NCBI RefSeq assembly: GCF_037126175.1
Contig: NZ_CP146986.1
Location: forward strand, 806,001-870,000
Reading direction: 5' to 3'
Source: Pseudomonas sp. RSB 5.4
Lineage (GTDB): Bacteria > Pseudomonadota > Gammaproteobacteria > Pseudomonadales > Pseudomonadaceae
DNA length: 64,000 nucleotides
Made by a program: the position numbers and the translations under genes. Below are positions 1 through 64,000 of the stretch, one piece after another. The notes below the pieces were generated by a model. That model was not told the origin of the DNA and searched no databases. It worked only from the letters and a program-made list of their open reading frames with translations. The stretch's first letter is position 1. Every line of letters begins with the position of its first letter.

Positions 1-1239
1 CGCTATTCCGAAGCCCTGAACAAACTGCACGGTGATTTCCAGGAGCAATCCGGGTTGATCGATGTGCGCCTCAATCACCGCGTGGTCGGTGCCGAAGGCA
101 CCCGTGCGCTGGTGGTGCTCGACAGCGATGAGCAACTGCACGAGATCGCGTACCCGCAATTGCTCCTGGCTGCCGGTTGCCACGAGCGCAGCGTGCCGTT
201 TCCCGGCTGGACCCTGCCGGGGGTGATCATGCTCGGCGGCCTGCAACTGCAAATCAAAAGTGGCGTGGTCAAGCCGCAAGGGCCGGTGATCATCGCCGGT
301 ACCGGGCCGCTGCTGCCGCTGGTGGCGACGCAGTTGCACGCGTCCGGGGTCAAGGTCGCGGGTGTGTATGAAGCCTGCGCCTTCGGCAAGATCGCCCGTG
401 AAAGCCTGGCGCTGTTGAATAAACCGCAGCTGTTCCTCGACGGTCTGAGCATGCTCGCGTACCTGAAACTGCACGGTATCCCGATGAACTACGGCTGGGG
501 CGTGGTCGAAGCGCACGGCGAGGGCGAGCTGAAGAGCGTAACTGTCGCGCCGTATTCGGCCAGTTGGGAACCTGATCTGACTCAGGTCGAGCGCTTCGAA
601 GCCCAGACCCTGGCGGTCGGTTACGGCTTCATCCCGCGCACGCAACTCAGTCAACAGATGGGCCTCGATCACGGTTTCAGCGACGACGGCTACCTGCGCG
701 CCAACTCGAACAACTGGCAGCAAAGCAACGAGCCGCACGTGCACCTGGCCGGCGACATGGGCGGGATTCGCGGTGGTGAAGCGGCGATGCTCGCCGGCAA
801 GATCGCGGCGACCTCGATCCTGCTGCAACGCGGGGTGATCGAAGAAGAACTGGCGCGGGTACGCCGCGACCGCTATCTGGGCAAACTCAAATCCATCGTG
901 CGCTTCCGTGCGGCCGTCGACCGCTACACCGAACGTGGTGTCGGCCAGACCGCTTTGCCGGCCGCCGATACGGTGATCTGTCGCTGTGAACACGCGACCC
1001 GCGCCGACATCGATCTGGCGCTGGAGCAGGGCGTGCAGGACATCGCCAGCCTGAAAATGCGCACCCGCGTCAGCATGGGCGATTGTCAGGGACGGATGTG
1101 CGTCGGTTACTGCAGCGACCGCCTGCGCCAGGCCACCGGGCGCAAGGACGTCGGCTGGCTGCGCCCGCGCTTCCCGATCGATCCGATTCCTTTTTCCGCG
1201 TTCCAGTCCGTCGGCACGGAGGCCACTTCCCATGAGTAA
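1..1239 (+). CDS. hcnB: Hydrogen cyanide synthase subunit HcnB (3' part, cut by window start)
   Basis: This is the C-terminal part of an FAD-dependent oxidoreductase. The frame is open from base 1, so the true start lies upstream. HcnB works with HcnA and HcnC in the membrane-bound complex that oxidises glycine to HCN and CO2. A second nucleotide-binding stretch (VIIAGTGPLLPLV) is visible, and a C-terminal BFD-like [2Fe-2S] segment has Cys codons at 979, 985, 1084, 1099 and 1111 (CRCE, then CQGRMCVGYC). Its stop overlaps the hcnC start by 8 bases, so the two are translationally coupled. HcnA would lie just upstream, outside the window. Opine oxidase and hydroxyproline dehydrogenase subunits share this fold; the near-canonical HcnC next door decides for HCN. 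Confidence 0.9.
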   Translation, partial: RYSEALNKLHGDFQEQSGLIDVRLNHRVVGAEGTRALVVLDSDEQLHEIAYPQLLLAAGCHERSVPFPGWTLPGVIMLGGLQLQIKSGVVKPQGPVIIAGTGPLLPLVATQLHASGVKVAGVYEACAFGKIARESLALLNKPQLFLDGLSMLAYLKLHGIPMNYGWGVVEAHGEGELKSVTVAPYSASWEPDLTQVERFEAQTLAVGYGFIPRTQLSQQMGLDHGFSDDGYLRANSNNWQQSNEPHVHLAGDMGGIRGGEAAMLAGKIAATSILLQRGVIEEELARVRRDRYLGKLKSIVRFRAAVDRYTERGVGQTALPAADTVICRCEHATRADIDLALEQGVQDIASLKMRTRVSMGDCQGRMCVGYCSDRLRQATGRKDVGWLRPRFPIDPIPFSAFQSVGTEATSHE

Positions 1240-2491
1240 GTTCTACGACGTGATCATTGCCGGCGGCGGCGTGATCGGGGCGTCTTGCGCCTATCAATTG
1301 TCCAAGCGCGAAGGTCTCAAGGTCGCGCTGATCGACGCCAAGCGTCCGGGTAACGCGAGCCGCGCTTCGGCCGGTGGCTTATGGGCCATCGGCGAGTCAG
1401 TGGGGCTGGGCTGCGGGGTGATTTTCTTCCGCATGATGTCGGCCAACCGCAAGCGCGAAACCCAGGGCGCGGCGGTGGCGGTGGACGCCAGCACGCCGCA
1501 CATCCTGCCGGAGTCGTTCTTCGATTTCGCCTTGCAGTCCAACGCGCTGTACCCGGCGTTGCATCGCGAGCTGAAAGACAAGCACGGGATGGATTTCAAG
1601 TTCGAAAAGACCGGGCTGAAGTTCGTCATCTATGACGACGAGGACCGGCTCTACGCCGAGCACATCGTCAGTTGCATTCCGCATCTGGCCGATCAGGTGC
1701 GCTGGCTCGATCAAGCGGCGCTGCGCGAGGCAGAGCCGAGCGTCAGCCACGAGGCCCGGGGGGCGCTGGAGTTTCTCTGCGATCACCAGGTCAGCCCGTT
1801 CCGTCTCGCCGATGCCTACATGGAAGGCGCGCGGCAGAACGGCGTCGACATCTTCGTCAACACCAACGTCACCGGTGTGTTGCACCACGGCAGCCGCGTG
1901 ACTGGCGTGCAGACGGCCGAGGAGGGCGTGTTCCACTGCAAGACCCTGATCAATGCTGCTGGTGCCTGGGCGGCGGATTTGAGCGAATGGGCCACCGGTG
2001 TGCGGATTCCGGTGAAACCGGTCAAGGGCCAGATTCTGCTGACCGAGCGCATGCCGAAAATCCTCAACGGCTGCCTGACCACCAGCGACTGTTACGTGGC
2101 GCAGAAGGATAACGGCGAAATCCTGATCGGCAGCACCACCGAAGACAAAGGCTTCGACGTCACCACCACTTACCCGGAAATCGCCGGACTGGTGCAGGGC
2201 GCGGTGCGTTGCTTGCCGGAACTCAAGGACGTCAATCTCAAGCGAACCTGGGCCGGGTTGCGTCCGGGTTCACCGGATGAGCTGCCGATCCTCGGGCCGA
2301 TGCGTGGGGTGGAGGGTTACCTGAATGCCTGCGGACACTTCCGCACCGGCATCCTGACTTCGGCGATTACCGGGGTGCTGCTGGACAAACTGGTCAACCA
2401 CGAAGCGCTGCCGCTGGATATCACACCGTTCCTGGCGGACCGGTTTGAGACTGCACCGGTCAAGCAAGAGCGTGAATTGGAAATGGCCTGA
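1232..2491 (+). CDS. hcnC: Hydrogen cyanide synthase subunit HcnC
   Basis: A 419-residue DAO-family FAD oxidoreductase, the size expected for HcnC. The N-terminal dinucleotide-binding motif GGGVIGASCAYQLS sits near residues 11-24. The stretches GGLWAIGESVGLGCG and RTWAGLRPGSPDELPILGP match HcnC of P. aeruginosa and P. protegens as I remember them. In the HCN synthase complex it takes part in the four-electron oxidation of glycine, passing electrons to the respiratory chain. The ATG at 1232 overlaps the hcnB stop. The operon is normally under ANR and GacA/RsmA control, but that control region is outside the window. Glycine oxidase or D-amino-acid dehydrogenase is the generic alternative. Confidence 0.93.
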   Translation: MSKFYDVIIAGGGVIGASCAYQLSKREGLKVALIDAKRPGNASRASAGGLWAIGESVGLGCGVIFFRMMSANRKRETQGAAVAVDASTPHILPESFFDFALQSNALYPALHRELKDKHGMDFKFEKTGLKFVIYDDEDRLYAEHIVSCIPHLADQVRWLDQAALREAEPSVSHEARGALEFLCDHQVSPFRLADAYMEGARQNGVDIFVNTNVTGVLHHGSRVTGVQTAEEGVFHCKTLINAAGAWAADLSEWATGVRIPVKPVKGQILLTERMPKILNGCLTTSDCYVAQKDNGEILIGSTTEDKGFDVTTTYPEIAGLVQGAVRCLPELKDVNLKRTWAGLRPGSPDELPILGPMRGVEGYLNACGHFRTGILTSAITGVLLDKLVNHEALPLDITPFLADRFETAPVKQERELEMA

Positions 2492-2508
2492 GCCCATCCA
2501 CAATCCCT

Positions 2509-2596
2509 GTAGGAGTGAGCTTGCTCGCGATCGCGGTGTGTCAGTAACAGAGAGGGCTACTGATAGATTGCAATCGCGAGCAGGCTCACTCCTACA
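2509..2596. repeat. REPIN (family A, two REPs in inverted orientation)
   Basis: TGTAGGAGTGAGCTTGCTCG and its inverted partner GAGCAGGCTCACTCCTACA flank about 40 bases. It lies between the convergent hcnC and kef-like genes and can fold as a large hairpin. I see no poly-T terminator beside it. Confidence 0.9.
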
Positions 2597-2614
2597 ATTG
2601 GAGTTGTGGTGATT

Positions 2615-4423
2615 TCAGGCCTTGCGCGCTTCCTCTTCCAGTTGATCCGACTCGAACAACCGCGCCAGCTCCGCCCGGGCTTCCTGGGCGGTCTGCAGGA
2701 CTTTGGCGGCATCGTCGTAGACCGCGTGCTGGGCTTCCAGCACCTGTTCGTCGTGGTGCTTGAATCGCTTGATCCGCGCATCGGCCTGGGCCTGGGTCAG
2801 ACCGAGGCCGACCAGCGTGCGGCGGCTCATCTCCAGACTCGAATAGTAGGTTTCCCGAATCGGCTCGGCGCCGACATCGACCAAGCGGTGTACGTGCTGA
2901 CGGTTACGTGCGCGGGCGATGATCTTCATGTGCGGATACAGTTTGCGCACGATCTCGGCCGTCTTGATGTTGGTCTCCGGATCGTCCGTGGCAATCACGA
3001 AATACTCCGCCTCGCCGACCTTCGCCGCATGGAGGATTTCCGGACGCATCGGGTCGCCATAGAACACCGGCACACCGCCAAAACTGCGCGACAGCTCGAT
3101 GGTTTCCACCGACGTGTCCAGCGCTACGAACTTGATGTTCTGCGCGCGCAGAATCCGCGCCACGATCTGGCCCATCCGACCCATGCCGGCGATCACCACG
3201 CGCGGAGCCTCGGTGTCGATCTCGCGGAATTTCTCCGGCACCTCCACCGGCTGCACCTTGGGGCTGACCAGTCGCGCACAGATCAACAGCAGCAACGGCG
3301 TCAACGCCATCGACAGGGTGATGGTCAGCATCAGCAGGTCATACAGGCGCGGCTCGAACAGGCCCTGATCGCGCCCGATCTTGAACACCACAAAGGCAAA
3401 TTCACCACCCGCCGCGAGCACGATACCGAGGCGAATCGCACTGACCTTGGTCAGCCCGCCGGCCAGACGCCCGACCACAAACAGCAGCGGCAACTTCAAA
3501 CCGATCAGCAGCAGCGTCAGGCCCAACACGGTGATCGGTGCGCTGAGCAGCAGACTGAGGTTGGCGCCCATGCCGACGCTGATGAAAAACAACCCGAGCA
3601 GCAGGCCCTTGAACGGCTCGATCTGCGCTTCCAGTTCATGCCGATATTCCGAATCCGCCAGCAGCAGGCCGGCGAGGAAAGCCCCGAGCGCCATCGACAC
3701 GCCGACCAGATCCATCAGCCACGCCGTGCCGATCACCACCAGCAATGCGGTGGCGGTGGAGACTTCCGGCAGACCGGTTTTTGCCACCACGCGAAACACC
3801 GGGCGCAACAGATAACGTCCGCCGACCACCACCACGGCGATCCCGCCGAGCACCTGCAAACCATGATTGAGGCTTCCCGCGCTGCTGGTTTCGTGGCCGC
3901 CGCCAGCGAGCATTGGCACCAGTGCGATCAACGGGATCGCGGCGATGTCCTGAAACAGCAGAATCGCAAACGCCAGCCGCCCATGCGGGCTGGTCAGTTC
4001 CTTGCGCTCGGCCAGGCTTTGCAGGCCGAAAGCCGTGGACGACAGCGCCAGGCCAAGACCCAACACAATCGCACTGTTCAGTGGCTGACCGAACACGTAC
4101 AACGCCAGCACGCCGATCACCGCCGCCGTCAGTAGCACCTGCGCCAGGCCCACGCCGAATACCGACTTGCGCATCACCCACAAGCGGCGTGGCGACAGTT
4201 CAAGGCCGATGATGAACAACAGCAACACCACGCCCAGTTCCGAGATATGCGCAACGCTCTGCGGATTGCCGATCAGGCCGAGCACCGACGGGCCGATGAT
4301 CACCCCCGCCAACAGATAACCGAGCACCGCGCCCAATTGCAGACGCTTGGCCAAAGGCACGGTGAGCACGGCTGCGAAGAGAAACACGACAGCAGCTTGT
4401 AACAGGTTGCCTTCATGGGGCAT
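2615..4423 (-). CDS. Kef-type monovalent cation:proton antiporter (CPA2) with RCK/TrkA-N domain
   Basis: A 602-residue protein. The N-terminal two thirds (about residues 5-380) are hydrophobic, with roughly 12 membrane segments including the CPA2 stretch FIIGLELSPRRLW. A cytosolic RCK/TrkA-N domain follows, with the Rossmann motif GMGRMG near residue 415. A charged C-terminal helix rich in Glu and Arg ends the protein. This layout is KefB/KefC, which exports K+ in exchange for H+ and is gated by glutathione adducts in enterobacteria. It is monocistronic, and no KefF/KefG-type ancillary subunit is adjacent, so glutathione gating is uncertain. Confidence 0.9.
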   Translation of the reverse strand: MPHEGNLLQAAVVFLFAAVLTVPLAKRLQLGAVLGYLLAGVIIGPSVLGLIGNPQSVAHISELGVVLLLFIIGLELSPRRLWVMRKSVFGVGLAQVLLTAAVIGVLALYVFGQPLNSAIVLGLGLALSSTAFGLQSLAERKELTSPHGRLAFAILLFQDIAAIPLIALVPMLAGGGHETSSAGSLNHGLQVLGGIAVVVVGGRYLLRPVFRVVAKTGLPEVSTATALLVVIGTAWLMDLVGVSMALGAFLAGLLLADSEYRHELEAQIEPFKGLLLGLFFISVGMGANLSLLLSAPITVLGLTLLLIGLKLPLLFVVGRLAGGLTKVSAIRLGIVLAAGGEFAFVVFKIGRDQGLFEPRLYDLLMLTITLSMALTPLLLLICARLVSPKVQPVEVPEKFREIDTEAPRVVIAGMGRMGQIVARILRAQNIKFVALDTSVETIELSRSFGGVPVFYGDPMRPEILHAAKVGEAEYFVIATDDPETNIKTAEIVRKLYPHMKIIARARNRQHVHRLVDVGAEPIRETYYSSLEMSRRTLVGLGLTQAQADARIKRFKHHDEQVLEAQHAVYDDAAKVLQTAQEARAELARLFESDQLEEEARKA

Positions 4424-4877
4424 GGACTGACTCCTGACAGCGATACGGCGGGGGTGACAAGGATAAAGGCTGACTTACTGCCACACCACAAGCACTGTCG
4501 GGCAGCGATTCTGTAATCAATGTCTTTTTTAGCGCTAGAACGGCTTGGCATCGGTGAGCGTCAGGCGCCTTGAAAGTTGTTGCACGGGCAAAGGCGCTTT
4601 TCCTGTTATCCGCTTATGTAAAGTAATACTTTGGTCTTAGAGTGCGCGGGCATGATATTGCCGAGCCATTGCGTGACTAACCGATAATTGCTGGCGATGG
4701 ACGAAGTTTTGCATTGAGCAATCGATTGAAGAGTGACCGTGTGTTAATTCAAAAGTTGGACAGCTGATTCGATACTGTAAAACCTGGAGCGCCGTGCCAC
4801 GGACAATGCACTGTGATGATTGCGTGAACCAGATAGTTCATATTCTGCGATTTACCATTAAATGTTTGTTACAGCGA
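4424..4877. other. Gene-free stretch upstream of the kef-like gene
   Basis: About 450 bases, AT-richer than the coding flanks, with no convincing gene on either strand. It should hold the promoter of the leftward kef-like gene and upstream sequence for the rightward cluster. I cannot point to a specific site. Confidence 0.5.
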
Positions 4878-4907
4878 TTGACAAGGTGAGCGCTCCGAAC
4901 CTACTAT
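4878..4907 (+). promoter_or_regulatory. Candidate sigma70 promoter for the 5.7-16.3 kb cluster
   Basis: A perfect -35 box TTGACA (4878-4883) is followed, after an 18-base spacer, by TACTAT (4902-4907). It points toward the cluster. If used, the transcript has a leader of about 775 bases before the GTG at 5688, running through all the decayed 5' copies. Confidence 0.5.
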
Positions 4908-4924
4908 TTTTTGCCCGAGATGCT

Positions 4925-4942
4925 GGCCGTTTTATAACGGCC
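4925..4942. promoter_or_regulatory. Hairpin or operator dyad just after the candidate promoter
   Basis: GGCCGTT-TTAT-AACGGCC is a perfect 7-bp inverted repeat with a 4-base loop. It starts 18 bases after the putative -10 box, so it lies in the first 30 or so transcribed bases. It could be a repressor site or a 5' stabilising hairpin. Confidence 0.45.
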
Positions 4943-4967
4943 GTAATAAAGCGACCAGGACGGTCGT

Positions 4968-5293
4968 GTGAAGTTTTCATAAGGAATGAAACTTTGTATC
5001 TGGATTCCATTGGATCGGAACCGCTTCGATTTCGGCTCGATCAGCTCGTCCCCGGCATTTGCCCGGGAGCAGCTCAGGATCGTGCAGCGGCTGAAATCGC
5101 GACGTCATTGTCACGTCGTCAAAATCATGACAATCATTCGATAGAACCCCGGGAATTCGTGGGTTCAGCCGAGAACATCTCCTTTTCAAAAAGCCGAAAA
5201 GCCCCTGTGCACTCGCTTGTTTTCCAAGCCGCAGGTGACGCATTCGGCCGTGCGGGTCTGTGCGTTGAAAGTAAGGTTTTCACAAGGATTTGA
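4968..5293 (+). pseudogene. Decayed copy 1 of the 5' end of the downstream oxidoreductase gene
   Basis: The leader GTGAAGTTTTCATAAGG (4968-4984) is identical to that before the real gene (5661-5677). It is followed by a TTG at 4994 with AAGGA 8 bases upstream. The frame stays open for 99 codons to a TGA at 5291. Its start reads LYLDSIGSE where the real protein has MYLDSIDSE. Later SLSRRQNHDNHS lines up with TLSRIENYDSRS, and LVFQAAGDAFG with LLSQAALDRSNG. This covers roughly the first 75 residues of the 1215-residue enzyme. A translated leader peptide is the alternative reading. Confidence 0.65.
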
Positions 5294-5320
5294 GACTTTT
5301 TACTTGTATTTGATGGGGCA
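5271..5320 (+). pseudogene. Decayed copy 2 of the leader and start region
   Basis: GTAAGGTTTTCACAAGG (5271-5287) aligns without gaps to the functional leader with three changes. The next bases align to the first codons of the real gene (TACTTGTATTTGATGG against TACTTGGATTCCATTG). The frame is destroyed at once, and I do not see clear similarity beyond about 5320. Confidence 0.55.
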
Positions 5321-5440
5321 GTAACTCAAGTCAATCATTTTGTGGTTAACAACTGTTTGCGTGGTTTCCATAACTATCGCCTGTGCAAAATGGCGAGGCT
5401 GAGTTGTGCTTGCATTGGTGAACATACAAGTAGGTTTAAA

Positions 5441-5640
5441 GTAAAGTTTTCATAAGGAATTGAAGATTTGTACCGGGTTCTGCGCTGACTATTAAGAAAG
5501 ATTGAAATAACTCGATGTGTTCCCGAGATGTCGCGGAACCGTGCGAGTGCGTCTTTCTGCGCGTCTGGTCAGGTATTCATATCGCCCGAATCACCGTCGT
5601 GTTGCGGTCGAAAGTTTTGATGCAACCCTCTGCTGTAGTG
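5441..5640 (+). pseudogene. Decayed copy 3 of the 5' end of the downstream oxidoreductase gene
   Basis: GTAAAGTTTTCATAAGG (5441-5457) differs from the functional leader by one base. The start region is degenerate (TTGTACCGGGTTC) and hits an early stop. From about 5501 the DNA aligns again to codons 30-50 of the real gene: GATTGAAATAA with GATCGAAAACTA, CTCGATGT identical, and GCGTCTTTCTGCG with GCATCTTTCTCAG. About 12 bases are missing between the first two blocks. Frameshifts and stops make it non-coding. Confidence 0.55.
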
Positions 5641-5660
5641 CGCAAATAAGCACATTCAAT

Positions 5661-5690
5661 GTGAAGTTTTCATAAGGATTTGAAACTGTG
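5661..5690 (+). promoter_or_regulatory. Functional leader copy 4: ribosome binding site and GTG start
   Basis: GTGAAGTTTTCATAAGG (5661-5677) contains AAGGA at 5674-5678, 9 bases before the GTG at 5688. The same 17-mer occurs upstream at 4968 and, with small changes, at 5271 and 5441. Retention of this block above the rest of each copy hints at a function such as a regulator or RNA-binding site. Confidence 0.7.
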
Positions 5691-8600
5691 TACTTGGATT
5701 CCATTGATTCAGAACGTCAACGCCTGCAACCCGACAAACTCGCCGCTGATGAGGCGCAAACCACCTTGTCGCGGATCGAAAACTATGACAGCCGCTCGAT
5801 GTACTGCCGGGAACACGCGCAGCCCAACGAGCGCATCTTTCTCAGCGGCCAGCAGGCCCTGGTGAGATTGCTGCTGTCCCAGGCTGCCCTTGATCGATCC
5901 AACGGCATTCGCACCGCGGGATTCGTCAGCGGTTATCGCGGCTCGCCGCTGGGAGGCGTGGACCGCGAGCTGGTCAAGGCCCAGAGCGTTCTGGAAAACG
6001 CGAACATCCGCTTTCTGCCGGCGATCAACGAGGATCTGGCGGCAACGGCCCTGATCGGCACCCAGCGCGTCGAAACCGATCCGCAGCGTCTGTATGACGG
6101 CGTGTTTGGCATGTGGTACGGCAAGGGCCCGGGCGTCGATCGATCCGGCGACGCGATCAAACACGGCAGTTCCTATGGCTCGTCGCCCAACGGCGGGGTA
6201 CTGGTGGTTACCGGCGACGATCACGGTTGCGTGTCCTCGTCGATGTCCCACCAATCCGACCGCACGCTGATGGCCTGGGGCTTGCCGGTGATTCACCCGG
6301 CGGGACTGGCTGACTACGAACGCTGCGGCCTGTGGGGCTGGGCGCTGTCGCGTGTGTCCGGTTTGTGGGTGGGTTTCAAGGCAATCACCGAGACGGTCGA
6401 GGCAACGACTTCGGTTGAGTCCTCGCCGCTGCCCGAATTCGTTACCCCCGAGATCAATCCGGGACCGGACGGTCTGCACTGGCGCTGGCCGGATCTGCCG
6501 GGCATGCAGATCGAACGGCGCACCGCTTTCAAGTTCGATGCCGCCCGGGCCTTTGCCCTGGCCAACCCGATCGACACGGCGGTCACCGCGCCGGCACAAC
6601 CGACACTGGTCATCGCTGCGGTCGGCAAGGCCTATGGCGATGTACGCCAGGCCTTGCAGCAATGCGGCATTTCCCTCGAACAGCTGGAAAATGCTGGCGT
6701 TGCACTGCTCAAGATCAACCTGGTTTATCCGCTGTCGCCGGTGCTGGACGCCTGGACCCAGCGGGCCGGCAAGGTGCTGATCATCGAAGAGAAGCAGGCA
6801 ATCGTCGAAGAGCAGCTCAAGCAGAAGTATTACAACGCTGCCCACGACCAGCGTGCGGTGATCATCGGCAAGACCGACGAAAACGGCGCAGCGCTGATCT
6901 CCGATCACGAAGAGCTGCGCCCGTCGCGCATCGCCGCACTGCTGCAGCAGCGCCTGCCAGCTCTGGGGATCGAACCGAGCCTCCCGGATTTCTGGCTTAC
7001 GCCCTGCGTTTCGCGGGTTGAAGACTGGATCCGCCGCACGCCTTATTTGTGTTCGGGTTGCCCGCACAACACCTCGACCCAGGTGCCCAAGGGCAGTGAA
7101 GCGCGGCTCGGTATCGGCTGCCATGCCATGGCCGCACGCATGCCCGAACGCTCGACCACCGGCAGCGTGCAGATGGGCGGGGAAGGAGTCGACTGGCTGG
7201 GGCAGGCGCCGTTCGTGCAAACCCCGCACATCTTCCAGAACATTGGCGACGGCACTTTTTTCCACTCCGGATTCCTTGCGGTACGGCAGGCTATCGCGGC
7301 CGGCGCGACCATCACCTACAAACTGCTCTACAACGACGCGGTGGCCATGACCGGCGGCCAGCCTATCGACGGCAAGCTGACGGTGAAAAAAGCCGTCGAG
7401 CTGCTCAAGGCCGAAGGCGCCCAGCGAATCGTGGTGGTGGCGGACGACCTGCAACGCTATCAGGCGCATGACAGCCTGCCTCAGGGCATCGAAGTGTTTC
7501 ACCGGGAAAAGCTCGAGCAAGTGCAGCAGCAGTTGCGCGATACCCGTGGCGTCAGCGTGCTGATTTTCGATCAGGTCTGCGCGGTCGAAGGGCGTCGACG
7601 CAAGAAGCAATTGCCGGCGCCGTTGGTGAAGACCGAAGTGGTGATCAACGAAGCGGTCTGTGAAGGCTGTGGCGATTGCCAGGTCAAATCCAACTGCCTG
7701 TCGGTGATCCCGGTGCAAACACCGTTCGGCGCCAAACGCCGCATCGATCCGCACTCGTGCAATACCGATCTGTCGTGCATCAAGGGGTTCTGCCCAAGCT
7801 TCGTGACGGTGACCGGCAAGCCGCGGCAACGTCCGCGCAAACTGGCCGACAGCGCCGAAGTGCTGGCGTGGGCCGAAGCGCTGGCGCTGCCGCAGGCACC
7901 ACGGTCGCTCGACAGGCCGTATGAAATGCTTCTGGCCGGTGTCGGCGGTACCGGCGTCGTGACCGTGGCGCGGGCCATTGCCATGGCGGCCCACCTCGAC
8001 GGCCGCGCCGTCAGCGTGCTCGATTTCACCGGGTTCGCGCAGAAGGGCGGTGCGGTGTTGAGCCATGTGCGTCTGGCCGGTCATGCCAATGCGCTGCACC
8101 AGCACCGCATCGATATCGGCGGCGCCGACCTGCTGCTCGCGGCCGATCTGGTGGTGGCCAGCGAAGACGATGCACTGGCAACGCTGCGGCGGAAAAAAAC
8201 CCTGGTCATCGCCAACAGTGCGCTGACCCAGACCGGCGCGATGCTGCGTAACACGCAACTGAATATTGAAACCGACGCGATACAAGCGTTTTTGAAAGAG
8301 AAGGTCGGCGCCGAGCAGTTCCACAGTCTGGACGCCGGGCAGTTGGCGAACGCACTGGTCAGCCCGCTGCAGGCCAACATGTTGTTGCTCGGTTACGCCT
8401 GGCAGAAGGGCACGGTGCCGGTGTCGCTGCCGGCACTGCAGAAGGCCATCGATCTGGCCGGCAGCGCCGCTGCCAACCATCTGGCTTTCGCCTGGGGACG
8501 GTTGTGGGCGCAGGACTCGGCGTTTGCCGCGCCTTATCTCGATCAGCCAGTGGATGCCGTGTCGACGATTGCGATCCGCGACATCAGCGACATGCGCGGT

Positions 8601-9335
8601 CGCCGCGAAAGCCTTGAGCAACTGATCGACAACCGCAGCGAGTTCCTGACGGCCTATCAGAACGCAGCGTATGCGGCGCGTTATCGCAACGTCATCGAGC
8701 AGCTGCGGGCGCTGCCGGCGGCCGGTGATGAGAGTGCCTTGACCGAAGCAGTGGCACGCAACTTGTTCAAGCTGATGGCCTACAAGGACGAGTACGAAGT
8801 TGCGCGGCTGCTCACCACCCGCAGTTTCACCGACTCGCTCAAAGCCCGGTTCGACGGTGGCATTCGCCTGAAATTCCACTTTGCCTTGCCGCTGCTGCGC
8901 AAGAAGCAGGAAGGCACCGGCGAGCCGAAAAAGGTCGCTTTCTCCGGCTGGATTCTGCCGCTGCTGAAAGTGCTGGCCAAGGGCCGAGTGTTGCGTCACA
9001 CCCGGTTCGATCCGCTGGGCTTTTCCGCCGAGCGCCGCGAAGAACGCCGCTTGCTGAGTGACTACGAGCAAAACCTGCAGCGCCTGTTACCGAAACTGAA
9101 CTCGGACAACCTGTCGGCGTTCGTCGCATGGGCGAACCTGCCGGATTCGATTCGCGGCTACGGCCACGTCAAGGAGCGTTCGATCGCGGCGGCACGTCTG
9201 CGCGAGCAACAACTCATTGAACAGATTCTGGCGGACAAACCGGTCATTCACGGTGTCGAGTCGTGGCAGCCATCCACCGTCATCGCCAGGCAACTGAGCG
9301 CAGAAGAGGAACGCGACGTGATGGAAGCCTCCTGA
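5688..9335 (+). CDS. Fused indolepyruvate-type 2-oxoacid:ferredoxin oxidoreductase (IorA-IorB fusion)
   Basis: A 1215-residue single-chain enzyme expected to decarboxylate a 2-oxo acid (aryl or branched) to an acyl-CoA and reduce ferredoxin. The N-terminal pyruvate-oxidoreductase-like part has GFVSGYRGSPLGG near residues 80-92. The thiamine-diphosphate part has CSGCPHNTST near 454 and the Mg/TPP motif GDGTFFHSG near 520. Ferredoxin-like clusters follow (CEGCGDCQVKSNC near 658, then CNTDLSCIKGFC). The gamma or IorB-like domain starts near 748 with GVGGTGVVTVARAI. The GTG start was chosen for its Shine-Dalgarno. No ferredoxin gene is adjacent. As first gene of a biosynthetic operon it probably supplies an acyl-CoA starter; a purely catabolic aryl-pyruvate role is the alternative. 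Confidence 0.85.
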   Translation: MYLDSIDSERQRLQPDKLAADEAQTTLSRIENYDSRSMYCREHAQPNERIFLSGQQALVRLLLSQAALDRSNGIRTAGFVSGYRGSPLGGVDRELVKAQSVLENANIRFLPAINEDLAATALIGTQRVETDPQRLYDGVFGMWYGKGPGVDRSGDAIKHGSSYGSSPNGGVLVVTGDDHGCVSSSMSHQSDRTLMAWGLPVIHPAGLADYERCGLWGWALSRVSGLWVGFKAITETVEATTSVESSPLPEFVTPEINPGPDGLHWRWPDLPGMQIERRTAFKFDAARAFALANPIDTAVTAPAQPTLVIAAVGKAYGDVRQALQQCGISLEQLENAGVALLKINLVYPLSPVLDAWTQRAGKVLIIEEKQAIVEEQLKQKYYNAAHDQRAVIIGKTDENGAALISDHEELRPSRIAALLQQRLPALGIEPSLPDFWLTPCVSRVEDWIRRTPYLCSGCPHNTSTQVPKGSEARLGIGCHAMAARMPERSTTGSVQMGGEGVDWLGQAPFVQTPHIFQNIGDGTFFHSGFLAVRQAIAAGATITYKLLYNDAVAMTGGQPIDGKLTVKKAVELLKAEGAQRIVVVADDLQRYQAHDSLPQGIEVFHREKLEQVQQQLRDTRGVSVLIFDQVCAVEGRRRKKQLPAPLVKTEVVINEAVCEGCGDCQVKSNCLSVIPVQTPFGAKRRIDPHSCNTDLSCIKGFCPSFVTVTGKPRQRPRKLADSAEVLAWAEALALPQAPRSLDRPYEMLLAGVGGTGVVTVARAIAMAAHLDGRAVSVLDFTGFAQKGGAVLSHVRLAGHANALHQHRIDIGGADLLLAADLVVASEDDALATLRRKKTLVIANSALTQTGAMLRNTQLNIETDAIQAFLKEKVGAEQFHSLDAGQLANALVSPLQANMLLLGYAWQKGTVPVSLPALQKAIDLAGSAAANHLAFAWGRLWAQDSAFAAPYLDQPVDAVSTIAIRDISDMRGRRESLEQLIDNRSEFLTAYQNAAYAARYRNVIEQLRALPAAGDESALTEAVARNLFKLMAYKDEYEVARLLTTRSFTDSLKARFDGGIRLKFHFALPLLRKKQEGTGEPKKVAFSGWILPLLKVLAKGRVLRHTRFDPLGFSAERREERRLLSDYEQNLQRLLPKLNSDNLSAFVAWANLPDSIRGYGHVKERSIAAARLREQQLIEQILADKPVIHGVESWQPSTVIARQLSAEEERDVMEAS

Positions 9336-9339
9336 CGGA

Positions 9340-9353
9340 GGCTGGCGCCAGCC
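9340..9353. promoter_or_regulatory. Perfect 14-bp palindrome in an operon gap
   Basis: GGCTGGCGCCAGCC lies just after the oxidoreductase stop in the only sizeable gap (60 bases) of the front half of the operon. It may be an RNA-processing or attenuating hairpin that lowers expression of the genes behind it. No U-tract follows, so it is not a classical terminator. Confidence 0.35.
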
Positions 9354-9395
9354 CCGCACAAGAAAAAATACAACAACTACCGAGATGAGCTGACC

Positions 9396-10472
9396 ATGAT
9401 GAATAACGACAGCATTTCCCCCGACCTTCTGCACAAGGGTTCGGCTGACGACGTTTTGATTTGTGCACCGAGAGACGCATTGCCGCTGTATGTGAACGAA
9501 GCACTGATCGAGGCCAATGGGCATAACCCGTTGGTGCGCAATTACGTCGCGGGCGCCAACCAGCAGCGGCGCTTCGAGATTGCGCCCGTGTTGCAGAAGA
9601 AGAGCCGGATGGACGGCGTCGGTGCCGATGATGAATGGAACCAGGTGCGAGCACTGCCTTACCAGATCGTCGCCGCGCAACTGGAATCGGCTGAAGCAAG
9701 GATCGACAACCTGGAGTTTGCCGTCGCTGCCCTGTGCGAATCGATCGCGCCGATCCGCCGCGCCAGTTCGTTTCGCTTGATCAATAACGCCGACAACTAC
9801 TTCTTCTATCGCAAGGCGCACGAACATGTGCCGGGGACGATGTTCATCGAAGCGGCGCGTCAGGCGGTCTATCACCATTTGTACCATCACACCGATCATG
9901 CACGCGGCGCCGTCACCGTCAGCGTCAATGAGCTGAACGCGAGCTTTTTCGCCTACGCCGAGCTGATGTACCCGATCGAACTGGTGGTCGACAACATGAC
10001 CCCGAGCGATGCCACCTCACCGAAGAAAATCCATCTGCGGGTTGCGTTCTATCAGCGCCAGACGCTGTTCGCCACGGTCGATACCAAGGCCACGGTGATC
10101 GATATGCCGCTGTTCGAAAAGACCCGCAATATCTTCATCTACTCCAATGACTGGTTTGCACCGCTGCAGGCGTCGAAGCTGGCCTGCACGATCAGCGACC
10201 AGCAGGGGCGCAAGGCCCAGGTGCAACTGTTGGGTCTGGGCAAGACCGGTTGCGTAACGACCACGGCGGATCTGCCCGACCCGGTCACTCTGCACATCGT
10301 CTACGAAGGCAAGCTGAGTTTCACCGCCAGCATCCGTCGTGCCGGACAGGGCGAGCATGCGTCGTGGGAGTTTGCCGAGGTGGATTTCAGCGGTTTGCAG
10401 GTGATCAGCGACATGATCAAGCGCGGCTTTGTTCACCTCGATGAGCCGGCGCTGGCGGCGCTGAAGCAATGA
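9396..10472 (+). CDS. AfsA-like hotdog protein (butenolide/gamma-butyrolactone synthase family)
   Basis: A 358-residue protein with two AfsA-type hotdog halves. The first opens with LLHKGSADDVLIC near residue 12. The second holds HVPGTMFIEAARQA near residues 145-158, the AfsA-family helix motif. In streptomycetes AfsA couples a beta-ketoacyl thioester to dihydroxyacetone phosphate to form the butenolide precursor of A-factor-type hormones. That substrate pair is known for the family and not shown here. Two ATGs occur in tandem (9396 and 9399); the first is used. The gene overlaps the next by ATGA, so it belongs to one operon with the flavin reductase, SDRs and ACPs. Confidence 0.75.
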   Translation: MMNNDSISPDLLHKGSADDVLICAPRDALPLYVNEALIEANGHNPLVRNYVAGANQQRRFEIAPVLQKKSRMDGVGADDEWNQVRALPYQIVAAQLESAEARIDNLEFAVAALCESIAPIRRASSFRLINNADNYFFYRKAHEHVPGTMFIEAARQAVYHHLYHHTDHARGAVTVSVNELNASFFAYAELMYPIELVVDNMTPSDATSPKKIHLRVAFYQRQTLFATVDTKATVIDMPLFEKTRNIFIYSNDWFAPLQASKLACTISDQQGRKAQVQLLGLGKTGCVTTTADLPDPVTLHIVYEGKLSFTASIRRAGQGEHASWEFAEVDFSGLQVISDMIKRGFVHLDEPALAALKQ

Positions 10473-11650
10473 GCAAAGAAAACCCAAGCTTGCAGGCGGC
10501 CACCCAGGCGCTGCATTTCGGCGCGCATGCAGTGGCGAAAAACCGACTGTATTTTTCTTCGCTCGGCATGGATCTGTGTGACGAACACGGCTTTCCGCTG
10601 CCAGCGTTTTTTTCGGTTTATCAAGCCTTGATGGTCGGCGGCGCCGGCTTCGGTTTTCTCGGCAATGCCAGCGTGGACGCCGATGCGCGGTACAACAGCC
10701 GCGGTCTGCGCCTGACTTCGGCAGCCCACGCGCAGGCCCTGCGGCCGCTGTTTGAAGCGGCACGGGAGCGTGGTTTTCCGCTGGGGGTGCAATTGCAGCA
10801 TTACGGGCCGCAGTCTTTGCCGTCGAAGCAAGGGATCATTCTGACGCCCAGCGGTATCGCCTCACCGACGGTGCTCAGTGCCCATCCCCAGGCTCGGGCA
10901 GTGGCGATGTCAGAGGCGCAGATTCAGCGCTGCATCGAGCAGTTCTGCGCTGCCGCCCGTTACGCGCAACAGGCCGGCGCCACGCTGATTCAGTTGCAGG
11001 CGTCCAACGGCTATTTGATCAGCAGCTTTCTCTCGCCAAAGACCAATCAACGCGAGGATGACTGGGGCGGTACGCCGCTCAAGCGCGCCAGGTTGCTGCT
11101 GGCGATTGTCGAAGGCATTCGCCAGGCCACCGACCACAAAGTGGCCGTCACCGTGCGCCTGGGCATGGACGACGGTCTCGGTGAAGAAGGCCAGCACGCG
11201 GCGCTGTTGGGTGACGTCGTCGCGGCGCTGGAAGCCAGCGGGGTCGCAGCGATTACCTGCTCGCTGGGTATCAGCGAGACCTTCCGCTTCTTTTTCAAGA
11301 ACACCGAACAAGCCTTGGCCATGTCGCGGGAGGGCTGCCGCTATCTGAAACGCTTCGTGCGCATTCCGCTGGGGTTTACCGGCTCGGTGGCAGACGTGGC
11401 GCAAGCCAACGAAATCATCGCCAGCGGCGATGCCGATTTTGTCGGCTTCGGCCGCGCCATGCTCGCCGACAACCACTTTGTCGCCAAGCAACTGGCGGGG
11501 CGAGCGGATCAGGTCAACCGCTGTCGAGGCGATGCCTTTTGTTTTCGCGACAAAAAAGAACCGATGGCCGAGCGCGTCTACTGCTGCGTCAATCCTGACT
11601 ATCGACGGCCAGAACAACTACAACAGCACTACGAGGAAAACCTGAAATGA
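10469..11650 (+). CDS. OYE-like NADH:flavin oxidoreductase (atypical active site)
   Basis: A 393-residue TIM-barrel flavoprotein of the old yellow enzyme family. GVQLQHYGPQS near residue 106 matches the FMN/substrate loop. FLSPKTNQREDDWGGTPLKR is the conserved stretch after the active-site strand. The usual His-x-x-His/Asn pair that anchors the substrate carbonyl is replaced by Gln177-Ala-Ser-Asn180. A Cys-rich tail (RCRGDAFCF, YCC) follows. Within this operon it could reduce an enone or butenolide double bond, the job of BprA in A-factor synthesis, but that is inference. It overlaps both neighbours by ATGA. Confidence 0.82.
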   Translation: MSKENPSLQAATQALHFGAHAVAKNRLYFSSLGMDLCDEHGFPLPAFFSVYQALMVGGAGFGFLGNASVDADARYNSRGLRLTSAAHAQALRPLFEAARERGFPLGVQLQHYGPQSLPSKQGIILTPSGIASPTVLSAHPQARAVAMSEAQIQRCIEQFCAAARYAQQAGATLIQLQASNGYLISSFLSPKTNQREDDWGGTPLKRARLLLAIVEGIRQATDHKVAVTVRLGMDDGLGEEGQHAALLGDVVAALEASGVAAITCSLGISETFRFFFKNTEQALAMSREGCRYLKRFVRIPLGFTGSVADVAQANEIIASGDADFVGFGRAMLADNHFVAKQLAGRADQVNRCRGDAFCFRDKKEPMAERVYCCVNPDYRRPEQLQQHYEENLK

Positions 11651-12420
11651 ACTTCACCGCCAAGATCGCCCTTGTTGTCGGGGGCACACGCGGGATCGGT
11701 TTCGATGTCAGCCAGAAACTCATCGAAGCCGGCTGCATCTGCTACATCACCGGCCGCAACGAAGACGACGGCCTGACGGCGCAAAGTCGCCTCGGCGACA
11801 ACTGCACGTTCATCAAAAGTGACGTCACCGACGAAGCCTCGGTCATCGAGCTGTTCCGTATCATCAATGACAAACACGGCCGACTCGATCTGGCCGTGAA
11901 CAATGCCGGCGTCACCTCCAGACATGCACCGATCCGCGACATGGATTTCCCTGACTGGAAACGCGTGCTGGAGATCAACCTGCTGGGCCCGCTGCTGTTG
12001 CTCAAGCACGAGACCAATCTGATCTCGAAGCATGCGGGTGGCTCGATCGTGAACGTCTCGTCCTGCGCCGGTCTGCTGGGGGTTGCCAGACAAAGCGCCT
12101 ATTCCACCAGCAAGGCTGCGCTGAACATGCTGACTCAGGTCTGCGCGATTGAATGCGCTGAAGAGGCTTTGCCTGAGCGGCATTCGATTCGCGTCAACGC
12201 CGTGTGCCCGGGCCCGACGCTGGGCGGCATGAACTCCGAGGAACGCCTGAAAGCCAATCCGGAATCCACCAGGCACAAGTTGCAGGTCACGGCGATGAAG
12301 CGCTTCGCCAATCCCGGTGAAATCTCTGCCGCGATCCTGTGGCTGCTCAGTGATGCCTCTTCGTTTGTCACTGGCACCGTAATGCCGGTAGATGGCGGCT
12401 TCTCCGCCGGTAAATTCTGA
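11647..12420 (+). CDS. Short-chain dehydrogenase/reductase, SDR 1
   Basis: A 257-residue classical SDR. The cofactor motif GGTRGIG lies near residues 13-19, NNAGV near 90, the catalytic Ser in NVSSCAGL, and YSTSK as the YxxxK pair. The C-terminal NAVCPGP and FVTGTVMPVDGG stretches resemble FabG-type 3-oxoacyl reductases. It probably reduces a keto group on an ACP- or butenolide-type intermediate of this cluster. The start overlaps the upstream stop by ATGA. The exact substrate cannot be read from the sequence. Confidence 0.85.
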   Translation: MNFTAKIALVVGGTRGIGFDVSQKLIEAGCICYITGRNEDDGLTAQSRLGDNCTFIKSDVTDEASVIELFRIINDKHGRLDLAVNNAGVTSRHAPIRDMDFPDWKRVLEINLLGPLLLLKHETNLISKHAGGSIVNVSSCAGLLGVARQSAYSTSKAALNMLTQVCAIECAEEALPERHSIRVNAVCPGPTLGGMNSEERLKANPESTRHKLQVTAMKRFANPGEISAAILWLLSDASSFVTGTVMPVDGGFSAGKF

Positions 12421-13238
12421 TGCACACGGTCAAGCGTAATCCCGGCGCTGGCTCGCGCGAGAAGGGCAAACACCGGGTGTTCATCACCGGTGTGAGCAGC
12501 GGTATCGGCGAGGCGCTGGCGCAGCTGCATCTGCAAAACGGCCATACGGTTTTTGGCACCGCACGGCGTCAGCCCTATGCACTGATGGACCATCCGAATT
12601 TCCGTTTTCGGCCGTTCGATCTCTCGCGGCCGAGTGAGATGGGCGAGCTGTTCAAGGACAACTTTGCCGAGGTTCTGGAGCAAGGCGTCGACCGGTTTTT
12701 CCTCAATGCCGGGGTCAGCGGCAACGTGCCGGGGCGTGGCGGTGACTTCACCCTGGACGAATTGCAGCATGTGCTCAACGTCAATGTGCTGGCCAACAAG
12801 GCCATTCTCGATCTGATGTTGGCTTCGGCACAGCGGCCGGCGACCTGCGTGCTGTCGGCCTCGATGGCTGGCGTGCGCTTTCGCGCGGGTACGCTGCCGT
12901 ACAGCCTGTCGAAAGCCGCGCTGGCGGCATTGGCCGGCGTCTACGCCGAAGAAAACCCGGAGATCTTTTTTGCCGTACTCGGCCTGTGCAACGTCGACAC
13001 CGGTTTGTCGCGGCAGGTGAGTTTCAGCCAGCGCACCGCTGACTTCGCCGACCTCAAGTCGCTGCAACAACGAGCCCTGGCGCCCGGCTACATGGTGTCG
13101 CCGGCGCAACGTGCGAAAGACATCCTGGCGGTGATTGACGCGCCCGAAGCTTACGGGATCAAGAGCGGAATCTTCGTCGACATGCGCACGGCGCTGGCCG
13201 ATCACCAGAAAGCGCACCCGCCATTGTCCCAAGCGTAG
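12420..13238 (+). CDS. Short-chain dehydrogenase/reductase, SDR 2
   Basis: A 272-residue SDR, divergent from the one before it. TGVSSGIGEALAQLH is the nucleotide-binding motif near residues 25-39, FLNAGVSGN the NAG motif, and YSLSKAAL the YxxxK catalytic pair. About 20 basic residues precede the Rossmann start, so translation may begin slightly downstream. I kept the ATG at 12420 because its A is the last base of the upstream stop codon, a typical coupled arrangement. A second ketoreductase suggests that two carbonyls are reduced in the pathway. Confidence 0.82.
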   Translation: MHTVKRNPGAGSREKGKHRVFITGVSSGIGEALAQLHLQNGHTVFGTARRQPYALMDHPNFRFRPFDLSRPSEMGELFKDNFAEVLEQGVDRFFLNAGVSGNVPGRGGDFTLDELQHVLNVNVLANKAILDLMLASAQRPATCVLSASMAGVRFRAGTLPYSLSKAALAALAGVYAEENPEIFFAVLGLCNVDTGLSRQVSFSQRTADFADLKSLQQRALAPGYMVSPAQRAKDILAVIDAPEAYGIKSGIFVDMRTALADHQKAHPPLSQA

Positions 13239-13279
13239 TGAACGCAGGGACCTGCATCAGCCAATAAAGGAATGTTGGA

Positions 13280-13594
13280 ATGTTCAATCAAGTCAAAGCG
13301 CTGACCGAGTCAGCCGTTCGGCAACAGGATCTGTTGTTGAGCACCCCGATCGATTTGTCCCGTGGGGAAGACAGCCGCCTCTATGGTGTGGACGGCAGCA
13401 TCGACTCCCTGACCCTGGTTTCGATCATCGTCGATGTCGAGGAAAAGCTGCGCAGCCAGCTGGGCGTTGACGTGCGTCTGGCCGATACCAGCGACCTGCC
13501 CGACACCGCCACACCGTTTGCCACGCTGGGCACGCTGATCGCCTACATCATGGATCGGCTGTCGGCGGCGCAAGCACAAACTCAAGCGGTTTGA
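13280..13594 (+). CDS. Acyl carrier protein 1
   Basis: A 104-residue acidic helical protein. Ser43 in GSIDSLTLV is the expected 4'-phosphopantetheine attachment site at the start of helix 2. It is longer than a housekeeping ACP, with about 20 additional N-terminal residues and an Ala/Gln-rich tail. An AAAGGAA Shine-Dalgarno precedes the ATG. It sits between the SDR pair and the acyl ligase, so it may be the carrier loaded by that ligase. No phosphopantetheinyl transferase is encoded nearby, so the housekeeping enzyme must serve it. Confidence 0.8.
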   Translation: MFNQVKALTESAVRQQDLLLSTPIDLSRGEDSRLYGVDGSIDSLTLVSIIVDVEEKLRSQLGVDVRLADTSDLPDTATPFATLGTLIAYIMDRLSAAQAQTQAV

Positions 13595-13612
13595 TCGAAC
13601 GACGGGGTGTGT

Positions 13613-14968
13613 ATGCAAGTTGAAGAATTTCTGGCGCATCTGCAAAGCGTCGGCAACCAAGCGGCGATTGTCAGCGATGAGGGCCGCTTTACCTATGATC
13701 AGTTGCATCAGCAGATAACCGCCTACGGCGAAGAGCTGGCGGCAAAATCCGTGCGCGATTCGAGTGTGTTGCTGGTCGACAACTACAGCTTCAACAGCGT
13801 GTGCATGCTGTTCGCGCTGTGGCTGCACAACAACGTGGTCGCGCTTTCCGTACCCAAGGACGAGGAGCAACTGGCGAATCTGGCGGGCGCTGCGGGGGCA
13901 CGGTTTTCCGTGATCGGCGGGGCGCCGGAGTTTGCGGTTATCCGTCACAACAACAGTCGGGTGCCGCCGACCGTCGACGGTCTGCTGTCGCGTCGTCAGG
14001 CCGGTTTCATCGTGTTTTCCTCAGGCTCGACAGGTCCGGCCAAAGGCGTGGTGCATGCCATTTCGCCGTTCTTCGAGCGCTATCTGAGTGCTGAGCGTTG
14101 CGGCGCGATTCTGGCGTTTTTACTGTTCGATCACATCGGCGGTCTGGTCACGGTTCTGCAGGCGCTGGCTACCCACGGCACGTTGATCCTGCCCAAGGAG
14201 CGCTCGCCGCAAGAGGTCGGTCGCTGCATCGAATCGTTCAATGTGCAGACCCTGCATGTATCGCCGACGCTGCTCAATCTGGCGACGGTCACCGGCGTCT
14301 TCCAGAAGTGGGACACCCGCAGCCTGGAGCGCATCTATTTCGGCTCGGAGCCGAGTTCACCGCAAGCGATTCAGCGCATTGCCAGCCTGCTGCCACAAGT
14401 GCAGTTGCAGCAGTTGTACGGGATGTCGGAAATCGGCGTGCTGCCATGTCGCAGCAAGGACGGTGACAGCGCGTGGATGAAGATCGACGATCCGAACTAC
14501 AGCCTGCGGGTGGTCGACGGCATTTTGCAGGTGCGCGGGGCGACCAACATGCTCGGCTACCTGGCCAGCGTCGGTGACCTGTCGAGCGATGGCTACCTGA
14601 TCACCCACGATCTGGCCGAGGAACATGAAGGCTACTTTCGGGTGACCGGGCGGGCGGTCGATCTGATCAATGTCGGCGGCAAGAAGGTGTTTCCGTCGCA
14701 CGTGGAAAGCGTGCTGATGGGCCTGGAAAACGTCTCCGACGTGGTCGTCTACGCGCAGCCGAATCCGCTGCTCGGGCAGATCGTTGCCGCGCGGTTCACG
14801 CTGATCGAGCCGGAGGCGCTGGAGGCGTTCAAGGTTCGCTTGTATCAACACGTTCGCGGTGTCCTGGCGCAGGAGCAACTGCCCAGGGTGGTCTCCATTG
14901 CCGAGACCCCGCTGTACACCAGCCGTTTCAAGAAAATGCGTCACCCCGGCGTTCTCGCCCAGTCGTGA
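13613..14968 (+). CDS. AMP-dependent acyl ligase (ANL superfamily)
   Basis: A 451-residue adenylate-forming enzyme. VFSSGSTGPAKGVVHAI near residue 136 is the A3 phosphate loop, LYGMSEIGVL the A5 motif, TGRAVDLINVGGKKVFP the A8 hinge, and TSRFKKMR near the C terminus carries the candidate catalytic Lys. It is short for an acyl-CoA synthetase (usually 500-550), resembling standalone ligases that load small acids on carrier proteins. I prefer ATG 13613, because the GTG at 13607 lies inside the GGGG ribosome-binding stretch. Flanked by two ACPs, it probably activates a carboxylic acid as AMP ester for transfer to one of them. Confidence 0.82.
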   Translation: MQVEEFLAHLQSVGNQAAIVSDEGRFTYDQLHQQITAYGEELAAKSVRDSSVLLVDNYSFNSVCMLFALWLHNNVVALSVPKDEEQLANLAGAAGARFSVIGGAPEFAVIRHNNSRVPPTVDGLLSRRQAGFIVFSSGSTGPAKGVVHAISPFFERYLSAERCGAILAFLLFDHIGGLVTVLQALATHGTLILPKERSPQEVGRCIESFNVQTLHVSPTLLNLATVTGVFQKWDTRSLERIYFGSEPSSPQAIQRIASLLPQVQLQQLYGMSEIGVLPCRSKDGDSAWMKIDDPNYSLRVVDGILQVRGATNMLGYLASVGDLSSDGYLITHDLAEEHEGYFRVTGRAVDLINVGGKKVFPSHVESVLMGLENVSDVVVYAQPNPLLGQIVAARFTLIEPEALEAFKVRLYQHVRGVLAQEQLPRVVSIAETPLYTSRFKKMRHPGVLAQS

Positions 14969-15004
14969 GACCGGTTTACTCATCACGTTATAAGGAAATG
15001 ACAA

Positions 15005-15247
15005 ATGGTTGATCTGGTAAAAATGCGCGAAAGCATCGCTGAAATCCTGTCCATCCCGGTGGACAAACTGCACGGTGAGACTCGGCTGGAAAACAGCGAG
15101 AACTGGGACTCGATGGCGCGAATCGGGATTATCGCGCTGGTGTTCGAACAAGTCGGTGTGAGCGTGTCGGGCGAGGAGATCGAGCGCGTGGTCACGGTGC
15201 AGGATCTGTTCGATCTGATCGACGGGAAAATCAAGGACGCCGCATGA
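15005..15247 (+). CDS. Acyl carrier protein 2
   Basis: An 80-residue ACP of normal length. Ser36 in ENWDSMARIG is the phosphopantetheine site. AAGGA lies 8 bases before the ATG. Its stop overlaps the KAS III start by ATGA, so this ACP and the condensing enzyme are translationally coupled and probably work together: the ACP holds malonyl or beta-ketoacyl units for the KAS III. It is clearly different in sequence from the first ACP of the operon, suggesting separate roles for starter and extender. Confidence 0.85.
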   Translation: MVDLVKMRESIAEILSIPVDKLHGETRLENSENWDSMARIGIIALVFEQVGVSVSGEEIERVVTVQDLFDLIDGKIKDAA

Positions 15248-16299
15248 GCCTGCTGACCATTGAGGGCGTCGTCATTCGGGCGGTCACAGCGGCACTGCCT
15301 GAGCGGCGGGTGACCGAGGCGGACTTCGCCGAACTGTTCGGCGCCAAGGAAGTTGAGCGCATCACCAAGAGCACCGGCATCCAATCGATCCGCGAAACCA
15401 AAACCCTGTACACCTCCGATCTGATCATCGCCGCATGCCGCAACCTGCTCGATCAAGGGCATGCTGCGGCAGGGGAGATCGATGGTTTGATCGTGGTGAC
15501 CCAGACCCCGGATTCCTGGGTGCCGGGTGTCGGTTTCGTGGTGCAGCAGGCGCTCGGCCTGCCACAGCATTGTCTGGTGCTGAACGTGGCCGCTGGCTGC
15601 TCCGGCTACATCAGCGCGCTGGTCCAGGCGGGGGCGCTGATCTCCTCCGGCGCCTGCAAGAAGATCCTGCTGTGCACTGGCGACGTCACCACGCGGATCC
15701 TCGACGAGCGCGACCGTCACGTGAAAATGCTGTTTGGTGACGCCGCTTCGGCGACCTTGCTGGAAGCGGGTGAAGGCAAATTCGAATTCATCTGCGGTGC
15801 CGACGGCAGCGGCGGTACTGCGCTGCAGTCCGACATTGCCTACGCCAGAGAGGAGGGCAATCCGGTCTGCGCGACTATCCAGCGCTTGCAGATGGACGGC
15901 ACGGCGGTGATGAATTTTGCCCTGAGCCGTGTACCGCAGACCGTCAAGGCCTTGCTCGATGCCACGGGGTTGAGTCCGGCTACGCTGGACTTGCTGGTGC
16001 TGCATCAGGCGAACGAGTTCATGCTCAACTACCTGCGGCGGATGATTGGTGTGGCGCCGGAGAAAATGCCGGTCGACATCGATGGCGTTGGCAACACCAG
16101 CTCCACCTCGATTCCGATCGTGTTGTCGCGCCACGCCGCGATGGGTACGCCGCAGGCTGAACACGTTGTGCTGTGCGGTTTCGGTGCCGGGTTGTCGTGG
16201 GGCGCGTTGAAGGCGGACCTGCGCCAGACCGTCGCCGTGGCGCCTTGCGATGTGCCGGAAAAAATCGCTCAGGCAGTCAGTGAGCGTTTGCAAGCCTGA
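15244..16299 (+). CDS. 3-oxoacyl-ACP synthase III (KAS III) family condensing enzyme
   Basis: A 351-residue thiolase-fold enzyme with a full KAS III triad: Cys119 in NVAAGCSGYI, His254 in LHQANEFM and Asn284 in GVGNTSSTSIP. It should condense an acyl-CoA starter with a malonyl-ACP to give a beta-ketoacyl-ACP. The starter could be the acyl-CoA made by the operon's first enzyme, or an acyl group delivered by the ligase. It differs from housekeeping FabH in the entrance region, so starter choice cannot be told. It is the last gene of the tightly overlapped block. Confidence 0.88.
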   Translation: MSLLTIEGVVIRAVTAALPERRVTEADFAELFGAKEVERITKSTGIQSIRETKTLYTSDLIIAACRNLLDQGHAAAGEIDGLIVVTQTPDSWVPGVGFVVQQALGLPQHCLVLNVAAGCSGYISALVQAGALISSGACKKILLCTGDVTTRILDERDRHVKMLFGDAASATLLEAGEGKFEFICGADGSGGTALQSDIAYAREEGNPVCATIQRLQMDGTAVMNFALSRVPQTVKALLDATGLSPATLDLLVLHQANEFMLNYLRRMIGVAPEKMPVDIDGVGNTSSTSIPIVLSRHAAMGTPQAEHVVLCGFGAGLSWGALKADLRQTVAVAPCDVPEKIAQAVSERLQA

Positions 16300-16310
16300 A
16301 TAAGGCAATA

Positions 16311-16358
16311 CACGGCAGCTTCGCGGCGATGCCCGCATCCACCCGCAAAGCTGCCGTG
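16311..16358. terminator. Hairpin after the KAS III gene, possible terminator
   Basis: CACGGCAGCTT (16311-16321) and AAGCTGCCGTG (16348-16358) form a perfect 11-bp inverted repeat around a 26-base loop. No T-run follows, so it is either a weak or Rho-assisted terminator or an mRNA-stabilising hairpin closing the operon core. Confidence 0.4.
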
Positions 16359-16396
16359 CCCGGGTTCAAATCGACTGATCGAACGAGACAGCTGTC

Positions 16397-17020
16397 ATGA
16401 GCCGCACCTTCTGCAACGCACTGGGCATCATCGGGCGCAAGGATAATCTGCTATGGGAATATCCTTCGCCGTTTCTTCCGCTGTTCCAGTTTCACGAGCG
16501 CCATGAGTCAGGCCCGATTCGTGCGCAACCCGAGGCCATCATCGCCGCAGTTTGCGCGCTGAACATGCGCGATGACCGCGTCGTCGATGCGCTGCTGTGC
16601 CTGCGCGAACTGCCGGGGAAAATACTGCGCACGTTTGGCGACCGAACAGTGCCGCAGGAAACTGTGCCGTTCGGCTTTGACGCTTTCACCTTGCTCGAAC
16701 GCACTTCGACTGAAGTGTCTCTAGGCCTGGCCGGACGCTTCTGGCGCCCTGATCTGAAGACCGGTCACATCGCTGACGCTCAAGCATTCAAAGTCCTGGA
16801 TGACCCACACGTAGCCAAACTGGTGCTGCGTTTTCAGGTCGTCGAACACCCTCAAGGCAGGCGTACGCTGCGCACCGAAACCTTCGTGTATTGCGCCACC
16901 ACGCGCAGCAAAATGCTGTTTACCCCTTACTGGCTGTTGATTCGTCTGGCCAGCGGCTGGATTCGGCGACGCAACCTTGCTGCCATCCAGCGGCAATTTT
17001 CGACGGAACGGGTTGTGTAA
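16397..17020 (+). CDS. SRPBCC/START-like protein of unknown function
   Basis: A 207-residue protein with no sure functional match. The core FTLLERTSTEVSLGLAGRFW near residue 98 and the ending FTPYWLLIRLASGWIRRR look like a widespread SRPBCC-like family of about 200 residues with a hydrophobic ligand cavity. The region around HERHESGPIRAQPEAIIAAV fits the first strand and helix of that fold. It lies 97 bases after the KAS III gene, beyond a hairpin, on the same strand. It might bind or cyclise the cluster product, but nothing in the sequence proves that link. Confidence 0.6.
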   Translation: MSRTFCNALGIIGRKDNLLWEYPSPFLPLFQFHERHESGPIRAQPEAIIAAVCALNMRDDRVVDALLCLRELPGKILRTFGDRTVPQETVPFGFDAFTLLERTSTEVSLGLAGRFWRPDLKTGHIADAQAFKVLDDPHVAKLVLRFQVVEHPQGRRTLRTETFVYCATTRSKMLFTPYWLLIRLASGWIRRRNLAAIQRQFSTERVV

Positions 17021-17080
17021 AAGTCCGCATCAATTGGTTACATTGATAGTCTCTGCGAATCAGTCTCTCCGAGTCCCGCC

Positions 17081-17995
17081 ATGGCCATCAACTTCGACCT
17101 CAACGACCTGCAAGCCTTTCGCGCTGTGGTCGAACAGGGCAGTTTCCGCAAGGCCGCCGACACTGTGCGCCTGTCTCAACCGGCCCTGAGCCGACGTATC
17201 GAAAAGCTCGAAGACGCCCTCGGTGTAAAACTGTTCGAACGCACCACGCGCAAGGTCAGCCTGACCCAGGCCGGACGCGGCTTCATGCCCAGCGTCGAGC
17301 GTTTGCTCGATGACCTGGACGTGGCGTTGCTGGGCATCAGCGAAGTGGCTTCGACCCGGCTCGGTCATGTCACTGTGGCCTGCGTGCCTTCGGCGGCGTA
17401 CTACTTCATGCCGCGAGTGGTCGCCCGCTATCACCAGCAATTCCCGCGTATCAAAGTCAAAGTCCTCGATTCCAGTGCCCACGACGTGCTCAGCGCAGTG
17501 GTCAACGGCGAGGCGGATTTCGGTTTGAGTTTCATGGGGACCCAGGAGGCCAAAGTCGAATTCGAACCGCTGGTGCAGGAAAGCTACGTGGTCGCGTGTC
17601 GTCGCGATCACCCGTTGGCCGGACGCAGCAGCGTGACCTGGGACGAGTTCTATCAGCAGGATTACATCTCGCTCGACAAGACTTCCGGCAACCGTTTTCT
17701 GCTCGATCAGGCCTTGAGCGGCGTCGTGCCGCAACGCCCGAGCATCTGCGAGACACGGCATGTGACGACGATGATTGGGCTGGTGGAGGCGGGGCTAGGG
17801 GTGGCGGCGGTGCCGCTGATGGCGATGCCCGGGCCGGATCATCCGATCCTGACCCGGGTGCCGCTGACCGATCCGCAGGTGATGCGCAGTGTCGGCATCA
17901 TCAAGCGCCGGGATCGTACGTTGACCCCGGCAGCACTGGAGCTGGAACGGCTGGTGGTGGAAATGAAAGTCCAGCCGCCGCCGATCAGCGCTTGA
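17081..17995 (+). CDS. LysR-family transcriptional regulator
   Basis: A 304-residue LysR protein. The winged HTH spans about residues 8-66 (LQAFRAVVEQGSFRKAADTV, then QPALSRRIEKLEDALG). A two-lobed effector domain follows. It starts 60 bases after the SRPBCC-like gene on the same strand and ends 11 bases inside the convergent ModA-like gene. It may control the biosynthetic cluster upstream or the ModA-like/MFS pair downstream; orientation does not decide. No Cys or other unusual sensor residue stands out. Confidence 0.88.
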   Translation: MAINFDLNDLQAFRAVVEQGSFRKAADTVRLSQPALSRRIEKLEDALGVKLFERTTRKVSLTQAGRGFMPSVERLLDDLDVALLGISEVASTRLGHVTVACVPSAAYYFMPRVVARYHQQFPRIKVKVLDSSAHDVLSAVVNGEADFGLSFMGTQEAKVEFEPLVQESYVVACRRDHPLAGRSSVTWDEFYQQDYISLDKTSGNRFLLDQALSGVVPQRPSICETRHVTTMIGLVEAGLGVAAVPLMAMPGPDHPILTRVPLTDPQVMRSVGIIKRRDRTLTPAALELERLVVEMKVQPPPISA

Positions 17996-18752
17996 CCGAA
18001 TCCAGTCCGGTGGCTTGCACGTCAGCCTGGGCGGCAGGTGCGGCGAGGTAGTCGAGCAAGGCCTTGGCCTCTTTTGGATGCTGCGCGCCGACCGGAATAC
18101 CGGCGGCGAAGCGGGTCACCGACTGCACCGACTCCGGAATCTTGCCGACAAAACTCACCCCTGGCACCGGCAGCAATTCGCTGACCTGCTGGAAGCCCAG
18201 TTGATAATCGCCCGTGGCGACCACCGAACCCACCGGGATTTTCGGGATCATCTTCGCTTTCGGTTTCAGTTGATCCTCGACACCGAGTTTCTTGAACAGC
18301 TCCTTCTCGATGTACACGCCGCTGGCGCTGTCGGAGTAGGCCACCGATTTTGCGTCGAGCAGGGTTTTCTTCAGGCTTTCGACGCTGCTGATGTCCGGCT
18401 TCGGCGCGCCTTCACGCACCACCAGACCGATCCGCGAATCCGCCAGTTCGACCCGCGAGGCCGGGTCGACCTTGCCTTGTTTGATCAGGTCATCGAGGGC
18501 ATAGCCGACCATGATCACCACGTCGGCGTGCTCACCGCGGGCGAGGCGGTTGGGGATCGCTTCCGGGGCTTTGCCCATCGATGGCCCGAGCTGGGTATCG
18601 AGGGTATTGCCGGTGGCGGCCGCGAATTTCGGGCCGAGGATTTTGTAGGCGGCGGTGAAGCCGCCCGACGTCATCACGTTCAGCTGTTCAGCGTGTGCCA
18701 GAGCGCTGAAAGCGAAGAGGGCGATGGCGCTGAGATTGATCAGTTTTTTCAA
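17985..18752 (-). CDS. ModA-like periplasmic substrate-binding protein
   Basis: A 255-residue protein with a clear signal peptide (about residues 1-21, ending ALAHA). The type II binding fold resembles the molybdate-binding ModA family: SGGFTAAYKIL after the first strand, then GEHADVVIM and AYSDSASGVYIEKE. It is an orphan: no ABC permease or ATPase gene is next to it; instead an MFS transporter lies upstream in the same direction, 12 bases away. Orphan ModA-like proteins of this type often bind organic anions rather than molybdate, so the ligand is open. It overlaps the LysR gene tail to tail. Confidence 0.75.
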   Translation of the reverse strand: MKKLINLSAIALFAFSALAHAEQLNVMTSGGFTAAYKILGPKFAAATGNTLDTQLGPSMGKAPEAIPNRLARGEHADVVIMVGYALDDLIKQGKVDPASRVELADSRIGLVVREGAPKPDISSVESLKKTLLDAKSVAYSDSASGVYIEKELFKKLGVEDQLKPKAKMIPKIPVGSVVATGDYQLGFQQVSELLPVPGVSFVGKIPESVQSVTRFAAGIPVGAQHPKEAKALLDYLAAPAAQADVQATGLDSVKR

Positions 18753-18764
18753 GGTGATTGCTCC

Positions 18765-20057
18765 TTAGGCGGCAACCGGTTGCAAACGGCCGCCTGCGCG
18801 GCGATAGAGGTACAGCGTGGCGCACAACGCGCACAGTGCGCCGACGCTCATCCAGTAACCCGGCGCTGCCTTGTCGCCGGTGTACTGGATCAGGAAGGTC
18901 GACATCGCCGGAGTGAAGCCACCGAAAATTGCGGTCGCCAGGCTGTAAGCCAAGGAAAAACCGGCCACACGCACCTCCACCGGCATGATCTCGGTCAGCG
19001 CCGGAATCATCGCGCCGTTGTACATGCCGTAGATGAACGACAGCCACAACAGCGACAGCAACATGTGGCTGAAACTCGGTGCCTGCACCAGGTACGACAG
19101 CGCCGGATAAGTCGTGGCCAGCGCCAGCAGCGACATGGCGATCAACACCGGACGCCGGCCGATACGGTCGGACAACATGCCGCCAATCGGCAGCCAGAAG
19201 AAGTTCGAAACGCCCACCAGCAAGGTCACCAGCAGCGCATCGGAAGTGCTCAGGTGCAGCACGGTTTTACCGAAGGTCGGCGCGTACACGGTAATCAGGT
19301 AGAACGCGGTGGTGGTCAGCGCGACCATCAGCATGCCGCCGAGCACCACCACCCAGTTCTGGCCGAGGGTGCGGAACACTTCGCCCATGCTCGGACGGTG
19401 TTTGCGCGCGGCGAACTCTTCGGTTTCCGCCAGGTTACGGCGCAGCAGGAAGATGAACGGCACGATCATGCAGCCGACGAAAAACGGAATCCGCCAGCCC
19501 CAATCGGCAATCACATCCGGCGCCATCCACGCGTTCAGGGCGAAGCCCAAGGCTGCCGCAACGATGATCGCCACTTGCTGACTGGCCGACTGCCAGGCAG
19601 TGAAAAAGCCCTTGCGGCCAGGGGTGGCGATTTCCGACAAGTACACCGAAACACCGCCCAATTCCGCACCGGCGGAGAAGCCTTGCAATAGCCGTCCGAC
19701 CAACACCAGCGCGGGTGCAAAAAGACCAATGGTTTCGTATCCGGGCACCAGCACTATCAGGATCGTACCGCTGGCCATGATCGACAGGGTGACGATCAGA
19801 CCTTTGCGGCGACCGACATCATCGATGTACGCGCCGAGCACAATCGCCCCCAGCGGACGCATCAGGAAACCTGCGCCGAACACGGCAAAAGTCATCATCA
19901 GGGAAGCGAACTCACTGCTCGCCGGGAAGAACACCGCCGCAATCTGCGTGGCGTAGAAGCCGAACAGAAAGAAGTCGAACTGTTCGAGGAAGTTGCCCGA
20001 GGTCACCCGGAAAATGGCGCCGGCCCGTGAGCCGCCGTGTGGGATTGAGGCTGTCAT
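18765..20057 (-). CDS. MFS transporter, metabolite:H+ symporter family (citrate/dicarboxylate type)
   Basis: A 430-residue, 12-segment transporter. [23 protein letters not shown] at the first helix is typical of the MHS family (citrate, alpha-ketoglutarate, shikimate and proline/betaine symporters). The loop motif [14 protein letters not shown] lies between helices 2 and 3. I chose the start at 20057 because GGAG lies 9 bases before it; a longer frame upstream lacks this. It forms a two-gene unit with the ModA-like protein. The substrate is probably a small carboxylate. Confidence 0.85.
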
Positions 20058-20214
20058 AGAAAAGAACTCCACCGCTTTTATGACGTGCGCGACGTGGAAG
20101 CAGCGCACGGTTGTTATTGCGGCGGATGGTCGCGCAGGTGTTACAGGATGTTAATTGCATTGTTGGCATGGATTGATGTGCAGAGCGGATCAATCCTGAA
20201 AACACCGTCTAACC

Positions 20215-20376
20215 TGTGGGAGCGAGCCTGCTGGCGATAGCGGTTTGTCAGTCAATGGAGATGTTGCATGTGCCGACGCCATCGCTGGCAAGCCAGCTCC
20301 CACAGTTTCTGCGGTGTGCCCTCTGTTCCTGCACCACCAAGAAACCTTGTGGGAGCTGGCTTGCCAGCGATGGCGG
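20215..20376. repeat. REP cluster (family D): inverted pair plus one extra REP
   Basis: Three REPs share the core GGGAGC(T/G)(G/A)GC(C/T)TGC(C/T)(A/G)GCGAT. Two form an inverted pair (20215-20305); a third follows (20349-20376). They fill most of the 400-base gap between the MFS transporter and the RcnB-like gene. I see no gene there. Confidence 0.85.
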
Positions 20377-20484
20377 AGTATCTGTTCAATAAAATCCATC
20401 ACCAGCCCAGGCAAAAAAACAAGGAATGATTTCCTGACTCAGCAGTCGGAGTACAGGCAAAACCCATCTGAAGGAGGTTCACCG

Positions 20485-20793
20485 ATGAACAGCAAAACCC
20501 TAATCGCCAGCCTGGCCCTCGTCGCCGGCATTGCCGGGATCAGCCCACTTGTTCAAGCGGCGCAAACCTCAAGCGAACAGGCTGTCCAGTCGCCTACCAG
20601 CGACCGTGAGTTGAAAGTCAACGACCGAGCACCAGACATCTACCAGCGCAGCGACAAAGCGTTGAAAAACTGGAAACAGAAAGGCCTGAAAGCCCCGGTC
20701 GATCAGGCGCAGTGGGTGCAGATCAACGACAAGTACGTGATGGTCATGATCACCAACGGCACCATCGTTGAGATGCAGCCTGTCGAGCGTTAA
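20485..20793 (+). CDS. RcnB-family small periplasmic protein
   Basis: A 102-residue protein with a cleavable signal peptide (about residues 1-25) and a C-terminal RcnB-like domain: WKQKGLKAPVDQAQWVQIND followed by YVMVMITNGTIVEM. RcnB in E. coli is a periplasmic protein that tunes nickel and cobalt levels, but many relatives in Pseudomonas have no proven metal role. A strong Shine-Dalgarno AAGGAGG lies 7 bases before the ATG at 20485, which fixes the start; the frame extends upstream without support. The dmeRF metal efflux pair lies 3 kb away. Confidence 0.72.
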   Translation: MNSKTLIASLALVAGIAGISPLVQAAQTSSEQAVQSPTSDRELKVNDRAPDIYQRSDKALKNWKQKGLKAPVDQAQWVQINDKYVMVMITNGTIVEMQPVER

Positions 20794-20894
20794 GCGCTTT
20801 GGCAACAATTGGCCATGGACGGTCGATTGCATTCGGGCGCCATTCGGGTAAAACGCGAAGGGCGTTTCGAGTGACTGGATGTCAGGAGCAATCG

Positions 20895-21359
20895 TTGGAA
20901 AAGAAACCGCTTTATCGCAAAGTAAATACCACCGCCCATAACGTCTGGCGCAACAATCAGGGCAGTCACTATCGGTATGAGCGTAATACCAAAGCCGAGA
21001 AACGTAGCGAGGCGATGCGGGGTTCGATGCATGGAATCAAGCATCACGGCTACGATTACACGCCATTATTTCGCTTTCTGTTATCTCGTGTCGGAGGTAA
21101 CTGGGATGAGATTTTCAGCGAGGCGGTTGCGCGCGTTGATCGCCCGGAGCCAGTGTTCTGGATGGTGTCCATCCATGAAGACGATCGCGAGGAGGTCGTG
21201 CGACTGGGTGAGTCGAGCTACTTCAATGGCCTGTACGTCGATGAGCAAAAGCGCCTGCAAATCGTCAATCCGGATTTGAAGGCCGAAGAGATGAAGCCTC
21301 ATTGCCAATGTTGCACCCACACCTTCAATGGCGTTGTGTTTGGCTTGCCTCCTGACTGA
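20895..21359 (+). CDS. Conserved protein of unknown function with TTG start
   Basis: I do not recognise a named domain in this 154-residue protein. The N terminus is basic (EKKPLYRKVNTTAHNVWRNN, then RNTKAEKRSE). The middle has HGYDYTPLFRFLLSRVGGNW and EPVFWMVSIHEDDREEVVRL. The end has a Cys motif, HCQCCTHTFNG, that could bind a metal or dock to RNA. The TTG at 20895 was chosen because AGGAG lies 6 bases before it and a longer frame has no ribosome site. It looks like a genuine, monocistronic gene. Confidence 0.6.
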   Translation: MEKKPLYRKVNTTAHNVWRNNQGSHYRYERNTKAEKRSEAMRGSMHGIKHHGYDYTPLFRFLLSRVGGNWDEIFSEAVARVDRPEPVFWMVSIHEDDREEVVRLGESSYFNGLYVDEQKRLQIVNPDLKAEEMKPHCQCCTHTFNGVVFGLPPD

Positions 21360-21458
21360 GTGTTTCCACTCGATAGACCGCCAATCATTGGTTAATGAGT
21401 TGCGAACTGCTGCCGTTTCTGGGAAAACGGCCGCCAGTTAAGCAATTGAGTGAATGTC

Positions 21459-21797
21459 ATGACGGATGAACTGCAGGTAATCGATCTCCAGGTGGGCGAG
21501 GGCAAGGCTGCCGTCAAAGGCGCGCTGATCACCACCCACTACACCGGCTGGCTGGAAGACGGCAGCGAGTTCGACTCTTCCCACAGCCGTGGCAAACCTT
21601 TCCAGTGCGTGATTGGCACGGGCAGGGTGATCAAGGGTTGGGATCAGGGACTGATGGGCATGCAAGTGGGCGGCAAGCGCAAACTGCTGGTGCCGGCGCA
21701 TCTGGGCTATGGCGAGCGGACGATGGGCAAGATTCCGCCGAATTCGAATCTGGTGTTTGAGATCGAGTTGCTGGAGGTTTTGACGCGGGACGATTGA
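21459..21797 (+). CDS. FKBP-type peptidyl-prolyl cis-trans isomerase
   Basis: A 112-residue single-domain FKBP with no signal peptide, so cytoplasmic. Typical family blocks are present: ALITTHYTGWLEDGSEFDSS, then GRVIKGWDQGLMGMQVGGKR, LGYGERTMGKIPPNSNLVFE and IELLEVL. The aromatic active-site residues Tyr, Phe, Trp and Tyr are all there. It catalyses proline isomerisation in protein folding. A GTG at 21450 in the same frame is possible; ATG 21459 is preferred because GAG lies 8 bases before it. Confidence 0.9.
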   Translation: MTDELQVIDLQVGEGKAAVKGALITTHYTGWLEDGSEFDSSHSRGKPFQCVIGTGRVIKGWDQGLMGMQVGGKRKLLVPAHLGYGERTMGKIPPNSNLVFEIELLEVLTRDD

Positions 21798-21834
21798 GGC
21801 GAATAAACGCCGATCAATCAATGTCCATGCAACC

Positions 21835-21875
21835 TGTGGCGAGGGGATTTATCCCCGATGGACTGCGCAGCAGAC
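21835..21875. repeat. Single REP (family C)
   Basis: TGTGGCGAGGGGATTTATCC followed by CCGATGGACTGCGCAGCAG. It is an unpaired member of the family that is paired at 57803-57936. Confidence 0.75.
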
Positions 21876-21923
21876 CTTGTTGGGGCATTGCTCCGCGATC
21901 CATCAAGCCCTCGCCATTTTCAC

Positions 21924-22193
21924 TCAGGCAACCATCGCAATCTCGGTCAACGTGTCAGCCACTGTCCTTTCAAGTGACGGAAAACGCCGTTTCACTCGGT
22001 GCAGCGCGGGCAGCACAGCCTCCATCTCAAGCTCATCGAGTTTCCCGAGAGCGGCCACTGCCGAGGCCACAATTGTTTCCCGCTCGCTTTCAAACAACAC
22101 CAGGCATGCGTTCTGCGCCCAGCGGCGATCCCGTTCGTTGAGGCCCATGGCGACTAATGCGGCGACGACGTGGGCATCTGGTTTATTGGCCAT
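21924..22193 (-). CDS. Small HEAT-like hypothetical protein
   Basis: An 89-residue all-helical protein with no recognised function. Sequence such as ACLVLFESERETIVASAVAA followed by LGKLDELEMEAVLPALHRV looks like helical-repeat material. AGGAG lies 8 bases before the ATG at 22193, which decides the start; the longer upstream frame runs through a REP element. It stands alone between two repeats and next to the DUF6124 gene on the same strand. Cytoplasmic, with no signal or membrane segment. Confidence 0.65.
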   Translation of the reverse strand: MANKPDAHVVAALVAMGLNERDRRWAQNACLVLFESERETIVASAVAALGKLDELEMEAVLPALHRVKRRFPSLERTVADTLTEIAMVA

Positions 22194-22221
22194 GTGAAAT
22201 TCTCCTTTGCGTCGTTTTCCT

Positions 22222-22340
22222 TGTGGCGAGGGAGCTTGCTCCCGCTGGGTTGCGAAGCGACCCCAAGCCCCATCGATCCGGTTCGGATCCGGATTTTCGA
22301 CTGCTGTGCAGTCGAGCGGGAGCAAGCTCCCTCGCCACAG
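22222..22340. repeat. REPIN (family C)
   Basis: TGTGGCGAGGGAGCTTGCTC and the inverted partner GGGAGCAAGCTCCCTCGCCA bound a 119-base unit between two leftward small genes. Confidence 0.9.
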
Positions 22341-22350
22341 GGACGCTTTT

Positions 22351-22728
22351 TCAATTGCTGATCGGGGGCTCGAGGTTGTCGAGGGCGCGGTTCACGGCGA
22401 GTTCGCCGAGCATGACTACTTGCTGGATGCCGAGCAGGGTGTTGCGGTAGGGCGCGTCGAGCAGGCCGGCGAAGTCGCTGAGCATGATGCTGGCCGAGGC
22501 CATGGATTCGCAGGCGTGGGCCAGCAGTTCTTCGTTGTCCATGTTCGGGGCGACGACAAACATGTGGCTGGGTTTGCGCTCGGGCGGGGCTTGCGGTTTC
22601 AGGTAGTGATCGAGGGCGCGTTCGGCGGCTTCGTGGAGTTTTCTGGAATTGGGGTCGGAGTAGGGGGATGTTGATTCCGGGTCAGGTATTGCGTCCGCTT
22701 CTGGCGGATTTGGCGTTACTTTGAACAT
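22351..22728 (-). CDS. DUF6124-type Pseudomonas protein
   Basis: A 125-residue protein of a small family that I associate with Pseudomonas (DUF6124, many paralogues per genome). The Pro-rich N terminus (MFKVTPNPPEA) is followed by AERALDHYL and by the hallmark stretch MFVVAPNMDNEELLAHACE near residue 56. The rest is helical (SASIMLSDFAGLL). Function is unknown. It ends 10 bases from the REPIN downstream of it. No signal peptide. Confidence 0.75.
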   Translation of the reverse strand: MFKVTPNPPEADAIPDPESTSPYSDPNSRKLHEAAERALDHYLKPQAPPERKPSHMFVVAPNMDNEELLAHACESMASASIMLSDFAGLLDAPYRNTLLGIQQVVMLGELAVNRALDNLEPPISN

Positions 22729-23326
22729 TTGTTGGGCAACCTCAATGAGGCTGACACGCTTTTGCGACTAAACAATAGGTGGCAGCTGTACGCAGGTTAG
22801 TCGACCAGTACCCAAACATTACCGGCGCACCCGAAGGCGCCCTGCGCACAGCTGCCATTGAGTGCAGGCGTGAAAGTGCCTGACTGATAACAGCTTGCGT
22901 GTTTGAGATAAAACCGAGCGACTAAACCCGATCACTGACCATTCAGTGACGCGAACCAAGTTACCGATGCCCCCCAAACCGCACAAGCCGGCGGATTCTG
23001 GCGTAGTTGTAGGCAAAGGCGCAAGGCGATGTAGCCTGCTGGATGATGCCTAAATGATGCTGCGTTTTTCAGTCCGCCATCGCCAGCAGGCTGGCTCCTA
23101 CAGGGGAATCTGCGTACGGCGCGGAACCCGAGCACCCCCGGAAAAATGTAGGAGTGAGCCTGCTCGCGAAGGGGCCGGTACATCCAGCATCTTTGTTTCC
23201 AGACACACCGCTATCGCGAGCAGGCTCACTCCTACAACGGGATTGAGGTCGCCTTCAGCTTCCCGTTCATCCCTTGAATGCTCACCGAACTTGCGATTGC
23301 CCAAGCCATCGGCGACCATGCCTGCC
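22729..23326. other. Gene-free stretch with REP elements upstream of dmeR
   Basis: Roughly 600 bases with no gene I can support. The first half, next to the DUF6124 start, is plain intergenic sequence that must hold its promoter. The second half carries one single REP (23075-23102) and one REPIN (23147-23236). The last 25 bases lead into the dmeR operator. Confidence 0.6.
23147..23236. repeat. REPIN (family A)
   Basis: TGTAGGAGTGAGCCTGCTCG paired with CGAGCAGGCTCACTCCTACA. A related single REP in the opposite orientation lies at 23075-23102. Confidence 0.9.
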
Positions 23327-23351
23327 ATATAGGGGTAGGGGGTATAGGTAT
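23327..23351 (+). promoter_or_regulatory. Predicted DmeR (RcnR/CsoR-type) operator over the dmeR start
   Basis: ATATAGGGGTAGGGGGTATA plus GGTAT forms a G-tract flanked by TATA-type arms. It is close to the DmeR box known from Rhizobium (A/T arms around a C6 tract). It ends on the ATG at 23350, and its GGGGG at 23338-23342 is also the only Shine-Dalgarno-like sequence, so bound repressor would block both initiation steps. Confidence 0.65.
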
Positions 23352-23625
23352 GTCGCACATTCATGAACACAAAGACGAGCTGCTGAACCGGGTGCGGCGC
23401 ATTGCCGGGCAGGTGCAGGCCGTTGAAAAAGCGCTGGAGGGCGATGCCGATTGCGCCAAGACCTTGCACCTGGTGGCGGCAATTCGCGGGGCGGTCAACG
23501 GTTTGATGGAGCAGTTCATCGAGGCCCACACCCGTGAACATGTGGCGCATCCCGACCTCACCGACGAACAGCGTGCCCAGGGCGCCGAAGATCTGCTGCA
23601 AGCCATCCGTCGTTATTCCAAATAG
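23350..23625 (+). CDS. dmeR: Ni/Co-responsive repressor DmeR (RcnR/CsoR family)
   Basis: A 91-residue all-alpha repressor of the CsoR/RcnR/FrmR family. The metal ligands of the RcnR fingerprint are all in place: His3, Cys35, His60 and His64. ELLNRVRRIAGQVQAVEKAL forms helix 1. Family members bind G-tract operators as tetramers and release DNA on binding Ni(II) or Co(II), or formaldehyde for FrmR. It sits 12 bases before a DmeF-type exporter, which identifies it as DmeR rather than FrmR. The ATG at 23350 gives the usual short N terminus starting MSHIHEHK. Confidence 0.85.
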   Translation: MSHIHEHKDELLNRVRRIAGQVQAVEKALEGDADCAKTLHLVAAIRGAVNGLMEQFIEAHTREHVAHPDLTDEQRAQGAEDLLQAIRRYSK

Positions 23626-23637
23626 AGCATCAGCATC

Positions 23638-24567
23638 ATGAACCTGACCCCAAGCGCTGACCGTTTCAGCCACGATCACCAGTTTCTCGGCGCGTCCCAC
23701 GATGAAAACGCCCGCCGCACCTTGTGGGTGGTGGCGCTGACGTTTGTGATGATGATCGGTGAGATCGCCGCCGGTTACCTCACCGGTTCCATGGCTTTGC
23801 TGGCCGACGGTTTTCACATGGCAACCCATGCCGGCGCGTTGGGCATCGCCGCCGCCGCGTATGGTTTCGCCCGGCGCAACGCCAACAACCGTCGCTACAG
23901 TTTCGGCACCGGTAAGGTCGGCGATCTGGCCGGTTTTGCCTCGGCGATGGTGCTGGGGCTGGTGTCGCTGGGCATTGCCGGCGAATCGGTTTTTCGATTG
24001 TTCGAACCGACCACCGTGGCGTTTGGCGAAGCGACCGTGATCGCGATTGTCGGGTTGGGCGTAAACGTCCTGAGCGCCTTCCTGCTGATGGGCCATCATG
24101 GCCATGACCACGGCCATCAGCATGACCACGGCCACGATCATCATCACCATCACGACAACAACCTGCGCTCGGCCTACGTCCACGTGTTGGCCGATGCCCT
24201 GACCTCGGTACTGGCGATTGCCGCGTTGCTGGCCGGGCGCTATCTGGGCTGGGTGTGGCTGGATCCGGCGATGGGTATTGTCGGCGCGATTGTCATCGCG
24301 AAATGGGCCTACAACCTGATGCGCGACAGCGCCGCGGTGCTGCTCGACACCACCGACGAACCGGTGGAGGCGGAGATCCGCGAGCTGCTGGAAACCTCGG
24401 ACGATGTGCGCATCAGCGATCTGCATGTCTGGCAGGTCGGCCCGCAGGCGCGGGCGGCGATTGTCAGTGTGGTCGCGGCGGCGGGCGTGACGGCGGAGGC
24501 TATTCGCGAACGGCTGGCGCCGGTGCATGAGCTGTCGCACCTGACCATCGAGCTGCGCAACGCTTAA
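23638..24567 (+). CDS. dmeF: Cation diffusion facilitator DmeF (Co/Ni efflux)
   Basis: A 309-residue CDF transporter with about six membrane segments. The zinc-type site motif HMATHAGALGIA in helix 2 and HVLADALTSVLAI in helix 5 supply the His/Asp ligands. A long cytosolic His-rich loop, about residues 150-173, separates them. DmeF exports cobalt and nickel from the cytosol by proton antiport. It forms one operon with dmeR. Its last four bases overlap the end of the convergent P450 gene. Confidence 0.87.
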   Translation: MNLTPSADRFSHDHQFLGASHDENARRTLWVVALTFVMMIGEIAAGYLTGSMALLADGFHMATHAGALGIAAAAYGFARRNANNRRYSFGTGKVGDLAGFASAMVLGLVSLGIAGESVFRLFEPTTVAFGEATVIAIVGLGVNVLSAFLLMGHHGHDHGHQHDHGHDHHHHHDNNLRSAYVHVLADALTSVLAIAALLAGRYLGWVWLDPAMGIVGAIVIAKWAYNLMRDSAAVLLDTTDEPVEAEIRELLETSDDVRISDLHVWQVGPQARAAIVSVVAAAGVTAEAIRERLAPVHELSHLTIELRNA

Positions 24568-25667
24568 GGCTGCACCGCGCTGAACAGTGGAATCCGCCCA
24601 TTGAGGGATGGGCGGTAATGCCACGTCAGTTGTTGCAGATTCACACCCTGATCGAGGATTTCTCTGACAGTCGCAGCGGCAATGCTCAGCGCCAGCGTCT
24701 GCCCCGGACACTGATGCCGGCCGCTGCCAAAGCTGAAACTGCGCCGGTCAGGACGATCCAGCAGAAACCGCTCGGGCTCTGCATTCAACAAAGGATCGCG
24801 GTTGGCCGAGGCCAGCAGCACCAGAATCACCTCACCGGCCTCAAGCCGCACGCCATCGATCTCGCAAGTCTGCGCGACAAAGCGCCGAGTGTTCTGCACC
24901 GGCGGATCAAAGCGCTGAACCTCGGCCAGCAACACGTCCATTGCGGCATCACGCAACTCGGGCTGACGTTGCAGCGCTATCAGCGCATTGCCGATCAGCC
25001 CGGCAGTCGCTTCAAACGTCTGCGAACAGAGACCGATCAGGTTGGCGATCAGGGTTTCTTCGTCTCCTGCAAAGCGCTGTTCGATGGCCTTGAGCAACTC
25101 GCTATCGGCTTCGGCCAGCAACTCGATAAAATAGCCGTGCAATTGCTCCGCCGCCGCATGCGCCGCCGCCAGTTGCAGGTCATTGCTCAGCGGCGACAGG
25201 CAGGCGACGAAATCCGGGGTCAACTCACTGATGGCCCGGCCCTGCGCCGGGGTGAAGCCGAGCAGCGCCGCGACCACGCACACCGGGCCGCGAAACATTG
25301 CCTTATATAAGCCATCGGCGTCCGCCGTCATCAATCGCGCCGCCACCAGCGTGCGTACCAGGTTGTCATCGATCAACTGCAGCGCCGGTTCCACCGCAGA
25401 GCGTGGGCGGCGCTGACGTTCGCCCTCGTTCATCCGCATCAACTGCCCGAACACCTTGCCGGCCATCCCCGAGGCAATCGCCATGGGCACCGGCTCCTGC
25501 AGCGGTCGCACCCGACAGTCGGCATGCATCAGCACTGCGCTCACCGCTCGGGCGCTGCTTGCGATCCACAGTTTCAATCCGTGATCAAAGGTCAGTCCGC
25601 CCTCGGCGCGCAGTTTGGCGTAGTAGGGATAGGGATCGGCATGCGTCGCAGCGATGATCGGGTCCAT
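24564..25667 (-). CDS. Cytochrome P450
   Basis: A 367-residue soluble bacterial P450, short for the family (usually about 400). The haem-binding loop FSFGSGRHQCPGQ carries the axial ligand Cys320. The K-helix region reads LLAEVQRFDPPVQNTRR. The I-helix segment FEATAGLIGNAL lacks the usual acid-Thr pair, so oxygen activation may differ. It is divergent from an ArsR-type regulator with only 78 bases between starts, indicating direct control. No ferredoxin or reductase gene is adjacent. The substrate is unknown. Confidence 0.87.
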   Translation of the reverse strand: MDPIIAATHADPYPYYAKLRAEGGLTFDHGLKLWIASSARAVSAVLMHADCRVRPLQEPVPMAIASGMAGKVFGQLMRMNEGERQRRPRSAVEPALQLIDDNLVRTLVAARLMTADADGLYKAMFRGPVCVVAALLGFTPAQGRAISELTPDFVACLSPLSNDLQLAAAHAAAEQLHGYFIELLAEADSELLKAIEQRFAGDEETLIANLIGLCSQTFEATAGLIGNALIALQRQPELRDAAMDVLLAEVQRFDPPVQNTRRFVAQTCEIDGVRLEAGEVILVLLASANRDPLLNAEPERFLLDRPDRRSFSFGSGRHQCPGQTLALSIAAATVREILDQGVNLQQLTWHYRPSLNGRIPLFSAVQP

Positions 25668-25745
25668 GGTTCACAGCCTTGTCGTCGGGAAAGTGAAGCG
25701 AGTATCTTCAGTTCGCAGCGACGACGATTCGTCGGGGAGCGAAAT

Positions 25746-26504
25746 ATGCACGCAGAACATCAAGACATCGGCGTCTCGCAAGTAGCCGCCGCTATCGCCG
25801 AACCGGCACGCACGAAAATTCTCTGCTCGCTGATGGACGGCCACGCCCGCACCAGCACTGAGTTGGCCGCCGTCGCCGAGGTCAGCGCCTCCACCGCCAG
25901 TGCGCACCTGACCAAGCTCAAGGATCTGGCACTGGTGCGCCTGCATGTGCAGGGCCGCCATCGCTATTACAGCCTCGCCGATCAGCGCGTGGCCCAGGCG
26001 CTGGAAGCGTTGATGGTGATCGGCCAGAACGCCGCGCCGATTTTCAAACCGCACACCCCGGATCGCCTGCAATTCGCTCGTACCTGCTACGACCACATGG
26101 CCGGGACGCTCGCGGTGTTGCTGCACGACCGTATGCTTGAGGCGGGGTGGCTGGTGGAAACCGATGAGCGGGCTTATCGCTTGAGCGACAGTGGCGAGGC
26201 GTTGTTTACGAGCTTGGGGATTGAGGTGCAGGACTTGAGTACCTTGCGCCGCAAGTTTGCCTGCCCGTGCCTGGACTGGAGCATGCGTCGGCCGCATCTG
26301 GGTGGTTCACTGGGGGCGGCGCTGTTGCAAATGGCGTTGAAGCGCAAGTGGGTGACGCAGGATCTGGACAGTCGGGCGCTGGCACTGACCGTGGCGGGGC
26401 GGAAGGAAATGGGTATGCGATTTGGTCTTGAGTTGCCATTAGACGCGCAGAGCAAAAGATCGCAGCCTGCGGCAGTTCCTATAGGTAACCGCGCACCTTT
26501 GTAG
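25746..26504 (+). CDS. ArsR-type winged-helix regulator with C-terminal extension
   Basis: A 252-residue regulator. The ArsR-like HTH lies at about residues 10-85 (AAIAEPARTKILCSLMDGHA, then SASTASAHLTKLKDL and GRHRYYSLAD). A C-terminal effector region follows, with the Cys pair FACPCLDWS near residue 177, absent from short ArsR proteins; the Cys residues could sense a metal or thiol stress. The ATG at 25746 follows GGGGAG. The last 18 or so codons read through a family B REP half-site, so the C terminus (QSKRSQPAAVP) is repeat-derived. It probably controls the divergent P450 gene. Confidence 0.8.
   Translation: MHAEHQDIGVSQVAAAIAEPARTKILCSLMDGHARTSTELAAVAEVSASTASAHLTKLKDLALVRLHVQGRHRYYSLADQRVAQALEALMVIGQNAAPIFKPHTPDRLQFARTCYDHMAGTLAVLLHDRMLEAGWLVETDERAYRLSDSGEALFTSLGIEVQDLSTLRRKFACPCLDWSMRRPHLGGSLGAALLQMALKRKWVTQDLDSRALALTVAGRKEMGMRFGLELPLDAQSKRSQPAAVPIGNRAPL
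26455..26487. repeat. Single REP (family B) overlapping the 3' end of the ArsR-type gene
   Basis: AAAGATCGCAGCCTGCGGCA followed by GTTCCTATAGG is half of the family B unit seen complete at 28621, 35664 and 52261. It is read as the C-terminal codons of the ArsR-like protein. Confidence 0.8.
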
Positions 26505-26536
26505 GATCCTGTATTTGCACCTTGTGCCAATCCAAT

Positions 26537-26572
26537 AGACTCGATACTGTACGCATAACCAGTATCGAGTCT
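26537..26572. promoter_or_regulatory. Perfect 13-bp inverted repeat before the radical SAM gene
   Basis: AGACTCGATACTG (26537-26549) and CAGTATCGAGTCT (26560-26572) pair perfectly around a 10-base loop, ending 5 bases before the ATG at 26578. The centre CTG-N10-CAG resembles a LexA box, but one half ends CCAG instead of ACAG. It could be an SOS-type operator or a hairpin hiding the ribosome site. Confidence 0.6.
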
Positions 26573-26577
26573 TCGCC

Positions 26578-27798
26578 ATGCAACTCATCGACAAGCTCAG
26601 CATTCTCGCCGACGCCGCCAAGTACGACGCCTCCTGCGCCAGCAGCGGTGCGCCCAAGCGCAGCTCCGAGGGCAAGAGCGGGTTGGGCTCGACCGACGGC
26701 ATGGGCATCTGCCACAGCTATACGCCGGACGGCCGTTGCGTATCGTTGCTGAAAATTCTCCTGACCAACTTCTGTCTCTACGACTGCCAGTACTGCGTCA
26801 ACCGCCGCTCCAGCGATGTGCCGCGTGCACGCTTCACCCCCGAGGAAGTGGTGACGTTGACCCTGGATTTCTACCGACGCAACTGTGTCAGCGGACTGTT
26901 TCTCAGCTCCGGGATCATCCGCTCGGCGGACTACACCATGGAGCAACTGGTGCGTGTGGCGAAGCTGCTGCGCGAAGAGCATGAATTTCGCGGCTACATT
27001 CACCTCAAGACCATTCCCGAGGCCGATCCGGCATTGATCGAGGAAGCCGGACGGTACGCCGATCGCCTCAGCGTCAATATCGAACTGCCCACCGATGCCA
27101 GCCTGCAAACCCTGGCCCCGGAGAAACACATCGGCTCGATCAAGCAGGCGATGCACACCATCTACACCGGCGAGCAGACCGTGCTCAACGAGCCGCGCTC
27201 GGCGAAATTTGCCCCGGCCGGGCAGAGCACGCAGATGATCGTCGGCGCCGATGACACCGACGACAGCACGATCCTGCATGGCGCCCAGGCCTTGTACGGC
27301 AATTTCCGCCTGCGCCGGGTTTACTATTCGGCATTCAGCCCGATTCCCGACAGCCCGAAAAGCGTGCCATTGGCCGCGCCGCCGCTGATGCGCGAGCATC
27401 GTTTGTATCAGGCCGACTTCCTCTTGCGCAGTTACGGCTACAGCGCCGACGAGTTGCTCAAGGGGCCGGGTAATCTGGCGCTGGATATCGATCCGAAGCT
27501 GGCCTGGGCGCTGCAGAATCGCGAAGTGTTTCCGCTGGATCTGAATCGCGCCGAACCGGCGCTGATCGCGCGCATTCCCGGCATCGGCCTGCGCACCACC
27601 GAGCGTTTGGTGCAATTGCGCCAGCAACGGCGCATCCGCTATGAAGACGTGGCGCGCATGCGCTGTGTGCTGGCCAAAGCCAAGCCGTTCATCATCACCA
27701 GCGACTACCACCCGCAACAGGCCGAAGTCACCAGCCAGATGCTCTACCAGCAATTGCGCGACCGGCCGCAGCCACAGCAGATGGGGTTGTGGGGATGA
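26578..27798 (+). CDS. Putative DNA modification/repair radical SAM protein
   Basis: A 406-residue radical SAM enzyme. The cluster motif C66-x3-C70-x2-C73 (CLYDCQYC) binds the [4Fe-4S] that cleaves SAM. The C-terminal part has a helix-hairpin-helix, ARIPGIGLRTTERLVQLRQQ near residue 333, a non-specific DNA-binding element. This layout is the family annotated as a radical SAM protein linked to a uracil-DNA glycosylase (TIGR03916 type). The stop overlaps the next gene by ATGA. The reaction is unknown; a DNA base or backbone modification is the usual guess. Confidence 0.88.
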   Translation: MQLIDKLSILADAAKYDASCASSGAPKRSSEGKSGLGSTDGMGICHSYTPDGRCVSLLKILLTNFCLYDCQYCVNRRSSDVPRARFTPEEVVTLTLDFYRRNCVSGLFLSSGIIRSADYTMEQLVRVAKLLREEHEFRGYIHLKTIPEADPALIEEAGRYADRLSVNIELPTDASLQTLAPEKHIGSIKQAMHTIYTGEQTVLNEPRSAKFAPAGQSTQMIVGADDTDDSTILHGAQALYGNFRLRRVYYSAFSPIPDSPKSVPLAAPPLMREHRLYQADFLLRSYGYSADELLKGPGNLALDIDPKLAWALQNREVFPLDLNRAEPALIARIPGIGLRTTERLVQLRQQRRIRYEDVARMRCVLAKAKPFIITSDYHPQQAEVTSQMLYQQLRDRPQPQQMGLWG

Positions 27799-28616
27799 TC
27801 AATCTCGATTGCGACGACCTGTTCGACACCTGGCGCCAGCAGGCGCGCTGGCTGCTCAGCCATGAAGTCGACCCGAGTCTGGTGAGTTGGGCGTCGGAAG
27901 GGGTGAGCGATCTGTTTGCCAGTGACGTGCACGTGCCGGAGGGGCAGGGGCCGTTTCAGGCACGCATCCCCCGTGCATTGCTCGACACCCTGGAACAAGC
28001 TGCACGCTACCGGGGCGACCAGCGCTGGAGTCTGTTGTATGAAGTGCTGTGGCGAGTCAGCCATGGCGATCGCACGGCGATGATGGCCGGCGACAAACTC
28101 GGCAGCGAGTTGCAGCGGCGGATCAAGCAAGTGCAGCGCGAAGCCCACCATTTGCATGCGTTCGTGCGTTTCATCGAACGCCCGCAGGATCAGCCAGGCC
28201 CGCAATATGTGGCGTGGCACGAACCGGCCCACGACATCCTGCACAGCGCCAGCGAACATTTCATCGGACGCATGGGCCGCCACCGCTGGTTGATCGCCAC
28301 GCCGCGTGACGGGGTTTATTACGATGGTGAGCGACTGATCCATGAGCGCCAGTGCCCGGTGGAATGGCAGCAGCTGGCGCAGAACGTCGATGACCCGCAC
28401 GGCGAGTTATGGCTGACCTATTACAGCCACATCTTCAACCCGGCGCGGTTGAACGAGAAGGTCATGCAAGGGCACTTGCCGGTACGGTTCTGGAAGAATC
28501 TGCCGGAAGGGGAGTTGATTCCCGGGCTGATTACCCAGGCGCGCACGGGCAAACAGCAGAACGGACAGGCCAGCGGGATAGCCGCGCGAGCCGGCAAGCG
28601 AATTGCGTTGAAATAG
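27795..28616 (+). CDS. DUF4130-type probable DNA metabolism protein
   Basis: A 273-residue protein of the TIGR03915/DUF4130 family. ARIPRALLDTLEQAARYRGD, VQREAHHLHAFVRFIE and the ending region YYSHIFNPARLNEKVMQGHL, then PVRFWKNLPEG, are the family blocks. In many bacteria this domain is fused to a uracil-DNA glycosylase; here it stops after the DUF4130 part, so no glycosylase is present. The ATG at 27795 overlaps the radical SAM stop and makes the pair one operon. A combined role in repairing damaged bases is inferred from that linkage. Confidence 0.85.
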   Translation: MINLDCDDLFDTWRQQARWLLSHEVDPSLVSWASEGVSDLFASDVHVPEGQGPFQARIPRALLDTLEQAARYRGDQRWSLLYEVLWRVSHGDRTAMMAGDKLGSELQRRIKQVQREAHHLHAFVRFIERPQDQPGPQYVAWHEPAHDILHSASEHFIGRMGRHRWLIATPRDGVYYDGERLIHERQCPVEWQQLAQNVDDPHGELWLTYYSHIFNPARLNEKVMQGHLPVRFWKNLPEGELIPGLITQARTGKQQNGQASGIAARAGKRIALK

Positions 28617-28620
28617 AAAA

Positions 28621-28702
28621 TCAAAAGATCGCAGCCTTCGGCAGCTCCTACATGGGTACCGCATTCCATCTGTAGGAGCTGCCGAAGGCTGCGATCTTTT
28701 GA
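28621..28702. repeat. REPIN (family B)
   Basis: AAAGATCGCAGCCTTCGGCA and its inverted copy TGCCGAAGGCTGCGATCTTT are separated by about 40 bases. It lies between the DUF4130 gene and the ilvE terminator. Confidence 0.9.
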
Positions 28703-28718
28703 TCTTTATCACAACGAA

Positions 28719-28757
28719 AAAAGCCCCCCATCAAGCACTTGATGGGGGGCTTTTTGT
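28719..28757. terminator. Bidirectional Rho-independent terminator
   Basis: AAAAAGCCCCCCATCAAG and CTTGATGGGGGGCTTTTT form a strong G/C stem flanked by A-run and T-run, so it can stop ilvE on the minus strand and the DUF4130 operon on the plus strand. Confidence 0.92.
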
Positions 28758-28775
28758 GCATCAGCGGCCGTCAGA

Positions 28776-29795
28776 TCAAACCTTGACGATCCAGCCCGCT
28801 GGCGCTTCGATGTCGCCGGTCTGTACGCCAGTCAGCTCTTTGTAGAGCTTCTGGGTGACCGGGCCGACTTCGGTTTCGCTGTGAAACACGTGCAGATGGT
28901 CGTTGTAGCTGATCCCGCCGATCGGCGTGATCACCGCAGCGGTACCGCAAGCACCGGCTTCCTTGAAGTCCGACAGCTTGTCGATCAGCACGTCGCCTTC
29001 CACCACTTCCAGGCCCAGACGGGTTTTCGCCAGTTCGATCAGCGACAGGCGGGTGATGCCCGGCAGCACGGATGGCGAGTTCGGAGTGATGAACTTGTTG
29101 TCGTGGGTGATCCCGAAGAAGTTGGCCGAACCGACTTCCTCGATCTTCTTGTGGGTCAGCGGATCCAGGTAGATGGCGTCAGCGAAGTGCGCTTTCTTGG
29201 CCTGGGAGCCCGGCATCAGGCTGGCGGCGTAGTTGCCACCGACCTTGGCCGCACCGGTGCCTTGTGGGGCGGCGCGGTCGAAGCTGGAAATCTGGAAGTT
29301 GTGCGGGGTCAGGCCGCCCTTGAAGTAGGCGCCGACCGGGATCGCGAACACCGAGAAGATGAACTCCGGCGCGGTGCGCACGCCGATGTTGTCACCCACG
29401 CCGATCACGAACGGACGCAGGTACAGCGCGCCGCCGGTGCCGTATGGCGGGATGAAGCGCTCGTTGGCGCGAACCACTTCCTTGCACGCTTCGATGAACT
29501 GCTCGGTCGACACGTGCGGCATCAGCAGGCGAGCGCAGCTGCGTTGCATGCGAGCGGCGTTCTGGTCTGGACGGAACAGGTTGATCGAGCCGTCCTTGCA
29601 ACGATAAGCCTTCAGACCTTCGAAGCACTGCTGGCCATAGTGAAGGGCAGTCGAGCCTTCGCTGATGTGCAGCACGTTGTCTTCGGTCAGGGTGCCTTTG
29701 TCCCATTCGCCATTGCGAAAGTACGACAGATAGCGTTTGTCGGTCTTGATGTAGTCAAAACCCAGCTTGTCCCAATTGATGCTCTCGTTACCCAT
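28776..29795 (-). CDS. ilvE: Branched-chain amino acid aminotransferase IlvE
   Basis: A 339-residue class IV PLP aminotransferase that interconverts Val, Leu and Ile with their 2-oxo acids. STALHYGQQCFEGLKAYR, the PLP-lysine region GAAKVGGNYAASL near residue 200, and NFFGITHDNKFITPNSPSVL are typical. MGNESINWDK gives the start at 29795; a frame upstream has no support. It ends just before a strong terminator. It is transcribed alone but lies next to the branched-chain oxo-acid dehydrogenase operon, which uses its products. Confidence 0.95.
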   Translation of the reverse strand: MGNESINWDKLGFDYIKTDKRYLSYFRNGEWDKGTLTEDNVLHISEGSTALHYGQQCFEGLKAYRCKDGSINLFRPDQNAARMQRSCARLLMPHVSTEQFIEACKEVVRANERFIPPYGTGGALYLRPFVIGVGDNIGVRTAPEFIFSVFAIPVGAYFKGGLTPHNFQISSFDRAAPQGTGAAKVGGNYAASLMPGSQAKKAHFADAIYLDPLTHKKIEEVGSANFFGITHDNKFITPNSPSVLPGITRLSLIELAKTRLGLEVVEGDVLIDKLSDFKEAGACGTAAVITPIGGISYNDHLHVFHSETEVGPVTQKLYKELTGVQTGDIEAPAGWIVKV

Positions 29796-29940
29796 GACAC
29801 CCTCTATCACTGAACAACCGTCGAAACGGTTCAAGGCTTCTGACGTTTTTTTGGATGGGCACAACAATACTTCATTCTTGAGCGGTTTCGCAGCCCGGAC
29901 TATCGGATGACAGGCAGATAAATCGTGTCGGCCTCAAGAA

Positions 29941-30007
29941 TTCGCGAGCAAGCCCGCTCCCACATTTTGAAATGCATTCCCATTGTGGGAGCGGGCTTGC
30001 TCGCGAA
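29941..30007. repeat. REPIN (family A)
   Basis: TTCGCGAGCAAGCCCGCTCC and GGAGCGGGCTTGCTCGCGAA in inverted orientation with a 27-base centre, between ilvE and lpdV. Confidence 0.9.
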
Positions 30008-30030
30008 GAGGCCATCACTGCCACCATCCA

Positions 30031-31404
30031 TCACAGGTGCAACGCATGCCCCAAAGCACGCAGCGCTGCTTCCTGCACCGCTTCACCCAAGGTCGGATGC
30101 GCATGAATGGTGCCGCCGATGTCTTCCAGGCGCGCGCCCATTTCCAGGCTTTGCGCGAACGCGGTCGACAACTCCGATACGCCAACCCCGACCGCCTGCC
30201 AGCCGACAATCACATGATTGTCGCGACGCGCGACCACGCGCACGAAGCCGCTTTTCGATTCGAGGGTCATCGCCCGGCCATTGGCGGCGAACGGGAAGCT
30301 CGAGACGATGCAGTCCAGTCCGGCAGCCTTGGCCTCGTCCGGGGTCTGGCCGACCACCACCAGTTCCGGGTCGGTGAAGCACACGGCGGCGATGGCGGTC
30401 GGGTTGAATTCGCGGTGCTTGCCGCTGATCAGCTCGGCGACCATTTCGCCCTGAGCCATGGCGCGGTGCGCGAGCATCGGTTCGCCGCTCAGGTCGCCGA
30501 TGGCGTAGACGTTGCGCATGCTGGTCTGGCAGCGGCTGTCGATCTTGATCGCCGAGCCGTTCATGTCCAGGTTCAGCGCTTCGAGGTTCCAGCCTTGAGT
30601 GTTCGGCTTGCGACCCACCGCCACCAGCACCTGATCGGTTTCCAGATTGAGGGTGTCGCCGTTCGGCTCACGCACCTGCAAGGTGCCGTCGAAACCCAGC
30701 ACGCTGTGCTTGAGATAGAGCTTCACGCCCAGTTGCTTCAGTGCTTCGTGTACTGGCTGGGTCAGTTCGGCGTCGTAGGCCGGCAGGATACGATCCTGCG
30801 CCTCGACCACACTGACCTCGGCGCCGAGCTTGCGGTAAGCAATGCCCAGCTCCAGACCGATATAACCGCCGCCCACCACCACCAGGCGTTTCGGCACGGA
30901 CTTCGGCGCCAGTGCTTCGGTGGAGGAGATGATCGGCCCGCCGATCGGCAGGATCGGCAGGTTGACGCTGGTCGAACCAGTGGCCAGCACCAGATGCTCG
31001 CACTGGATGCGCGTGTCGCCGACCTCGACGGTTTTGCCGTCAACCACCTTGGCCCAGCCATGGATGACCTGAACCTTGTTCTTTTTCAGCAACGCGGCGA
31101 CGCCGGTGGTCAGGCGATCAACGATGCCGTCCTTCCACTCGACGCTCTTGCTGATGTCGATGGTTGGTGCCGAGACGCTGATGCCCAGCGCCGAATGCTC
31201 GCTGTGATTGCGGGTCTGGTGGAACTGCTCGGCCACGTGAATCAACGCTTTCGATGGAATGCAGCCGATGTTCAGGCAAGTGCCGCCCAGCGATTGGCCT
31301 TCGACCAGAATCGTCGAAATGCCCAGTTGCCCGGCGCGAATCGCCGTGACGTAACCGCCGGGGCCGCCGCCGATGATCAGCAGCGTAGTGTTCAGAGATT
31401 GCAT
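30031..31404 (-). CDS. lpdV: Dihydrolipoyl dehydrogenase of the branched-chain complex (E3, LpdV)
   Basis: A 457-residue FAD disulfide oxidoreductase. The FAD motif [14 protein letters not shown] lies near residue 11, the redox pair in [13 protein letters not shown] near 42, the NAD motif [12 protein letters not shown] near 178, and the dimer-interface HAHPTLGE near the end. It reoxidises the lipoyl groups of BkdB with NAD+. It is the last gene of the bkd operon, starting 7 bases after bkdB ends. The close match to P. putida LpdV separates it from the pyruvate-dehydrogenase E3. Confidence 0.95.
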
Positions 31405-31411
31405 GCGAGCC

Positions 31412-32692
31412 TTACTCCACAAACAAAGTGGCAGGATGTTCGATCAAGCCACGGATGGCCTGGATGAAGAGCGCCGCGTCCATGCCGTCGACCACGCGGT
31501 GATCGAAGGAGCTGGAGAGGTTCATCATCTTGCGGATCACCACCTGGCCTTTGACGACCATTGGCCGTTCGACGATTTTGTTCACGCCGACGATCGCCAC
31601 TTCCGGCAGGTTCAGCACCGGGGTGCTGACGATGCCGCCCAACGCACCGAGGCTGGTGAGGGTGATGGTCGAGCCGGACAATTCGTCGCGGTTGGCCTTG
31701 CCATTGCGTGCGGCATTGGCCAGACGCGAGATTTCCGCGGCGCTGTCCCACAGGCTGCGCGCCTCGGCGTGACGCACCACCGGTACCATCAGGCCCACAT
31801 CGCTTTGCGTGGCGACACCGACATGCACTGCGCCGAGGCGGGTGATGACCTGGGCTTCGTCGTCATAGCGGGCGTTCATCTGCGGGAAGTCGCGCAGGGC
31901 CACGACCAATGCGCGGACGAGGAACGGCAGCAGGGTCAACTTGCCACGGCTGGCGCCGTGTTTTTCATTGAGGTGCGCGCGCAGTTCTTCAATCGCGGTG
32001 ACGTCGATTTCCTCGACGTAGCTGAAGTGTGCGGCGCGCTGGGTGGCGTCCTGCATGCGCTGGGCGATCTTGCGGCGCATGCCGATCACTTGAATCTGTT
32101 CTTCATCGTGACGCTGAGCGTATGCGGCGGCTGCGGGTGCCGAAGCGTTGGATTGACCCTGCGCCAGATAAGCCTCGAGGTCTTCGTGCAGCACACGACC
32201 GGCCGGGCCGGAACCGCGCACCAGACGCAACTGAATGCCCAGGTCCAGCGCATGCTTGCGCACGGCCGGCGAGGCCAGCGGACGTTCATCGGCTTTACGG
32301 GCTACCATCGGGCCCTGGCAAGCCGGAGCCGGACGCGGTGCGGCAGCGGCCGCAGGTTTGCTCTCGGCAAATGTTTCAACTTTCGGCGCAGCAGGTGCCT
32401 CTTTCGCGGCAACCGGTGCTGGCGCGGCGGACTCTTTCAAGTTGCCGGCGCCTTCAACCTCAATGCTGATCAGCACACTGCCGACCGCCATCACTTCACC
32501 CGGCTGACCGCCGAGGGCAATCACCTTGCCGTGTACCGGCGACGGAATGTCGACCATTGCCTTGTCGGTCATCACGTCCGCCAGCACCTGGTCTTCAACC
32601 ACCAGATCGCCAACCTTGACGTGCCACTGCGACAGTTCTACTTCTGCGATGCCTTCGCCGATGTCCGGCATCTTGATAACGTGCGTGCCCAT
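31412..32692 (-). CDS. bkdB: Branched-chain 2-oxo acid dehydrogenase E2 (BkdB)
   Basis: A 426-residue dihydrolipoyl transacylase. The N-terminal lipoyl domain (residues 1-80) has the attachment Lys in [11 protein letters not shown] Pro/Ala-rich linker follows, then a peripheral subunit-binding domain ([20 protein letters not shown], about 140-175). The catalytic domain ends with [13 protein letters not shown]. It transfers the branched acyl group from E1 to CoA and forms the core of the multienzyme complex. It directly follows bkdA2 without a gap. Confidence 0.95.
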
Positions 32693-33751
32693 TCAGACCT
32701 CCATGACCCGTTTCAACGCCGCGCCCACTCGGGACGGCCCTGGGAAATACGCCCACTCTTGCGCGTGCGGGTAGGGGGTGTCCCAACCGGTGACGCGCTC
32801 GATCGGCGCTTCCAGGTGATGGAAGCAATGCTCTTGCACCAGCGACACCAGTTCGGCGCCGAAACCGCAGGTGCGGGTGGCTTCGTGGACCACCACGCAG
32901 CGACCGGTTTTCTTCACCGACTTGACGATGGTTTCCAGGTCCAGCGGCCACAAACTGCGCAGGTCGATGACTTCGGCGTCAACACCGGATTCTTCAGCGG
33001 CGACTTGCGAGACGTAGACGGTGGTGCCGTAGGTCAGCACGGTCACGTCCTTGCCCGGACGGGTGATCGCGGCAACGTCCAGCGGCACGGTGTAGTAGCC
33101 ATCCGGCACCTGGGCTTGCGGGTGTTTCGACCACGGGGTTACCGGACGGTCGTGGTGGCCGTCGAACGGGCCGTTGTACAGGCGTTTCGGCTCGAGGAAG
33201 ATCACCGGGTCATCGTTTTCGATGGAGGCGATCAGCAGGCCTTTGGCGTCATACGGATTGGATGGCATGACGGTGCGCAGACCGCAGACCTGAGTGAACA
33301 TCGCCTCGATGCTCTGGCTGTGGGTCTGGCCACCGTAGATCCCGCCGCCACAGGGCATGCGCAGGGTCATCGGCGCGGTGAACTCGCCGGCCGAGCGATA
33401 ACGCAGACGCGCCGCTTCGGAGATGATCTGGTCGGAAGCCGGGTAGACGTAGTCGGCGAACTGAATCTCGGCCACCGGCCGCAGGCCGTAAGCGCCCATG
33501 CCCACGGCAACACCGACGATGCCGCTTTCGGAGATTGGCGCGTCGAACACCCGCGAGGTGCCGTACTTGGTCTGCAGGCCTTCGGTGCAACGGAACACGC
33601 CGCCGAAGTAGCCGACGTCCTGACCGAACACCACCACATTGTCGTCACGCTCAAGCATCACATCCATGGCCGAGCGCAGGGCCTGGATCATGGTCATGGT
33701 GGTCGTGGTCATGGCGGTTTCCAACTGAATATTGTTGTTGTGATCGTTCAT
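32693..33751 (-). CDS. bkdA2: Branched-chain 2-oxo acid dehydrogenase E1 beta (BkdA2)
   Basis: A 352-residue transketolase-like subunit that pairs with BkdA1 to decarboxylate the oxo acids of Val, Leu and Ile using thiamine diphosphate. FGQDVGYFGGVFRCTEGL near residue 42, DAPISESGIVGVAVGMGAYG and the C-terminal ERVTGWDTPYP block match the P. putida protein. The Thr-rich start (MTTTTMTMIQAL) would allow an internal ATG; the longer start MNDHNNN is kept because it is conserved in P. putida. One base separates its start from the bkdA1 stop. Confidence 0.95.
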   Translation of the reverse strand: MNDHNNNIQLETAMTTTTMTMIQALRSAMDVMLERDDNVVVFGQDVGYFGGVFRCTEGLQTKYGTSRVFDAPISESGIVGVAVGMGAYGLRPVAEIQFADYVYPASDQIISEAARLRYRSAGEFTAPMTLRMPCGGGIYGGQTHSQSIEAMFTQVCGLRTVMPSNPYDAKGLLIASIENDDPVIFLEPKRLYNGPFDGHHDRPVTPWSKHPQAQVPDGYYTVPLDVAAITRPGKDVTVLTYGTTVYVSQVAAEESGVDAEVIDLRSLWPLDLETIVKSVKKTGRCVVVHEATRTCGFGAELVSLVQEHCFHHLEAPIERVTGWDTPYPHAQEWAYFPGPSRVGAALKRVMEV

Positions 33752-33752
33752 G

Positions 33753-35173
<1,421 letters not shown>

Positions 35174-35662
35174 ATGCGCAAACTGGACCGTACCGACATC
35201 GGCATTCTCAACAGCCTTCAGGAGAACGCGCGCATCACCAACGCCGACCTCGCGCGCTCGGTGAACCTGTCGCCGACACCGTGTTTCAACCGGGTCAAGG
35301 CGATGGAAGAATTAGGCCTGATTCGCGAGCAGGTGACGCTGCTGGATGCCGATCTGCTGGGCCTGCACGTGAACGTGTTCATTCATGTGAGCCTGGAGAA
35401 ACAGGTCGAGGAAGCGTTGCAGCATTTCGAAGAGGCGATCTCTGACCGCCCCGAGGTGATGGAGTGCTACCTGATGGCCGGCGACCCGGACTATCTGATC
35501 CGGGTGCTGGTGCCGACCATTCAGTCGCTGGAACGCTTCATGATGGACTTTCTGACCAAGGTGCCGGGGGTGGCGAACATCCGGTCGAGTTTTGCCTTGA
35601 AGCAGGTGCGTTACAAGACGGCACTGCCGTTGCCGGCGAATGGGTTGACCTTGGGGTCTTGA
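35174..35662 (+). CDS. bkdR: Lrp/AsnC-family activator BkdR
   Basis: A 162-residue Lrp-type regulator. The N-terminal HTH (about residues 3-62) has [20 protein letters not shown] and [18 protein letters not shown]. The C-terminal RAM effector domain includes [19 protein letters not shown], where branched-chain amino acids bind in this family. Divergent to the bkd operon, as in P. putida, where BkdR activates it and is repressed by its own product. A REPIN starts two bases after the stop. Confidence 0.95.
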
Positions 35663-35663
35663 A

Positions 35664-35764
35664 GATCAAAAGATCGCAGCCTGCGGCAGCTCCTACAGGT
35701 GAACGCATTCCAGTTTTGATGGGAAACGCGTTCTCCCTGGAGCTGCCGAAGGCTGCGATCTTTT
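35664..35764. repeat. REPIN (family B)
   Basis: AAAGATCGCAGCCTGCGGCA and the inverted AGCTGCCGAAGGCTGCGATC fill the entire gap between the convergent bkdR and persulfide dioxygenase genes. Confidence 0.9.
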
Positions 35765-35767
35765 GCT

Positions 35768-36631
35768 TTAAAGCTTGTTGATCGGCACCTTCAGATAAAC
35801 CACACCGTTATCCTCGGCCGCCGGAAAATTCCCCGCCCGTACATTCACCTGAATCGCCGGCAGCAACAGTGTCGGCATGCCTAGCCCGGCATCGCGTTTG
35901 GTACGCATCTCGACAAACGCCGCCTCATCGATTCCGTCATGCACATGAATATTGCTCCTGCGCTGCTCGCCGACGGTGGTCTGGCATTGCGCGGCGCGGC
36001 CTTCGGGCGGGTAGTCGTGGCAGACGTAGAGTTTGACGCTGGCGGGGAAGGCCAGCAGTTTGTGGATCGAGTTGAACAGTTGATGCGCGTTGCCGCCGGG
36101 GAAGTCGCAGCGGGCGGTGCCGACGTCAGGCATGAACAGCGTGTCGCCGACCAGAATCTGCTCGCCATCGATCAGGTAGGCCATGTCCGCCGGGGTGTGG
36201 CCGGGGACGTGCAGGGCAGTGGCCTTGAGGTTGCCGATCATGAACGACTCGTTCGGCGCGAACAGGTGATCGAACTGCGAGCCGTCGACGCAAAATTCCG
36301 GTTCCAGATTGAACAGCGCCTTGAACACGTTCTGCACTTTGCTGATCGACTGGCCGATCGCGATCCTGCCGCCGAGTTCGCGGCGCAGGTACGGCGCGGC
36401 GGACAGGTGATCGGCGTGGGCGTGGGTTTCCAGCAGCCATTGCACCTGCAAGCGGTGTTCACGGACGAAAGCGATGATTTTGTCGGCCTGCACCGTGCAG
36501 GTGCGCCCGGCGGCGCCGTCGTAATCGAGTACCGGATCGACGATTGCACACTGCCCGCCATCGGCTTCATAGACCACATAGCTGTAGGTCGAGGAGGCGG
36601 GGTCGAGGAAAGCTTCAATCTGCGCGGGCAT
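35768..36631 (-). CDS. MBL-fold persulfide dioxygenase-like protein
   Basis: A 287-residue metallo-beta-lactamase-fold protein. LETHAHADHLSAAPYLRREL near residue 77 gives the HxHxDH motif, HVPGHTPADMAYLI the next His, and VGDTLFMPDVG the bridging Asp. These fit the ETHE1/Blh persulfide dioxygenase branch, which oxidises glutathione persulfide to sulfite with mononuclear iron. Divergent from a BigR-type sensor and near an SQR and a TauE/SafE exporter, the classic sulfide-detoxification set. The start MPAQIEAF at 36631 is chosen over an upstream TTG. Confidence 0.85.
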   Translation of the reverse strand: MPAQIEAFLDPASSTYSYVVYEADGGQCAIVDPVLDYDGAAGRTCTVQADKIIAFVREHRLQVQWLLETHAHADHLSAAPYLRRELGGRIAIGQSISKVQNVFKALFNLEPEFCVDGSQFDHLFAPNESFMIGNLKATALHVPGHTPADMAYLIDGEQILVGDTLFMPDVGTARCDFPGGNAHQLFNSIHKLLAFPASVKLYVCHDYPPEGRAAQCQTTVGEQRRSNIHVHDGIDEAAFVEMRTKRDAGLGMPTLLLPAIQVNVRAGNFPAAEDNGVVYLKVPINKL

Positions 36632-36663
36632 GGACACGAACCTGAACAAGGGAAATGGGTTGC

Positions 36664-36689
36664 AACACTTTATCTAAAAACATAATGTT
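36664..36689. promoter_or_regulatory. Candidate BigR-type operator
   Basis: AACACTTTATCTAAAAACAT then AATGTT is an AT-rich imperfect dyad (AACA...TGTT ends) in the 91-base gap between the divergent persulfide dioxygenase and BigR-like genes, where BigR-type sites usually lie. Confidence 0.4.
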
Positions 36690-36722
36690 CGCAGCTTAAG
36701 TGACGTTGAAGGCATCGTGCAA

Positions 36723-37064
36723 ATGCAATCCAGTCTGACCGAATGTGAAGTCGCCCAATTGCGGGCCTCCGCCTCCAAGGCCTGTGCGCTGCTCAAGGCG
36801 TTGGCCAATGAGGATCGGCTGTTGATCCTGTGCCAGTTGACTCAGGGCGAGCGCAACGTCGGCGAGCTGGAAAAAATGACCGGCGTGCGCCAGCCGACGC
36901 TGTCCCAGCAACTGGGCATCCTGCGCGATGAAGGCCTGGTGGCGACTCGTCGCGAAGGCAAGTACATCTTTTACGGTCTGGCCAGTCCTGAAGTGATTCA
37001 GGTGATGAAAACCCTCTCCGGGCTGTATTGCGGGGCGGTGCTCAAGAGCTGGGGTCATCCATAA
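36723..37064 (+). CDS. bigR: BigR/SqrR-like ArsR-family sulfide sensor
   Basis: A 113-residue ArsR-family repressor. KALANEDRLLILCQLTQGE precedes the HTH GVRQPTLSQQLGILRDEGLV. Cys37 and Cys103 are 66 residues apart, exactly the spacing of the Cys42/Cys108 pair of BigR, which forms a sulfide-induced di- or polysulfide link and releases DNA. Two more Cys (8, 21) lie in helix 1. The ATG at 36723 follows GAAGG; a GTG at 36717 is possible. It should repress the divergent dioxygenase gene and the SQR unit behind it. Confidence 0.85.
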   Translation: MQSSLTECEVAQLRASASKACALLKALANEDRLLILCQLTQGERNVGELEKMTGVRQPTLSQQLGILRDEGLVATRREGKYIFYGLASPEVIQVMKTLSGLYCGAVLKSWGHP

Positions 37065-37088
37065 ATGTCAGCTAACACCTCCATCCCC

Positions 37089-37178
37089 TGTGGGAGCGGG
37101 CTTGCTCGCGAAGGCGTCGTATCAGTCGACATTAATGTTGAATGATCTACCGTTTTCGCGAGCAAGCCCGCTCCCACA
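37089..37178. repeat. REPIN (family A)
   Basis: TGTGGGAGCGGGCTTGCTCG and CGAGCAAGCCCGCTCCCACA in inverted orientation, between the bigR-like gene and sqr; it does not break co-orientation. Confidence 0.9.
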
Positions 37179-37232
37179 TTGGTTTTATGTGAAGGCCAAG
37201 AAATCCTTGCGTGCAGCAATAAGGAACAAGCA

Positions 37233-38477
37233 ATGAATGATCAACACTGGGGCCCATCCATCAGTGCAGATATCGTGGTCATCGGCGGCGGCACCGCCGG
37301 CATCGGCTTCGTCGCCAGTCTGCTCAAGCGTGATCCCACTCTGAAAATCACCGTGATCGAGCCAAGCGCCCAGCATTACTACCAACCGGCGTGGACGCTG
37401 GTCGGCGGTGGCGCCTATGACGTCAAGGACACCGCGCGACCGATGGGCCAGGTGATGCCGCGTCAGGCCACCTGGATTCAAGCGGCAGTCACCGCCATTG
37501 ATCCCGACACACGTCAACTCACCCTCAACGATCAACGCCGCGTCAGCTACCAGAACCTGATCGTCTGTCCCGGCTTGCGTCTGGCCTGGGAGAAGATCGA
37601 AGGCTTGCAGGAAAGCCTCGGCCAGCATGGTGTGACCTCCAATTACAGCTATCAGCATTCGCAGTACACCTGGGATCAGGTGCAGAAACTGCGCGGCGGC
37701 AAGGCGCTGTTCACTCAGCCGGCGATGCCGATCAAATGCGCCGGGGCACCGCAGAAGGCGTTGTACCTGTCGTGCGATCACTGGCGCAAAACCGGCGTGC
37801 TGAACAACATTGACGTCGAATTCAACCTGGCCGGCGCTGCGCTGTTCGGTGTCGCGACCTTCGTGCCGCCACTGATGAAGTACATCGAAAAGTACAACGC
37901 GCAACTGGCCTTCAACGCCAACCTGGTCAAGGTCGACGGCCCGGCGAAAACCGCGTGGTTCGAGATCAAGGACGCTGACGGCAACGTCACCACACAGGCG
38001 AAAAGCTTCGATCTGCTGCATGTCGTGCCGCCGCAGGTCTCGCCGGATTTCATCGCTCAGAGCCCGTTGGCCGACGCTGGCGGCTGGTGCGAAGTGAACC
38101 CGCACAGCCTGCAGCACCTGCGTTACCCGGAAGTGTTCGCCATTGGCGACATCTGCGGCACCAGCAATGCGAAAACCGCGGCGGCCGTGCGCAAGCAGGT
38201 TGTGGTGGTCGCGGAAAACCTTTTGGCGCTGCGCAAGCAAAAGCCTATGCCGCTGAAGTACGACGGCTACGGTTCCTGCCCGCTGACGGTGGAGAAGGGC
38301 AAGGTGATCCTCGCCGAGTTCGGCTACGGCGGGAAGTTGCTGCCGACCTTCGCGCTCGACGCGACCGTGCCGCGCCGCTCGGCGTGGTTTCTCAAGGCGA
38401 CGCTGCTGCCGTGGTTCTACTGGAACGGCATGCTCAAGGGCCGCGAGTGGCTGACCGGTCTGTCCAAGGTTGACTGA
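37233..38477 (+). CDS. sqr: Sulfide:quinone oxidoreductase-like FAD protein
   Basis: A 414-residue flavoprotein. VVIGGGTAGIGFVASLL near residue 15 binds FAD. Cys in NLIVCPGL, in PAMPIKCAGAPQKALYLSC and in YGSCPLTV match the SQR pattern of active-site cysteines that carry the persulfide. The C-terminal TLLPWFYWNGMLKG is the amphipathic membrane anchor of the SQR family. It oxidises H2S, passes electrons to ubiquinone and makes persulfide for the dioxygenase. AAGGA lies 7 bases before the ATG at 37233. Confidence 0.87.
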   Translation: MNDQHWGPSISADIVVIGGGTAGIGFVASLLKRDPTLKITVIEPSAQHYYQPAWTLVGGGAYDVKDTARPMGQVMPRQATWIQAAVTAIDPDTRQLTLNDQRRVSYQNLIVCPGLRLAWEKIEGLQESLGQHGVTSNYSYQHSQYTWDQVQKLRGGKALFTQPAMPIKCAGAPQKALYLSCDHWRKTGVLNNIDVEFNLAGAALFGVATFVPPLMKYIEKYNAQLAFNANLVKVDGPAKTAWFEIKDADGNVTTQAKSFDLLHVVPPQVSPDFIAQSPLADAGGWCEVNPHSLQHLRYPEVFAIGDICGTSNAKTAAAVRKQVVVVAENLLALRKQKPMPLKYDGYGSCPLTVEKGKVILAEFGYGGKLLPTFALDATVPRRSAWFLKATLLPWFYWNGMLKGREWLTGLSKVD

Positions 38478-38486
38478 GTAAATCCT

Positions 38487-39287
38487 ATGTTGCTGGCAAG
38501 TCTGTTTGGCGTGTTGATGGGGTTGATTCTCGGGCTCACCGGGGCGGGCGGCGGGATTCTCGCGGTGCCGGCGCTGGTGCTGGGCCTTGGCTGGACGATG
38601 ACGCAAGCGGCGCCGGTCGCGTTGTTTGCGGTCGGCAGTGCGGCGGCGGTCGGGGCGATTGATGGCTTGCGCCATGGGCTGGTGCGCTATCGCGCAGCGC
38701 TGCTGATTGCGGCGCTCGGTGCGGTTTTTTCGCCGGTGGGGATTTATTTCGCGCACCAGTTGCCTGAGAAGATTCTGATGATCCTCTTCAGCCTGCTGAT
38801 GGTCATGGTCGCTTGGCGCATGCTGCGCCGTGAGCGTCAGCACGAAGGACCGAGCGATCACGGCCACGCGAGCTGGGGCCAGAAAAACTGCATGCTGAAT
38901 GAAGAGACCGGGCGTTTCGACTGGACCGCCAAATGCACCGCGACACTGGCGGCATTGGGCGCGGTCACGGGCGTGGTGTCGGGACTGCTCGGCGTCGGCG
39001 GTGGCTTCCTGATCGTCCCGGCGTTCAAGCAACTGACCGACGTGCAGATGCGCGGCATCGTTGCGACGTCGTTGATGGTGATCAGCCTGATTTCCGCCAT
39101 TGGCGTGATCGGCTCCTTCCATGCCGGAGTGCGCATCGACAGCCTTGGCGTGGCGTTCATCATCGCCAGCATTGTCGGCATGATCATCGGCCGCAAACTC
39201 TGCGCCCGGGTTCCGGCGCGGACATTGCAGGTGGGCTTTGCCAGTGTGTGCCTGGTGGTCGCGGCTTACATGATGCTGCGCGCCTGA
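38487..39287 (+). CDS. TauE/SafE-family sulfite exporter (TSUP)
   Basis: A 266-residue membrane protein with about eight segments in two repeats. Each repeat begins with a Gly-rich motif: GLTGAGGGILAVPALVLGLG near residue 14 and GLLGVGGGFLIVPAFKQL near residue 168. The family moves sulfite, sulfonates or related anions out of the cell. It begins 9 bases after sqr, so it probably exports sulfite produced by the persulfide dioxygenase. A hydrophilic loop (residues 110-145) separates the halves. Confidence 0.88.
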   Translation: MLLASLFGVLMGLILGLTGAGGGILAVPALVLGLGWTMTQAAPVALFAVGSAAAVGAIDGLRHGLVRYRAALLIAALGAVFSPVGIYFAHQLPEKILMILFSLLMVMVAWRMLRRERQHEGPSDHGHASWGQKNCMLNEETGRFDWTAKCTATLAALGAVTGVVSGLLGVGGGFLIVPAFKQLTDVQMRGIVATSLMVISLISAIGVIGSFHAGVRIDSLGVAFIIASIVGMIIGRKLCARVPARTLQVGFASVCLVVAAYMMLRA

Positions 39288-39316
39288 TACAAAACTCCCG
39301 GCCCGACATTTGACCC

Positions 39317-39406
39317 TGTGGGAGTGAGCCTGCTCGCGATAGCGGTTTAGTATTCAACATTGATGCTGACTGACACTGCGCTATCGCGAGCAGGCTCACT
39401 CCTACA
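39317..39406. repeat. REPIN (family A)
   Basis: TGTGGGAGTGAGCCTGCTCG against CGAGCAGGCTCACTCCTACA, between the exporter and the efflux operon. Confidence 0.9.
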
Positions 39407-39467
39407 GGGGATGTGTGTTTTGTCGTTGATTGCGGCAAACTCAGACATCCCCAAACAAGGCCTTTCA

Positions 39468-41123
39468 ATGGATCGATACGCCCCGCGCAACTGGCAGCCA
39501 CACGAGAAGCCCAGTCTGCCCGGTTCCCCCTCGACGCCGTTGCACTCCAACCCCAAGCGCCTGGCCTATGCGCTGGTCGGGTTGCTGGTGGCGGTGACCG
39601 GTGGTTTGGGCAACTCACTGGTGGTCGCCAACCTGCCTTACCTGCAAGGCGCGCTGGGTGCGACTACGGCGGAGATGGCCTGGCTGCCGGCCGCCTACGT
39701 GATGACCAACGTGTCGATGAACCTGCTGCTGGTGAAGTTTCGTCAGCAGTTCGGCCTGCGTGCATTCACCGAAGTGTTTCTGGTGCTGTATGCGCTGGTG
39801 ACCTTCGGCCACCTGTTCGTCAACGACCTGAGCTCGGCCATCGCGGTGCGTGCGGCGCACGGCATGGTCGGTGCGGCACTGAGTTCGCTGGGTCTGTATT
39901 ACATGGTCCAGGCGTTTCCGGCCAAGTGGCGGCTGAAGGCCTTGGTGCTCGGGCTCGGCGCCTCACAACTGGCCTTGCCGCTGGCGCGCCTGTTCTCCGA
40001 GGACTTGCTGCAGATTGCCGAATGGCGCGGCTTGTACCTGTTCGAATTGGGCATGGCTTTGCTGTCGCTGGGCTGCGTGCTGTTGCTCAAGTTGCCGCCC
40101 GGTGACCGCTTCAAGACCTTCGAACCGCTGGATTTTCTCACCTTCGCGATTCTCGCCAGCGGCGTGGCACTGCTTTGCGCGGTGTTGTCGCTGGGGCGGA
40201 TCGATTGGTGGCTGGAGGCCAACTGGATCGGTTATGCGCTGGCGGCCTCGATTGCCCTGATCCTCGCGGGCCTGGCGATCGAGCACAATCGCAGCAACCC
40301 GATGCTGATGACCCGTTGGCTCGGCAGTGGCACGATGATCCGCCTGGCGCTGGCGGTGACCCTGATTCGCATGGTGACCTCGGAGCAGTCCACCGGCGCC
40401 GTCGGTTTCATGCAGAACCTCAACATGGGTTATGAGCAGTTGCACAGCCTGTACGTGGTGATGCTGATTGGCAGCGTTGCCGGGCTGGCGACCAGCGCGC
40501 TGACCATCGATCCCAAGCACCTGCTGATGCCGCTGATCATCTCGCTGGCGCTGATGGCGACCGGTTCGGTGATGGACAGTTTTTCCAATAACCTGACCCG
40601 CCCGGCGAACCTGTATTTCAGTCAGTTCCTGCTGGCCTTAGGCAGCACGTTTTTCCTTGGCCCGACCATGGTTTTCGGCACGCGCAACGTGCTGACCAAC
40701 CCGCGCAATTTGGTGAGTTTTTCGGTGTTGTTCGGGATCTGCAACAACCTCGGCGGCTTGCTCGGCGCGGCGTTGTTGGGCACGTTCCAGATCGTGCGCG
40801 AGAAATTCCACTCCAGTCATCTGGTCGAGCACCTGACGTTGTCCGATCCGCTGGTGGCTGCCCGCGTGCAGAGCGGCGGTTCGGCCTATGGCTCCTTGCT
40901 GGCCGACCCGAGCCTGCGCAATCTGGCCGGGATTCGTAGTCTGTCCAACGCGGCGACCCGCGAAGCCAATGTACTGGCCTATAACGATGTGTTCATGCTG
41001 ATCGCCGTGATTGCGGTGCTGACCATGATCTGGCTGTCCATTCGTGCGCTGTGGCTGATGAGCACCACCAAAGCCGTCGACCCAGCGCCTTCCGTACCTC
41101 CTAGCGGTGCCTCCAATTCATGA
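39468..41123 (+). CDS. MFS efflux transporter, EmrB/DHA2-like
   Basis: A 551-residue permease with about 14 hydrophobic segments, the DHA2 layout. MAWLPAAYVMTNVSMNLLLV near helix 2 and RAAHGMVGAALSSLGLYYM near helix 4 correspond to conserved EmrB/FarB regions. The start at 39468 (MDRYAPRNWQ) has ACAAGG 7 bases upstream. Its stop overlaps the fusion-protein gene by ATGA. It should pump hydrophobic or aromatic toxic compounds out with protons. No outer-membrane factor or regulator gene is adjacent. Confidence 0.85.
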   Translation: MDRYAPRNWQPHEKPSLPGSPSTPLHSNPKRLAYALVGLLVAVTGGLGNSLVVANLPYLQGALGATTAEMAWLPAAYVMTNVSMNLLLVKFRQQFGLRAFTEVFLVLYALVTFGHLFVNDLSSAIAVRAAHGMVGAALSSLGLYYMVQAFPAKWRLKALVLGLGASQLALPLARLFSEDLLQIAEWRGLYLFELGMALLSLGCVLLLKLPPGDRFKTFEPLDFLTFAILASGVALLCAVLSLGRIDWWLEANWIGYALAASIALILAGLAIEHNRSNPMLMTRWLGSGTMIRLALAVTLIRMVTSEQSTGAVGFMQNLNMGYEQLHSLYVVMLIGSVAGLATSALTIDPKHLLMPLIISLALMATGSVMDSFSNNLTRPANLYFSQFLLALGSTFFLGPTMVFGTRNVLTNPRNLVSFSVLFGICNNLGGLLGAALLGTFQIVREKFHSSHLVEHLTLSDPLVAARVQSGGSAYGSLLADPSLRNLAGIRSLSNAATREANVLAYNDVFMLIAVIAVLTMIWLSIRALWLMSTTKAVDPAPSVPPSGASNS

Positions 41124-42262
41124 CCGAACCGACCACCACAACTACCAATGCCATCGCTGCCACCCCGGAAGGCGTGGCGCCGCCGTCCTCGCCGAACACC
41201 GAGCCACGCTCGTTGCGGGTGCGGGTCATCTCGTCGCTGGGCTTTGCCGCGATTGCCATCGTCGGCGTGCTGATCGTGCTGTACGCCTGGCAGTTGCCGC
41301 CGTTCAGCAGCGCGGTCGAGACCACCGAAAACGCTTTGGTGCGCGGCCAAGTGACGATCATCGGCCCGCAACTCAGCGGTTACGTGTTTGAAGTGCCGGT
41401 GCAGGACTTCCAGTACGTGAAGGCCGGCGATTTGCTGGTGCGCCTGGACGACCGGATTTATCAGCAGCACCTCGACCAGGCACTGGCGCAACTGGCAGTG
41501 CAGAAGGCCTCGCTGGCCAATGTGGTGCAGCAACGCAACAGCGCCGAAGCGACGATCAAGCTGCGTCAGGCGGTGGTGGCCGACAGTGAAGCGCAGTTGC
41601 GCAAAAGCGAGGCGGATCTGCGTCGTAACAAGGAGCTGGTGAGCGACGGTTCGGTGTCCAAGCGCGAAATGGACGTGGCCCTGGCGGCCAACGCGCAGGG
41701 CATTGCGGCGGTGGCGCAGGCCAAGGCCAATCTGGAAATCGCCCGTCAGGACCTGCAAACGGTGATCGTCAATCGCGGCTCGCTGGAAGCAGCAGTTGCC
41801 AGCGCTGAAGCGGCGGTGCAACTGGCGCGGATCGATTTGTCGAACACCCGCATCGTCGCCCCGCGTGACGGCCAGCTCGGACAGATTGGCGTGCGCCTGG
41901 GCGCTTACGTCAACTCCGGGGCGCAACTGATGGCGTTGGTGCCGAACCAGAAATGGGTGATCGCCAACATGAAGGAAACCCAGATGGACAACGTGCGGGT
42001 CGGGCAGCCGGTGCGCTTCACCGTCGATGCACTGAACCACCGCAGATTCACTGGCCATGTGCAGCACATCTCACCGGCAACCGGCTCTGAATTCGCGTTG
42101 TTGCAGGCAGACAATGCCACCGGCAACTTCGTGAAAATCGCCCAGCGAGTGCCGGTGCGGATCACCATTGATGAGGGCCAGCAGGAAGAGGAACGCCTGC
42201 GACCGGGGATGTCGGTGGTGGTCAGCATCGATACTGCAGCGGGCGACACACAACCGCATTGA
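41120..42262 (+). CDS. HlyD/EmrA-type membrane fusion protein
   Basis: A 380-residue periplasmic adaptor. One membrane anchor lies near residues 34-56 (VISSLGFAAIAIVGVLIVLY). A lipoyl-like half motif (RGQVTIIGPQLSGYVFEVPV) comes next. A coiled-coil hairpin rich in Ala, Gln and Arg spans about 120-225. The second half motif NTRIVAPRDGQLGQIGVRLG and a beta-barrel end the protein. It couples the inner-membrane pump to an outer-membrane channel encoded elsewhere. It overlaps the transporter by 4 bases. Confidence 0.9.
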   Translation: MTEPTTTTTNAIAATPEGVAPPSSPNTEPRSLRVRVISSLGFAAIAIVGVLIVLYAWQLPPFSSAVETTENALVRGQVTIIGPQLSGYVFEVPVQDFQYVKAGDLLVRLDDRIYQQHLDQALAQLAVQKASLANVVQQRNSAEATIKLRQAVVADSEAQLRKSEADLRRNKELVSDGSVSKREMDVALAANAQGIAAVAQAKANLEIARQDLQTVIVNRGSLEAAVASAEAAVQLARIDLSNTRIVAPRDGQLGQIGVRLGAYVNSGAQLMALVPNQKWVIANMKETQMDNVRVGQPVRFTVDALNHRRFTGHVQHISPATGSEFALLQADNATGNFVKIAQRVPVRITIDEGQQEEERLRPGMSVVVSIDTAAGDTQPH

Positions 42263-42278
42263 CCTCCACAGATCAAAA

Positions 42279-42367
42279 TGTGGGAGCGGGCTTGCTCGCG
42301 AAGGCGGTGTGTCAGTTGATATTTCCGTATCTGACGCGCCGCCTTCGCGAGCAAGCCCGCTCCCACA
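42279..42367. repeat. REPIN (family A)
   Basis: TGTGGGAGCGGGCTTGCTCG against GCGAGCAAGCCCGCTCCCAC, between the convergent efflux operon and copD. Confidence 0.9.
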
Positions 42368-42379
42368 AGAGGATCGGGT

Positions 42380-43237
42380 TTATCCAGCAATCATCGGCGG
42401 CAGGGTGCCGAGTAGCGACACGGCGGCAACCGCACCGATCCCCAACAACCACTCCAGCACCACACTGCGCTTGAGCGCGCCCATCCGCTGTTCGCAATCA
42501 TCAATCCGCAAGCGGTTGAACAGCGCCAGGGCGAGCATGCCTGCCACCAGCAACGCCTTGATCAGCAGAATCAACGCAAACCCTGCAAACAACGGCGTCG
42601 GCCACCATTGGCCAGTCAGCACGCGCACGTTGATCAGCCCGGTGATCAGCAGACCCCCAACGATCGCGTAACCGACACCGCTGAAGCGTTGCAGGATCCG
42701 GCTCATCGCTTCGCCAGGTTGACGCAGGATCAACACCAGCAACAACAACCCGCCGAGCCATGCGGCCACACACGTCAGATGAACGATCTGGTTGAGAATC
42801 AGCAGTTGCCCGCTCAGACCATCGAGCATCGCACCGTGACCGACCGGTGCCAGCGTCGCCAGCAACAATCCGCTCAAGCCCAGGCGCAACGGCACGCTCG
42901 ATCGCCAAGGTGTAAATAACAACGCCAGCAACAGCGCGTTGATCAGCAGATGCCAGCGCCAGACCTGCCCGAAAAAGGTATTGCCGAGCACTACTTCAAT
43001 GGTGTCCGGCTCGAACGCGGCCGCCGCCGAGCCGGCCATGCTTGCGGTGATCAACAGCGCCCAGGTGACACCGCTGAGCAGCGCAATCGCCGTCAGCCAG
43101 CGCGCCAGTTGCGCCAGATGCCGATCCAGTGTCGGCACGGGCGCCTTGAGCAGCAGCGGCCGGAACAGCCAGGCGCCGAACACCATCAATACCGCGCTGA
43201 AATGCACAAAGCGACACAGCACCAGCGCTTCACTCAT
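42380..43237 (-). CDS. copD: CopD-family copper resistance membrane protein
   Basis: A 285-residue protein with about eight hydrophobic segments. Family blocks RFVHFSAVLMVFGAWLF near residue 9, NQIVHLTCVAAWLGGLLLLV near residue 153 and FSGVGYAIVGGLLITGLINV are present, with His residues in the helices that could guide copper. CopD with CopC is linked to copper uptake or supply across the inner membrane. It starts 3 bases after copC ends, so both form one operon. Confidence 0.9.
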   Translation of the reverse strand: MSEALVLCRFVHFSAVLMVFGAWLFRPLLLKAPVPTLDRHLAQLARWLTAIALLSGVTWALLITASMAGSAAAAFEPDTIEVVLGNTFFGQVWRWHLLINALLLALLFTPWRSSVPLRLGLSGLLLATLAPVGHGAMLDGLSGQLLILNQIVHLTCVAAWLGGLLLLVLILRQPGEAMSRILQRFSGVGYAIVGGLLITGLINVRVLTGQWWPTPLFAGFALILLIKALLVAGMLALALFNRLRIDDCEQRMGALKRSVVLEWLLGIGAVAAVSLLGTLPPMIAG

Positions 43238-43240
43238 GAA

Positions 43241-43603
43241 TTACTGGCCGATCTTGAACTGATAGGCGCCTTCGCTCTTGTGTGTATCGACCGACACCGC
43301 GTGCCATTCGACTTTGTATGCACCGGCGCCGAGTGGTGCGGCGGGAGTGACGATCAGGGTTTTCTTTTCGTTCTCGGTGGTCAGCGCTTTGATCGCCACC
43401 GGGGCGCCATCGTGGGTCAGGCTGACTTTGGTAAAGCTGGCTTCGACGCCTTCGGAAAAGGTCAGGCGCAGATCGGCCGGTGCGGCGACGGTGCTGTCGG
43501 CGGCCGGCGTTGCACTTTTCAGGTGGGCGTGGGCGAAAACCGAAGATGCGGCGAACAGCGAAGCGAGCAGGGCCGTGGTGGTCAGGACATTCTTGAACAG
43601 CAT
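43241..43603 (-). CDS. copC: CopC periplasmic copper-binding protein
   Basis: A 120-residue protein with a signal peptide cut before His25 (SVFA-HAHLKS), so His becomes residue 1 of the mature protein and forms the Cu(II) brace with the Asp and His of SVDTHKSEG near the C terminus. LRLTFSEGVEASFTKVSLTH is the typical cupredoxin-like strand pair. The Met-rich Cu(I) site of plasmid CopC is absent, so it is the Cu(II)-only type. AGAGG precedes the ATG at 43603. A much longer frame upstream is not real. Confidence 0.92.
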   Translation of the reverse strand: MLFKNVLTTTALLASLFAASSVFAHAHLKSATPAADSTVAAPADLRLTFSEGVEASFTKVSLTHDGAPVAIKALTTENEKKTLIVTPAAPLGAGAYKVEWHAVSVDTHKSEGAYQFKIGQ

Positions 43604-43716
43604 CGCGGATACCTCTGAGGCAGGACAAAGAAGCCTCAGTTTAGCCATCCGCAGACTTGCGCACGAAGTTTTATTTACAGCGGTCGCCCCCAGAGCAGAG
43701 CGGATGCTAGTCTTCA

Positions 43717-43729
43717 ACAACGTCGTTGT
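43717..43729. promoter_or_regulatory. Candidate TetR autoregulatory operator
   Basis: ACAACG-T-CGTTGT is a perfect 6-bp dyad located 13 bases before the TetR start at 43742, a usual place for autorepression. Confidence 0.4.
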
Positions 43730-43741
43730 CAGGGAGCCCTC

Positions 43742-44362
43742 ATGGGCAATCACAAGATCGAGATTCGTCGCAGTAACGTCGAGAAAATCCTGCTCGCGGC
43801 GGAAAAAGTCTTCGCCGAAAAAGGCTTCGGCGGCACCGCCATGGCCGACATCGCCGCCGAAGTGCAACTGCCGCGTTCCAACCTGCATTACTACTTCTCG
43901 ACCAAAAGCGAACTGTACAGCGCAGTGCTGTTCGACCTGCTGGAGGTGTGGAAACAGGACGCGCTGTGCTTCGAGATGTTCGATGACCCGCGGGTGGTGC
44001 TCAGCAGCTACATCCGCGCCAAGATGAACCATTCGCGCAGCCGGCCGTACGGCTCGAAAGTCTGGGCCAACGAGATCATCCACGGCGCGCCGACCCTCGG
44101 TGAGGCGCTGGATGTCAGCCTGTACGACTGGGCGAAAATGAAGGAAGCGAAGATCCGCCAGTGGGTCGAAGACAAGCGGATTCTGCCGGTGGAACCGTCG
44201 GGCCTGCTGTACATGATCTGGGCCTCGACCCAGCATTACGCCGACTTCGACCATCAGGTAAATATTTTGAACGAGCATCAGCCGCTGTCGGACATGCAGT
44301 TCGAGCGGGCGGTGCAGACGGTGACCAGTGTGATTTTGCGCGGGATCGGGTTGGAACCTTGA
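43742..44362 (+). CDS. TetR-family regulator, RutR-like
   Basis: A 206-residue TetR protein. The N-terminal HTH spans residues 10-58 (VEKILLAAEKVFAEKGFGGT, then QLPRSNLHYYFSTKSELYS). The effector domain contains RAKMNHSRSRPYGSKVWANE and LYMIWASTQHYADFDHQVNI, which resemble RutR, the uracil/thymine-sensing regulator. It faces the preTA-hydA pyrimidine catabolism genes, supporting pyrimidine control of that operon. It is divergent from copC by 138 bases. Confidence 0.82.
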   Translation: MGNHKIEIRRSNVEKILLAAEKVFAEKGFGGTAMADIAAEVQLPRSNLHYYFSTKSELYSAVLFDLLEVWKQDALCFEMFDDPRVVLSSYIRAKMNHSRSRPYGSKVWANEIIHGAPTLGEALDVSLYDWAKMKEAKIRQWVEDKRILPVEPSGLLYMIWASTQHYADFDHQVNILNEHQPLSDMQFERAVQTVTSVILRGIGLEP

Positions 44363-44387
44363 TTGATGGGTTGAAGCTGATGAACCC

Positions 44388-44454
44388 TTCGCGAGCAAGC
44401 CCGCTCCCACATTTTGAAATGCATTCTTAATGTGGGAGCGGGCTTGCTCGCGAA
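44388..44454. repeat. REPIN (family A)
   Basis: TTCGCGAGCAAGCCCGCTCC and GGAGCGGGCTTGCTCGCGAA with a 27-base centre, between the convergent TetR and preA genes. Nearly the same unit as at 29941. Confidence 0.9.
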
Positions 44455-44479
44455 GGCGTCAATTCAGACGCCGCCGACC

Positions 44480-45754
44480 TTAAGGGGAGACATGGTACGG
44501 ATTGCGCGGATCATGATTCCAGTCCAGAAACGGCTTGCCGGTTTCCATCGGCACCATCTCGATGCAGTCCGCCACCGGGCAGGTGATCTGGCACAGATTG
44601 CAGCCCACACACTCATCATCGATCACTTCATATTTATGCGTGCCGTCAGCCAGCTTGAGGTTGCTGATCGCCTGGTGTGAAGTGTCTTCGCAAGCAATGT
44701 GGCAGCGCCCGCAACCGATGCACGCGTCCTGGTCGATCTTCGCGATCACCTGATAGTTGATGTCGAGGTACTTCCAGTCCGTGGTATTGCCCACCGCGCG
44801 GCCGGAAAACTCACGGATGCTGGCGTAACCCTGACTGTCCATCCAGCGCGACAGCCCGTCCTTCATCTCCTCGACAATCCGGAAACCATGCAGCATCGCC
44901 GCCGTGCACACCTGCACCGCGCCGCTGCCCAGCGCCATGAATTCCGCCGCATCACGCCAACTGCCGATGCCGCCAATGCCGCAGATCGGCAGGCCTTGGG
45001 TCTGCGGATCACGAGCGATCTCGGCGACCATGTTCAGTGCAATCGGCTTGACCGCCGAGCCGCAATAACCACCGTGGGTGCTCTTGCTGCCGACGGTGGG
45101 CAGGGCGACCATGTGTTCCAGATCGACGCTGGTGATCGAGTTGATGGTGTTGATCAGCGACACCGCATCGGCGCCACCGCGATGCGCCGCGCGGGCGGCG
45201 ACGCGGATGTCGGTAATGTTCGGCGTCAGCTTGACGATCACCGGCAGCGAGCAATAGGTCTTGCACCAGCGGGTGACCTGCTCGACGTATTCCGGCACCT
45301 GACCGACCGCCGCGCCCATGCCGCGTTCGGGCATGCCGTGCGGGCAACCGAAATTCAGCTCGATACCGTCGGCGCCGGTGGCTTCCACCAGCGGCAGGAT
45401 GTGTTTCCACGATTCCTCGACACACGGCACCATCAGCGAGACGATCAGTGCGCGATCCGGCCAGTCCTTCTTGACTTGGGTGATCTCGCGCAGGTTGATT
45501 TCCAGCGAGCGGTCGGTGATCAGTTCGATGTTGTTGATCCCCAGCACTTCGCGGTTGTTGCCGTAATGTGCCGAGTAGCGCGACGAGACGTTGACCGCTG
45601 CCGGGTCCTCGCCAAGGGTTTTCCAGACCACGCCACCCCAACCGGCCTCGAAGGCGCGCACCACGTTGTAGGCCTTGTCGGTCGGCGGCGCGGAGGCCAG
45701 CCAGAACGGGTTGGGGGCTTTGATGCCGGCGAAGACTATCGAGAGATCGGCCAT
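44480..45754 (-). CDS. preA: NAD-dependent dihydropyrimidine dehydrogenase subunit PreA
   Basis: A 424-residue FMN protein with a dihydroorotate-dehydrogenase-like barrel (VFAGIKAPNPFWLASAPPTD, then ELNFGCPHGMPERGMGAAVG with the active-site region). Two C-terminal [4Fe-4S] motifs, CIGCGRCHIAC and CVGCNLCQITC, follow near residue 340. With PreT it reduces uracil and thymine to the dihydro forms using NADH. The gene directly abuts preT. Length fits the bacterial family, which lacks the fused N-terminal half of mammalian DPYD. Confidence 0.93.
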   Translation of the reverse strand: MADLSIVFAGIKAPNPFWLASAPPTDKAYNVVRAFEAGWGGVVWKTLGEDPAAVNVSSRYSAHYGNNREVLGINNIELITDRSLEINLREITQVKKDWPDRALIVSLMVPCVEESWKHILPLVEATGADGIELNFGCPHGMPERGMGAAVGQVPEYVEQVTRWCKTYCSLPVIVKLTPNITDIRVAARAAHRGGADAVSLINTINSITSVDLEHMVALPTVGSKSTHGGYCGSAVKPIALNMVAEIARDPQTQGLPICGIGGIGSWRDAAEFMALGSGAVQVCTAAMLHGFRIVEEMKDGLSRWMDSQGYASIREFSGRAVGNTTDWKYLDINYQVIAKIDQDACIGCGRCHIACEDTSHQAISNLKLADGTHKYEVIDDECVGCNLCQITCPVADCIEMVPMETGKPFLDWNHDPRNPYHVSP

Positions 45755-47137
45755 TTACGCAGCCTCCACGTTGAGCATCAGTTGCGCGTTGATCGCCTCG
45801 GCGGCGAGTTTGCCGTGCTGCACGGCTTGCACGGTGAGGTCCTGATCGAGGCTGGTGCAGTCGCCGCCGGCATACACGCCGGGAATGCTCGTGCGAAGAT
45901 TTTCATCGACCTGAATCCGTTCGCCTTGACGCTTGAGTTCGCGGGCCAGCGGGTCGGCGAGGGCGCTGCTGTCGAAGGCCTGGCCGATGGCTTTGAAAAT
46001 CGCATCGGCGGCCAGCTCGAAGGTTTCGCCAGTGGTTTGCAGACGACCGTCGACCAGTTCGGTACGGGCGAAACGCATACCGCGCACATGGCCCTGATCG
46101 TCGAGCAAGACTTCCTCCGGTTGTGCCCAGGTCAGCAGGCGCACCTGATTGGCCTTGGCGATGTCTTGTTCGTGACCGGTGGCGCCCATGTCCGCCGCAC
46201 CGCGGCGATACACCAGATTCACGTCACGGGCACCGAGGCGGGCCATCTGCACGGCCATGTCGATCGCGGTGTTGCCGGCGCCGAGGACGATGCAGCGCTC
46301 GGCCAGTGGCAGTTGCGTCAGGTCATCGGCCTGGCGCAGTTCACGGATGTAGTCGGTGGCGGCGAGCAGGCCGGGCGCGTCCTCGTGGGGCAGGCCGAGC
46401 TGTTTGCTGGCATTGAGGCCGAGGCCGAGGAACACCGCGTCGAACTGCTGATGCAGCTCGCTGAGGGTCAGGTTGTCGCCGAGTTTCTGCCCGTGACGGA
46501 TTTCGATGCCGCCGATCTGCAGGAGGAAATCCAGTTCCTTCTGCGCATAGTCGTCGACCAGTTTGTACTTGGCGATCCCGTATTCATTAAGGCCGCCAGC
46601 CTTCTCCCGGGCTTCGAAAATCACCACGTCATGCCCGTGCATCGCGCTGCGGTGGGCGCAGGACAACCCCGCTGGCCCGGCGCCGACCACGGCGATGCGT
46701 TTGCCGGTAGCGGCGTTGCGCTGAAACGGGTGTTCAGTGAAGTGCGCGTTGTCCACGGCGTAGCGCTGCAGCAGGCCGATCAGCACCGGCGCGCATTCCT
46801 GCGCATTGTTGCGTACGCAGGCTTGCTGGCAGAGGATTTCCGTGGGGCATACCCGCGCGCAACTGCCGCCGAGGATGTTCGCCGAAAGAATTTTCTGCGC
46901 CGCACCGGGCACGTTGTCCTGATGGATATTGCGGATAAACGACGGAATGTCGATCTCGCTGGGGCACGCGTTGACGCACGGGGCGTCGTAGCAATACAGG
47001 CAGCGCGAGGCTTCCAGATGCGCCTGCCGGGCGTTGAGCGGTGGCGCCAGATCAGTGAAATGGCCGGCGAGGGCGGCCGCGCTTTCGTGCGGATGCGGGA
47101 GATGGTTCAGGGTCTCGATCACGGTTTTTTGCCTCAC
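45755..47137 (-). CDS. preT: NAD-dependent dihydropyrimidine dehydrogenase subunit PreT
   Basis: A 460-residue glutamate-synthase-beta-like subunit. N-terminal cysteines CLYCYDAPCVNACP (near residue 47) and CARVCPTEILCQQACVR (near 94) bind [4Fe-4S] clusters. Two Rossmann motifs follow: VVGAGPAGLSCAHRSA near 150 (FAD) and VLGAGNTAIDMAVQMARLGA near 288 (NADH). It takes electrons from NADH and hands them to PreA. It is the middle gene between dihydropyrimidinase and preA, all leftward. Confidence 0.93.
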   Translation of the reverse strand: MRQKTVIETLNHLPHPHESAAALAGHFTDLAPPLNARQAHLEASRCLYCYDAPCVNACPSEIDIPSFIRNIHQDNVPGAAQKILSANILGGSCARVCPTEILCQQACVRNNAQECAPVLIGLLQRYAVDNAHFTEHPFQRNAATGKRIAVVGAGPAGLSCAHRSAMHGHDVVIFEAREKAGGLNEYGIAKYKLVDDYAQKELDFLLQIGGIEIRHGQKLGDNLTLSELHQQFDAVFLGLGLNASKQLGLPHEDAPGLLAATDYIRELRQADDLTQLPLAERCIVLGAGNTAIDMAVQMARLGARDVNLVYRRGAADMGATGHEQDIAKANQVRLLTWAQPEEVLLDDQGHVRGMRFARTELVDGRLQTTGETFELAADAIFKAIGQAFDSSALADPLARELKRQGERIQVDENLRTSIPGVYAGGDCTSLDQDLTVQAVQHGKLAAEAINAQLMLNVEAA

Positions 47138-47197
47138 GGTTATTGAGGTTCTCTGCCTCTGATGGGCAGTGGTTTTTGTGTTGTCTGGACGGGCCCC

Positions 47198-47264
47198 TTC
47201 GCGAGCAAGCCCGCTCCCACATTTTGGAATGCGTACACCCTGTGGGAGCGAGCTTGCTCGCGAA
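47198..47264. repeat. REPIN (family A)
   Basis: TTCGCGAGCAAGCCCGCTCC and GGAGCGAGCTTGCTCGCGAA, inside the pyrimidine gene set between dihydropyrimidinase and preT. Confidence 0.9.
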
Positions 47265-47281
47265 GGCCGAAGGCCTGGATT

Positions 47282-48819
<1,538 letters not shown>

Positions 48820-48913
48820 AGAAGCTAGTCGCAGTTCTGCAATTGATCAAGATTATTTTTTATAAGCTTATTGCTGTTTTAACTGCATGAAAAATAACGA
48901 TAAAAAACGTAAA

Positions 48914-48945
48914 TCACCAAAATGGTGAGGCTGTTCACCATTTTG
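48914..48945. promoter_or_regulatory. Overlapping dyads, candidate regulator sites
   Basis: CAAAATGGTGA (48918-48928) and TCACCATTTTG (48935-48945) are perfect 11-bp inverted arms around 6 bases. The left half is also a palindrome by itself, TCACCA-AAA-TGGTGA (48914-48928). The CCA...TGG core is reminiscent of the RutR site, so the nearby TetR regulator is a candidate binder. Confidence 0.55.
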
Positions 48946-49346
48946 ACGCACTTGACAGGATGGAAATATGAGCAAGATTTCCTATGTGAAATCAGCTGCT
49001 TGAAGTTGAGCTGCGGCTGAGCGCCGGTGATGAAAAAAAGTGCAGTGCACCAGATTGAGTCCTGACCGTTCGAACAACTTGGCAAACGTTTAGCCTGAGC
49101 GTGCAGACAAGTTTTCGAGGACGCTTCCGGTGAATAATTAAAACCGTGACATATCAGAAAGTTGCAATGCGTTTGAACCACGGCCCGATGCGTAAGCGGG
49201 GCGTCCGGCACGTTTATTGATGCCGCCGCTGACACCCTGGCCGGTGCAAGAAAGTTGTCAGTTCCTCCGGCCATCGTCCGGTTCGCACCTTGGTGTGCAG
49301 CCGTCTGATGAGCAAAAAAAATAATCAGAAGAACAGTGGAGCGGCC

Positions 49347-50831
49347 ATGCAACAGAACAGATCGCAAGTGACCGAGCGCGACGGCTTGTTCGAACTCGAA
49401 GCCGGCAGCGACGTCCTCGACAGTCCCCGTTACAACCACGACATGGCACCGACCAAGGTGCGCGAACGAACCTGGAACAAATGGCACATCACCGCGCTGT
49501 GGATCGGCATGTCGGTGTGCGTGCCGACCTACACCCTCGGCGGGGTGCTCACCGCCTATTTCGGCCTCACCGTTGGTGAAGCGCTGATGGCGATTCTGCT
49601 GGCCAACGTCATCGTGCTGATCCCGTTGACGCTCAATGCCTTTCCCGGCACCAAGTACGGCATTCCATTCCCGGTGCTGCTGCGCTCGTCGTTCGGCGTG
49701 CTTGGCTCCAACGTGCCGTGTCTGATTCGCGCGCTGGTGGCGTGCGGCTGGTTCGGGATTCAAACGATGTTTGGCGGATTGGCGATTCACCTGTTTCTCG
49801 GCTCGATCTTCGACGGCTGGAAATCCCTCGGCGGAACCGGCGAGGTGATCGGTTTCATGATTTTCTGGTCGTTGAACCTGTGGGTGGTGATCCGCGGCGC
49901 CGAGTCGATCAAGTGGCTGGAAACCCTGTCGGCACCGCTGTTGGTGGCGGTCGGCATCGGGTTGCTGGTGTGGGCCATGCCCAATGTGTCGATGACCGAG
50001 TTGCTGGCGATTCCACCGAAACGCCCGGAAGGCGCCAGTGTGGTCAGTTACTTCGCTGCCGGGCTGACCGCGATGGTTGGTTTCTGGGCCACGCTGTCGC
50101 TGAACATTCCCGACTTCAGCCGCTACGCCAAAAGCCAGAAGGATCAGATCCTCGGGCAGATTTTCGGCCTGCCGCTGACCATGTTCCTCTTCGCCTCACT
50201 CGGTGTGGTGATGACCGCCGCTTCGGTGAAACTGGTCGGCGTTACGGTGTCGGATCCGGTCAGTCTGATCGGCCATATCCAGAGCCCGATGTGGGTTGCG
50301 TTAGCCATGGCGCTGATCATCATCGCCACGCTGTCGACCAACACAGCGGCGAACATCGTTTCGCCGACCAATGATTTCCAGAACATCGCACCCAAGGTGA
50401 TCAATCGCACCAAAGCGGTGTTGCTCACGGGCTTCGTCGGGTTGGCGTTGATGGCACACGAGCTGCTGAAAAAGCTGGGCCTGATCGTGTCCGATGTCAG
50501 CCTGGAAACCGTGTATTCCAACTGGCTGCTGGGCTATTCGAGCCTGCTCGGGCCGATTGCCGGGATCATGGTGGTGGACTATTTCCTGATCAAGAAACAG
50601 CAACTGGACCTCGCCGGGTTGTACCGGGACGACGTGTATCCGGCGTGGAACTGGGCCGGTTTTACCGCGTTTGGCGTGCCGGTGGTGCTGACCTTGCTGT
50701 CGTTGGGCAGCGATGCGTTCAGCTGGTTTTACAGCTATGGCTGGTTTACCGGCTCGGCGCTGGGTGGGCTGATTTATTACGGGTTGTGTTCGATGCGAAG
50801 CAGCCCGTCTGTTGTGAAATCTTCGGTGTGA
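49347..50831 (+). CDS. NCS1-family nucleobase permease
   Basis: A 494-residue transporter with about 12 membrane segments. WNKWHITALWIGMSVCVPTY starts helix 1; GIQTMFGGLAIHLFLG and ATLSLNIPDFSRYAKSQKDQ are NCS1 signature stretches. The family imports uracil, allantoin, hydantoin or cytosine with H+ or Na+. Between dihydropyrimidinase and a ureidopropionase-like amidase it most likely imports uracil/thymine or a hydantoin. GGAG lies 5 bases before the ATG at 49347; an earlier frame extension is unsupported. Confidence 0.87.
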   Translation: MQQNRSQVTERDGLFELEAGSDVLDSPRYNHDMAPTKVRERTWNKWHITALWIGMSVCVPTYTLGGVLTAYFGLTVGEALMAILLANVIVLIPLTLNAFPGTKYGIPFPVLLRSSFGVLGSNVPCLIRALVACGWFGIQTMFGGLAIHLFLGSIFDGWKSLGGTGEVIGFMIFWSLNLWVVIRGAESIKWLETLSAPLLVAVGIGLLVWAMPNVSMTELLAIPPKRPEGASVVSYFAAGLTAMVGFWATLSLNIPDFSRYAKSQKDQILGQIFGLPLTMFLFASLGVVMTAASVKLVGVTVSDPVSLIGHIQSPMWVALAMALIIIATLSTNTAANIVSPTNDFQNIAPKVINRTKAVLLTGFVGLALMAHELLKKLGLIVSDVSLETVYSNWLLGYSSLLGPIAGIMVVDYFLIKKQQLDLAGLYRDDVYPAWNWAGFTAFGVPVVLTLLSLGSDAFSWFYSYGWFTGSALGGLIYYGLCSMRSSPSVVKSSV

Positions 50832-50842
50832 GGGATGGCCCC

Positions 50843-50908
50843 TTCGCGAGCAGGCTCGCTCCCACATTTTGGAATGCGTTCACTTGTGGGAGCGGGCTTG
50901 CTCGCGAA
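50843..50908. repeat. REPIN (family A)
   Basis: TTCGCGAGCAGGCTCGCTCC and GGAGCGGGCTTGCTCGCGAA, between the permease and amidase genes. Confidence 0.9.
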
Positions 50909-50973
50909 GGCGGCCTCAAACCCACCAAAGAATTACCTGAAGACACTCATAAGAACTGCCTGAGGAGATCAAC

Positions 50974-52257
50974 ATGAACGCAGCCGTAGACGTTCTGCAA
51001 TCCACCCATCAGCACATCAACCGCGACCGCCTCTGGGCCTCGCTCATGGAACTGGCCAAGCTCGGTGCCACGGTCAAGGGCGGGGTCTGTCGCCTGGCCC
51101 TGACCGACCTCGACCGCCAGGCCCGCGACCTGTTTGTGCAGTGGTGCAAGGACGCCGGGTGCAGCGTCACGGTCGATGAAGTCGGCAACATCTTCGCCCG
51201 CCGCCCCGGCCGCAATCCAAACCTGCCGCCAGTAATGACCGGCAGCCACATCGACACCCAGCCTACCGGCGGCAAGTTCGACGGCTGCTTCGGCGTGCTC
51301 GCCGGCGTCGAAGTGCTGCGCACTCTCAATGACCTCGGCGTGGAGACCGAAGCACCGCTGGAAGTGGTGGTCTGGACCAACGAAGAAGGCTCGCGCTTCG
51401 CCCCGTGCATGATGGGCTCCGGGGTGTTCGCGGAAAAATTCACCCTCGAAGAAACCCTGGCCAAGGTCGATGCCGATGGCGTCACCGTCGGCGAAGCCCT
51501 GAACGCCATCGGCTATGCCGGACAACGCAAAGTCAGCGGGCACAAGGTGGGTGCCTATTTCGAAGCACACATCGAGCAAGGCCCGATCCTCGAAGACGAG
51601 CAGAAAACCATCGGCGTGGTACTCGGCGCCCTCGGGCAAAAATGGTTCGACCTGAAACTGCGCGGCGTCGAAGCCCACGCCGGGCCAACCCCGATGCACC
51701 TGCGCAAGGACGCCCTGGTCGGCGCTTCGGTGATCGTCGGCGCGGTCAACCGCGCGGCCCTCGGCCACCAACCCCATGCGTGCGGCACCGTCGGTTGCCT
51801 GCAAGCCTATCCCGGCTCGCGCAACGTCATCCCCGGCGAAGTGCGCATGACCCTCGACTTCCGGCATCTGCAACCGGAGCGGCTGGACTCAATGATCGCC
51901 GAGGTCAAGCAAGTCATCGATACCACCTGCGAAGAACACGGCCTGACCTACGAACTGACCCCGACCGCCGACTTCCCGCCGCTGTACTTCGAAAAAGGCT
52001 GCGTCGAAGCCGTGCGCGGTGCGGCGCAAGGCCTGGGCCTGTCACACATGGACATCGTCAGTGGCGCGGGACACGACGCAATCTTCCTCGCCGAACTCGG
52101 CCCGGCGGGAATGATCTTCGTACCGTGCGAGGGCGGGATCAGCCACAACGAAATCGAGAATGCCGCGCCGGATGATCTGGCGGCCGGGTGCGCGGTGTTG
52201 CTGCGGGCGATGCTCGCGGCTTCGGCGATGGTGGCCGCTGGTAAAGCCGCGGCCTGA
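50974..52257 (+). CDS. Zn-dependent amidase: beta-ureidopropionase/N-carbamoyl-amino acid hydrolase
   Basis: A 427-residue M20-family amidohydrolase. MTGSHIDTQPTGGKFDGCFG near residue 90 and VVWTNEEGSRFAP near residue 130 carry the metal ligands, and FEAHIEQGPILE near 190 adds another His. The dimerisation domain has GVEAHAGPTPMHLRKDA. Allantoate amidohydrolase and L-carbamoylase share this fold. With preTA and dihydropyrimidinase adjacent it most likely performs the third pyrimidine step, freeing beta-alanine or beta-aminoisobutyrate with NH3 and CO2. GAGGAG precedes the ATG. A REPIN begins right after the stop. Confidence 0.87.
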   Translation: MNAAVDVLQSTHQHINRDRLWASLMELAKLGATVKGGVCRLALTDLDRQARDLFVQWCKDAGCSVTVDEVGNIFARRPGRNPNLPPVMTGSHIDTQPTGGKFDGCFGVLAGVEVLRTLNDLGVETEAPLEVVVWTNEEGSRFAPCMMGSGVFAEKFTLEETLAKVDADGVTVGEALNAIGYAGQRKVSGHKVGAYFEAHIEQGPILEDEQKTIGVVLGALGQKWFDLKLRGVEAHAGPTPMHLRKDALVGASVIVGAVNRAALGHQPHACGTVGCLQAYPGSRNVIPGEVRMTLDFRHLQPERLDSMIAEVKQVIDTTCEEHGLTYELTPTADFPPLYFEKGCVEAVRGAAQGLGLSHMDIVSGAGHDAIFLAELGPAGMIFVPCEGGISHNEIENAAPDDLAAGCAVLLRAMLAASAMVAAGKAAA

Positions 52258-52260
52258 AGA

Positions 52261-52340
52261 TCAAAAGATCGCAGCCTGCGGCAGCTCCTACAGTTGGATT
52301 GCATTCAACCTGTAGGAGCTGCCGAAGGCTGCGATCTTTT
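52261..52340. repeat. REPIN (family B)
   Basis: AAAGATCGCAGCCTGCGGCA and TGCCGAAGGCTGCGATCTTT in inverted orientation, filling the gap before the DHH gene. Confidence 0.9.
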
Positions 52341-52383
52341 TATGTCACCCCAATGTCATGGAAATGTGCGACGTTTGCGCCCC

Positions 52384-53301
52384 ATGAAAATCATCACCTC
52401 CGGCGCGTCCTATCTGGACATCGACGCCTACGCCTGTTGCATCGCCTACGCAGAATTGCTCAACCTGCAAGGCAGTCCCGCCCGCGCGGTCAGCAGCGCA
52501 AAACCCAACAGCAGCGTGTCGCCGACCGTTCTGAGTTGGGGCGCTGCTTTTCAGCGTTACACGCCGCAAGCAAACGACGAATTCGTGTTGGTCGATGTGT
52601 CCGACTATCACCACTTCGACCCGCTGGTGGTGCTCGACCAAGTGGTCGAGGTCATCGATCATCATCCCGGTTACGAGCCGTACTGGGCAGAGCGACTGGG
52701 TTCCGCCGCCGACATCCTCCCGATTGGTGCAGCGGCGACGCTGGTTTTTCAGCGTTGGCAAGCTGCTGGTCTGCTCCCGCGAATCAGCGAGCAAAGCGCG
52801 AAATTGCTGGCCACGGCAATCCTCGATAACACGCTTAACCTCACCGGGCAGATGACCTCTGAGGCGGATATTGAGGCTTATGAGGCATTAATGCAGCGGG
52901 CGAATCTGCCGGCAAACTGGCCCGAGCAGTATTTCCTCGAATGTCAGGCCGCCATCGAAGCAGACCTGCAGACCGCGTTGGCGGCGGATCTGAAACGCTT
53001 CAAACCGGACAGCAATCTGCCCCAGGTCTGCGCACAGATGACGGTGTGGGACGCCGATGCGTTGCTTCACAAACATCGCAACGAGATCGGCGGCTGGATG
53101 GTCGGGCAGGGCGATGACTGGTTGCTGAACGTCATCAGCATCCGTGACGGCAAGAGTTGTTTGCTGGCTGAGCCGCTGCTCAGCCAGCAGAAGCTGGATC
53201 GGTTGTTGCCGCTGCAGTGGCAGGCGGGCATGGCTGTTGTGAAACCGTCGATGCTGCGCAAGGAACTGCTGAAACTGGGGTTGAACCTCAACCCGGTCTG
53301 A
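52384..53301 (+). CDS. DHH-family phosphoesterase
   Basis: A 305-residue protein of the DHH superfamily, near family II pyrophosphatases. LDIDAYACCIAYAELLNLQG supplies the first metal-binding Asp pair, VLVDVSDYHHFDP the next, and VIDHHPGYEPYW the DHH motif near residue 93. A C-terminal DHHA2-like part follows, with HRNEIGGWMVGQGDDWLL. It may cleave pyrophosphate, polyphosphate or small nucleotide phosphates. The ATG at 52384 starts MKIITSGASYLDID, the typical first strand; no clear ribosome site is visible. Monocistronic. Confidence 0.8.
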   Translation: MKIITSGASYLDIDAYACCIAYAELLNLQGSPARAVSSAKPNSSVSPTVLSWGAAFQRYTPQANDEFVLVDVSDYHHFDPLVVLDQVVEVIDHHPGYEPYWAERLGSAADILPIGAAATLVFQRWQAAGLLPRISEQSAKLLATAILDNTLNLTGQMTSEADIEAYEALMQRANLPANWPEQYFLECQAAIEADLQTALAADLKRFKPDSNLPQVCAQMTVWDADALLHKHRNEIGGWMVGQGDDWLLNVISIRDGKSCLLAEPLLSQQKLDRLLPLQWQAGMAVVKPSMLRKELLKLGLNLNPV

Positions 53302-53309
53302 CGCTGTGA

Positions 53310-53519
53310 TCAGCCGGGCCGGTCATTCTTGCCCGCTGTGCCCTGGCGTCTGTCGGGGCCGTTGGGGTTGCCGACATCCAGCAACCTTCGTTCGACCAAA
53401 ACATTCTCCAGTGCCTGACGCTCGACCGGCGCCATTTGGTGTTCGCGCTTTTTCAACTCCAGCAGGATGGGGCTGGACCAGGTGCGATAAGTCTGTTCGA
53501 TGTTGCGACGCGACGTCAT
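53310..53519 (-). CDS. Small hypothetical protein
   Basis: A 69-residue basic protein of unknown function. It starts MTSRRNIEQTYRTWSSPILL and has a charged helical middle (ELKKREHQMAPVERQALENV), then a Gly/Asp/Arg-rich tail that looks disordered. GGAGAG lies 5 bases before the ATG at 53519, which supports a real gene. It converges on the DHH gene with an 8-base gap. No signal peptide or membrane segment. Confidence 0.5.
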   Translation of the reverse strand: MTSRRNIEQTYRTWSSPILLELKKREHQMAPVERQALENVLVERRLLDVGNPNGPDRRQGTAGKNDRPG

Positions 53520-53625
53520 CAGTCTCTCCTTGATCAAGAGCCCGGTGGAGCTGGCAGGGGCTCAATCCGATGAGGGAGTAACCTTAGTCGAGAATCCCCG
53601 AGTCCGCGAATGCGCCGTTGTTCCC

Positions 53626-53714
53626 TGTAGGAGTGAGCTTGCTCGCGATAGCGGTGTGTCAGCTGACATTTGCGCTACTGACACACCGCTATCGCGAGCA
53701 GGCTCACTCCTACA
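53626..53714. repeat. REPIN (family A)
   Basis: TGTAGGAGTGAGCTTGCTCG against GCGAGCAGGCTCACTCCTAC. It lies between the 69-aa gene and the amidohydrolase. Confidence 0.9.
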
Positions 53715-53734
53715 GGTATTGCATCGCCTGCGGA

Positions 53735-55123
53735 TCAATCGTCGATATTCATCATCGCCTGCACTCCTTCCCACGCCTCGGCGCGCATCCGTTCGATATC
53801 CAGTCCCGGAATCACGCCGTTATCGACCACGATCCGGCCGCCCACCAGGCTGTATTTCACCGTGATCGGTTCACCGGCCACCACTGGGGCAACCGCGCGA
53901 TCGTGGAAGCCGAAGAAGCGTGGGTGATCAAGGCTGTAGATCACCAGATCCGCCGCTTGCCCGACCTCCAGCGTACCGACCGCGCCCAATCCCAATACCT
54001 GCGCACCGCCCGCCGTGCCCCAGTGGATCACGTCTTCGGCGGTGGTGGCCGAGGCGCCCTGTTCGGCGCGGTGGATCAGCCACGCGGTGTTGGTTTCGCC
54101 GACCATGCTCCCGGATTCGTTGGACGCCACGCCGTCGACGCCGAGGGAGATCGGCACGCCGGCCTCGTACATTTGCGGCACTGGCGCGACGCCGCTGCCG
54201 AGGCGAGCATTACTCACCGGGCAGTGCGAGACGCCGGTGCCGGTCTGGGCGAGCATGCGGATTTCGCCGGGTTGCAGGTGCACGGCATGGGCAAACCAGA
54301 CGTCCGGGCCGAGCCATTCGTGTTCGGCGACGAATTCCACCGGCAGGCAGTTGTACTTGTCGCGGCAGAAATTCACGTAGTTCTGCGTTTCCGACAAATG
54401 CGTGTGCAGACGCAAACCGAGGCCGCGCGCGGTGTGCGCCAGTTCGCGCAGCAGGGTCGGCGGCAGCGAAAAGGTTGGCGTGGTGGGGGCGACGACCACC
54501 CGGCGCAGGGCGTCCGGGGTGTCCTGGTGATACAGCGATTTCAGCCGTTCGATGTCGCCGACCATTTGTTCGAGGCTTTCCGGTTGCAGCGCGGTTTTCG
54601 AGAAGCCCGGGTGGGCGCTGGCGGACTCCAGTGCGCCACCGCGACACAACACAAAGCGCAGGCCGAATTCGTCCGCCAGATCGAACAGCAAATCCCCGGT
54701 CTCGGTGCTGCCATGGGCGTGGTAGAGGTAGTGGTGATCGGCGCACGTCGTCACCCCAGACAGGAGCAACTCGACCATGCCCAGACGGGCGGCGATCCGC
54801 GCCAGTTGCGGGGTAAAGCGGTTCAATCGTGGATAGGGCACGCTCGCCAGCCAGCCTTGCAGATCCTGATTCAAGCCTTCGGGCACGGCTTTGAGCAGGT
54901 TCTGGAACAGGTGATGGTGGGTGTTGATCCAGCCTGGATAGACCACCGAATTGCGCGCGTCGATCACCCGCTCACCGGGTTGTGGCTCGAGGTCGGCGGC
55001 CATTTCGGCGATGCGTCCGTTGACCACACGAATGTCCACTGCGCCGGCCCGGGCACGCGGGCCGCGCAGGCCGGTCATCACCGCGACCGGGTTTTTGATC
55101 AGGATGTTTTGAAGTCGAGTCAT
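53735..55123 (-). CDS. Amidohydrolase, 8-oxoguanine deaminase-like
   Basis: A 462-residue ATZ/TRZ-type amidohydrolase. WINTHHHLFQNLLKAVP near residue 66 holds the HxH metal motif. His in LHTHLSETQNYV, His in WFAHAVHL and Asp in GVDGVASNESGSM complete the mononuclear zinc site of deaminases. The start IKNPVAVMTG resembles 8-oxoguanine deaminase of P. aeruginosa as I remember it. It lies directly after an NCS2 purine/xanthine-type permease on the same strand, 13 bases away, consistent with uptake and deamination of a purine. Guanine deaminase or a triazine-like hydrolase are alternatives. Confidence 0.78.
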   Translation of the reverse strand: MTRLQNILIKNPVAVMTGLRGPRARAGAVDIRVVNGRIAEMAADLEPQPGERVIDARNSVVYPGWINTHHHLFQNLLKAVPEGLNQDLQGWLASVPYPRLNRFTPQLARIAARLGMVELLLSGVTTCADHHYLYHAHGSTETGDLLFDLADEFGLRFVLCRGGALESASAHPGFSKTALQPESLEQMVGDIERLKSLYHQDTPDALRRVVVAPTTPTFSLPPTLLRELAHTARGLGLRLHTHLSETQNYVNFCRDKYNCLPVEFVAEHEWLGPDVWFAHAVHLQPGEIRMLAQTGTGVSHCPVSNARLGSGVAPVPQMYEAGVPISLGVDGVASNESGSMVGETNTAWLIHRAEQGASATTAEDVIHWGTAGGAQVLGLGAVGTLEVGQAADLVIYSLDHPRFFGFHDRAVAPVVAGEPITVKYSLVGGRIVVDNGVIPGLDIERMRAEAWEGVQAMMNIDD

Positions 55124-55136
55124 GGGCAGGCTCCAG

Positions 55137-56492
55137 TCAGAGAATGTGCGAGGCGGATTTGCCGGGTGTGGTTTCTGGCACGCTGACGCCGTTGAGCGCC
55201 GCGTTGAGCAGCACCGACACCAGGCAGGCGATGACCACGCTGCTGTGCAGGAACGGCTGTGACCACTCGGGCATTTGTTTGAACAGGGTGGGCGCGAGCA
55301 CCGGTACCAGCGCGGCGGCGATGGTGAAACCGACGATCAGCACGTTGAAGCGATTGCGCTCGTAATCGACCTTGGCCAGGGTCTGGATGCCCGCCGCCGC
55401 GACCACGCCGAACATCGCAATGCCGGCGCCGCCCAACGCCGCGGTCGGCATCGAAGCGATGATCGCCCCGGCCTTGGGCACCAGCGCAATCGAACACATC
55501 AGCAGGCCACTGACGGCGACCACCCAGCGGCTGCGCACACCGGTCAGGATCACCAGGCCGACGTTTTCCATGAAGGCGATGAACGGGAATGCGGCGAACA
55601 TCCCGGCGATGGTGCTGGCCAGGCCATTGGCGCGCAGGCCGTTGATTACCTGCTTGTCTTCCACCGGTTTGTCGACGATGTCGCCGATGGCCACGAACAG
55701 CCCCATCGACTCGACCATCTGCACGATCATCACCACCACCATGGTCGCGATGGGGATCAGGCTGAAAGTCGGCAAACCGAAGTAGAACGGGTAGGGCACG
55801 GTCAGCCACGGCGCCTCTTCGACGCTGTGGAAATTGCCCATGCCCAGACCGTAAGCCAGACCGGCGCCGACCAGCATCCCCACCAGCACCGCCATGTTGC
55901 GCAGCAGCGGACTGCCATAGCGATTGACCAGCAGAATGGTCAGCAGCACCACCACCGCCACCGCGAGAAATGCCGGGGCGCCGAAGTTGCTCGCGTTGCG
56001 TCCGCCACCGACCCATTCATAGGCGATCGGGAACAGCTGCAAACCAATCACCGTGACGATGCAGCCGGTGACCACCGGCGGGAAAAACCGCCGCAATCGG
56101 CCCACGAACGGCGCCATCAGCATGGTGAAGATCCCGGCACCGATCACCGCCCCACAGACCCCGGCAAACCCCACGTCGGGGTTGCTGCCGATGGCAATCA
56201 CCGGGCCGACGCTGCTGAACGCCACGCCTTGCAGAATCGGCAGACGCACGCCGAATTTCCAGAAGCCAACGGTTTGCAAAAGGGTGGCGATGCCGGAGCA
56301 GAACAGCGTGGTGCTGATCAGCACCACGGTATCGGCGTGGGACATTTTCAGGGCACTGGCGACAATCAACGGCACGGCGATGGCGCCGATGTACGAGACG
56401 GCCATGTGTTGCAGGCCGAGGGTGAGCATCTGTCGCACCGGCAGAACGCGGTCGACGGGGTGCACGGTGGAGGAAGGAGTGGCTGACGACAT
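55137..56492 (-). CDS. NCS2-family nucleobase:cation symporter
   Basis: A 451-residue permease with about 14 membrane segments. LTLGLQHMAVSYIGAIAVPL at helix 1 and PFIAFMENVGLVILTGVRSR near residue 290 are NCS2 signatures; the latter resembles the QNxG motif of xanthine/urate carriers. It imports uracil, xanthine or uric acid with protons or sodium. It is upstream of the 8-oxoguanine deaminase-like gene and transcribed with it, suggesting that a purine is the cargo. Confidence 0.87.
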   Translation of the reverse strand: MSSATPSSTVHPVDRVLPVRQMLTLGLQHMAVSYIGAIAVPLIVASALKMSHADTVVLISTTLFCSGIATLLQTVGFWKFGVRLPILQGVAFSSVGPVIAIGSNPDVGFAGVCGAVIGAGIFTMLMAPFVGRLRRFFPPVVTGCIVTVIGLQLFPIAYEWVGGGRNASNFGAPAFLAVAVVVLLTILLVNRYGSPLLRNMAVLVGMLVGAGLAYGLGMGNFHSVEEAPWLTVPYPFYFGLPTFSLIPIATMVVVMIVQMVESMGLFVAIGDIVDKPVEDKQVINGLRANGLASTIAGMFAAFPFIAFMENVGLVILTGVRSRWVVAVSGLLMCSIALVPKAGAIIASMPTAALGGAGIAMFGVVAAAGIQTLAKVDYERNRFNVLIVGFTIAAALVPVLAPTLFKQMPEWSQPFLHSSVVIACLVSVLLNAALNGVSVPETTPGKSASHIL

Positions 56493-56569
56493 GGGGAATC
56501 ACCTCTAGCTGTTGTTATTCGGTACAGAGGGGTATTCGTCTGATGCTGTCTTAGAGGCACCGCAATCCT

Positions 56570-56659
56570 TGTGGGAGCGGGCTTGCTCGCGAAAGCGGAG
56601 TGTCAGTTGACATCATTGTTCAATGACCCACCGCTTTCGCGAGCAAGCCCGCTCCCACA
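56570..56659. repeat. REPIN (family A)
   Basis: TGTGGGAGCGGGCTTGCTCG against CGAGCAAGCCCGCTCCCACA, between the permease and the COG0523 GTPase. Confidence 0.9.
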
Positions 56660-56735
56660 GGTTTTGTGTTGTGCAAAAAATCTGGCATCAGTCATTCGTG
56701 CCCGAAGCCGCCATCCACCGGCTCCGATGCCTTGT

Positions 56736-57779
56736 TCAGCCTGCCAGGCAGGCGGCAAAGCCCTGATTCAGCGCCGCGCGGTCCAGGTCGCGGCCGATGA
56801 ACACGATCTTGCTCGAACGTGGCTCCGTGCCCCATGCGGTGGAGGCGCGGAACTCCACCAGGCTGTGCACGCCTTGCAGCACGTAGCGCTGGTCCTCGTT
56901 GGCCACGGCGAGCACGCCTTTCATGCGATAGAGGTTGTCGGCCTGGGACGAGCGCAGCTCGCTGATCCAGCGATGGAACGCCATCAAGTCGACCGCGCCG
57001 TCCACGGCGATGCCCACCGATGACACGCTCGGGTCGTGTTCGTGGTCGGGTTCTGCATGATCGTGGTGTGCGTGGTCGTGATGCTCGGGCTCGGCGCCGA
57101 TTTCCATGAGCTTCTGCGTGCACTCGAACGCGCCGATGCCGAGGATTTTCGTCAGGTCGATCTGCGCATGAGTGGAGGTCACCAGATCTGCGGTGGCGTT
57201 CAAACCCCGGATCTTGCCGCGCAGGATTTCCACCTCGTCGCTGCTGACCAGATCAACCTTGTTGATGACGATGCGATCGGCGCAGACGATCTGATCCACC
57301 GCCTGATTATCAACGCCGTCCAGTTGCAGATCCTCCAGGTGCTGGGCGATGTGCTTGGCGTCGACCATGGTCACGATCGCATCGAGTTCGACTTCCTCGG
57401 CAATCGGGTCATTGATGAAAAAGCTCTGCGCCACCGGGTACGGATCGGCCAGACCGCTGGTCTCGATCAGGATGTGATCGAGACGCACCGGGCGCGCCAC
57501 CAGCTCGCGGACGATGCGCACCAGATCCTCACGAACCTCGGCGGTGCAGCACACGCAGCCGTTGACCATCTCGTAGATTTCTTCGGTCTCGGAGCTGAGC
57601 ACCAGATCGCCATCGATCCCGACCTCGCCGAACTCGTTTTCGATCACGGCAATCTTGCGCCCGTGGTTTTCCTTGAGGATGTAGTTGAGCAGGGTGGTTT
57701 TGCCGGCACCGAGGAAGCCGGTGAGGATGGTCACGGGGATTTTGGTATTGGGGGTTGGGGCGTTGAAGGGGGTGTTCAT
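56736..57779 (-). CDS. COG0523/CobW-family metallochaperone GTPase
   Basis: A 347-residue G3E GTPase. The P-loop GFLGAGKTTLLNYIL lies near residue 22 and the metal site GCVCCTAEVREDLV near 74 (CxCC). NKVD specificity appears as VINKVDLV near 171. A His/Asp-rich stretch of about 20 residues near 238 would store or sense Zn. The C-terminal CobW domain ends MKGVLAVANEDQRYVLQG and ACLAG. It probably delivers zinc or another metal to a target enzyme; the metal-dependent deaminase upstream is one possible client. No Zur box is evident. Confidence 0.88.
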   Translation of the reverse strand: MNTPFNAPTPNTKIPVTILTGFLGAGKTTLLNYILKENHGRKIAVIENEFGEVGIDGDLVLSSETEEIYEMVNGCVCCTAEVREDLVRIVRELVARPVRLDHILIETSGLADPYPVAQSFFINDPIAEEVELDAIVTMVDAKHIAQHLEDLQLDGVDNQAVDQIVCADRIVINKVDLVSSDEVEILRGKIRGLNATADLVTSTHAQIDLTKILGIGAFECTQKLMEIGAEPEHHDHAHHDHAEPDHEHDPSVSSVGIAVDGAVDLMAFHRWISELRSSQADNLYRMKGVLAVANEDQRYVLQGVHSLVEFRASTAWGTEPRSSKIVFIGRDLDRAALNQGFAACLAG

Positions 57780-57802
57780 CTGGAGCTCCTTTGATTGGCG
57801 TT

Positions 57803-57936
57803 TGTGGCGAGGGGATTTATCCCCGATGGGTCGCGAAGCGGCCCCAAAATCTGCAATTGCGCTATGTCAGGAAAACCTCATTCACAGGTTTTGCGACTGC
57901 TGCGCAGTCGGTCGGGGATAAATCCCCTCACCACAG
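57803..57936. repeat. REPIN (family C) overlapping the 3' end of ubiX
   Basis: TGTGGCGAGGGGATTTATCC and the inverted GGGGATAAATCCCCTCACCA bound it. The ubiX stop codon at 57882-57884 lies inside it, so about the last 18 codons of ubiX are repeat sequence. Confidence 0.88.
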
Positions 57937-58526
57937 GTATTCATTTCCACATTGGGTTCTTGGTGTTCTTTCCAGCGGGTGGCAACCCCGGCATCCAGGC
58001 CGAACAGGTCGAGCACTCTGCCGAGGCTGTGATCGACCATCTGCGCAAGGCTCTCGGGCCGGGCATAAAACGCCGGCACCGGCGGGGCGATGATCCCGCC
58101 CATCTCGGTGACGGCGGTCATGTTGCGCAGGTGGGCGAGGGTCAGCGGCGTTTCGCGGGCCATCAGCACCAGGGTGCGGCGTTCCTTGAGGGTGACGTCG
58201 GCGGCGCGGCCGATCAGCCCGGACGAAGTGCCGGTGGCGATCTCCGCCAGCGTGCGCATCGAACACGGCGCGACCACCATGCCCAGGCAGCGAAACGAGC
58301 CACTGGCGATCCCGGCGGCGACATCATCGGCGCGGTGGTACTGGCTGGCGAGTGCGGTGACCTCGGCCAGTTTGTAGTCGGTTTCATGGGCCATGGTCAG
58401 CAGCGCGGCGCGGCTTATGATCAGGTGGCTTTCGATGTCCAGTTCGGCGAGCAATTGCAGCAGGCGCACGCCGTAGATAAAGCCGGATGCGCCGCTGATG
58501 CCCACCACCAGCCGCTGGCGGTTCAC
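57882..58526 (-). CDS. UbiX-like flavin prenyltransferase
   Basis: A 214-residue flavoprotein. VVGISGASGFIYGVRLLQLL near residue 6 is the FMN-binding loop and VVAPCSMRTLAEIATGTSSG near residue 90 the phosphate-binding Ser region. RAADVTLKERRTLVLMARET and APPVPAFYARPESLAQMVDH are also family blocks. It prenylates FMN to the prFMN cofactor of UbiD enzymes. The GTG start overlaps the ubiD stop (GTGA), so cofactor and decarboxylase genes are coupled. The C-terminal tail (TCGEGIYPRPTAQQSQ) comes from a REP element and is not part of the fold. Confidence 0.9.
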   Translation of the reverse strand: MNRQRLVVGISGASGFIYGVRLLQLLAELDIESHLIISRAALLTMAHETDYKLAEVTALASQYHRADDVAAGIASGSFRCLGMVVAPCSMRTLAEIATGTSSGLIGRAADVTLKERRTLVLMARETPLTLAHLRNMTAVTEMGGIIAPPVPAFYARPESLAQMVDHSLGRVLDLFGLDAGVATRWKEHQEPNVEMNTCGEGIYPRPTAQQSQNL

Positions 58527-59908
58527 GATGCCAGCCCTTTGAGCAGTTGCCTGGCACGTTCGAGCACGTCCTGATCGAGCTGCGCCTTGATCCCGTCGAA
58601 GCCCGAGCCACGGGTGGCGTCCAGGCCCATGCGCGAAGTGGTGCCGTTGACCGAGGACGACGGATCCAGCGGGCTGCCGGGCAAGCCGTCGATCACGAAA
58701 ATATCCAGATGCGGCTGGAAATGCGTGGCCAGCGCCCACAACACCTGGCTGTCGTCAGTGATGTCGATATCGCTGTCCACCGCGATCACGCTTTTCAGAT
58801 ACGGGTCCCAGCCGAGCAGGGCCAGCATGATCTGCCGCGCTTCGCCGTCGCGGCTCTGATCCAGCGCCACGTAGCAATGAAAGTGCGTGCCGGAATTCGG
58901 GTAATGCACGGCGGTGACGGCGGGGAAGCGCGCCTTGAGTTTTTCGCTCATCTCCGCTTCGCGCGGTAGCCGGGCGAGGGTCAGGTGTTCGGCGTAACGG
59001 CCGCCCATCACGTCTACCAGCCAGGCGTCCTTGCGCCGCAACAGGGTATCGACGCGCAACACGTTGTTGGTCGAACGATCCGAGGAATAACCGCTGAACT
59101 CGCCGAACGGGCCTTCTTCGGCGTAGGCCGCCGGGTCGATGGCGCCTTCGAGGACGAACTCCGCGTATGCCGGTACACCGATGCCGTAGCGCGGGGTCTT
59201 GACCAGTTCCAGCGGTGCACCGAACAAGCCGCCGGCGACGGCGCGTTCATCGCTGCCGTAGGGCAAACGCGCCGCCGCCGCGAGCATGAACAGCGGGTGC
59301 GCGCCGACCACCATTGCCACGCGCAATTCTTCGCCGCGTTCACGGGCGGTCTGCAGCATCCGCCACAGGTGTCCGCGCGAGTGCAGGCTGGTCGCCAAGG
59401 ACTGGCGGGCGTGGCGCATCGAGCGGTGGTAACTCATGTTGGCGATGCCGGTCAGCGGGTCCTCGGCGATGATGATCGCGTTGGTGATGTACGGGCCGCG
59501 GTCGCTGTCGAAGTGCTTGAGCATCGGCAGCAGCGCCAGATCCACGGCTTCGCCTTCGAACACTTCATCAAGCACCGGGCCGGTTGCCACGTAGCGCGGG
59601 GCGATGGGCTGGTTGGCGCGGCTCTGGAAGGTTTCGTGCAATTGCGCCGGGGTGACACCGAACAACCGGGCAATACGGGTGCGGGAGGCGAACAGATTGG
59701 TCGCCACCGGCACCTTGAGGCCGCCGACGTTTTCGCAGATCAGTAACGGATCGCGGCCCTGTGCGGCGAGGGCATCGACCAGGGCAGTGACGTCCTGATC
59801 GGCAGAAAGCGCTTGGGTGATGGTCAGCACATCGTCCGGGTACTCACGGCGATAGGCGTCGATGAAAACGTGAAAATCCTGCGTGTCGCCGAGCGTCGAA
59901 CGGGTCAT
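58523..59908 (-). CDS. UbiD-family (prFMN-dependent) decarboxylase
   Basis: A 461-residue UbiD-family protein. ICENVGGLKVPVATNLFASR near residue 58, ITNAIIIAEDPLTGIANMSY near 141 and GPFGEFSGYSSDRS near 266 are core blocks that bind prFMN and Mn/K. The family reversibly (de)carboxylates aromatic or unsaturated acids. It cannot be the ubiquinone-pathway UbiD by context: ubiX and two amidohydrolases follow or precede it. A hydroxybenzoate- or heteroaromatic-type substrate is the likeliest guess. The FDC/pyrrole carboxylase branches are alternatives. Confidence 0.88.
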   Translation of the reverse strand: MTRSTLGDTQDFHVFIDAYRREYPDDVLTITQALSADQDVTALVDALAAQGRDPLLICENVGGLKVPVATNLFASRTRIARLFGVTPAQLHETFQSRANQPIAPRYVATGPVLDEVFEGEAVDLALLPMLKHFDSDRGPYITNAIIIAEDPLTGIANMSYHRSMRHARQSLATSLHSRGHLWRMLQTARERGEELRVAMVVGAHPLFMLAAAARLPYGSDERAVAGGLFGAPLELVKTPRYGIGVPAYAEFVLEGAIDPAAYAEEGPFGEFSGYSSDRSTNNVLRVDTLLRRKDAWLVDVMGGRYAEHLTLARLPREAEMSEKLKARFPAVTAVHYPNSGTHFHCYVALDQSRDGEARQIMLALLGWDPYLKSVIAVDSDIDITDDSQVLWALATHFQPHLDIFVIDGLPGSPLDPSSSVNGTTSRMGLDATRGSGFDGIKAQLDQDVLERARQLLKGLAS

Positions 59909-60060
59909 GGTTTCACCTCGTAAAAAGCAGGCACGCAGGGGTGAGAGGGCGTTCGATCGAGCAGCCGTTGGCCTGCCGGTCGAGGGAACGCCGGGTCATC
60001 TTCGTGCCTGTAAAGTCGCTGTGTTGCCTCTACTGTTCACTTAGGTGCTGAGGAGATCCC

Positions 60061-60154
60061 TGTGGCGAGGGAGCTTGCTCCCGCTGGACTGCGCAGCAGG
60101 CCTTCGTCTTTGGGGCGGCTTCGCCACCCAGCGGGAGCAAGCTCCCTCGCCACA
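60061..60154. repeat. REPIN (family C)
   Basis: TGTGGCGAGGGAGCTTGCTC against GGGAGCAAGCTCCCTCGCCA. It sits in the 278-base gap between ubiD and the amidohydrolases; the remainder of that gap holds no gene I can support. Confidence 0.9.
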
Positions 60155-60186
60155 AGGGTTCAGCATGGCTTCAGCGAACTGCGGTG

Positions 60187-61092
60187 TCAGAGGTACGTGG
60201 TGGTCAGGCGTATGTCGGCCTCAACCAGGTCTTTGGGCGGTGGCGTCGGCTCGATCCCGCACAACCGGGCGATGTTGTTGCCCAGGTAGTCCTCCAGATG
60301 ATCCTCATCGATGCCCAGCCCTTGCGGTGCCGGTGAGCACAGCACCTCAAGCTCCCTTAGCCACATGCCCGGTTCGTTCGGCGGCGAGTCGGTGCCGAAT
60401 ACGATCTTGTTGCGCGGCAGTTCCTTGGCGAATTCGACGATCCGCGACTGGAAGCACCAGCCGGATTCGCAGTACACGTTCGGCGTGTCCATCGCCATCC
60501 AGAACGCCTCGAACGAGTAGTTGCCGCCGGTCTGGATACCGAAGTGGCCGATGATGAAATTGACCATCGGGAACTCGCGGATGATCGGGTAAAACATCGT
60601 CGGAATGGTGTACGGGCCATCGCCCGTATGGATCAGCACCACGATGTTGTACTTGGCGCAGACTTTCATCGCCGGACGCAACCAGTCCAGCGCCCGGTCC
60701 GGGCGATAGCCGTGCATGTTGGCGTGCAGCTTGAGCATCTTGAAGCCGTATTCCTTGATGTGGAATTCCAGCTCCGCCGCACCGTTTTCCGGTCCCCAGC
60801 GCGGGTTGAAGTTGAAGTTGCCGATGAAGCGATCCGGGTACTTCACACAGAGTTCGGCGACGTACGACATGTAGTCACGCACGCCCTCGCGGCCACGGCG
60901 GTTACCGTCGCGATAACCGGTGTTGCCCGGTGGCGGCTGGATGAAACCCATGTCGATGCGGCGCGGTTTGCCGTTGATCATGTACGGGCCGTCCATCAGT
61001 TTGAGCATGCGCTCGCCGGTGAACGGTTCGCCGGTGTGGCGCCAGGCCTCGTCGACCAGGTTGGTGGGGTGCAGATGGGTGTCGATGATCAT
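60187..61092 (-). CDS. Amidohydrolase-2 family protein with intact metal motif
   Basis: A 301-residue TIM-barrel hydrolase or decarboxylase of the ACMSD-like family (Amidohydro_2). The N-terminal DTHLHPTNLVDEAW has the HxH motif (His6, His8). VLIHTGDGPYT near residue 152, FIIGHFGIQTGG near 180 and VFGTDSPPNEPG near 240 supply the other ligands. Relatives decarboxylate or hydrolyse aromatic ring-cleavage products. It is 4 bases downstream of a paralogue and follows it in one operon that points toward ubiD-ubiX. Confidence 0.87.
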   Translation of the reverse strand: MIIDTHLHPTNLVDEAWRHTGEPFTGERMLKLMDGPYMINGKPRRIDMGFIQPPPGNTGYRDGNRRGREGVRDYMSYVAELCVKYPDRFIGNFNFNPRWGPENGAAELEFHIKEYGFKMLKLHANMHGYRPDRALDWLRPAMKVCAKYNIVVLIHTGDGPYTIPTMFYPIIREFPMVNFIIGHFGIQTGGNYSFEAFWMAMDTPNVYCESGWCFQSRIVEFAKELPRNKIVFGTDSPPNEPGMWLRELEVLCSPAPQGLGIDEDHLEDYLGNNIARLCGIEPTPPPKDLVEADIRLTTTYL

Positions 61093-61096
61093 CGGT

Positions 61097-62026
61097 TCAG
61101 CTCCTGGCCAGTTGCGTGGTGACGGGGCGCTTGAGTTGCGCCTCTGCTTCGGAAACGGAACGCGGCGGTGCGGTTGGTTCGAGGCCGATCATCCGCGCGG
61201 TGTTGTTGCCCAGGTACTCCTCGAGGGTGTCTTCGTCGAGGTTGAGGCCCTGCGGCGGCTCGTGGCACAACACTTCGAGCAGGCGCAGCCACATGCCCGG
61301 TTCGTTCGGCGGGGTGTCGGTGCCGAAGAGGATCTTGTGCGTCGGCAGGACCTTGGCGAACTCGACGATCCGCGATTGCAGGCACCAGCCGGATTCGCAG
61401 TAGACGTTGGGCAGTTCCATCGCCCATTGCATCGGTTCGAACACGTAGACCCCGCCGGTCTGCACGCCGAAGTGGGCCATGATGAAATTCACGTTGGGGA
61501 ATTCCTTGATCATCGGCACCCATTCCGACGGGATGCTGTACGGCCCGTCACCGGTGTGCAGCTTGACCGGGATGCCCAGTTCGGCGCATTTCTCGAAGCA
61601 CGGGCGCACCCAGTCCAGTGCACGATCAGGCCGGTAGGCGTGCATGTTGGCCTGCATCTGCACCATCTTGAAGCCGTGTTCCTTGACGTAGCGCTCGATC
61701 GCCTCGACGCCGTTTTCCACGCCGCAGCGCGGGTTGTAGACGAAGCAGCCGATGAAACGATCGGGGTAGGTCTGCACCATTTTCAGGGTGTAGGCCATGT
61801 AGGCGTCGATGGATTCACGGCCCGAGAGTTCGCCGTCGGTCCAGGTGTAAATGGTGTTGCCCTGCGGCGGCTGGATGAAGGCTTTGTCGATACGGCGAGG
61901 TTTGCCGTTGACCATGTACGGGCCATCCATCATCTCCAGCAGACGCTCGCCGGTGAACGGGTCACCGTCATGCCTCCAGGCGAGGTCCACGAGATCCGTG
62001 GGATAGCAACTGATATCGATGATCAT
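61097..62026 (-). CDS. Amidohydrolase-2 family paralogue lacking the HxH motif
   Basis: A 309-residue protein, clearly homologous along its length to the following gene (for example VYCESGW, TPPNEPGMWLR, ANMHAYRPDRALDW). The N terminus reads DISCYPTDLVDLAW where the paralogue has DTHLHPTNLVDEAW, so both His of HxH are replaced (Ser and Tyr). His in VKLHTGDGPYS and FIMAHFGVQTGG and Asp in FGTDTPPNEPG remain. It is either a non-catalytic partner, a heterodimer subunit, or uses a different metal site. First gene of the pair. Confidence 0.85.
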   Translation of the reverse strand: MIIDISCYPTDLVDLAWRHDGDPFTGERLLEMMDGPYMVNGKPRRIDKAFIQPPQGNTIYTWTDGELSGRESIDAYMAYTLKMVQTYPDRFIGCFVYNPRCGVENGVEAIERYVKEHGFKMVQMQANMHAYRPDRALDWVRPCFEKCAELGIPVKLHTGDGPYSIPSEWVPMIKEFPNVNFIMAHFGVQTGGVYVFEPMQWAMELPNVYCESGWCLQSRIVEFAKVLPTHKILFGTDTPPNEPGMWLRLLEVLCHEPPQGLNLDEDTLEEYLGNNTARMIGLEPTAPPRSVSEAEAQLKRPVTTQLARS

Positions 62027-62268
62027 TGAAGTCGATCTCCTGATAGCGGGGAAGGGAGCCTTGCGGCTCTCGGCAACCGCGCCCCGGGCTATCGGCCATT
62101 TCTATGCGCAGCACTCGCGCATTCCCTCGCCTGTTCGCATCCGGCCCGGGTGGGTGGTTGCTGAGGGCGAGTATTGGAAAGGGCGGAGGGGTTCGTACAA
62201 TATTAATTGGGCGCGCTGGTGATACTTGGGCGATATGGTTTTGGTTTTTACTTCTGTGGAAACTGTAC
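62027..62268. other. Upstream region of the amidohydrolase pair
   Basis: About 240 bases that should hold the leftward promoter of the amidohydrolase operon. The part near 62200 is AT-rich (ACAATATTAATT) and could carry it. No gene seen. Confidence 0.5.
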
Positions 62269-62724
62269 CGGCGCTATCGCGAGCAGGCTCACTCCTACAG
62301 GGGGGGCACATTCCAATTGCAGGAGCGAGCCTGCTCGCGATGGCGGAGTTTCATTCAACAGTGATGTGACTGATGGAGCCTCTTCGCGAGCAAGCCCGCT
62401 CCCACAGGGGGAATGCATTTCAGCGGAGGAATGCGCTCGAAATGTGGGAGTGAGCCTGCTCGCGAAGGCGGAGTGTCATTCAACAGTGATGTGACTGATG
62501 GGGCCTCTTCGCGAGCAAGCCCGCTCCCACAGGGGGAATGCATTTCAGCGGAGGAATGCGCTCGAAATGTGGGAGTGAGCCTGCTCGCGATGGCGGAGTG
62601 TCATTCAACAGTGATGTGACTGATGGGGCCTCTTCGCGAGCAAGCCCGCTCCCACAGGGGGAATGCGTTTCAGCGGGAGGAATGCGCTCGAAATGTGGGA
62701 GCGGGCTTGCTCGCGAAGGCGTCA
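62269..62724. repeat. REP array with three 125-bp tandem units
   Basis: A run of alternating family A REPs. Inside it a 125-base unit repeats three times (about 62339-62463, 62464-62588, 62589-62714), shown by GGCGGAG at 62342, 62467 and 62592. Each unit holds one rightward and one leftward REP plus constant linkers (CATTCAACAGTGATGTGACT). Units 1 and 2 differ at a few bases and unit 3 has one inserted base. It ends at the stop codon of the next LysR gene. Confidence 0.92.
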
Positions 62725-63612
62725 GGACTGTGTACGCGCAGCCAACTGCCTGATCACCTCAACCACCGGCGCCACGCGCTCGGCCTGCCCATGCGGCCAC
62801 ACCGCGTAGAGGTTGTAATGCGCAGCAATCTGCGCCTCGTTCAACGCCACCAGCCGCCCACTGCGCAACGCATCGGCGGCGAGTAAGCCGCGTACCAGTC
62901 CGGCGCCCACCCCGGCTTCGGCAGCCGCAATCAGGTTCGCCGCATTATCGAAGATCACCCGCGCCGCTGGCTCTACCGGCGGCATCCCGGCCGCATCCAG
63001 CCACGGAATCCACGACCTTCGCGTATACCCCAACAGCGGCAACTGCAGAATCTGCTCCGGGCTCAGCGGTAACTGCAGACCATAGCGCTCAAGCAGCGCC
63101 GGCGAAGCCACGGCCAACACCCGATCGCCGCAGATCTGCGTCATCTCGCAGTCATCCCAATCGCCATAGCCGTAACGCAACGCCAGATCGACCCGCTCGA
63201 AGCTGCCGCGATCACTGCGCGGCATCGATAGCAGCGTCACCTCGTAATCCGGCAGTCCGTCGAGCAATTCCGGCAGGCGCGGATTGAGCCAGCTCTGCGC
63301 CAGTTCGCTGTCGACGTCCAACGTCAGGCGCTGCGCCACGCTGCGGTTTTTCACCGAGGACAATGCCCGGTCGATCTGCGCCAGACCATCCGCCAGCACG
63401 CTGGCAAACAACTGCCCGGCATCGGTCAGGTTGCTCCCGCCGCCTTCACGCACGAACAGCGGCTGGCCGATGAATTCTTCGAGCGCGCGGATTTGCTGGC
63501 TGATCGCGCTGTGCGTCAAGTCGAGCTTGCGCGCCGCGCTGGAGAAACTGCCACTGCGCGCTGCGTGGATAAATGCACTCATGGACTGCACCGACGGGTA
63601 TCGCTTGTACAT
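62722..63612 (-). CDS. LysR-family transcriptional regulator (GcvA-like)
   Basis: A 296-residue LysR protein. The HTH (about residues 6-65) reads [20 protein letters not shown] then [20 protein letters not shown]. The effector domain has [14 protein letters not shown], a GcvA-type motif. The start at 63612 follows AGGA by 8 bases; the longer frame is not supported. It is divergent from the molybdenum-hydroxylase subunit gene with a 118-base gap, so it probably controls that operon. Its 3' end touches the REP array. Confidence 0.87.
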
Positions 63613-63730
63613 GTTGTTAGTCCTGCTTACACCGGTTGGCAGAAATCGTCGCTGGCCGCGTGTTGCGTGGGCTTCCAATAATCGGTCACCAGGCCCGCAC
63701 AAAGACGGGCCGCTCTTTTGGAGCCTGACA

Positions 63731-64000
63731 ATGATCGCATTCACGGTAAACGGCGAACGACGCGAGCTGGATGAAGCGTCCCCCTCCATGCCCTTGTTAT
63801 GGGTACTGCGTGATCAACTGAAACTCACCGGCACCAAATTCGGCTGCGGCATGGGCCTGTGCGGTGCCTGCACCGTGCACCTGGACGGCGTCGCGGTGCG
63901 TTCCTGCCAGTTGCCGCTGGCCGCCGTTGCGGGCCACAGCATCACCACCATCGAAGGCTTGTCGCCGACGCAAAGCCATCCGTTGCAACTGGCCTGGGTC
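63731..64000 (+). CDS. [2Fe-2S] small subunit of a molybdenum hydroxylase (5' part, cut by window end)
   Basis: The first 90 codons of an isoquinoline/nicotinate/aldehyde-dehydrogenase-type small subunit. The plant-ferredoxin-like cluster [15 protein letters not shown] near residue 38, with a further Cys in RSCQLPL near 58, is typical. [15 protein letters not shown] precedes it. GGAG lies 8 bases before the ATG at 63731. The frame is open at the window end. The large molybdopterin subunit and a cytochrome or chaperone gene should follow. The substrate, perhaps an N-heteroaromatic or aldehyde, cannot be told. Confidence 0.88.

Follow-up and report, generated by a model that had tools for sequence, protein, structure and literature searches.

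Signals and antibiotics of the AfsA type are best known from actinomycetes. What, then, could a pseudomonad make with ten co-directional genes that combine an AfsA-like protein with a 2-oxoacid oxidoreductase, a KAS III, and two carrier proteins, and do these genes form a pathway of their own? They lie on the + strand at positions 5688-17020 of the window, the 64,000-nucleotide stretch analyzed here from the Pseudomonas sp. RSB 5.4 genome (one contig, 6.24 Mb), in the order IOR-AfsA-OYE-SDR1-SDR2-ACP1-LIG-ACP2-KAS3-SRPBCC. The families assigned to them in an earlier note were borne out by family models, with provisos for ACP1 and the last protein (Table 1). Judged from the sequence, the ten-gene block is a dedicated biosynthetic operon; it has the appearance of a functional production line for a small molecule, horizontally acquired and centered on an unusual relative of AfsA, the enzyme behind the butyrolactone hormones of Streptomyces.

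Table 1. Features of the ten-gene block and its flanks (positions in the window)
Feature	Positions	Strand	Basis or remarks
KefB-like cation/proton antiporter, left flank of insertion	2615..4423	-	PF00999 and PF02254
Leader with four copies of a ~28-nt element (4972, 5275, 5445, 5665)	4972..5692	+	Consensus AGTTTTCATAAGGATTTGAAACTTTGTA
IOR, fused 2-oxoacid (indolepyruvate-type) ferredoxin oxidoreductase	5688..9335	+	NF009588, 1549 bits
AfsA-like protein	9396..10472	+	PF03756; model pLDDT 87.4
OYE-type flavin reductase	10469..11650	+	PF00724; FadH alignment
SDR1, short-chain dehydrogenase	11647..12420	+	PF13561/PF00106; Y-x3-K in 29/29 loci with a match
SDR2, short-chain dehydrogenase	12420..13238	+	PF00106; Y-x3-K in 26/26 matching loci, which include cross-hits to SDR1
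ACP1, acyl-carrier-like protein	13280..13594	+	Named from DSL motif, matches no family
LIG, acyl-AMP ligase	13607..14968	+	PF00501, 88.6 bits; PF13193, 30.7 bits
ACP2, acyl carrier protein	15005..15247	+	PF00550, 21.5 bits (cut-off 20.8)
KAS III with Cys-His-Asn motifs	15244..16299	+	PF08545/PF08541
SRPBCC/Bet v 1-like protein	16397..17020	+	Assigned from the predicted fold alone
LysR regulator, flanking core gene, probably outside inserted block	17081..17995	+	PF00126/PF03466

Of 398 Pseudomonas genomes searched for the AfsA-like protein, 12, the host included, gave a match at E 0.001, and three of the 12 (G000, G055, and G347) carried the close form, with at least 70% identity. A class-wide search with PF03756 found 4 of 321 genomes at E 0.001, again counting the host (the control was silent in 14), and an AfsA search of plasmids gave no match. 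A scan of genome contigs yielded 30 loci. The full ten-gene order recurs in four comparison loci, namely L014, L015 (P. bananamidigenes), L017 (Pseudomonas sp. H1h), and L016, the gammaproteobacterial metagenome-assembled genome (MAG) Hainich-H32, in which a single flavodoxin-like gene is added ahead of the SRPBCC gene; G347 (L060) matches this order as far as read, its stretch ending inside the KAS III gene. L003 is identical in DNA to L060, and L002 (G055) to L014, which is why G055 was taken as P. fluorescens HKI0874. The genes are thus kept together in other strains, and the lack of conservation that the earlier note had named as speaking against a pathway does not apply.

The block also bears the marks of purifying selection, with Nei-Gojobori dN/dS values of 0.03-0.17 in nine of its genes between the window and L014, and below 0.45 for all ten genes against L017 and L015. 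The exception against L014 is ACP2, a short gene (80 codons) with few synonymous and many amino acid differences, whose dN/dS of 1.7 comes from a dS of only 0.05 and a dN of 0.09. The KAS III has both Pfam halves and the Cys-His-Asn triad, with the Cys present in 15/15 loci and the His and Asn in 14/14 where read; the DS motifs of the carriers are likewise kept across loci. Across the phylum, 10 of the 398 genomes searched, the host's among them, have the SRPBCC-like protein, some relatives of which are named DUF2867 by one source. The protein was rejected as a marker of the cluster: in the eight loci read (L050-L057), no other query gene lay within 1.5 kb of it. Sigma-70-like sites and terminators were no more frequent in the region than in shuffled sequence.

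A kefB-like gene forms the left flank of the block in five Pseudomonas loci (window, L014, L015, L017, and L060). The right flank, read in four of them, consists of LysR, a solute-binding protein (ModA-like), and then an MFS gene. KefB was sought in 59 Pseudomonas genomes, 45 of which matched, and the best 30 of the 45, including the host, were used as loci. Among the 29 others, LysR directly adjoins kefB in 12, the block is present in one (G055), and no close LysR lies within 1.5 kb of kefB in 16, one of which has a 34% LysR piece. Since kefB and lysR are neighbors in 12 of these 29 loci, the block has been inserted between them. The LysR protein is 97% identical in L014, 93% in L015, and 100% in L017, at or above the identity of the block genes, and therefore belongs to the flank. 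Being a flanking core gene that adjoins kefB in genomes without the block, it was set aside as the regulator of the cluster.

The oxidoreductase (1215 aa from GTG 5688, or 1178 aa from ATG 5799) is the sole match of its kind in the host genome. Proteins of this family were matched in 39 of 119 Pseudomonas genomes, the host included, at E 1e-50; the copy in G055, from the same cluster, is 93% identical, and those in the other 37 genomes are 41-48% identical among the matches listed. In the tree, a branch supported at 100/100 separates the copies of all six cluster loci from seven unlinked copies (41-47% identity to the cluster ones), with the caveat that the tree program warned of long branches, that of G059 above all. 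The cluster oxidoreductases are a cluster-only clade, a finding new here, which upholds the earlier view of a dedicated, conserved operon with an oxidoreductase of its own. The gene was seen only in the form of the cluster found in Pseudomonas and the Hainich MAG; related clusters (forms A', B, and C below) had no tblastn match to it in the stretches examined. As clusters equipped with a KAS III, carriers, and a ligase also gave no such match, the oxidoreductase is an accessory and not the heart of the pathway. A search of solved structures with IOR found none. A fused oxidoreductase that feeds tropodithietic acid provides a precedent, which is not used as evidence here.

The operon is preceded by a leader in which the ~28-nt element, a weak dyad whose two arms flank GGA, is repeated: there are four copies in the window (the first shifted by a one-base deletion), three each in L014, L017, and L060, and two in L015, all 15 in the sense direction. 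With up to three mismatches allowed, G000, G055, and G347 have three copies each, all forward and all before the operon; none was found in G005 or G019, and a reversed control pattern gave none. In these three genomes, the element is confined to the stretch ahead of the operon, where it occurs two to four times; this is new here. It was absent at up to seven mismatches from 15 loci of other forms, L016 included, and before the oxidoreductase gene of L016 even at up to nine. GGA is invariant in all 15 copies, and the last one carries a Shine-Dalgarno-like AAGGA before GTG 5688. As described in the literature, CsrA/RsmA sites present GGA in the loop of a hairpin, and a leader often has several of them, one at the Shine-Dalgarno site (PMC7652899). 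Folding counts against such sites here: only 2 of the 15 copies clearly outdid their shuffled versions (z -2.7 and -2.8), and GGA lies in a stem in the best fold of three. The dyad pairs in 91.8% of cells, exceeding every slid version (at most 58.8%) but not the column shuffles (92.5%), and no pair has changed on both sides among the 15 copies. The element is possibly a DNA operator; possibly, too, the copies are relics of small duplications of the 5' end of the oxidoreductase gene. The open frame at 4995-5293, after the first copy, looks by eye like a decayed partial copy of the oxidoreductase N terminus, with 85.7% DNA identity over 56 bases.

The AfsA-like protein matches PF03756 with 46.9 bits (curated cut-off, 24), so that the family named in the earlier note stands. 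It is not, however, a plain AfsA: the equivalog ScbA/BarX model NF041195 gives 37.3 bits, below its cut-off of 200, and the protein has one AfsA stretch, compared to two in each of the ScbA/BarX proteins of L063 and L064. The predicted model has a split single hotdog (about residues 4-52 plus 118-237) followed by a C-terminal PilZ-like fold (248-346), an architecture that is predicted to differ from the tandem Streptomyces type and is new here. The AfsA-type motif E-x2-R-Q is kept in 31/31 loci, and Tyr138 is invariant in 36/36 family sequences; in a hand alignment it falls at what we take to be the site of the catalytic histidine of FabZ. A search of solved structures with the AfsA alignment returned one match, 7ue2_A, with no stretch passing alone. 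PilZ receptors of c-di-GMP carry the motifs R-x3-R and [D/N]-x-S-x2-G. The C-terminal domain is PilZ-like in its predicted fold, but these motifs occur in only 4 and 2 of the 36 sequences, respectively, and neither is found in the window protein, so control by c-di-GMP was set aside.

The OYE-type reductase has the motif C-x2-D-x2-C-x13-CC-VNP, and HMMER aligns it with E. coli 2,4-dienoyl-CoA reductase (FadH, 1ps9) across the part of the latter whose cysteines hold a 4Fe-4S cluster. An OYE match was present in 36 of the 41 loci examined (L002 and L003, the repeat genomes of L014 and L060, are included in this count), and all 36 have four cysteines at the FadH iron-sulfur region, in a spacing other than that of FadH: C-x5-C, with Asp/Asn (34 loci) or Glu (two loci) in the third place after the first Cys, and CC before VN. 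The retention of these four cysteines is new here. At 393 aa, compared to 671 aa in FadH, the protein lacks the second half of the latter and thus probably takes its electrons from an outside donor. A candidate for this role is ferredoxin, reduced by the cluster oxidoreductase, to be set against the fact that most OYE-bearing clusters have no IOR.

Several forms of the cluster were distinguished in a comparison of 40 loci, in which a gene is said to be lacking when the stretch examined gave no tblastn match. The AfsA-OYE-SDR core recurs, with differing partners, in Pseudomonas, Oceanospirillum, Pseudoalteromonas, Photobacterium, Rahnella, Xenorhabdus, Rhizobium, Paracoccus, and Methylosinus. 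Form A, with the full ten genes, comprises the window, L014-L017, and L060; form A', without the oxidoreductase, is found in Oceanospirillum (L022, where ACP2 was undetected) and Pseudoalteromonas (L024). Form B, KAS3-AsnB-AfsA-OYE-SDR1-SDR2-ACP1, is represented by five loci (L021, Photobacterium; L023, Rhizobium; L025, Pseudoalteromonas; L026, a Glaciimonas MAG; and L042, Rahnella), all five with an F420-type oxidoreductase and four with a phosphopantetheinyl transferase. Its asparagine-synthetase-like gene (confirmed by Pfam in L021) lies next to the KAS III and AfsA genes, with no acyl ligase match; an amide or lactam product is conceivable. Form C (L018-L020, all MAGs) has MFS, AfsA, ACP1, SDR, LIG, and KAS3 genes but no OYE; the order differs in L020, and ACP2 was undetected in L019.

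The remaining forms are shorter. Form D, LuxR-LuxI-AfsA-OYE(-SDR1), is found in Pseudomonas (L027-L030, L033, and L034, and the short loci L009, L010, and L013, which end before SDR1). Of the 40 loci, 9, all Pseudomonas, have the LuxR/LuxI pair immediately ahead of AfsA-OYE, and the autoinducer synthase and binding domains were confirmed by Pfam in L027; this arrangement suggests an AfsA pathway under acylhomoserine lactone control. G347 carries two clusters, the ten-gene form and a LuxI-linked one (L013). Distant LuxI and LuxR matches were also seen, further away, in L026. In form E (L032 and L035-L040, and the short L004-L008), AfsA-OYE-SDR is often accompanied by an NQO/flavodoxin-like gene. 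Apart from AfsA-OYE-SDR1, L031 gave just a distant match to the ligase, and L041 and L043 have no OYE. Forms D and E gave no match to KAS III or ACP1 and, except for L031 and two cluster-14 ORFs, none to the acyl ligase. As the LuxI-linked and most other short-form loci (e.g., L027-L030 and L033-L036) lack all three in the ~20 kb read, the core does not need them. ACP1 and KAS III are found with AfsA in all six loci that have IOR (counting the window), in two without it, in five with AsnB, in three with MFS/monooxygenase genes, and in the P450 locus.

The earlier note had regarded a Gram-negative AfsA-type pathway as new. Gram-negative AfsA clusters are already on record (PMC7426152 and PMC8719888), so that, of its overall interpretation, the dedicated operon with its own oxidoreductase holds, and the plain AfsA and the novelty do not. 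No paper was recognized, judging at the level of search results, as describing the ten-gene set; the operon is a variant of clusters that are, in general, known. With the A-factor/SCB type of Streptomyces it shares the PF03756 hotdog, the E/D-H-V/I-P-G and E-A-A-R-Q motifs (seen in the ScbA/BarX proteins of L063 and L064), and the association with an SDR, an NAD(P)H-binding or SDR protein being annotated near ScbA/BarX in both loci. In contrast, it has the PilZ-like fold and its own KAS III, carriers, and ligase, and no ScbR-type regulator was recognized in it. Ruegeria pomeroyi DSS-3 needs its AfsA cluster to kill competitors; as described, that cluster is similarly Gram-negative, dependent on AfsA, and, according to its authors, horizontally acquired, but it encodes additional biosynthetic enzymes along with three regulators, a transporter, and hypothetical proteins, and the words "ketoacyl" and "old yellow" do not occur in the main text of the paper (PMC7426152). 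The Burkholderia gladioli glutarimide paper, rich in the terms AfsA and butenolide, deals with a trans-AT polyketide synthase, unlike the stand-alone enzymes found here (PMC7756379).

Two relatives come from Pseudomonas itself. An "A-factor-like" cluster is named in strain Ps664 (PMC8719888), and a similar set (AfsA-like, ACP, SDR, ACP, KAS III, ligase, and MFS genes) is present in Pseudomonas G005 (L059, 7840-18214); we infer that both carry the same cluster. L059, which has two MFS genes, differs from the operon in its short AfsA protein, P450, and thioesterase, and had no OYE, oxidoreductase, or SRPBCC match. P. aureofaciens 63-28 makes (Z)-4-hydroxy-4-methyl-2-(1-hexenyl)-2-butenolide, C11H16O3, and a later strain paper annotates the butenolide by mass, pointing only to an unknown "butyrolactone" cluster (PMC10192879). 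By our count, its carbons fit a C8 3-oxoacyl unit plus C3, an AfsA-like arithmetic that may bear on this family, and the L059 cluster is a possible source of such butenolides. A protein of G286 (L061, 9840-13091) with ketosynthase, carrier, and AfsA domains resembles "PKS 1" of PMC8719888. With an AfsA-OYE-SDR module that recurs in many Gram-negative bacteria, sometimes beside LuxI/LuxR in Pseudomonas, these organisms would offer diffusible signals or antibiotics from a source so far overlooked. The operon is compact enough for transfer to a laboratory host.

For the chemistry, a precedent is offered by methylenomycin, whose MmyC is a KAS III; AvrD is another family than AfsA. For the butenolide synthase MmyD, the 3-oxoacyl partner is proposed to be acetoacetyl-MmyA, which MmyC makes (PMC12593393). 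By description, that cluster shares the passage of a 3-oxoacyl carrier thioester to a butenolide synthase and a flavin enzyme; it differs in that MmyD is AvrD-like and in that no acyl ligase or 2-oxoacid oxidoreductase is named in the passages on it (PMC12593393).

The reading given the most weight, at somewhat short of an even chance, is that the horizontally acquired operon would make a small diffusible metabolite of the butenolide/butyrolactone type. The oxidoreductase would convert a branched or aromatic 2-oxo acid to acyl-CoA and reduced ferredoxin, with LIG and ACP2 as a second route for loading an acid. The KAS III would condense the starter once with malonyl-ACP to a 3-oxoacyl-ACP1, and the AfsA-like hotdog would join this unit to a dihydroxyacetone-phosphate-like C3 (triose) to give a butenolide. 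The OYE could then reduce a C=C, the SDRs would set the oxidation level of ketone and alcohol, and the SRPBCC protein might steer cyclization. By hand count on the A-factor scheme, C10H18O4 would be expected from isovaleryl and C13H16O4 from phenylacetyl. The kept ten-gene order, purifying selection, kept active-site motifs, and cluster-only oxidoreductase clade count in favor of this route, as do the presence of ACP1 and KAS III with AfsA in the loci named above and the methylenomycin precedent. Counted against it are the 37-bit ScbA/BarX score and different architecture of the AfsA-like protein, the short-form loci whose core has no KAS III, ACP1, or ligase match in the ~20 kb read, and the redundancy, for a single starter, of a ligase beside an oxidoreductase that makes acyl-CoA. 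A further point against it is that A-factor synthesis uses a phosphatase, and no phosphatase gene was recognized within the block.

The same logic could lead to another ring, which is possible but clearly less probable: the AfsA-like enzyme would join the 3-oxoacyl-ACP to a different sugar or keto partner, and the SDRs, OYE, and SRPBCC protein would close a cyclopentanone or furan, as in methylenomycin or syringolide; the AvrD-like nature of MmyD, distinct from AfsA as noted above, tells against this parallel. Somewhat more doubtful still is a reading in which the operon would be the best-equipped proteobacterial AfsA form, distinct from that of Streptomyces: a hotdog/PilZ-like synthase would act with a stand-alone iron-sulfur OYE, the Pseudomonas oxidoreductase would both make the acyl-CoA starter and reduce the ferredoxin that serves the OYE, and repeated Rsm-type leader hairpins would control translation. 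It is improbable that the hotdog catalyzes a thioesterase- or dehydratase-like step on acyl-ACPs instead of a condensation, giving an unusual reduced acyl chain, as the invariant Tyr138 falls at the FabZ histidine position in the hand alignment, next to a motif shared with AfsA proteins. That the operon serves the breakdown of aromatic or branched 2-oxo acids, a notion fed by the 39 of 119 Pseudomonas genomes with fused, presumably mostly catabolic oxidoreductases, can hardly be entertained given the KAS III, two carriers, and AfsA, which do not fit catabolism, and the separate clade of the cluster oxidoreductase.

Elsewhere in the window, a match to the C4 antisense RNA (Rfam RF01695; 71 bits, cut-off 45), a type known from P1/P4-like phages, lies at 22775-22862 on the - strand.
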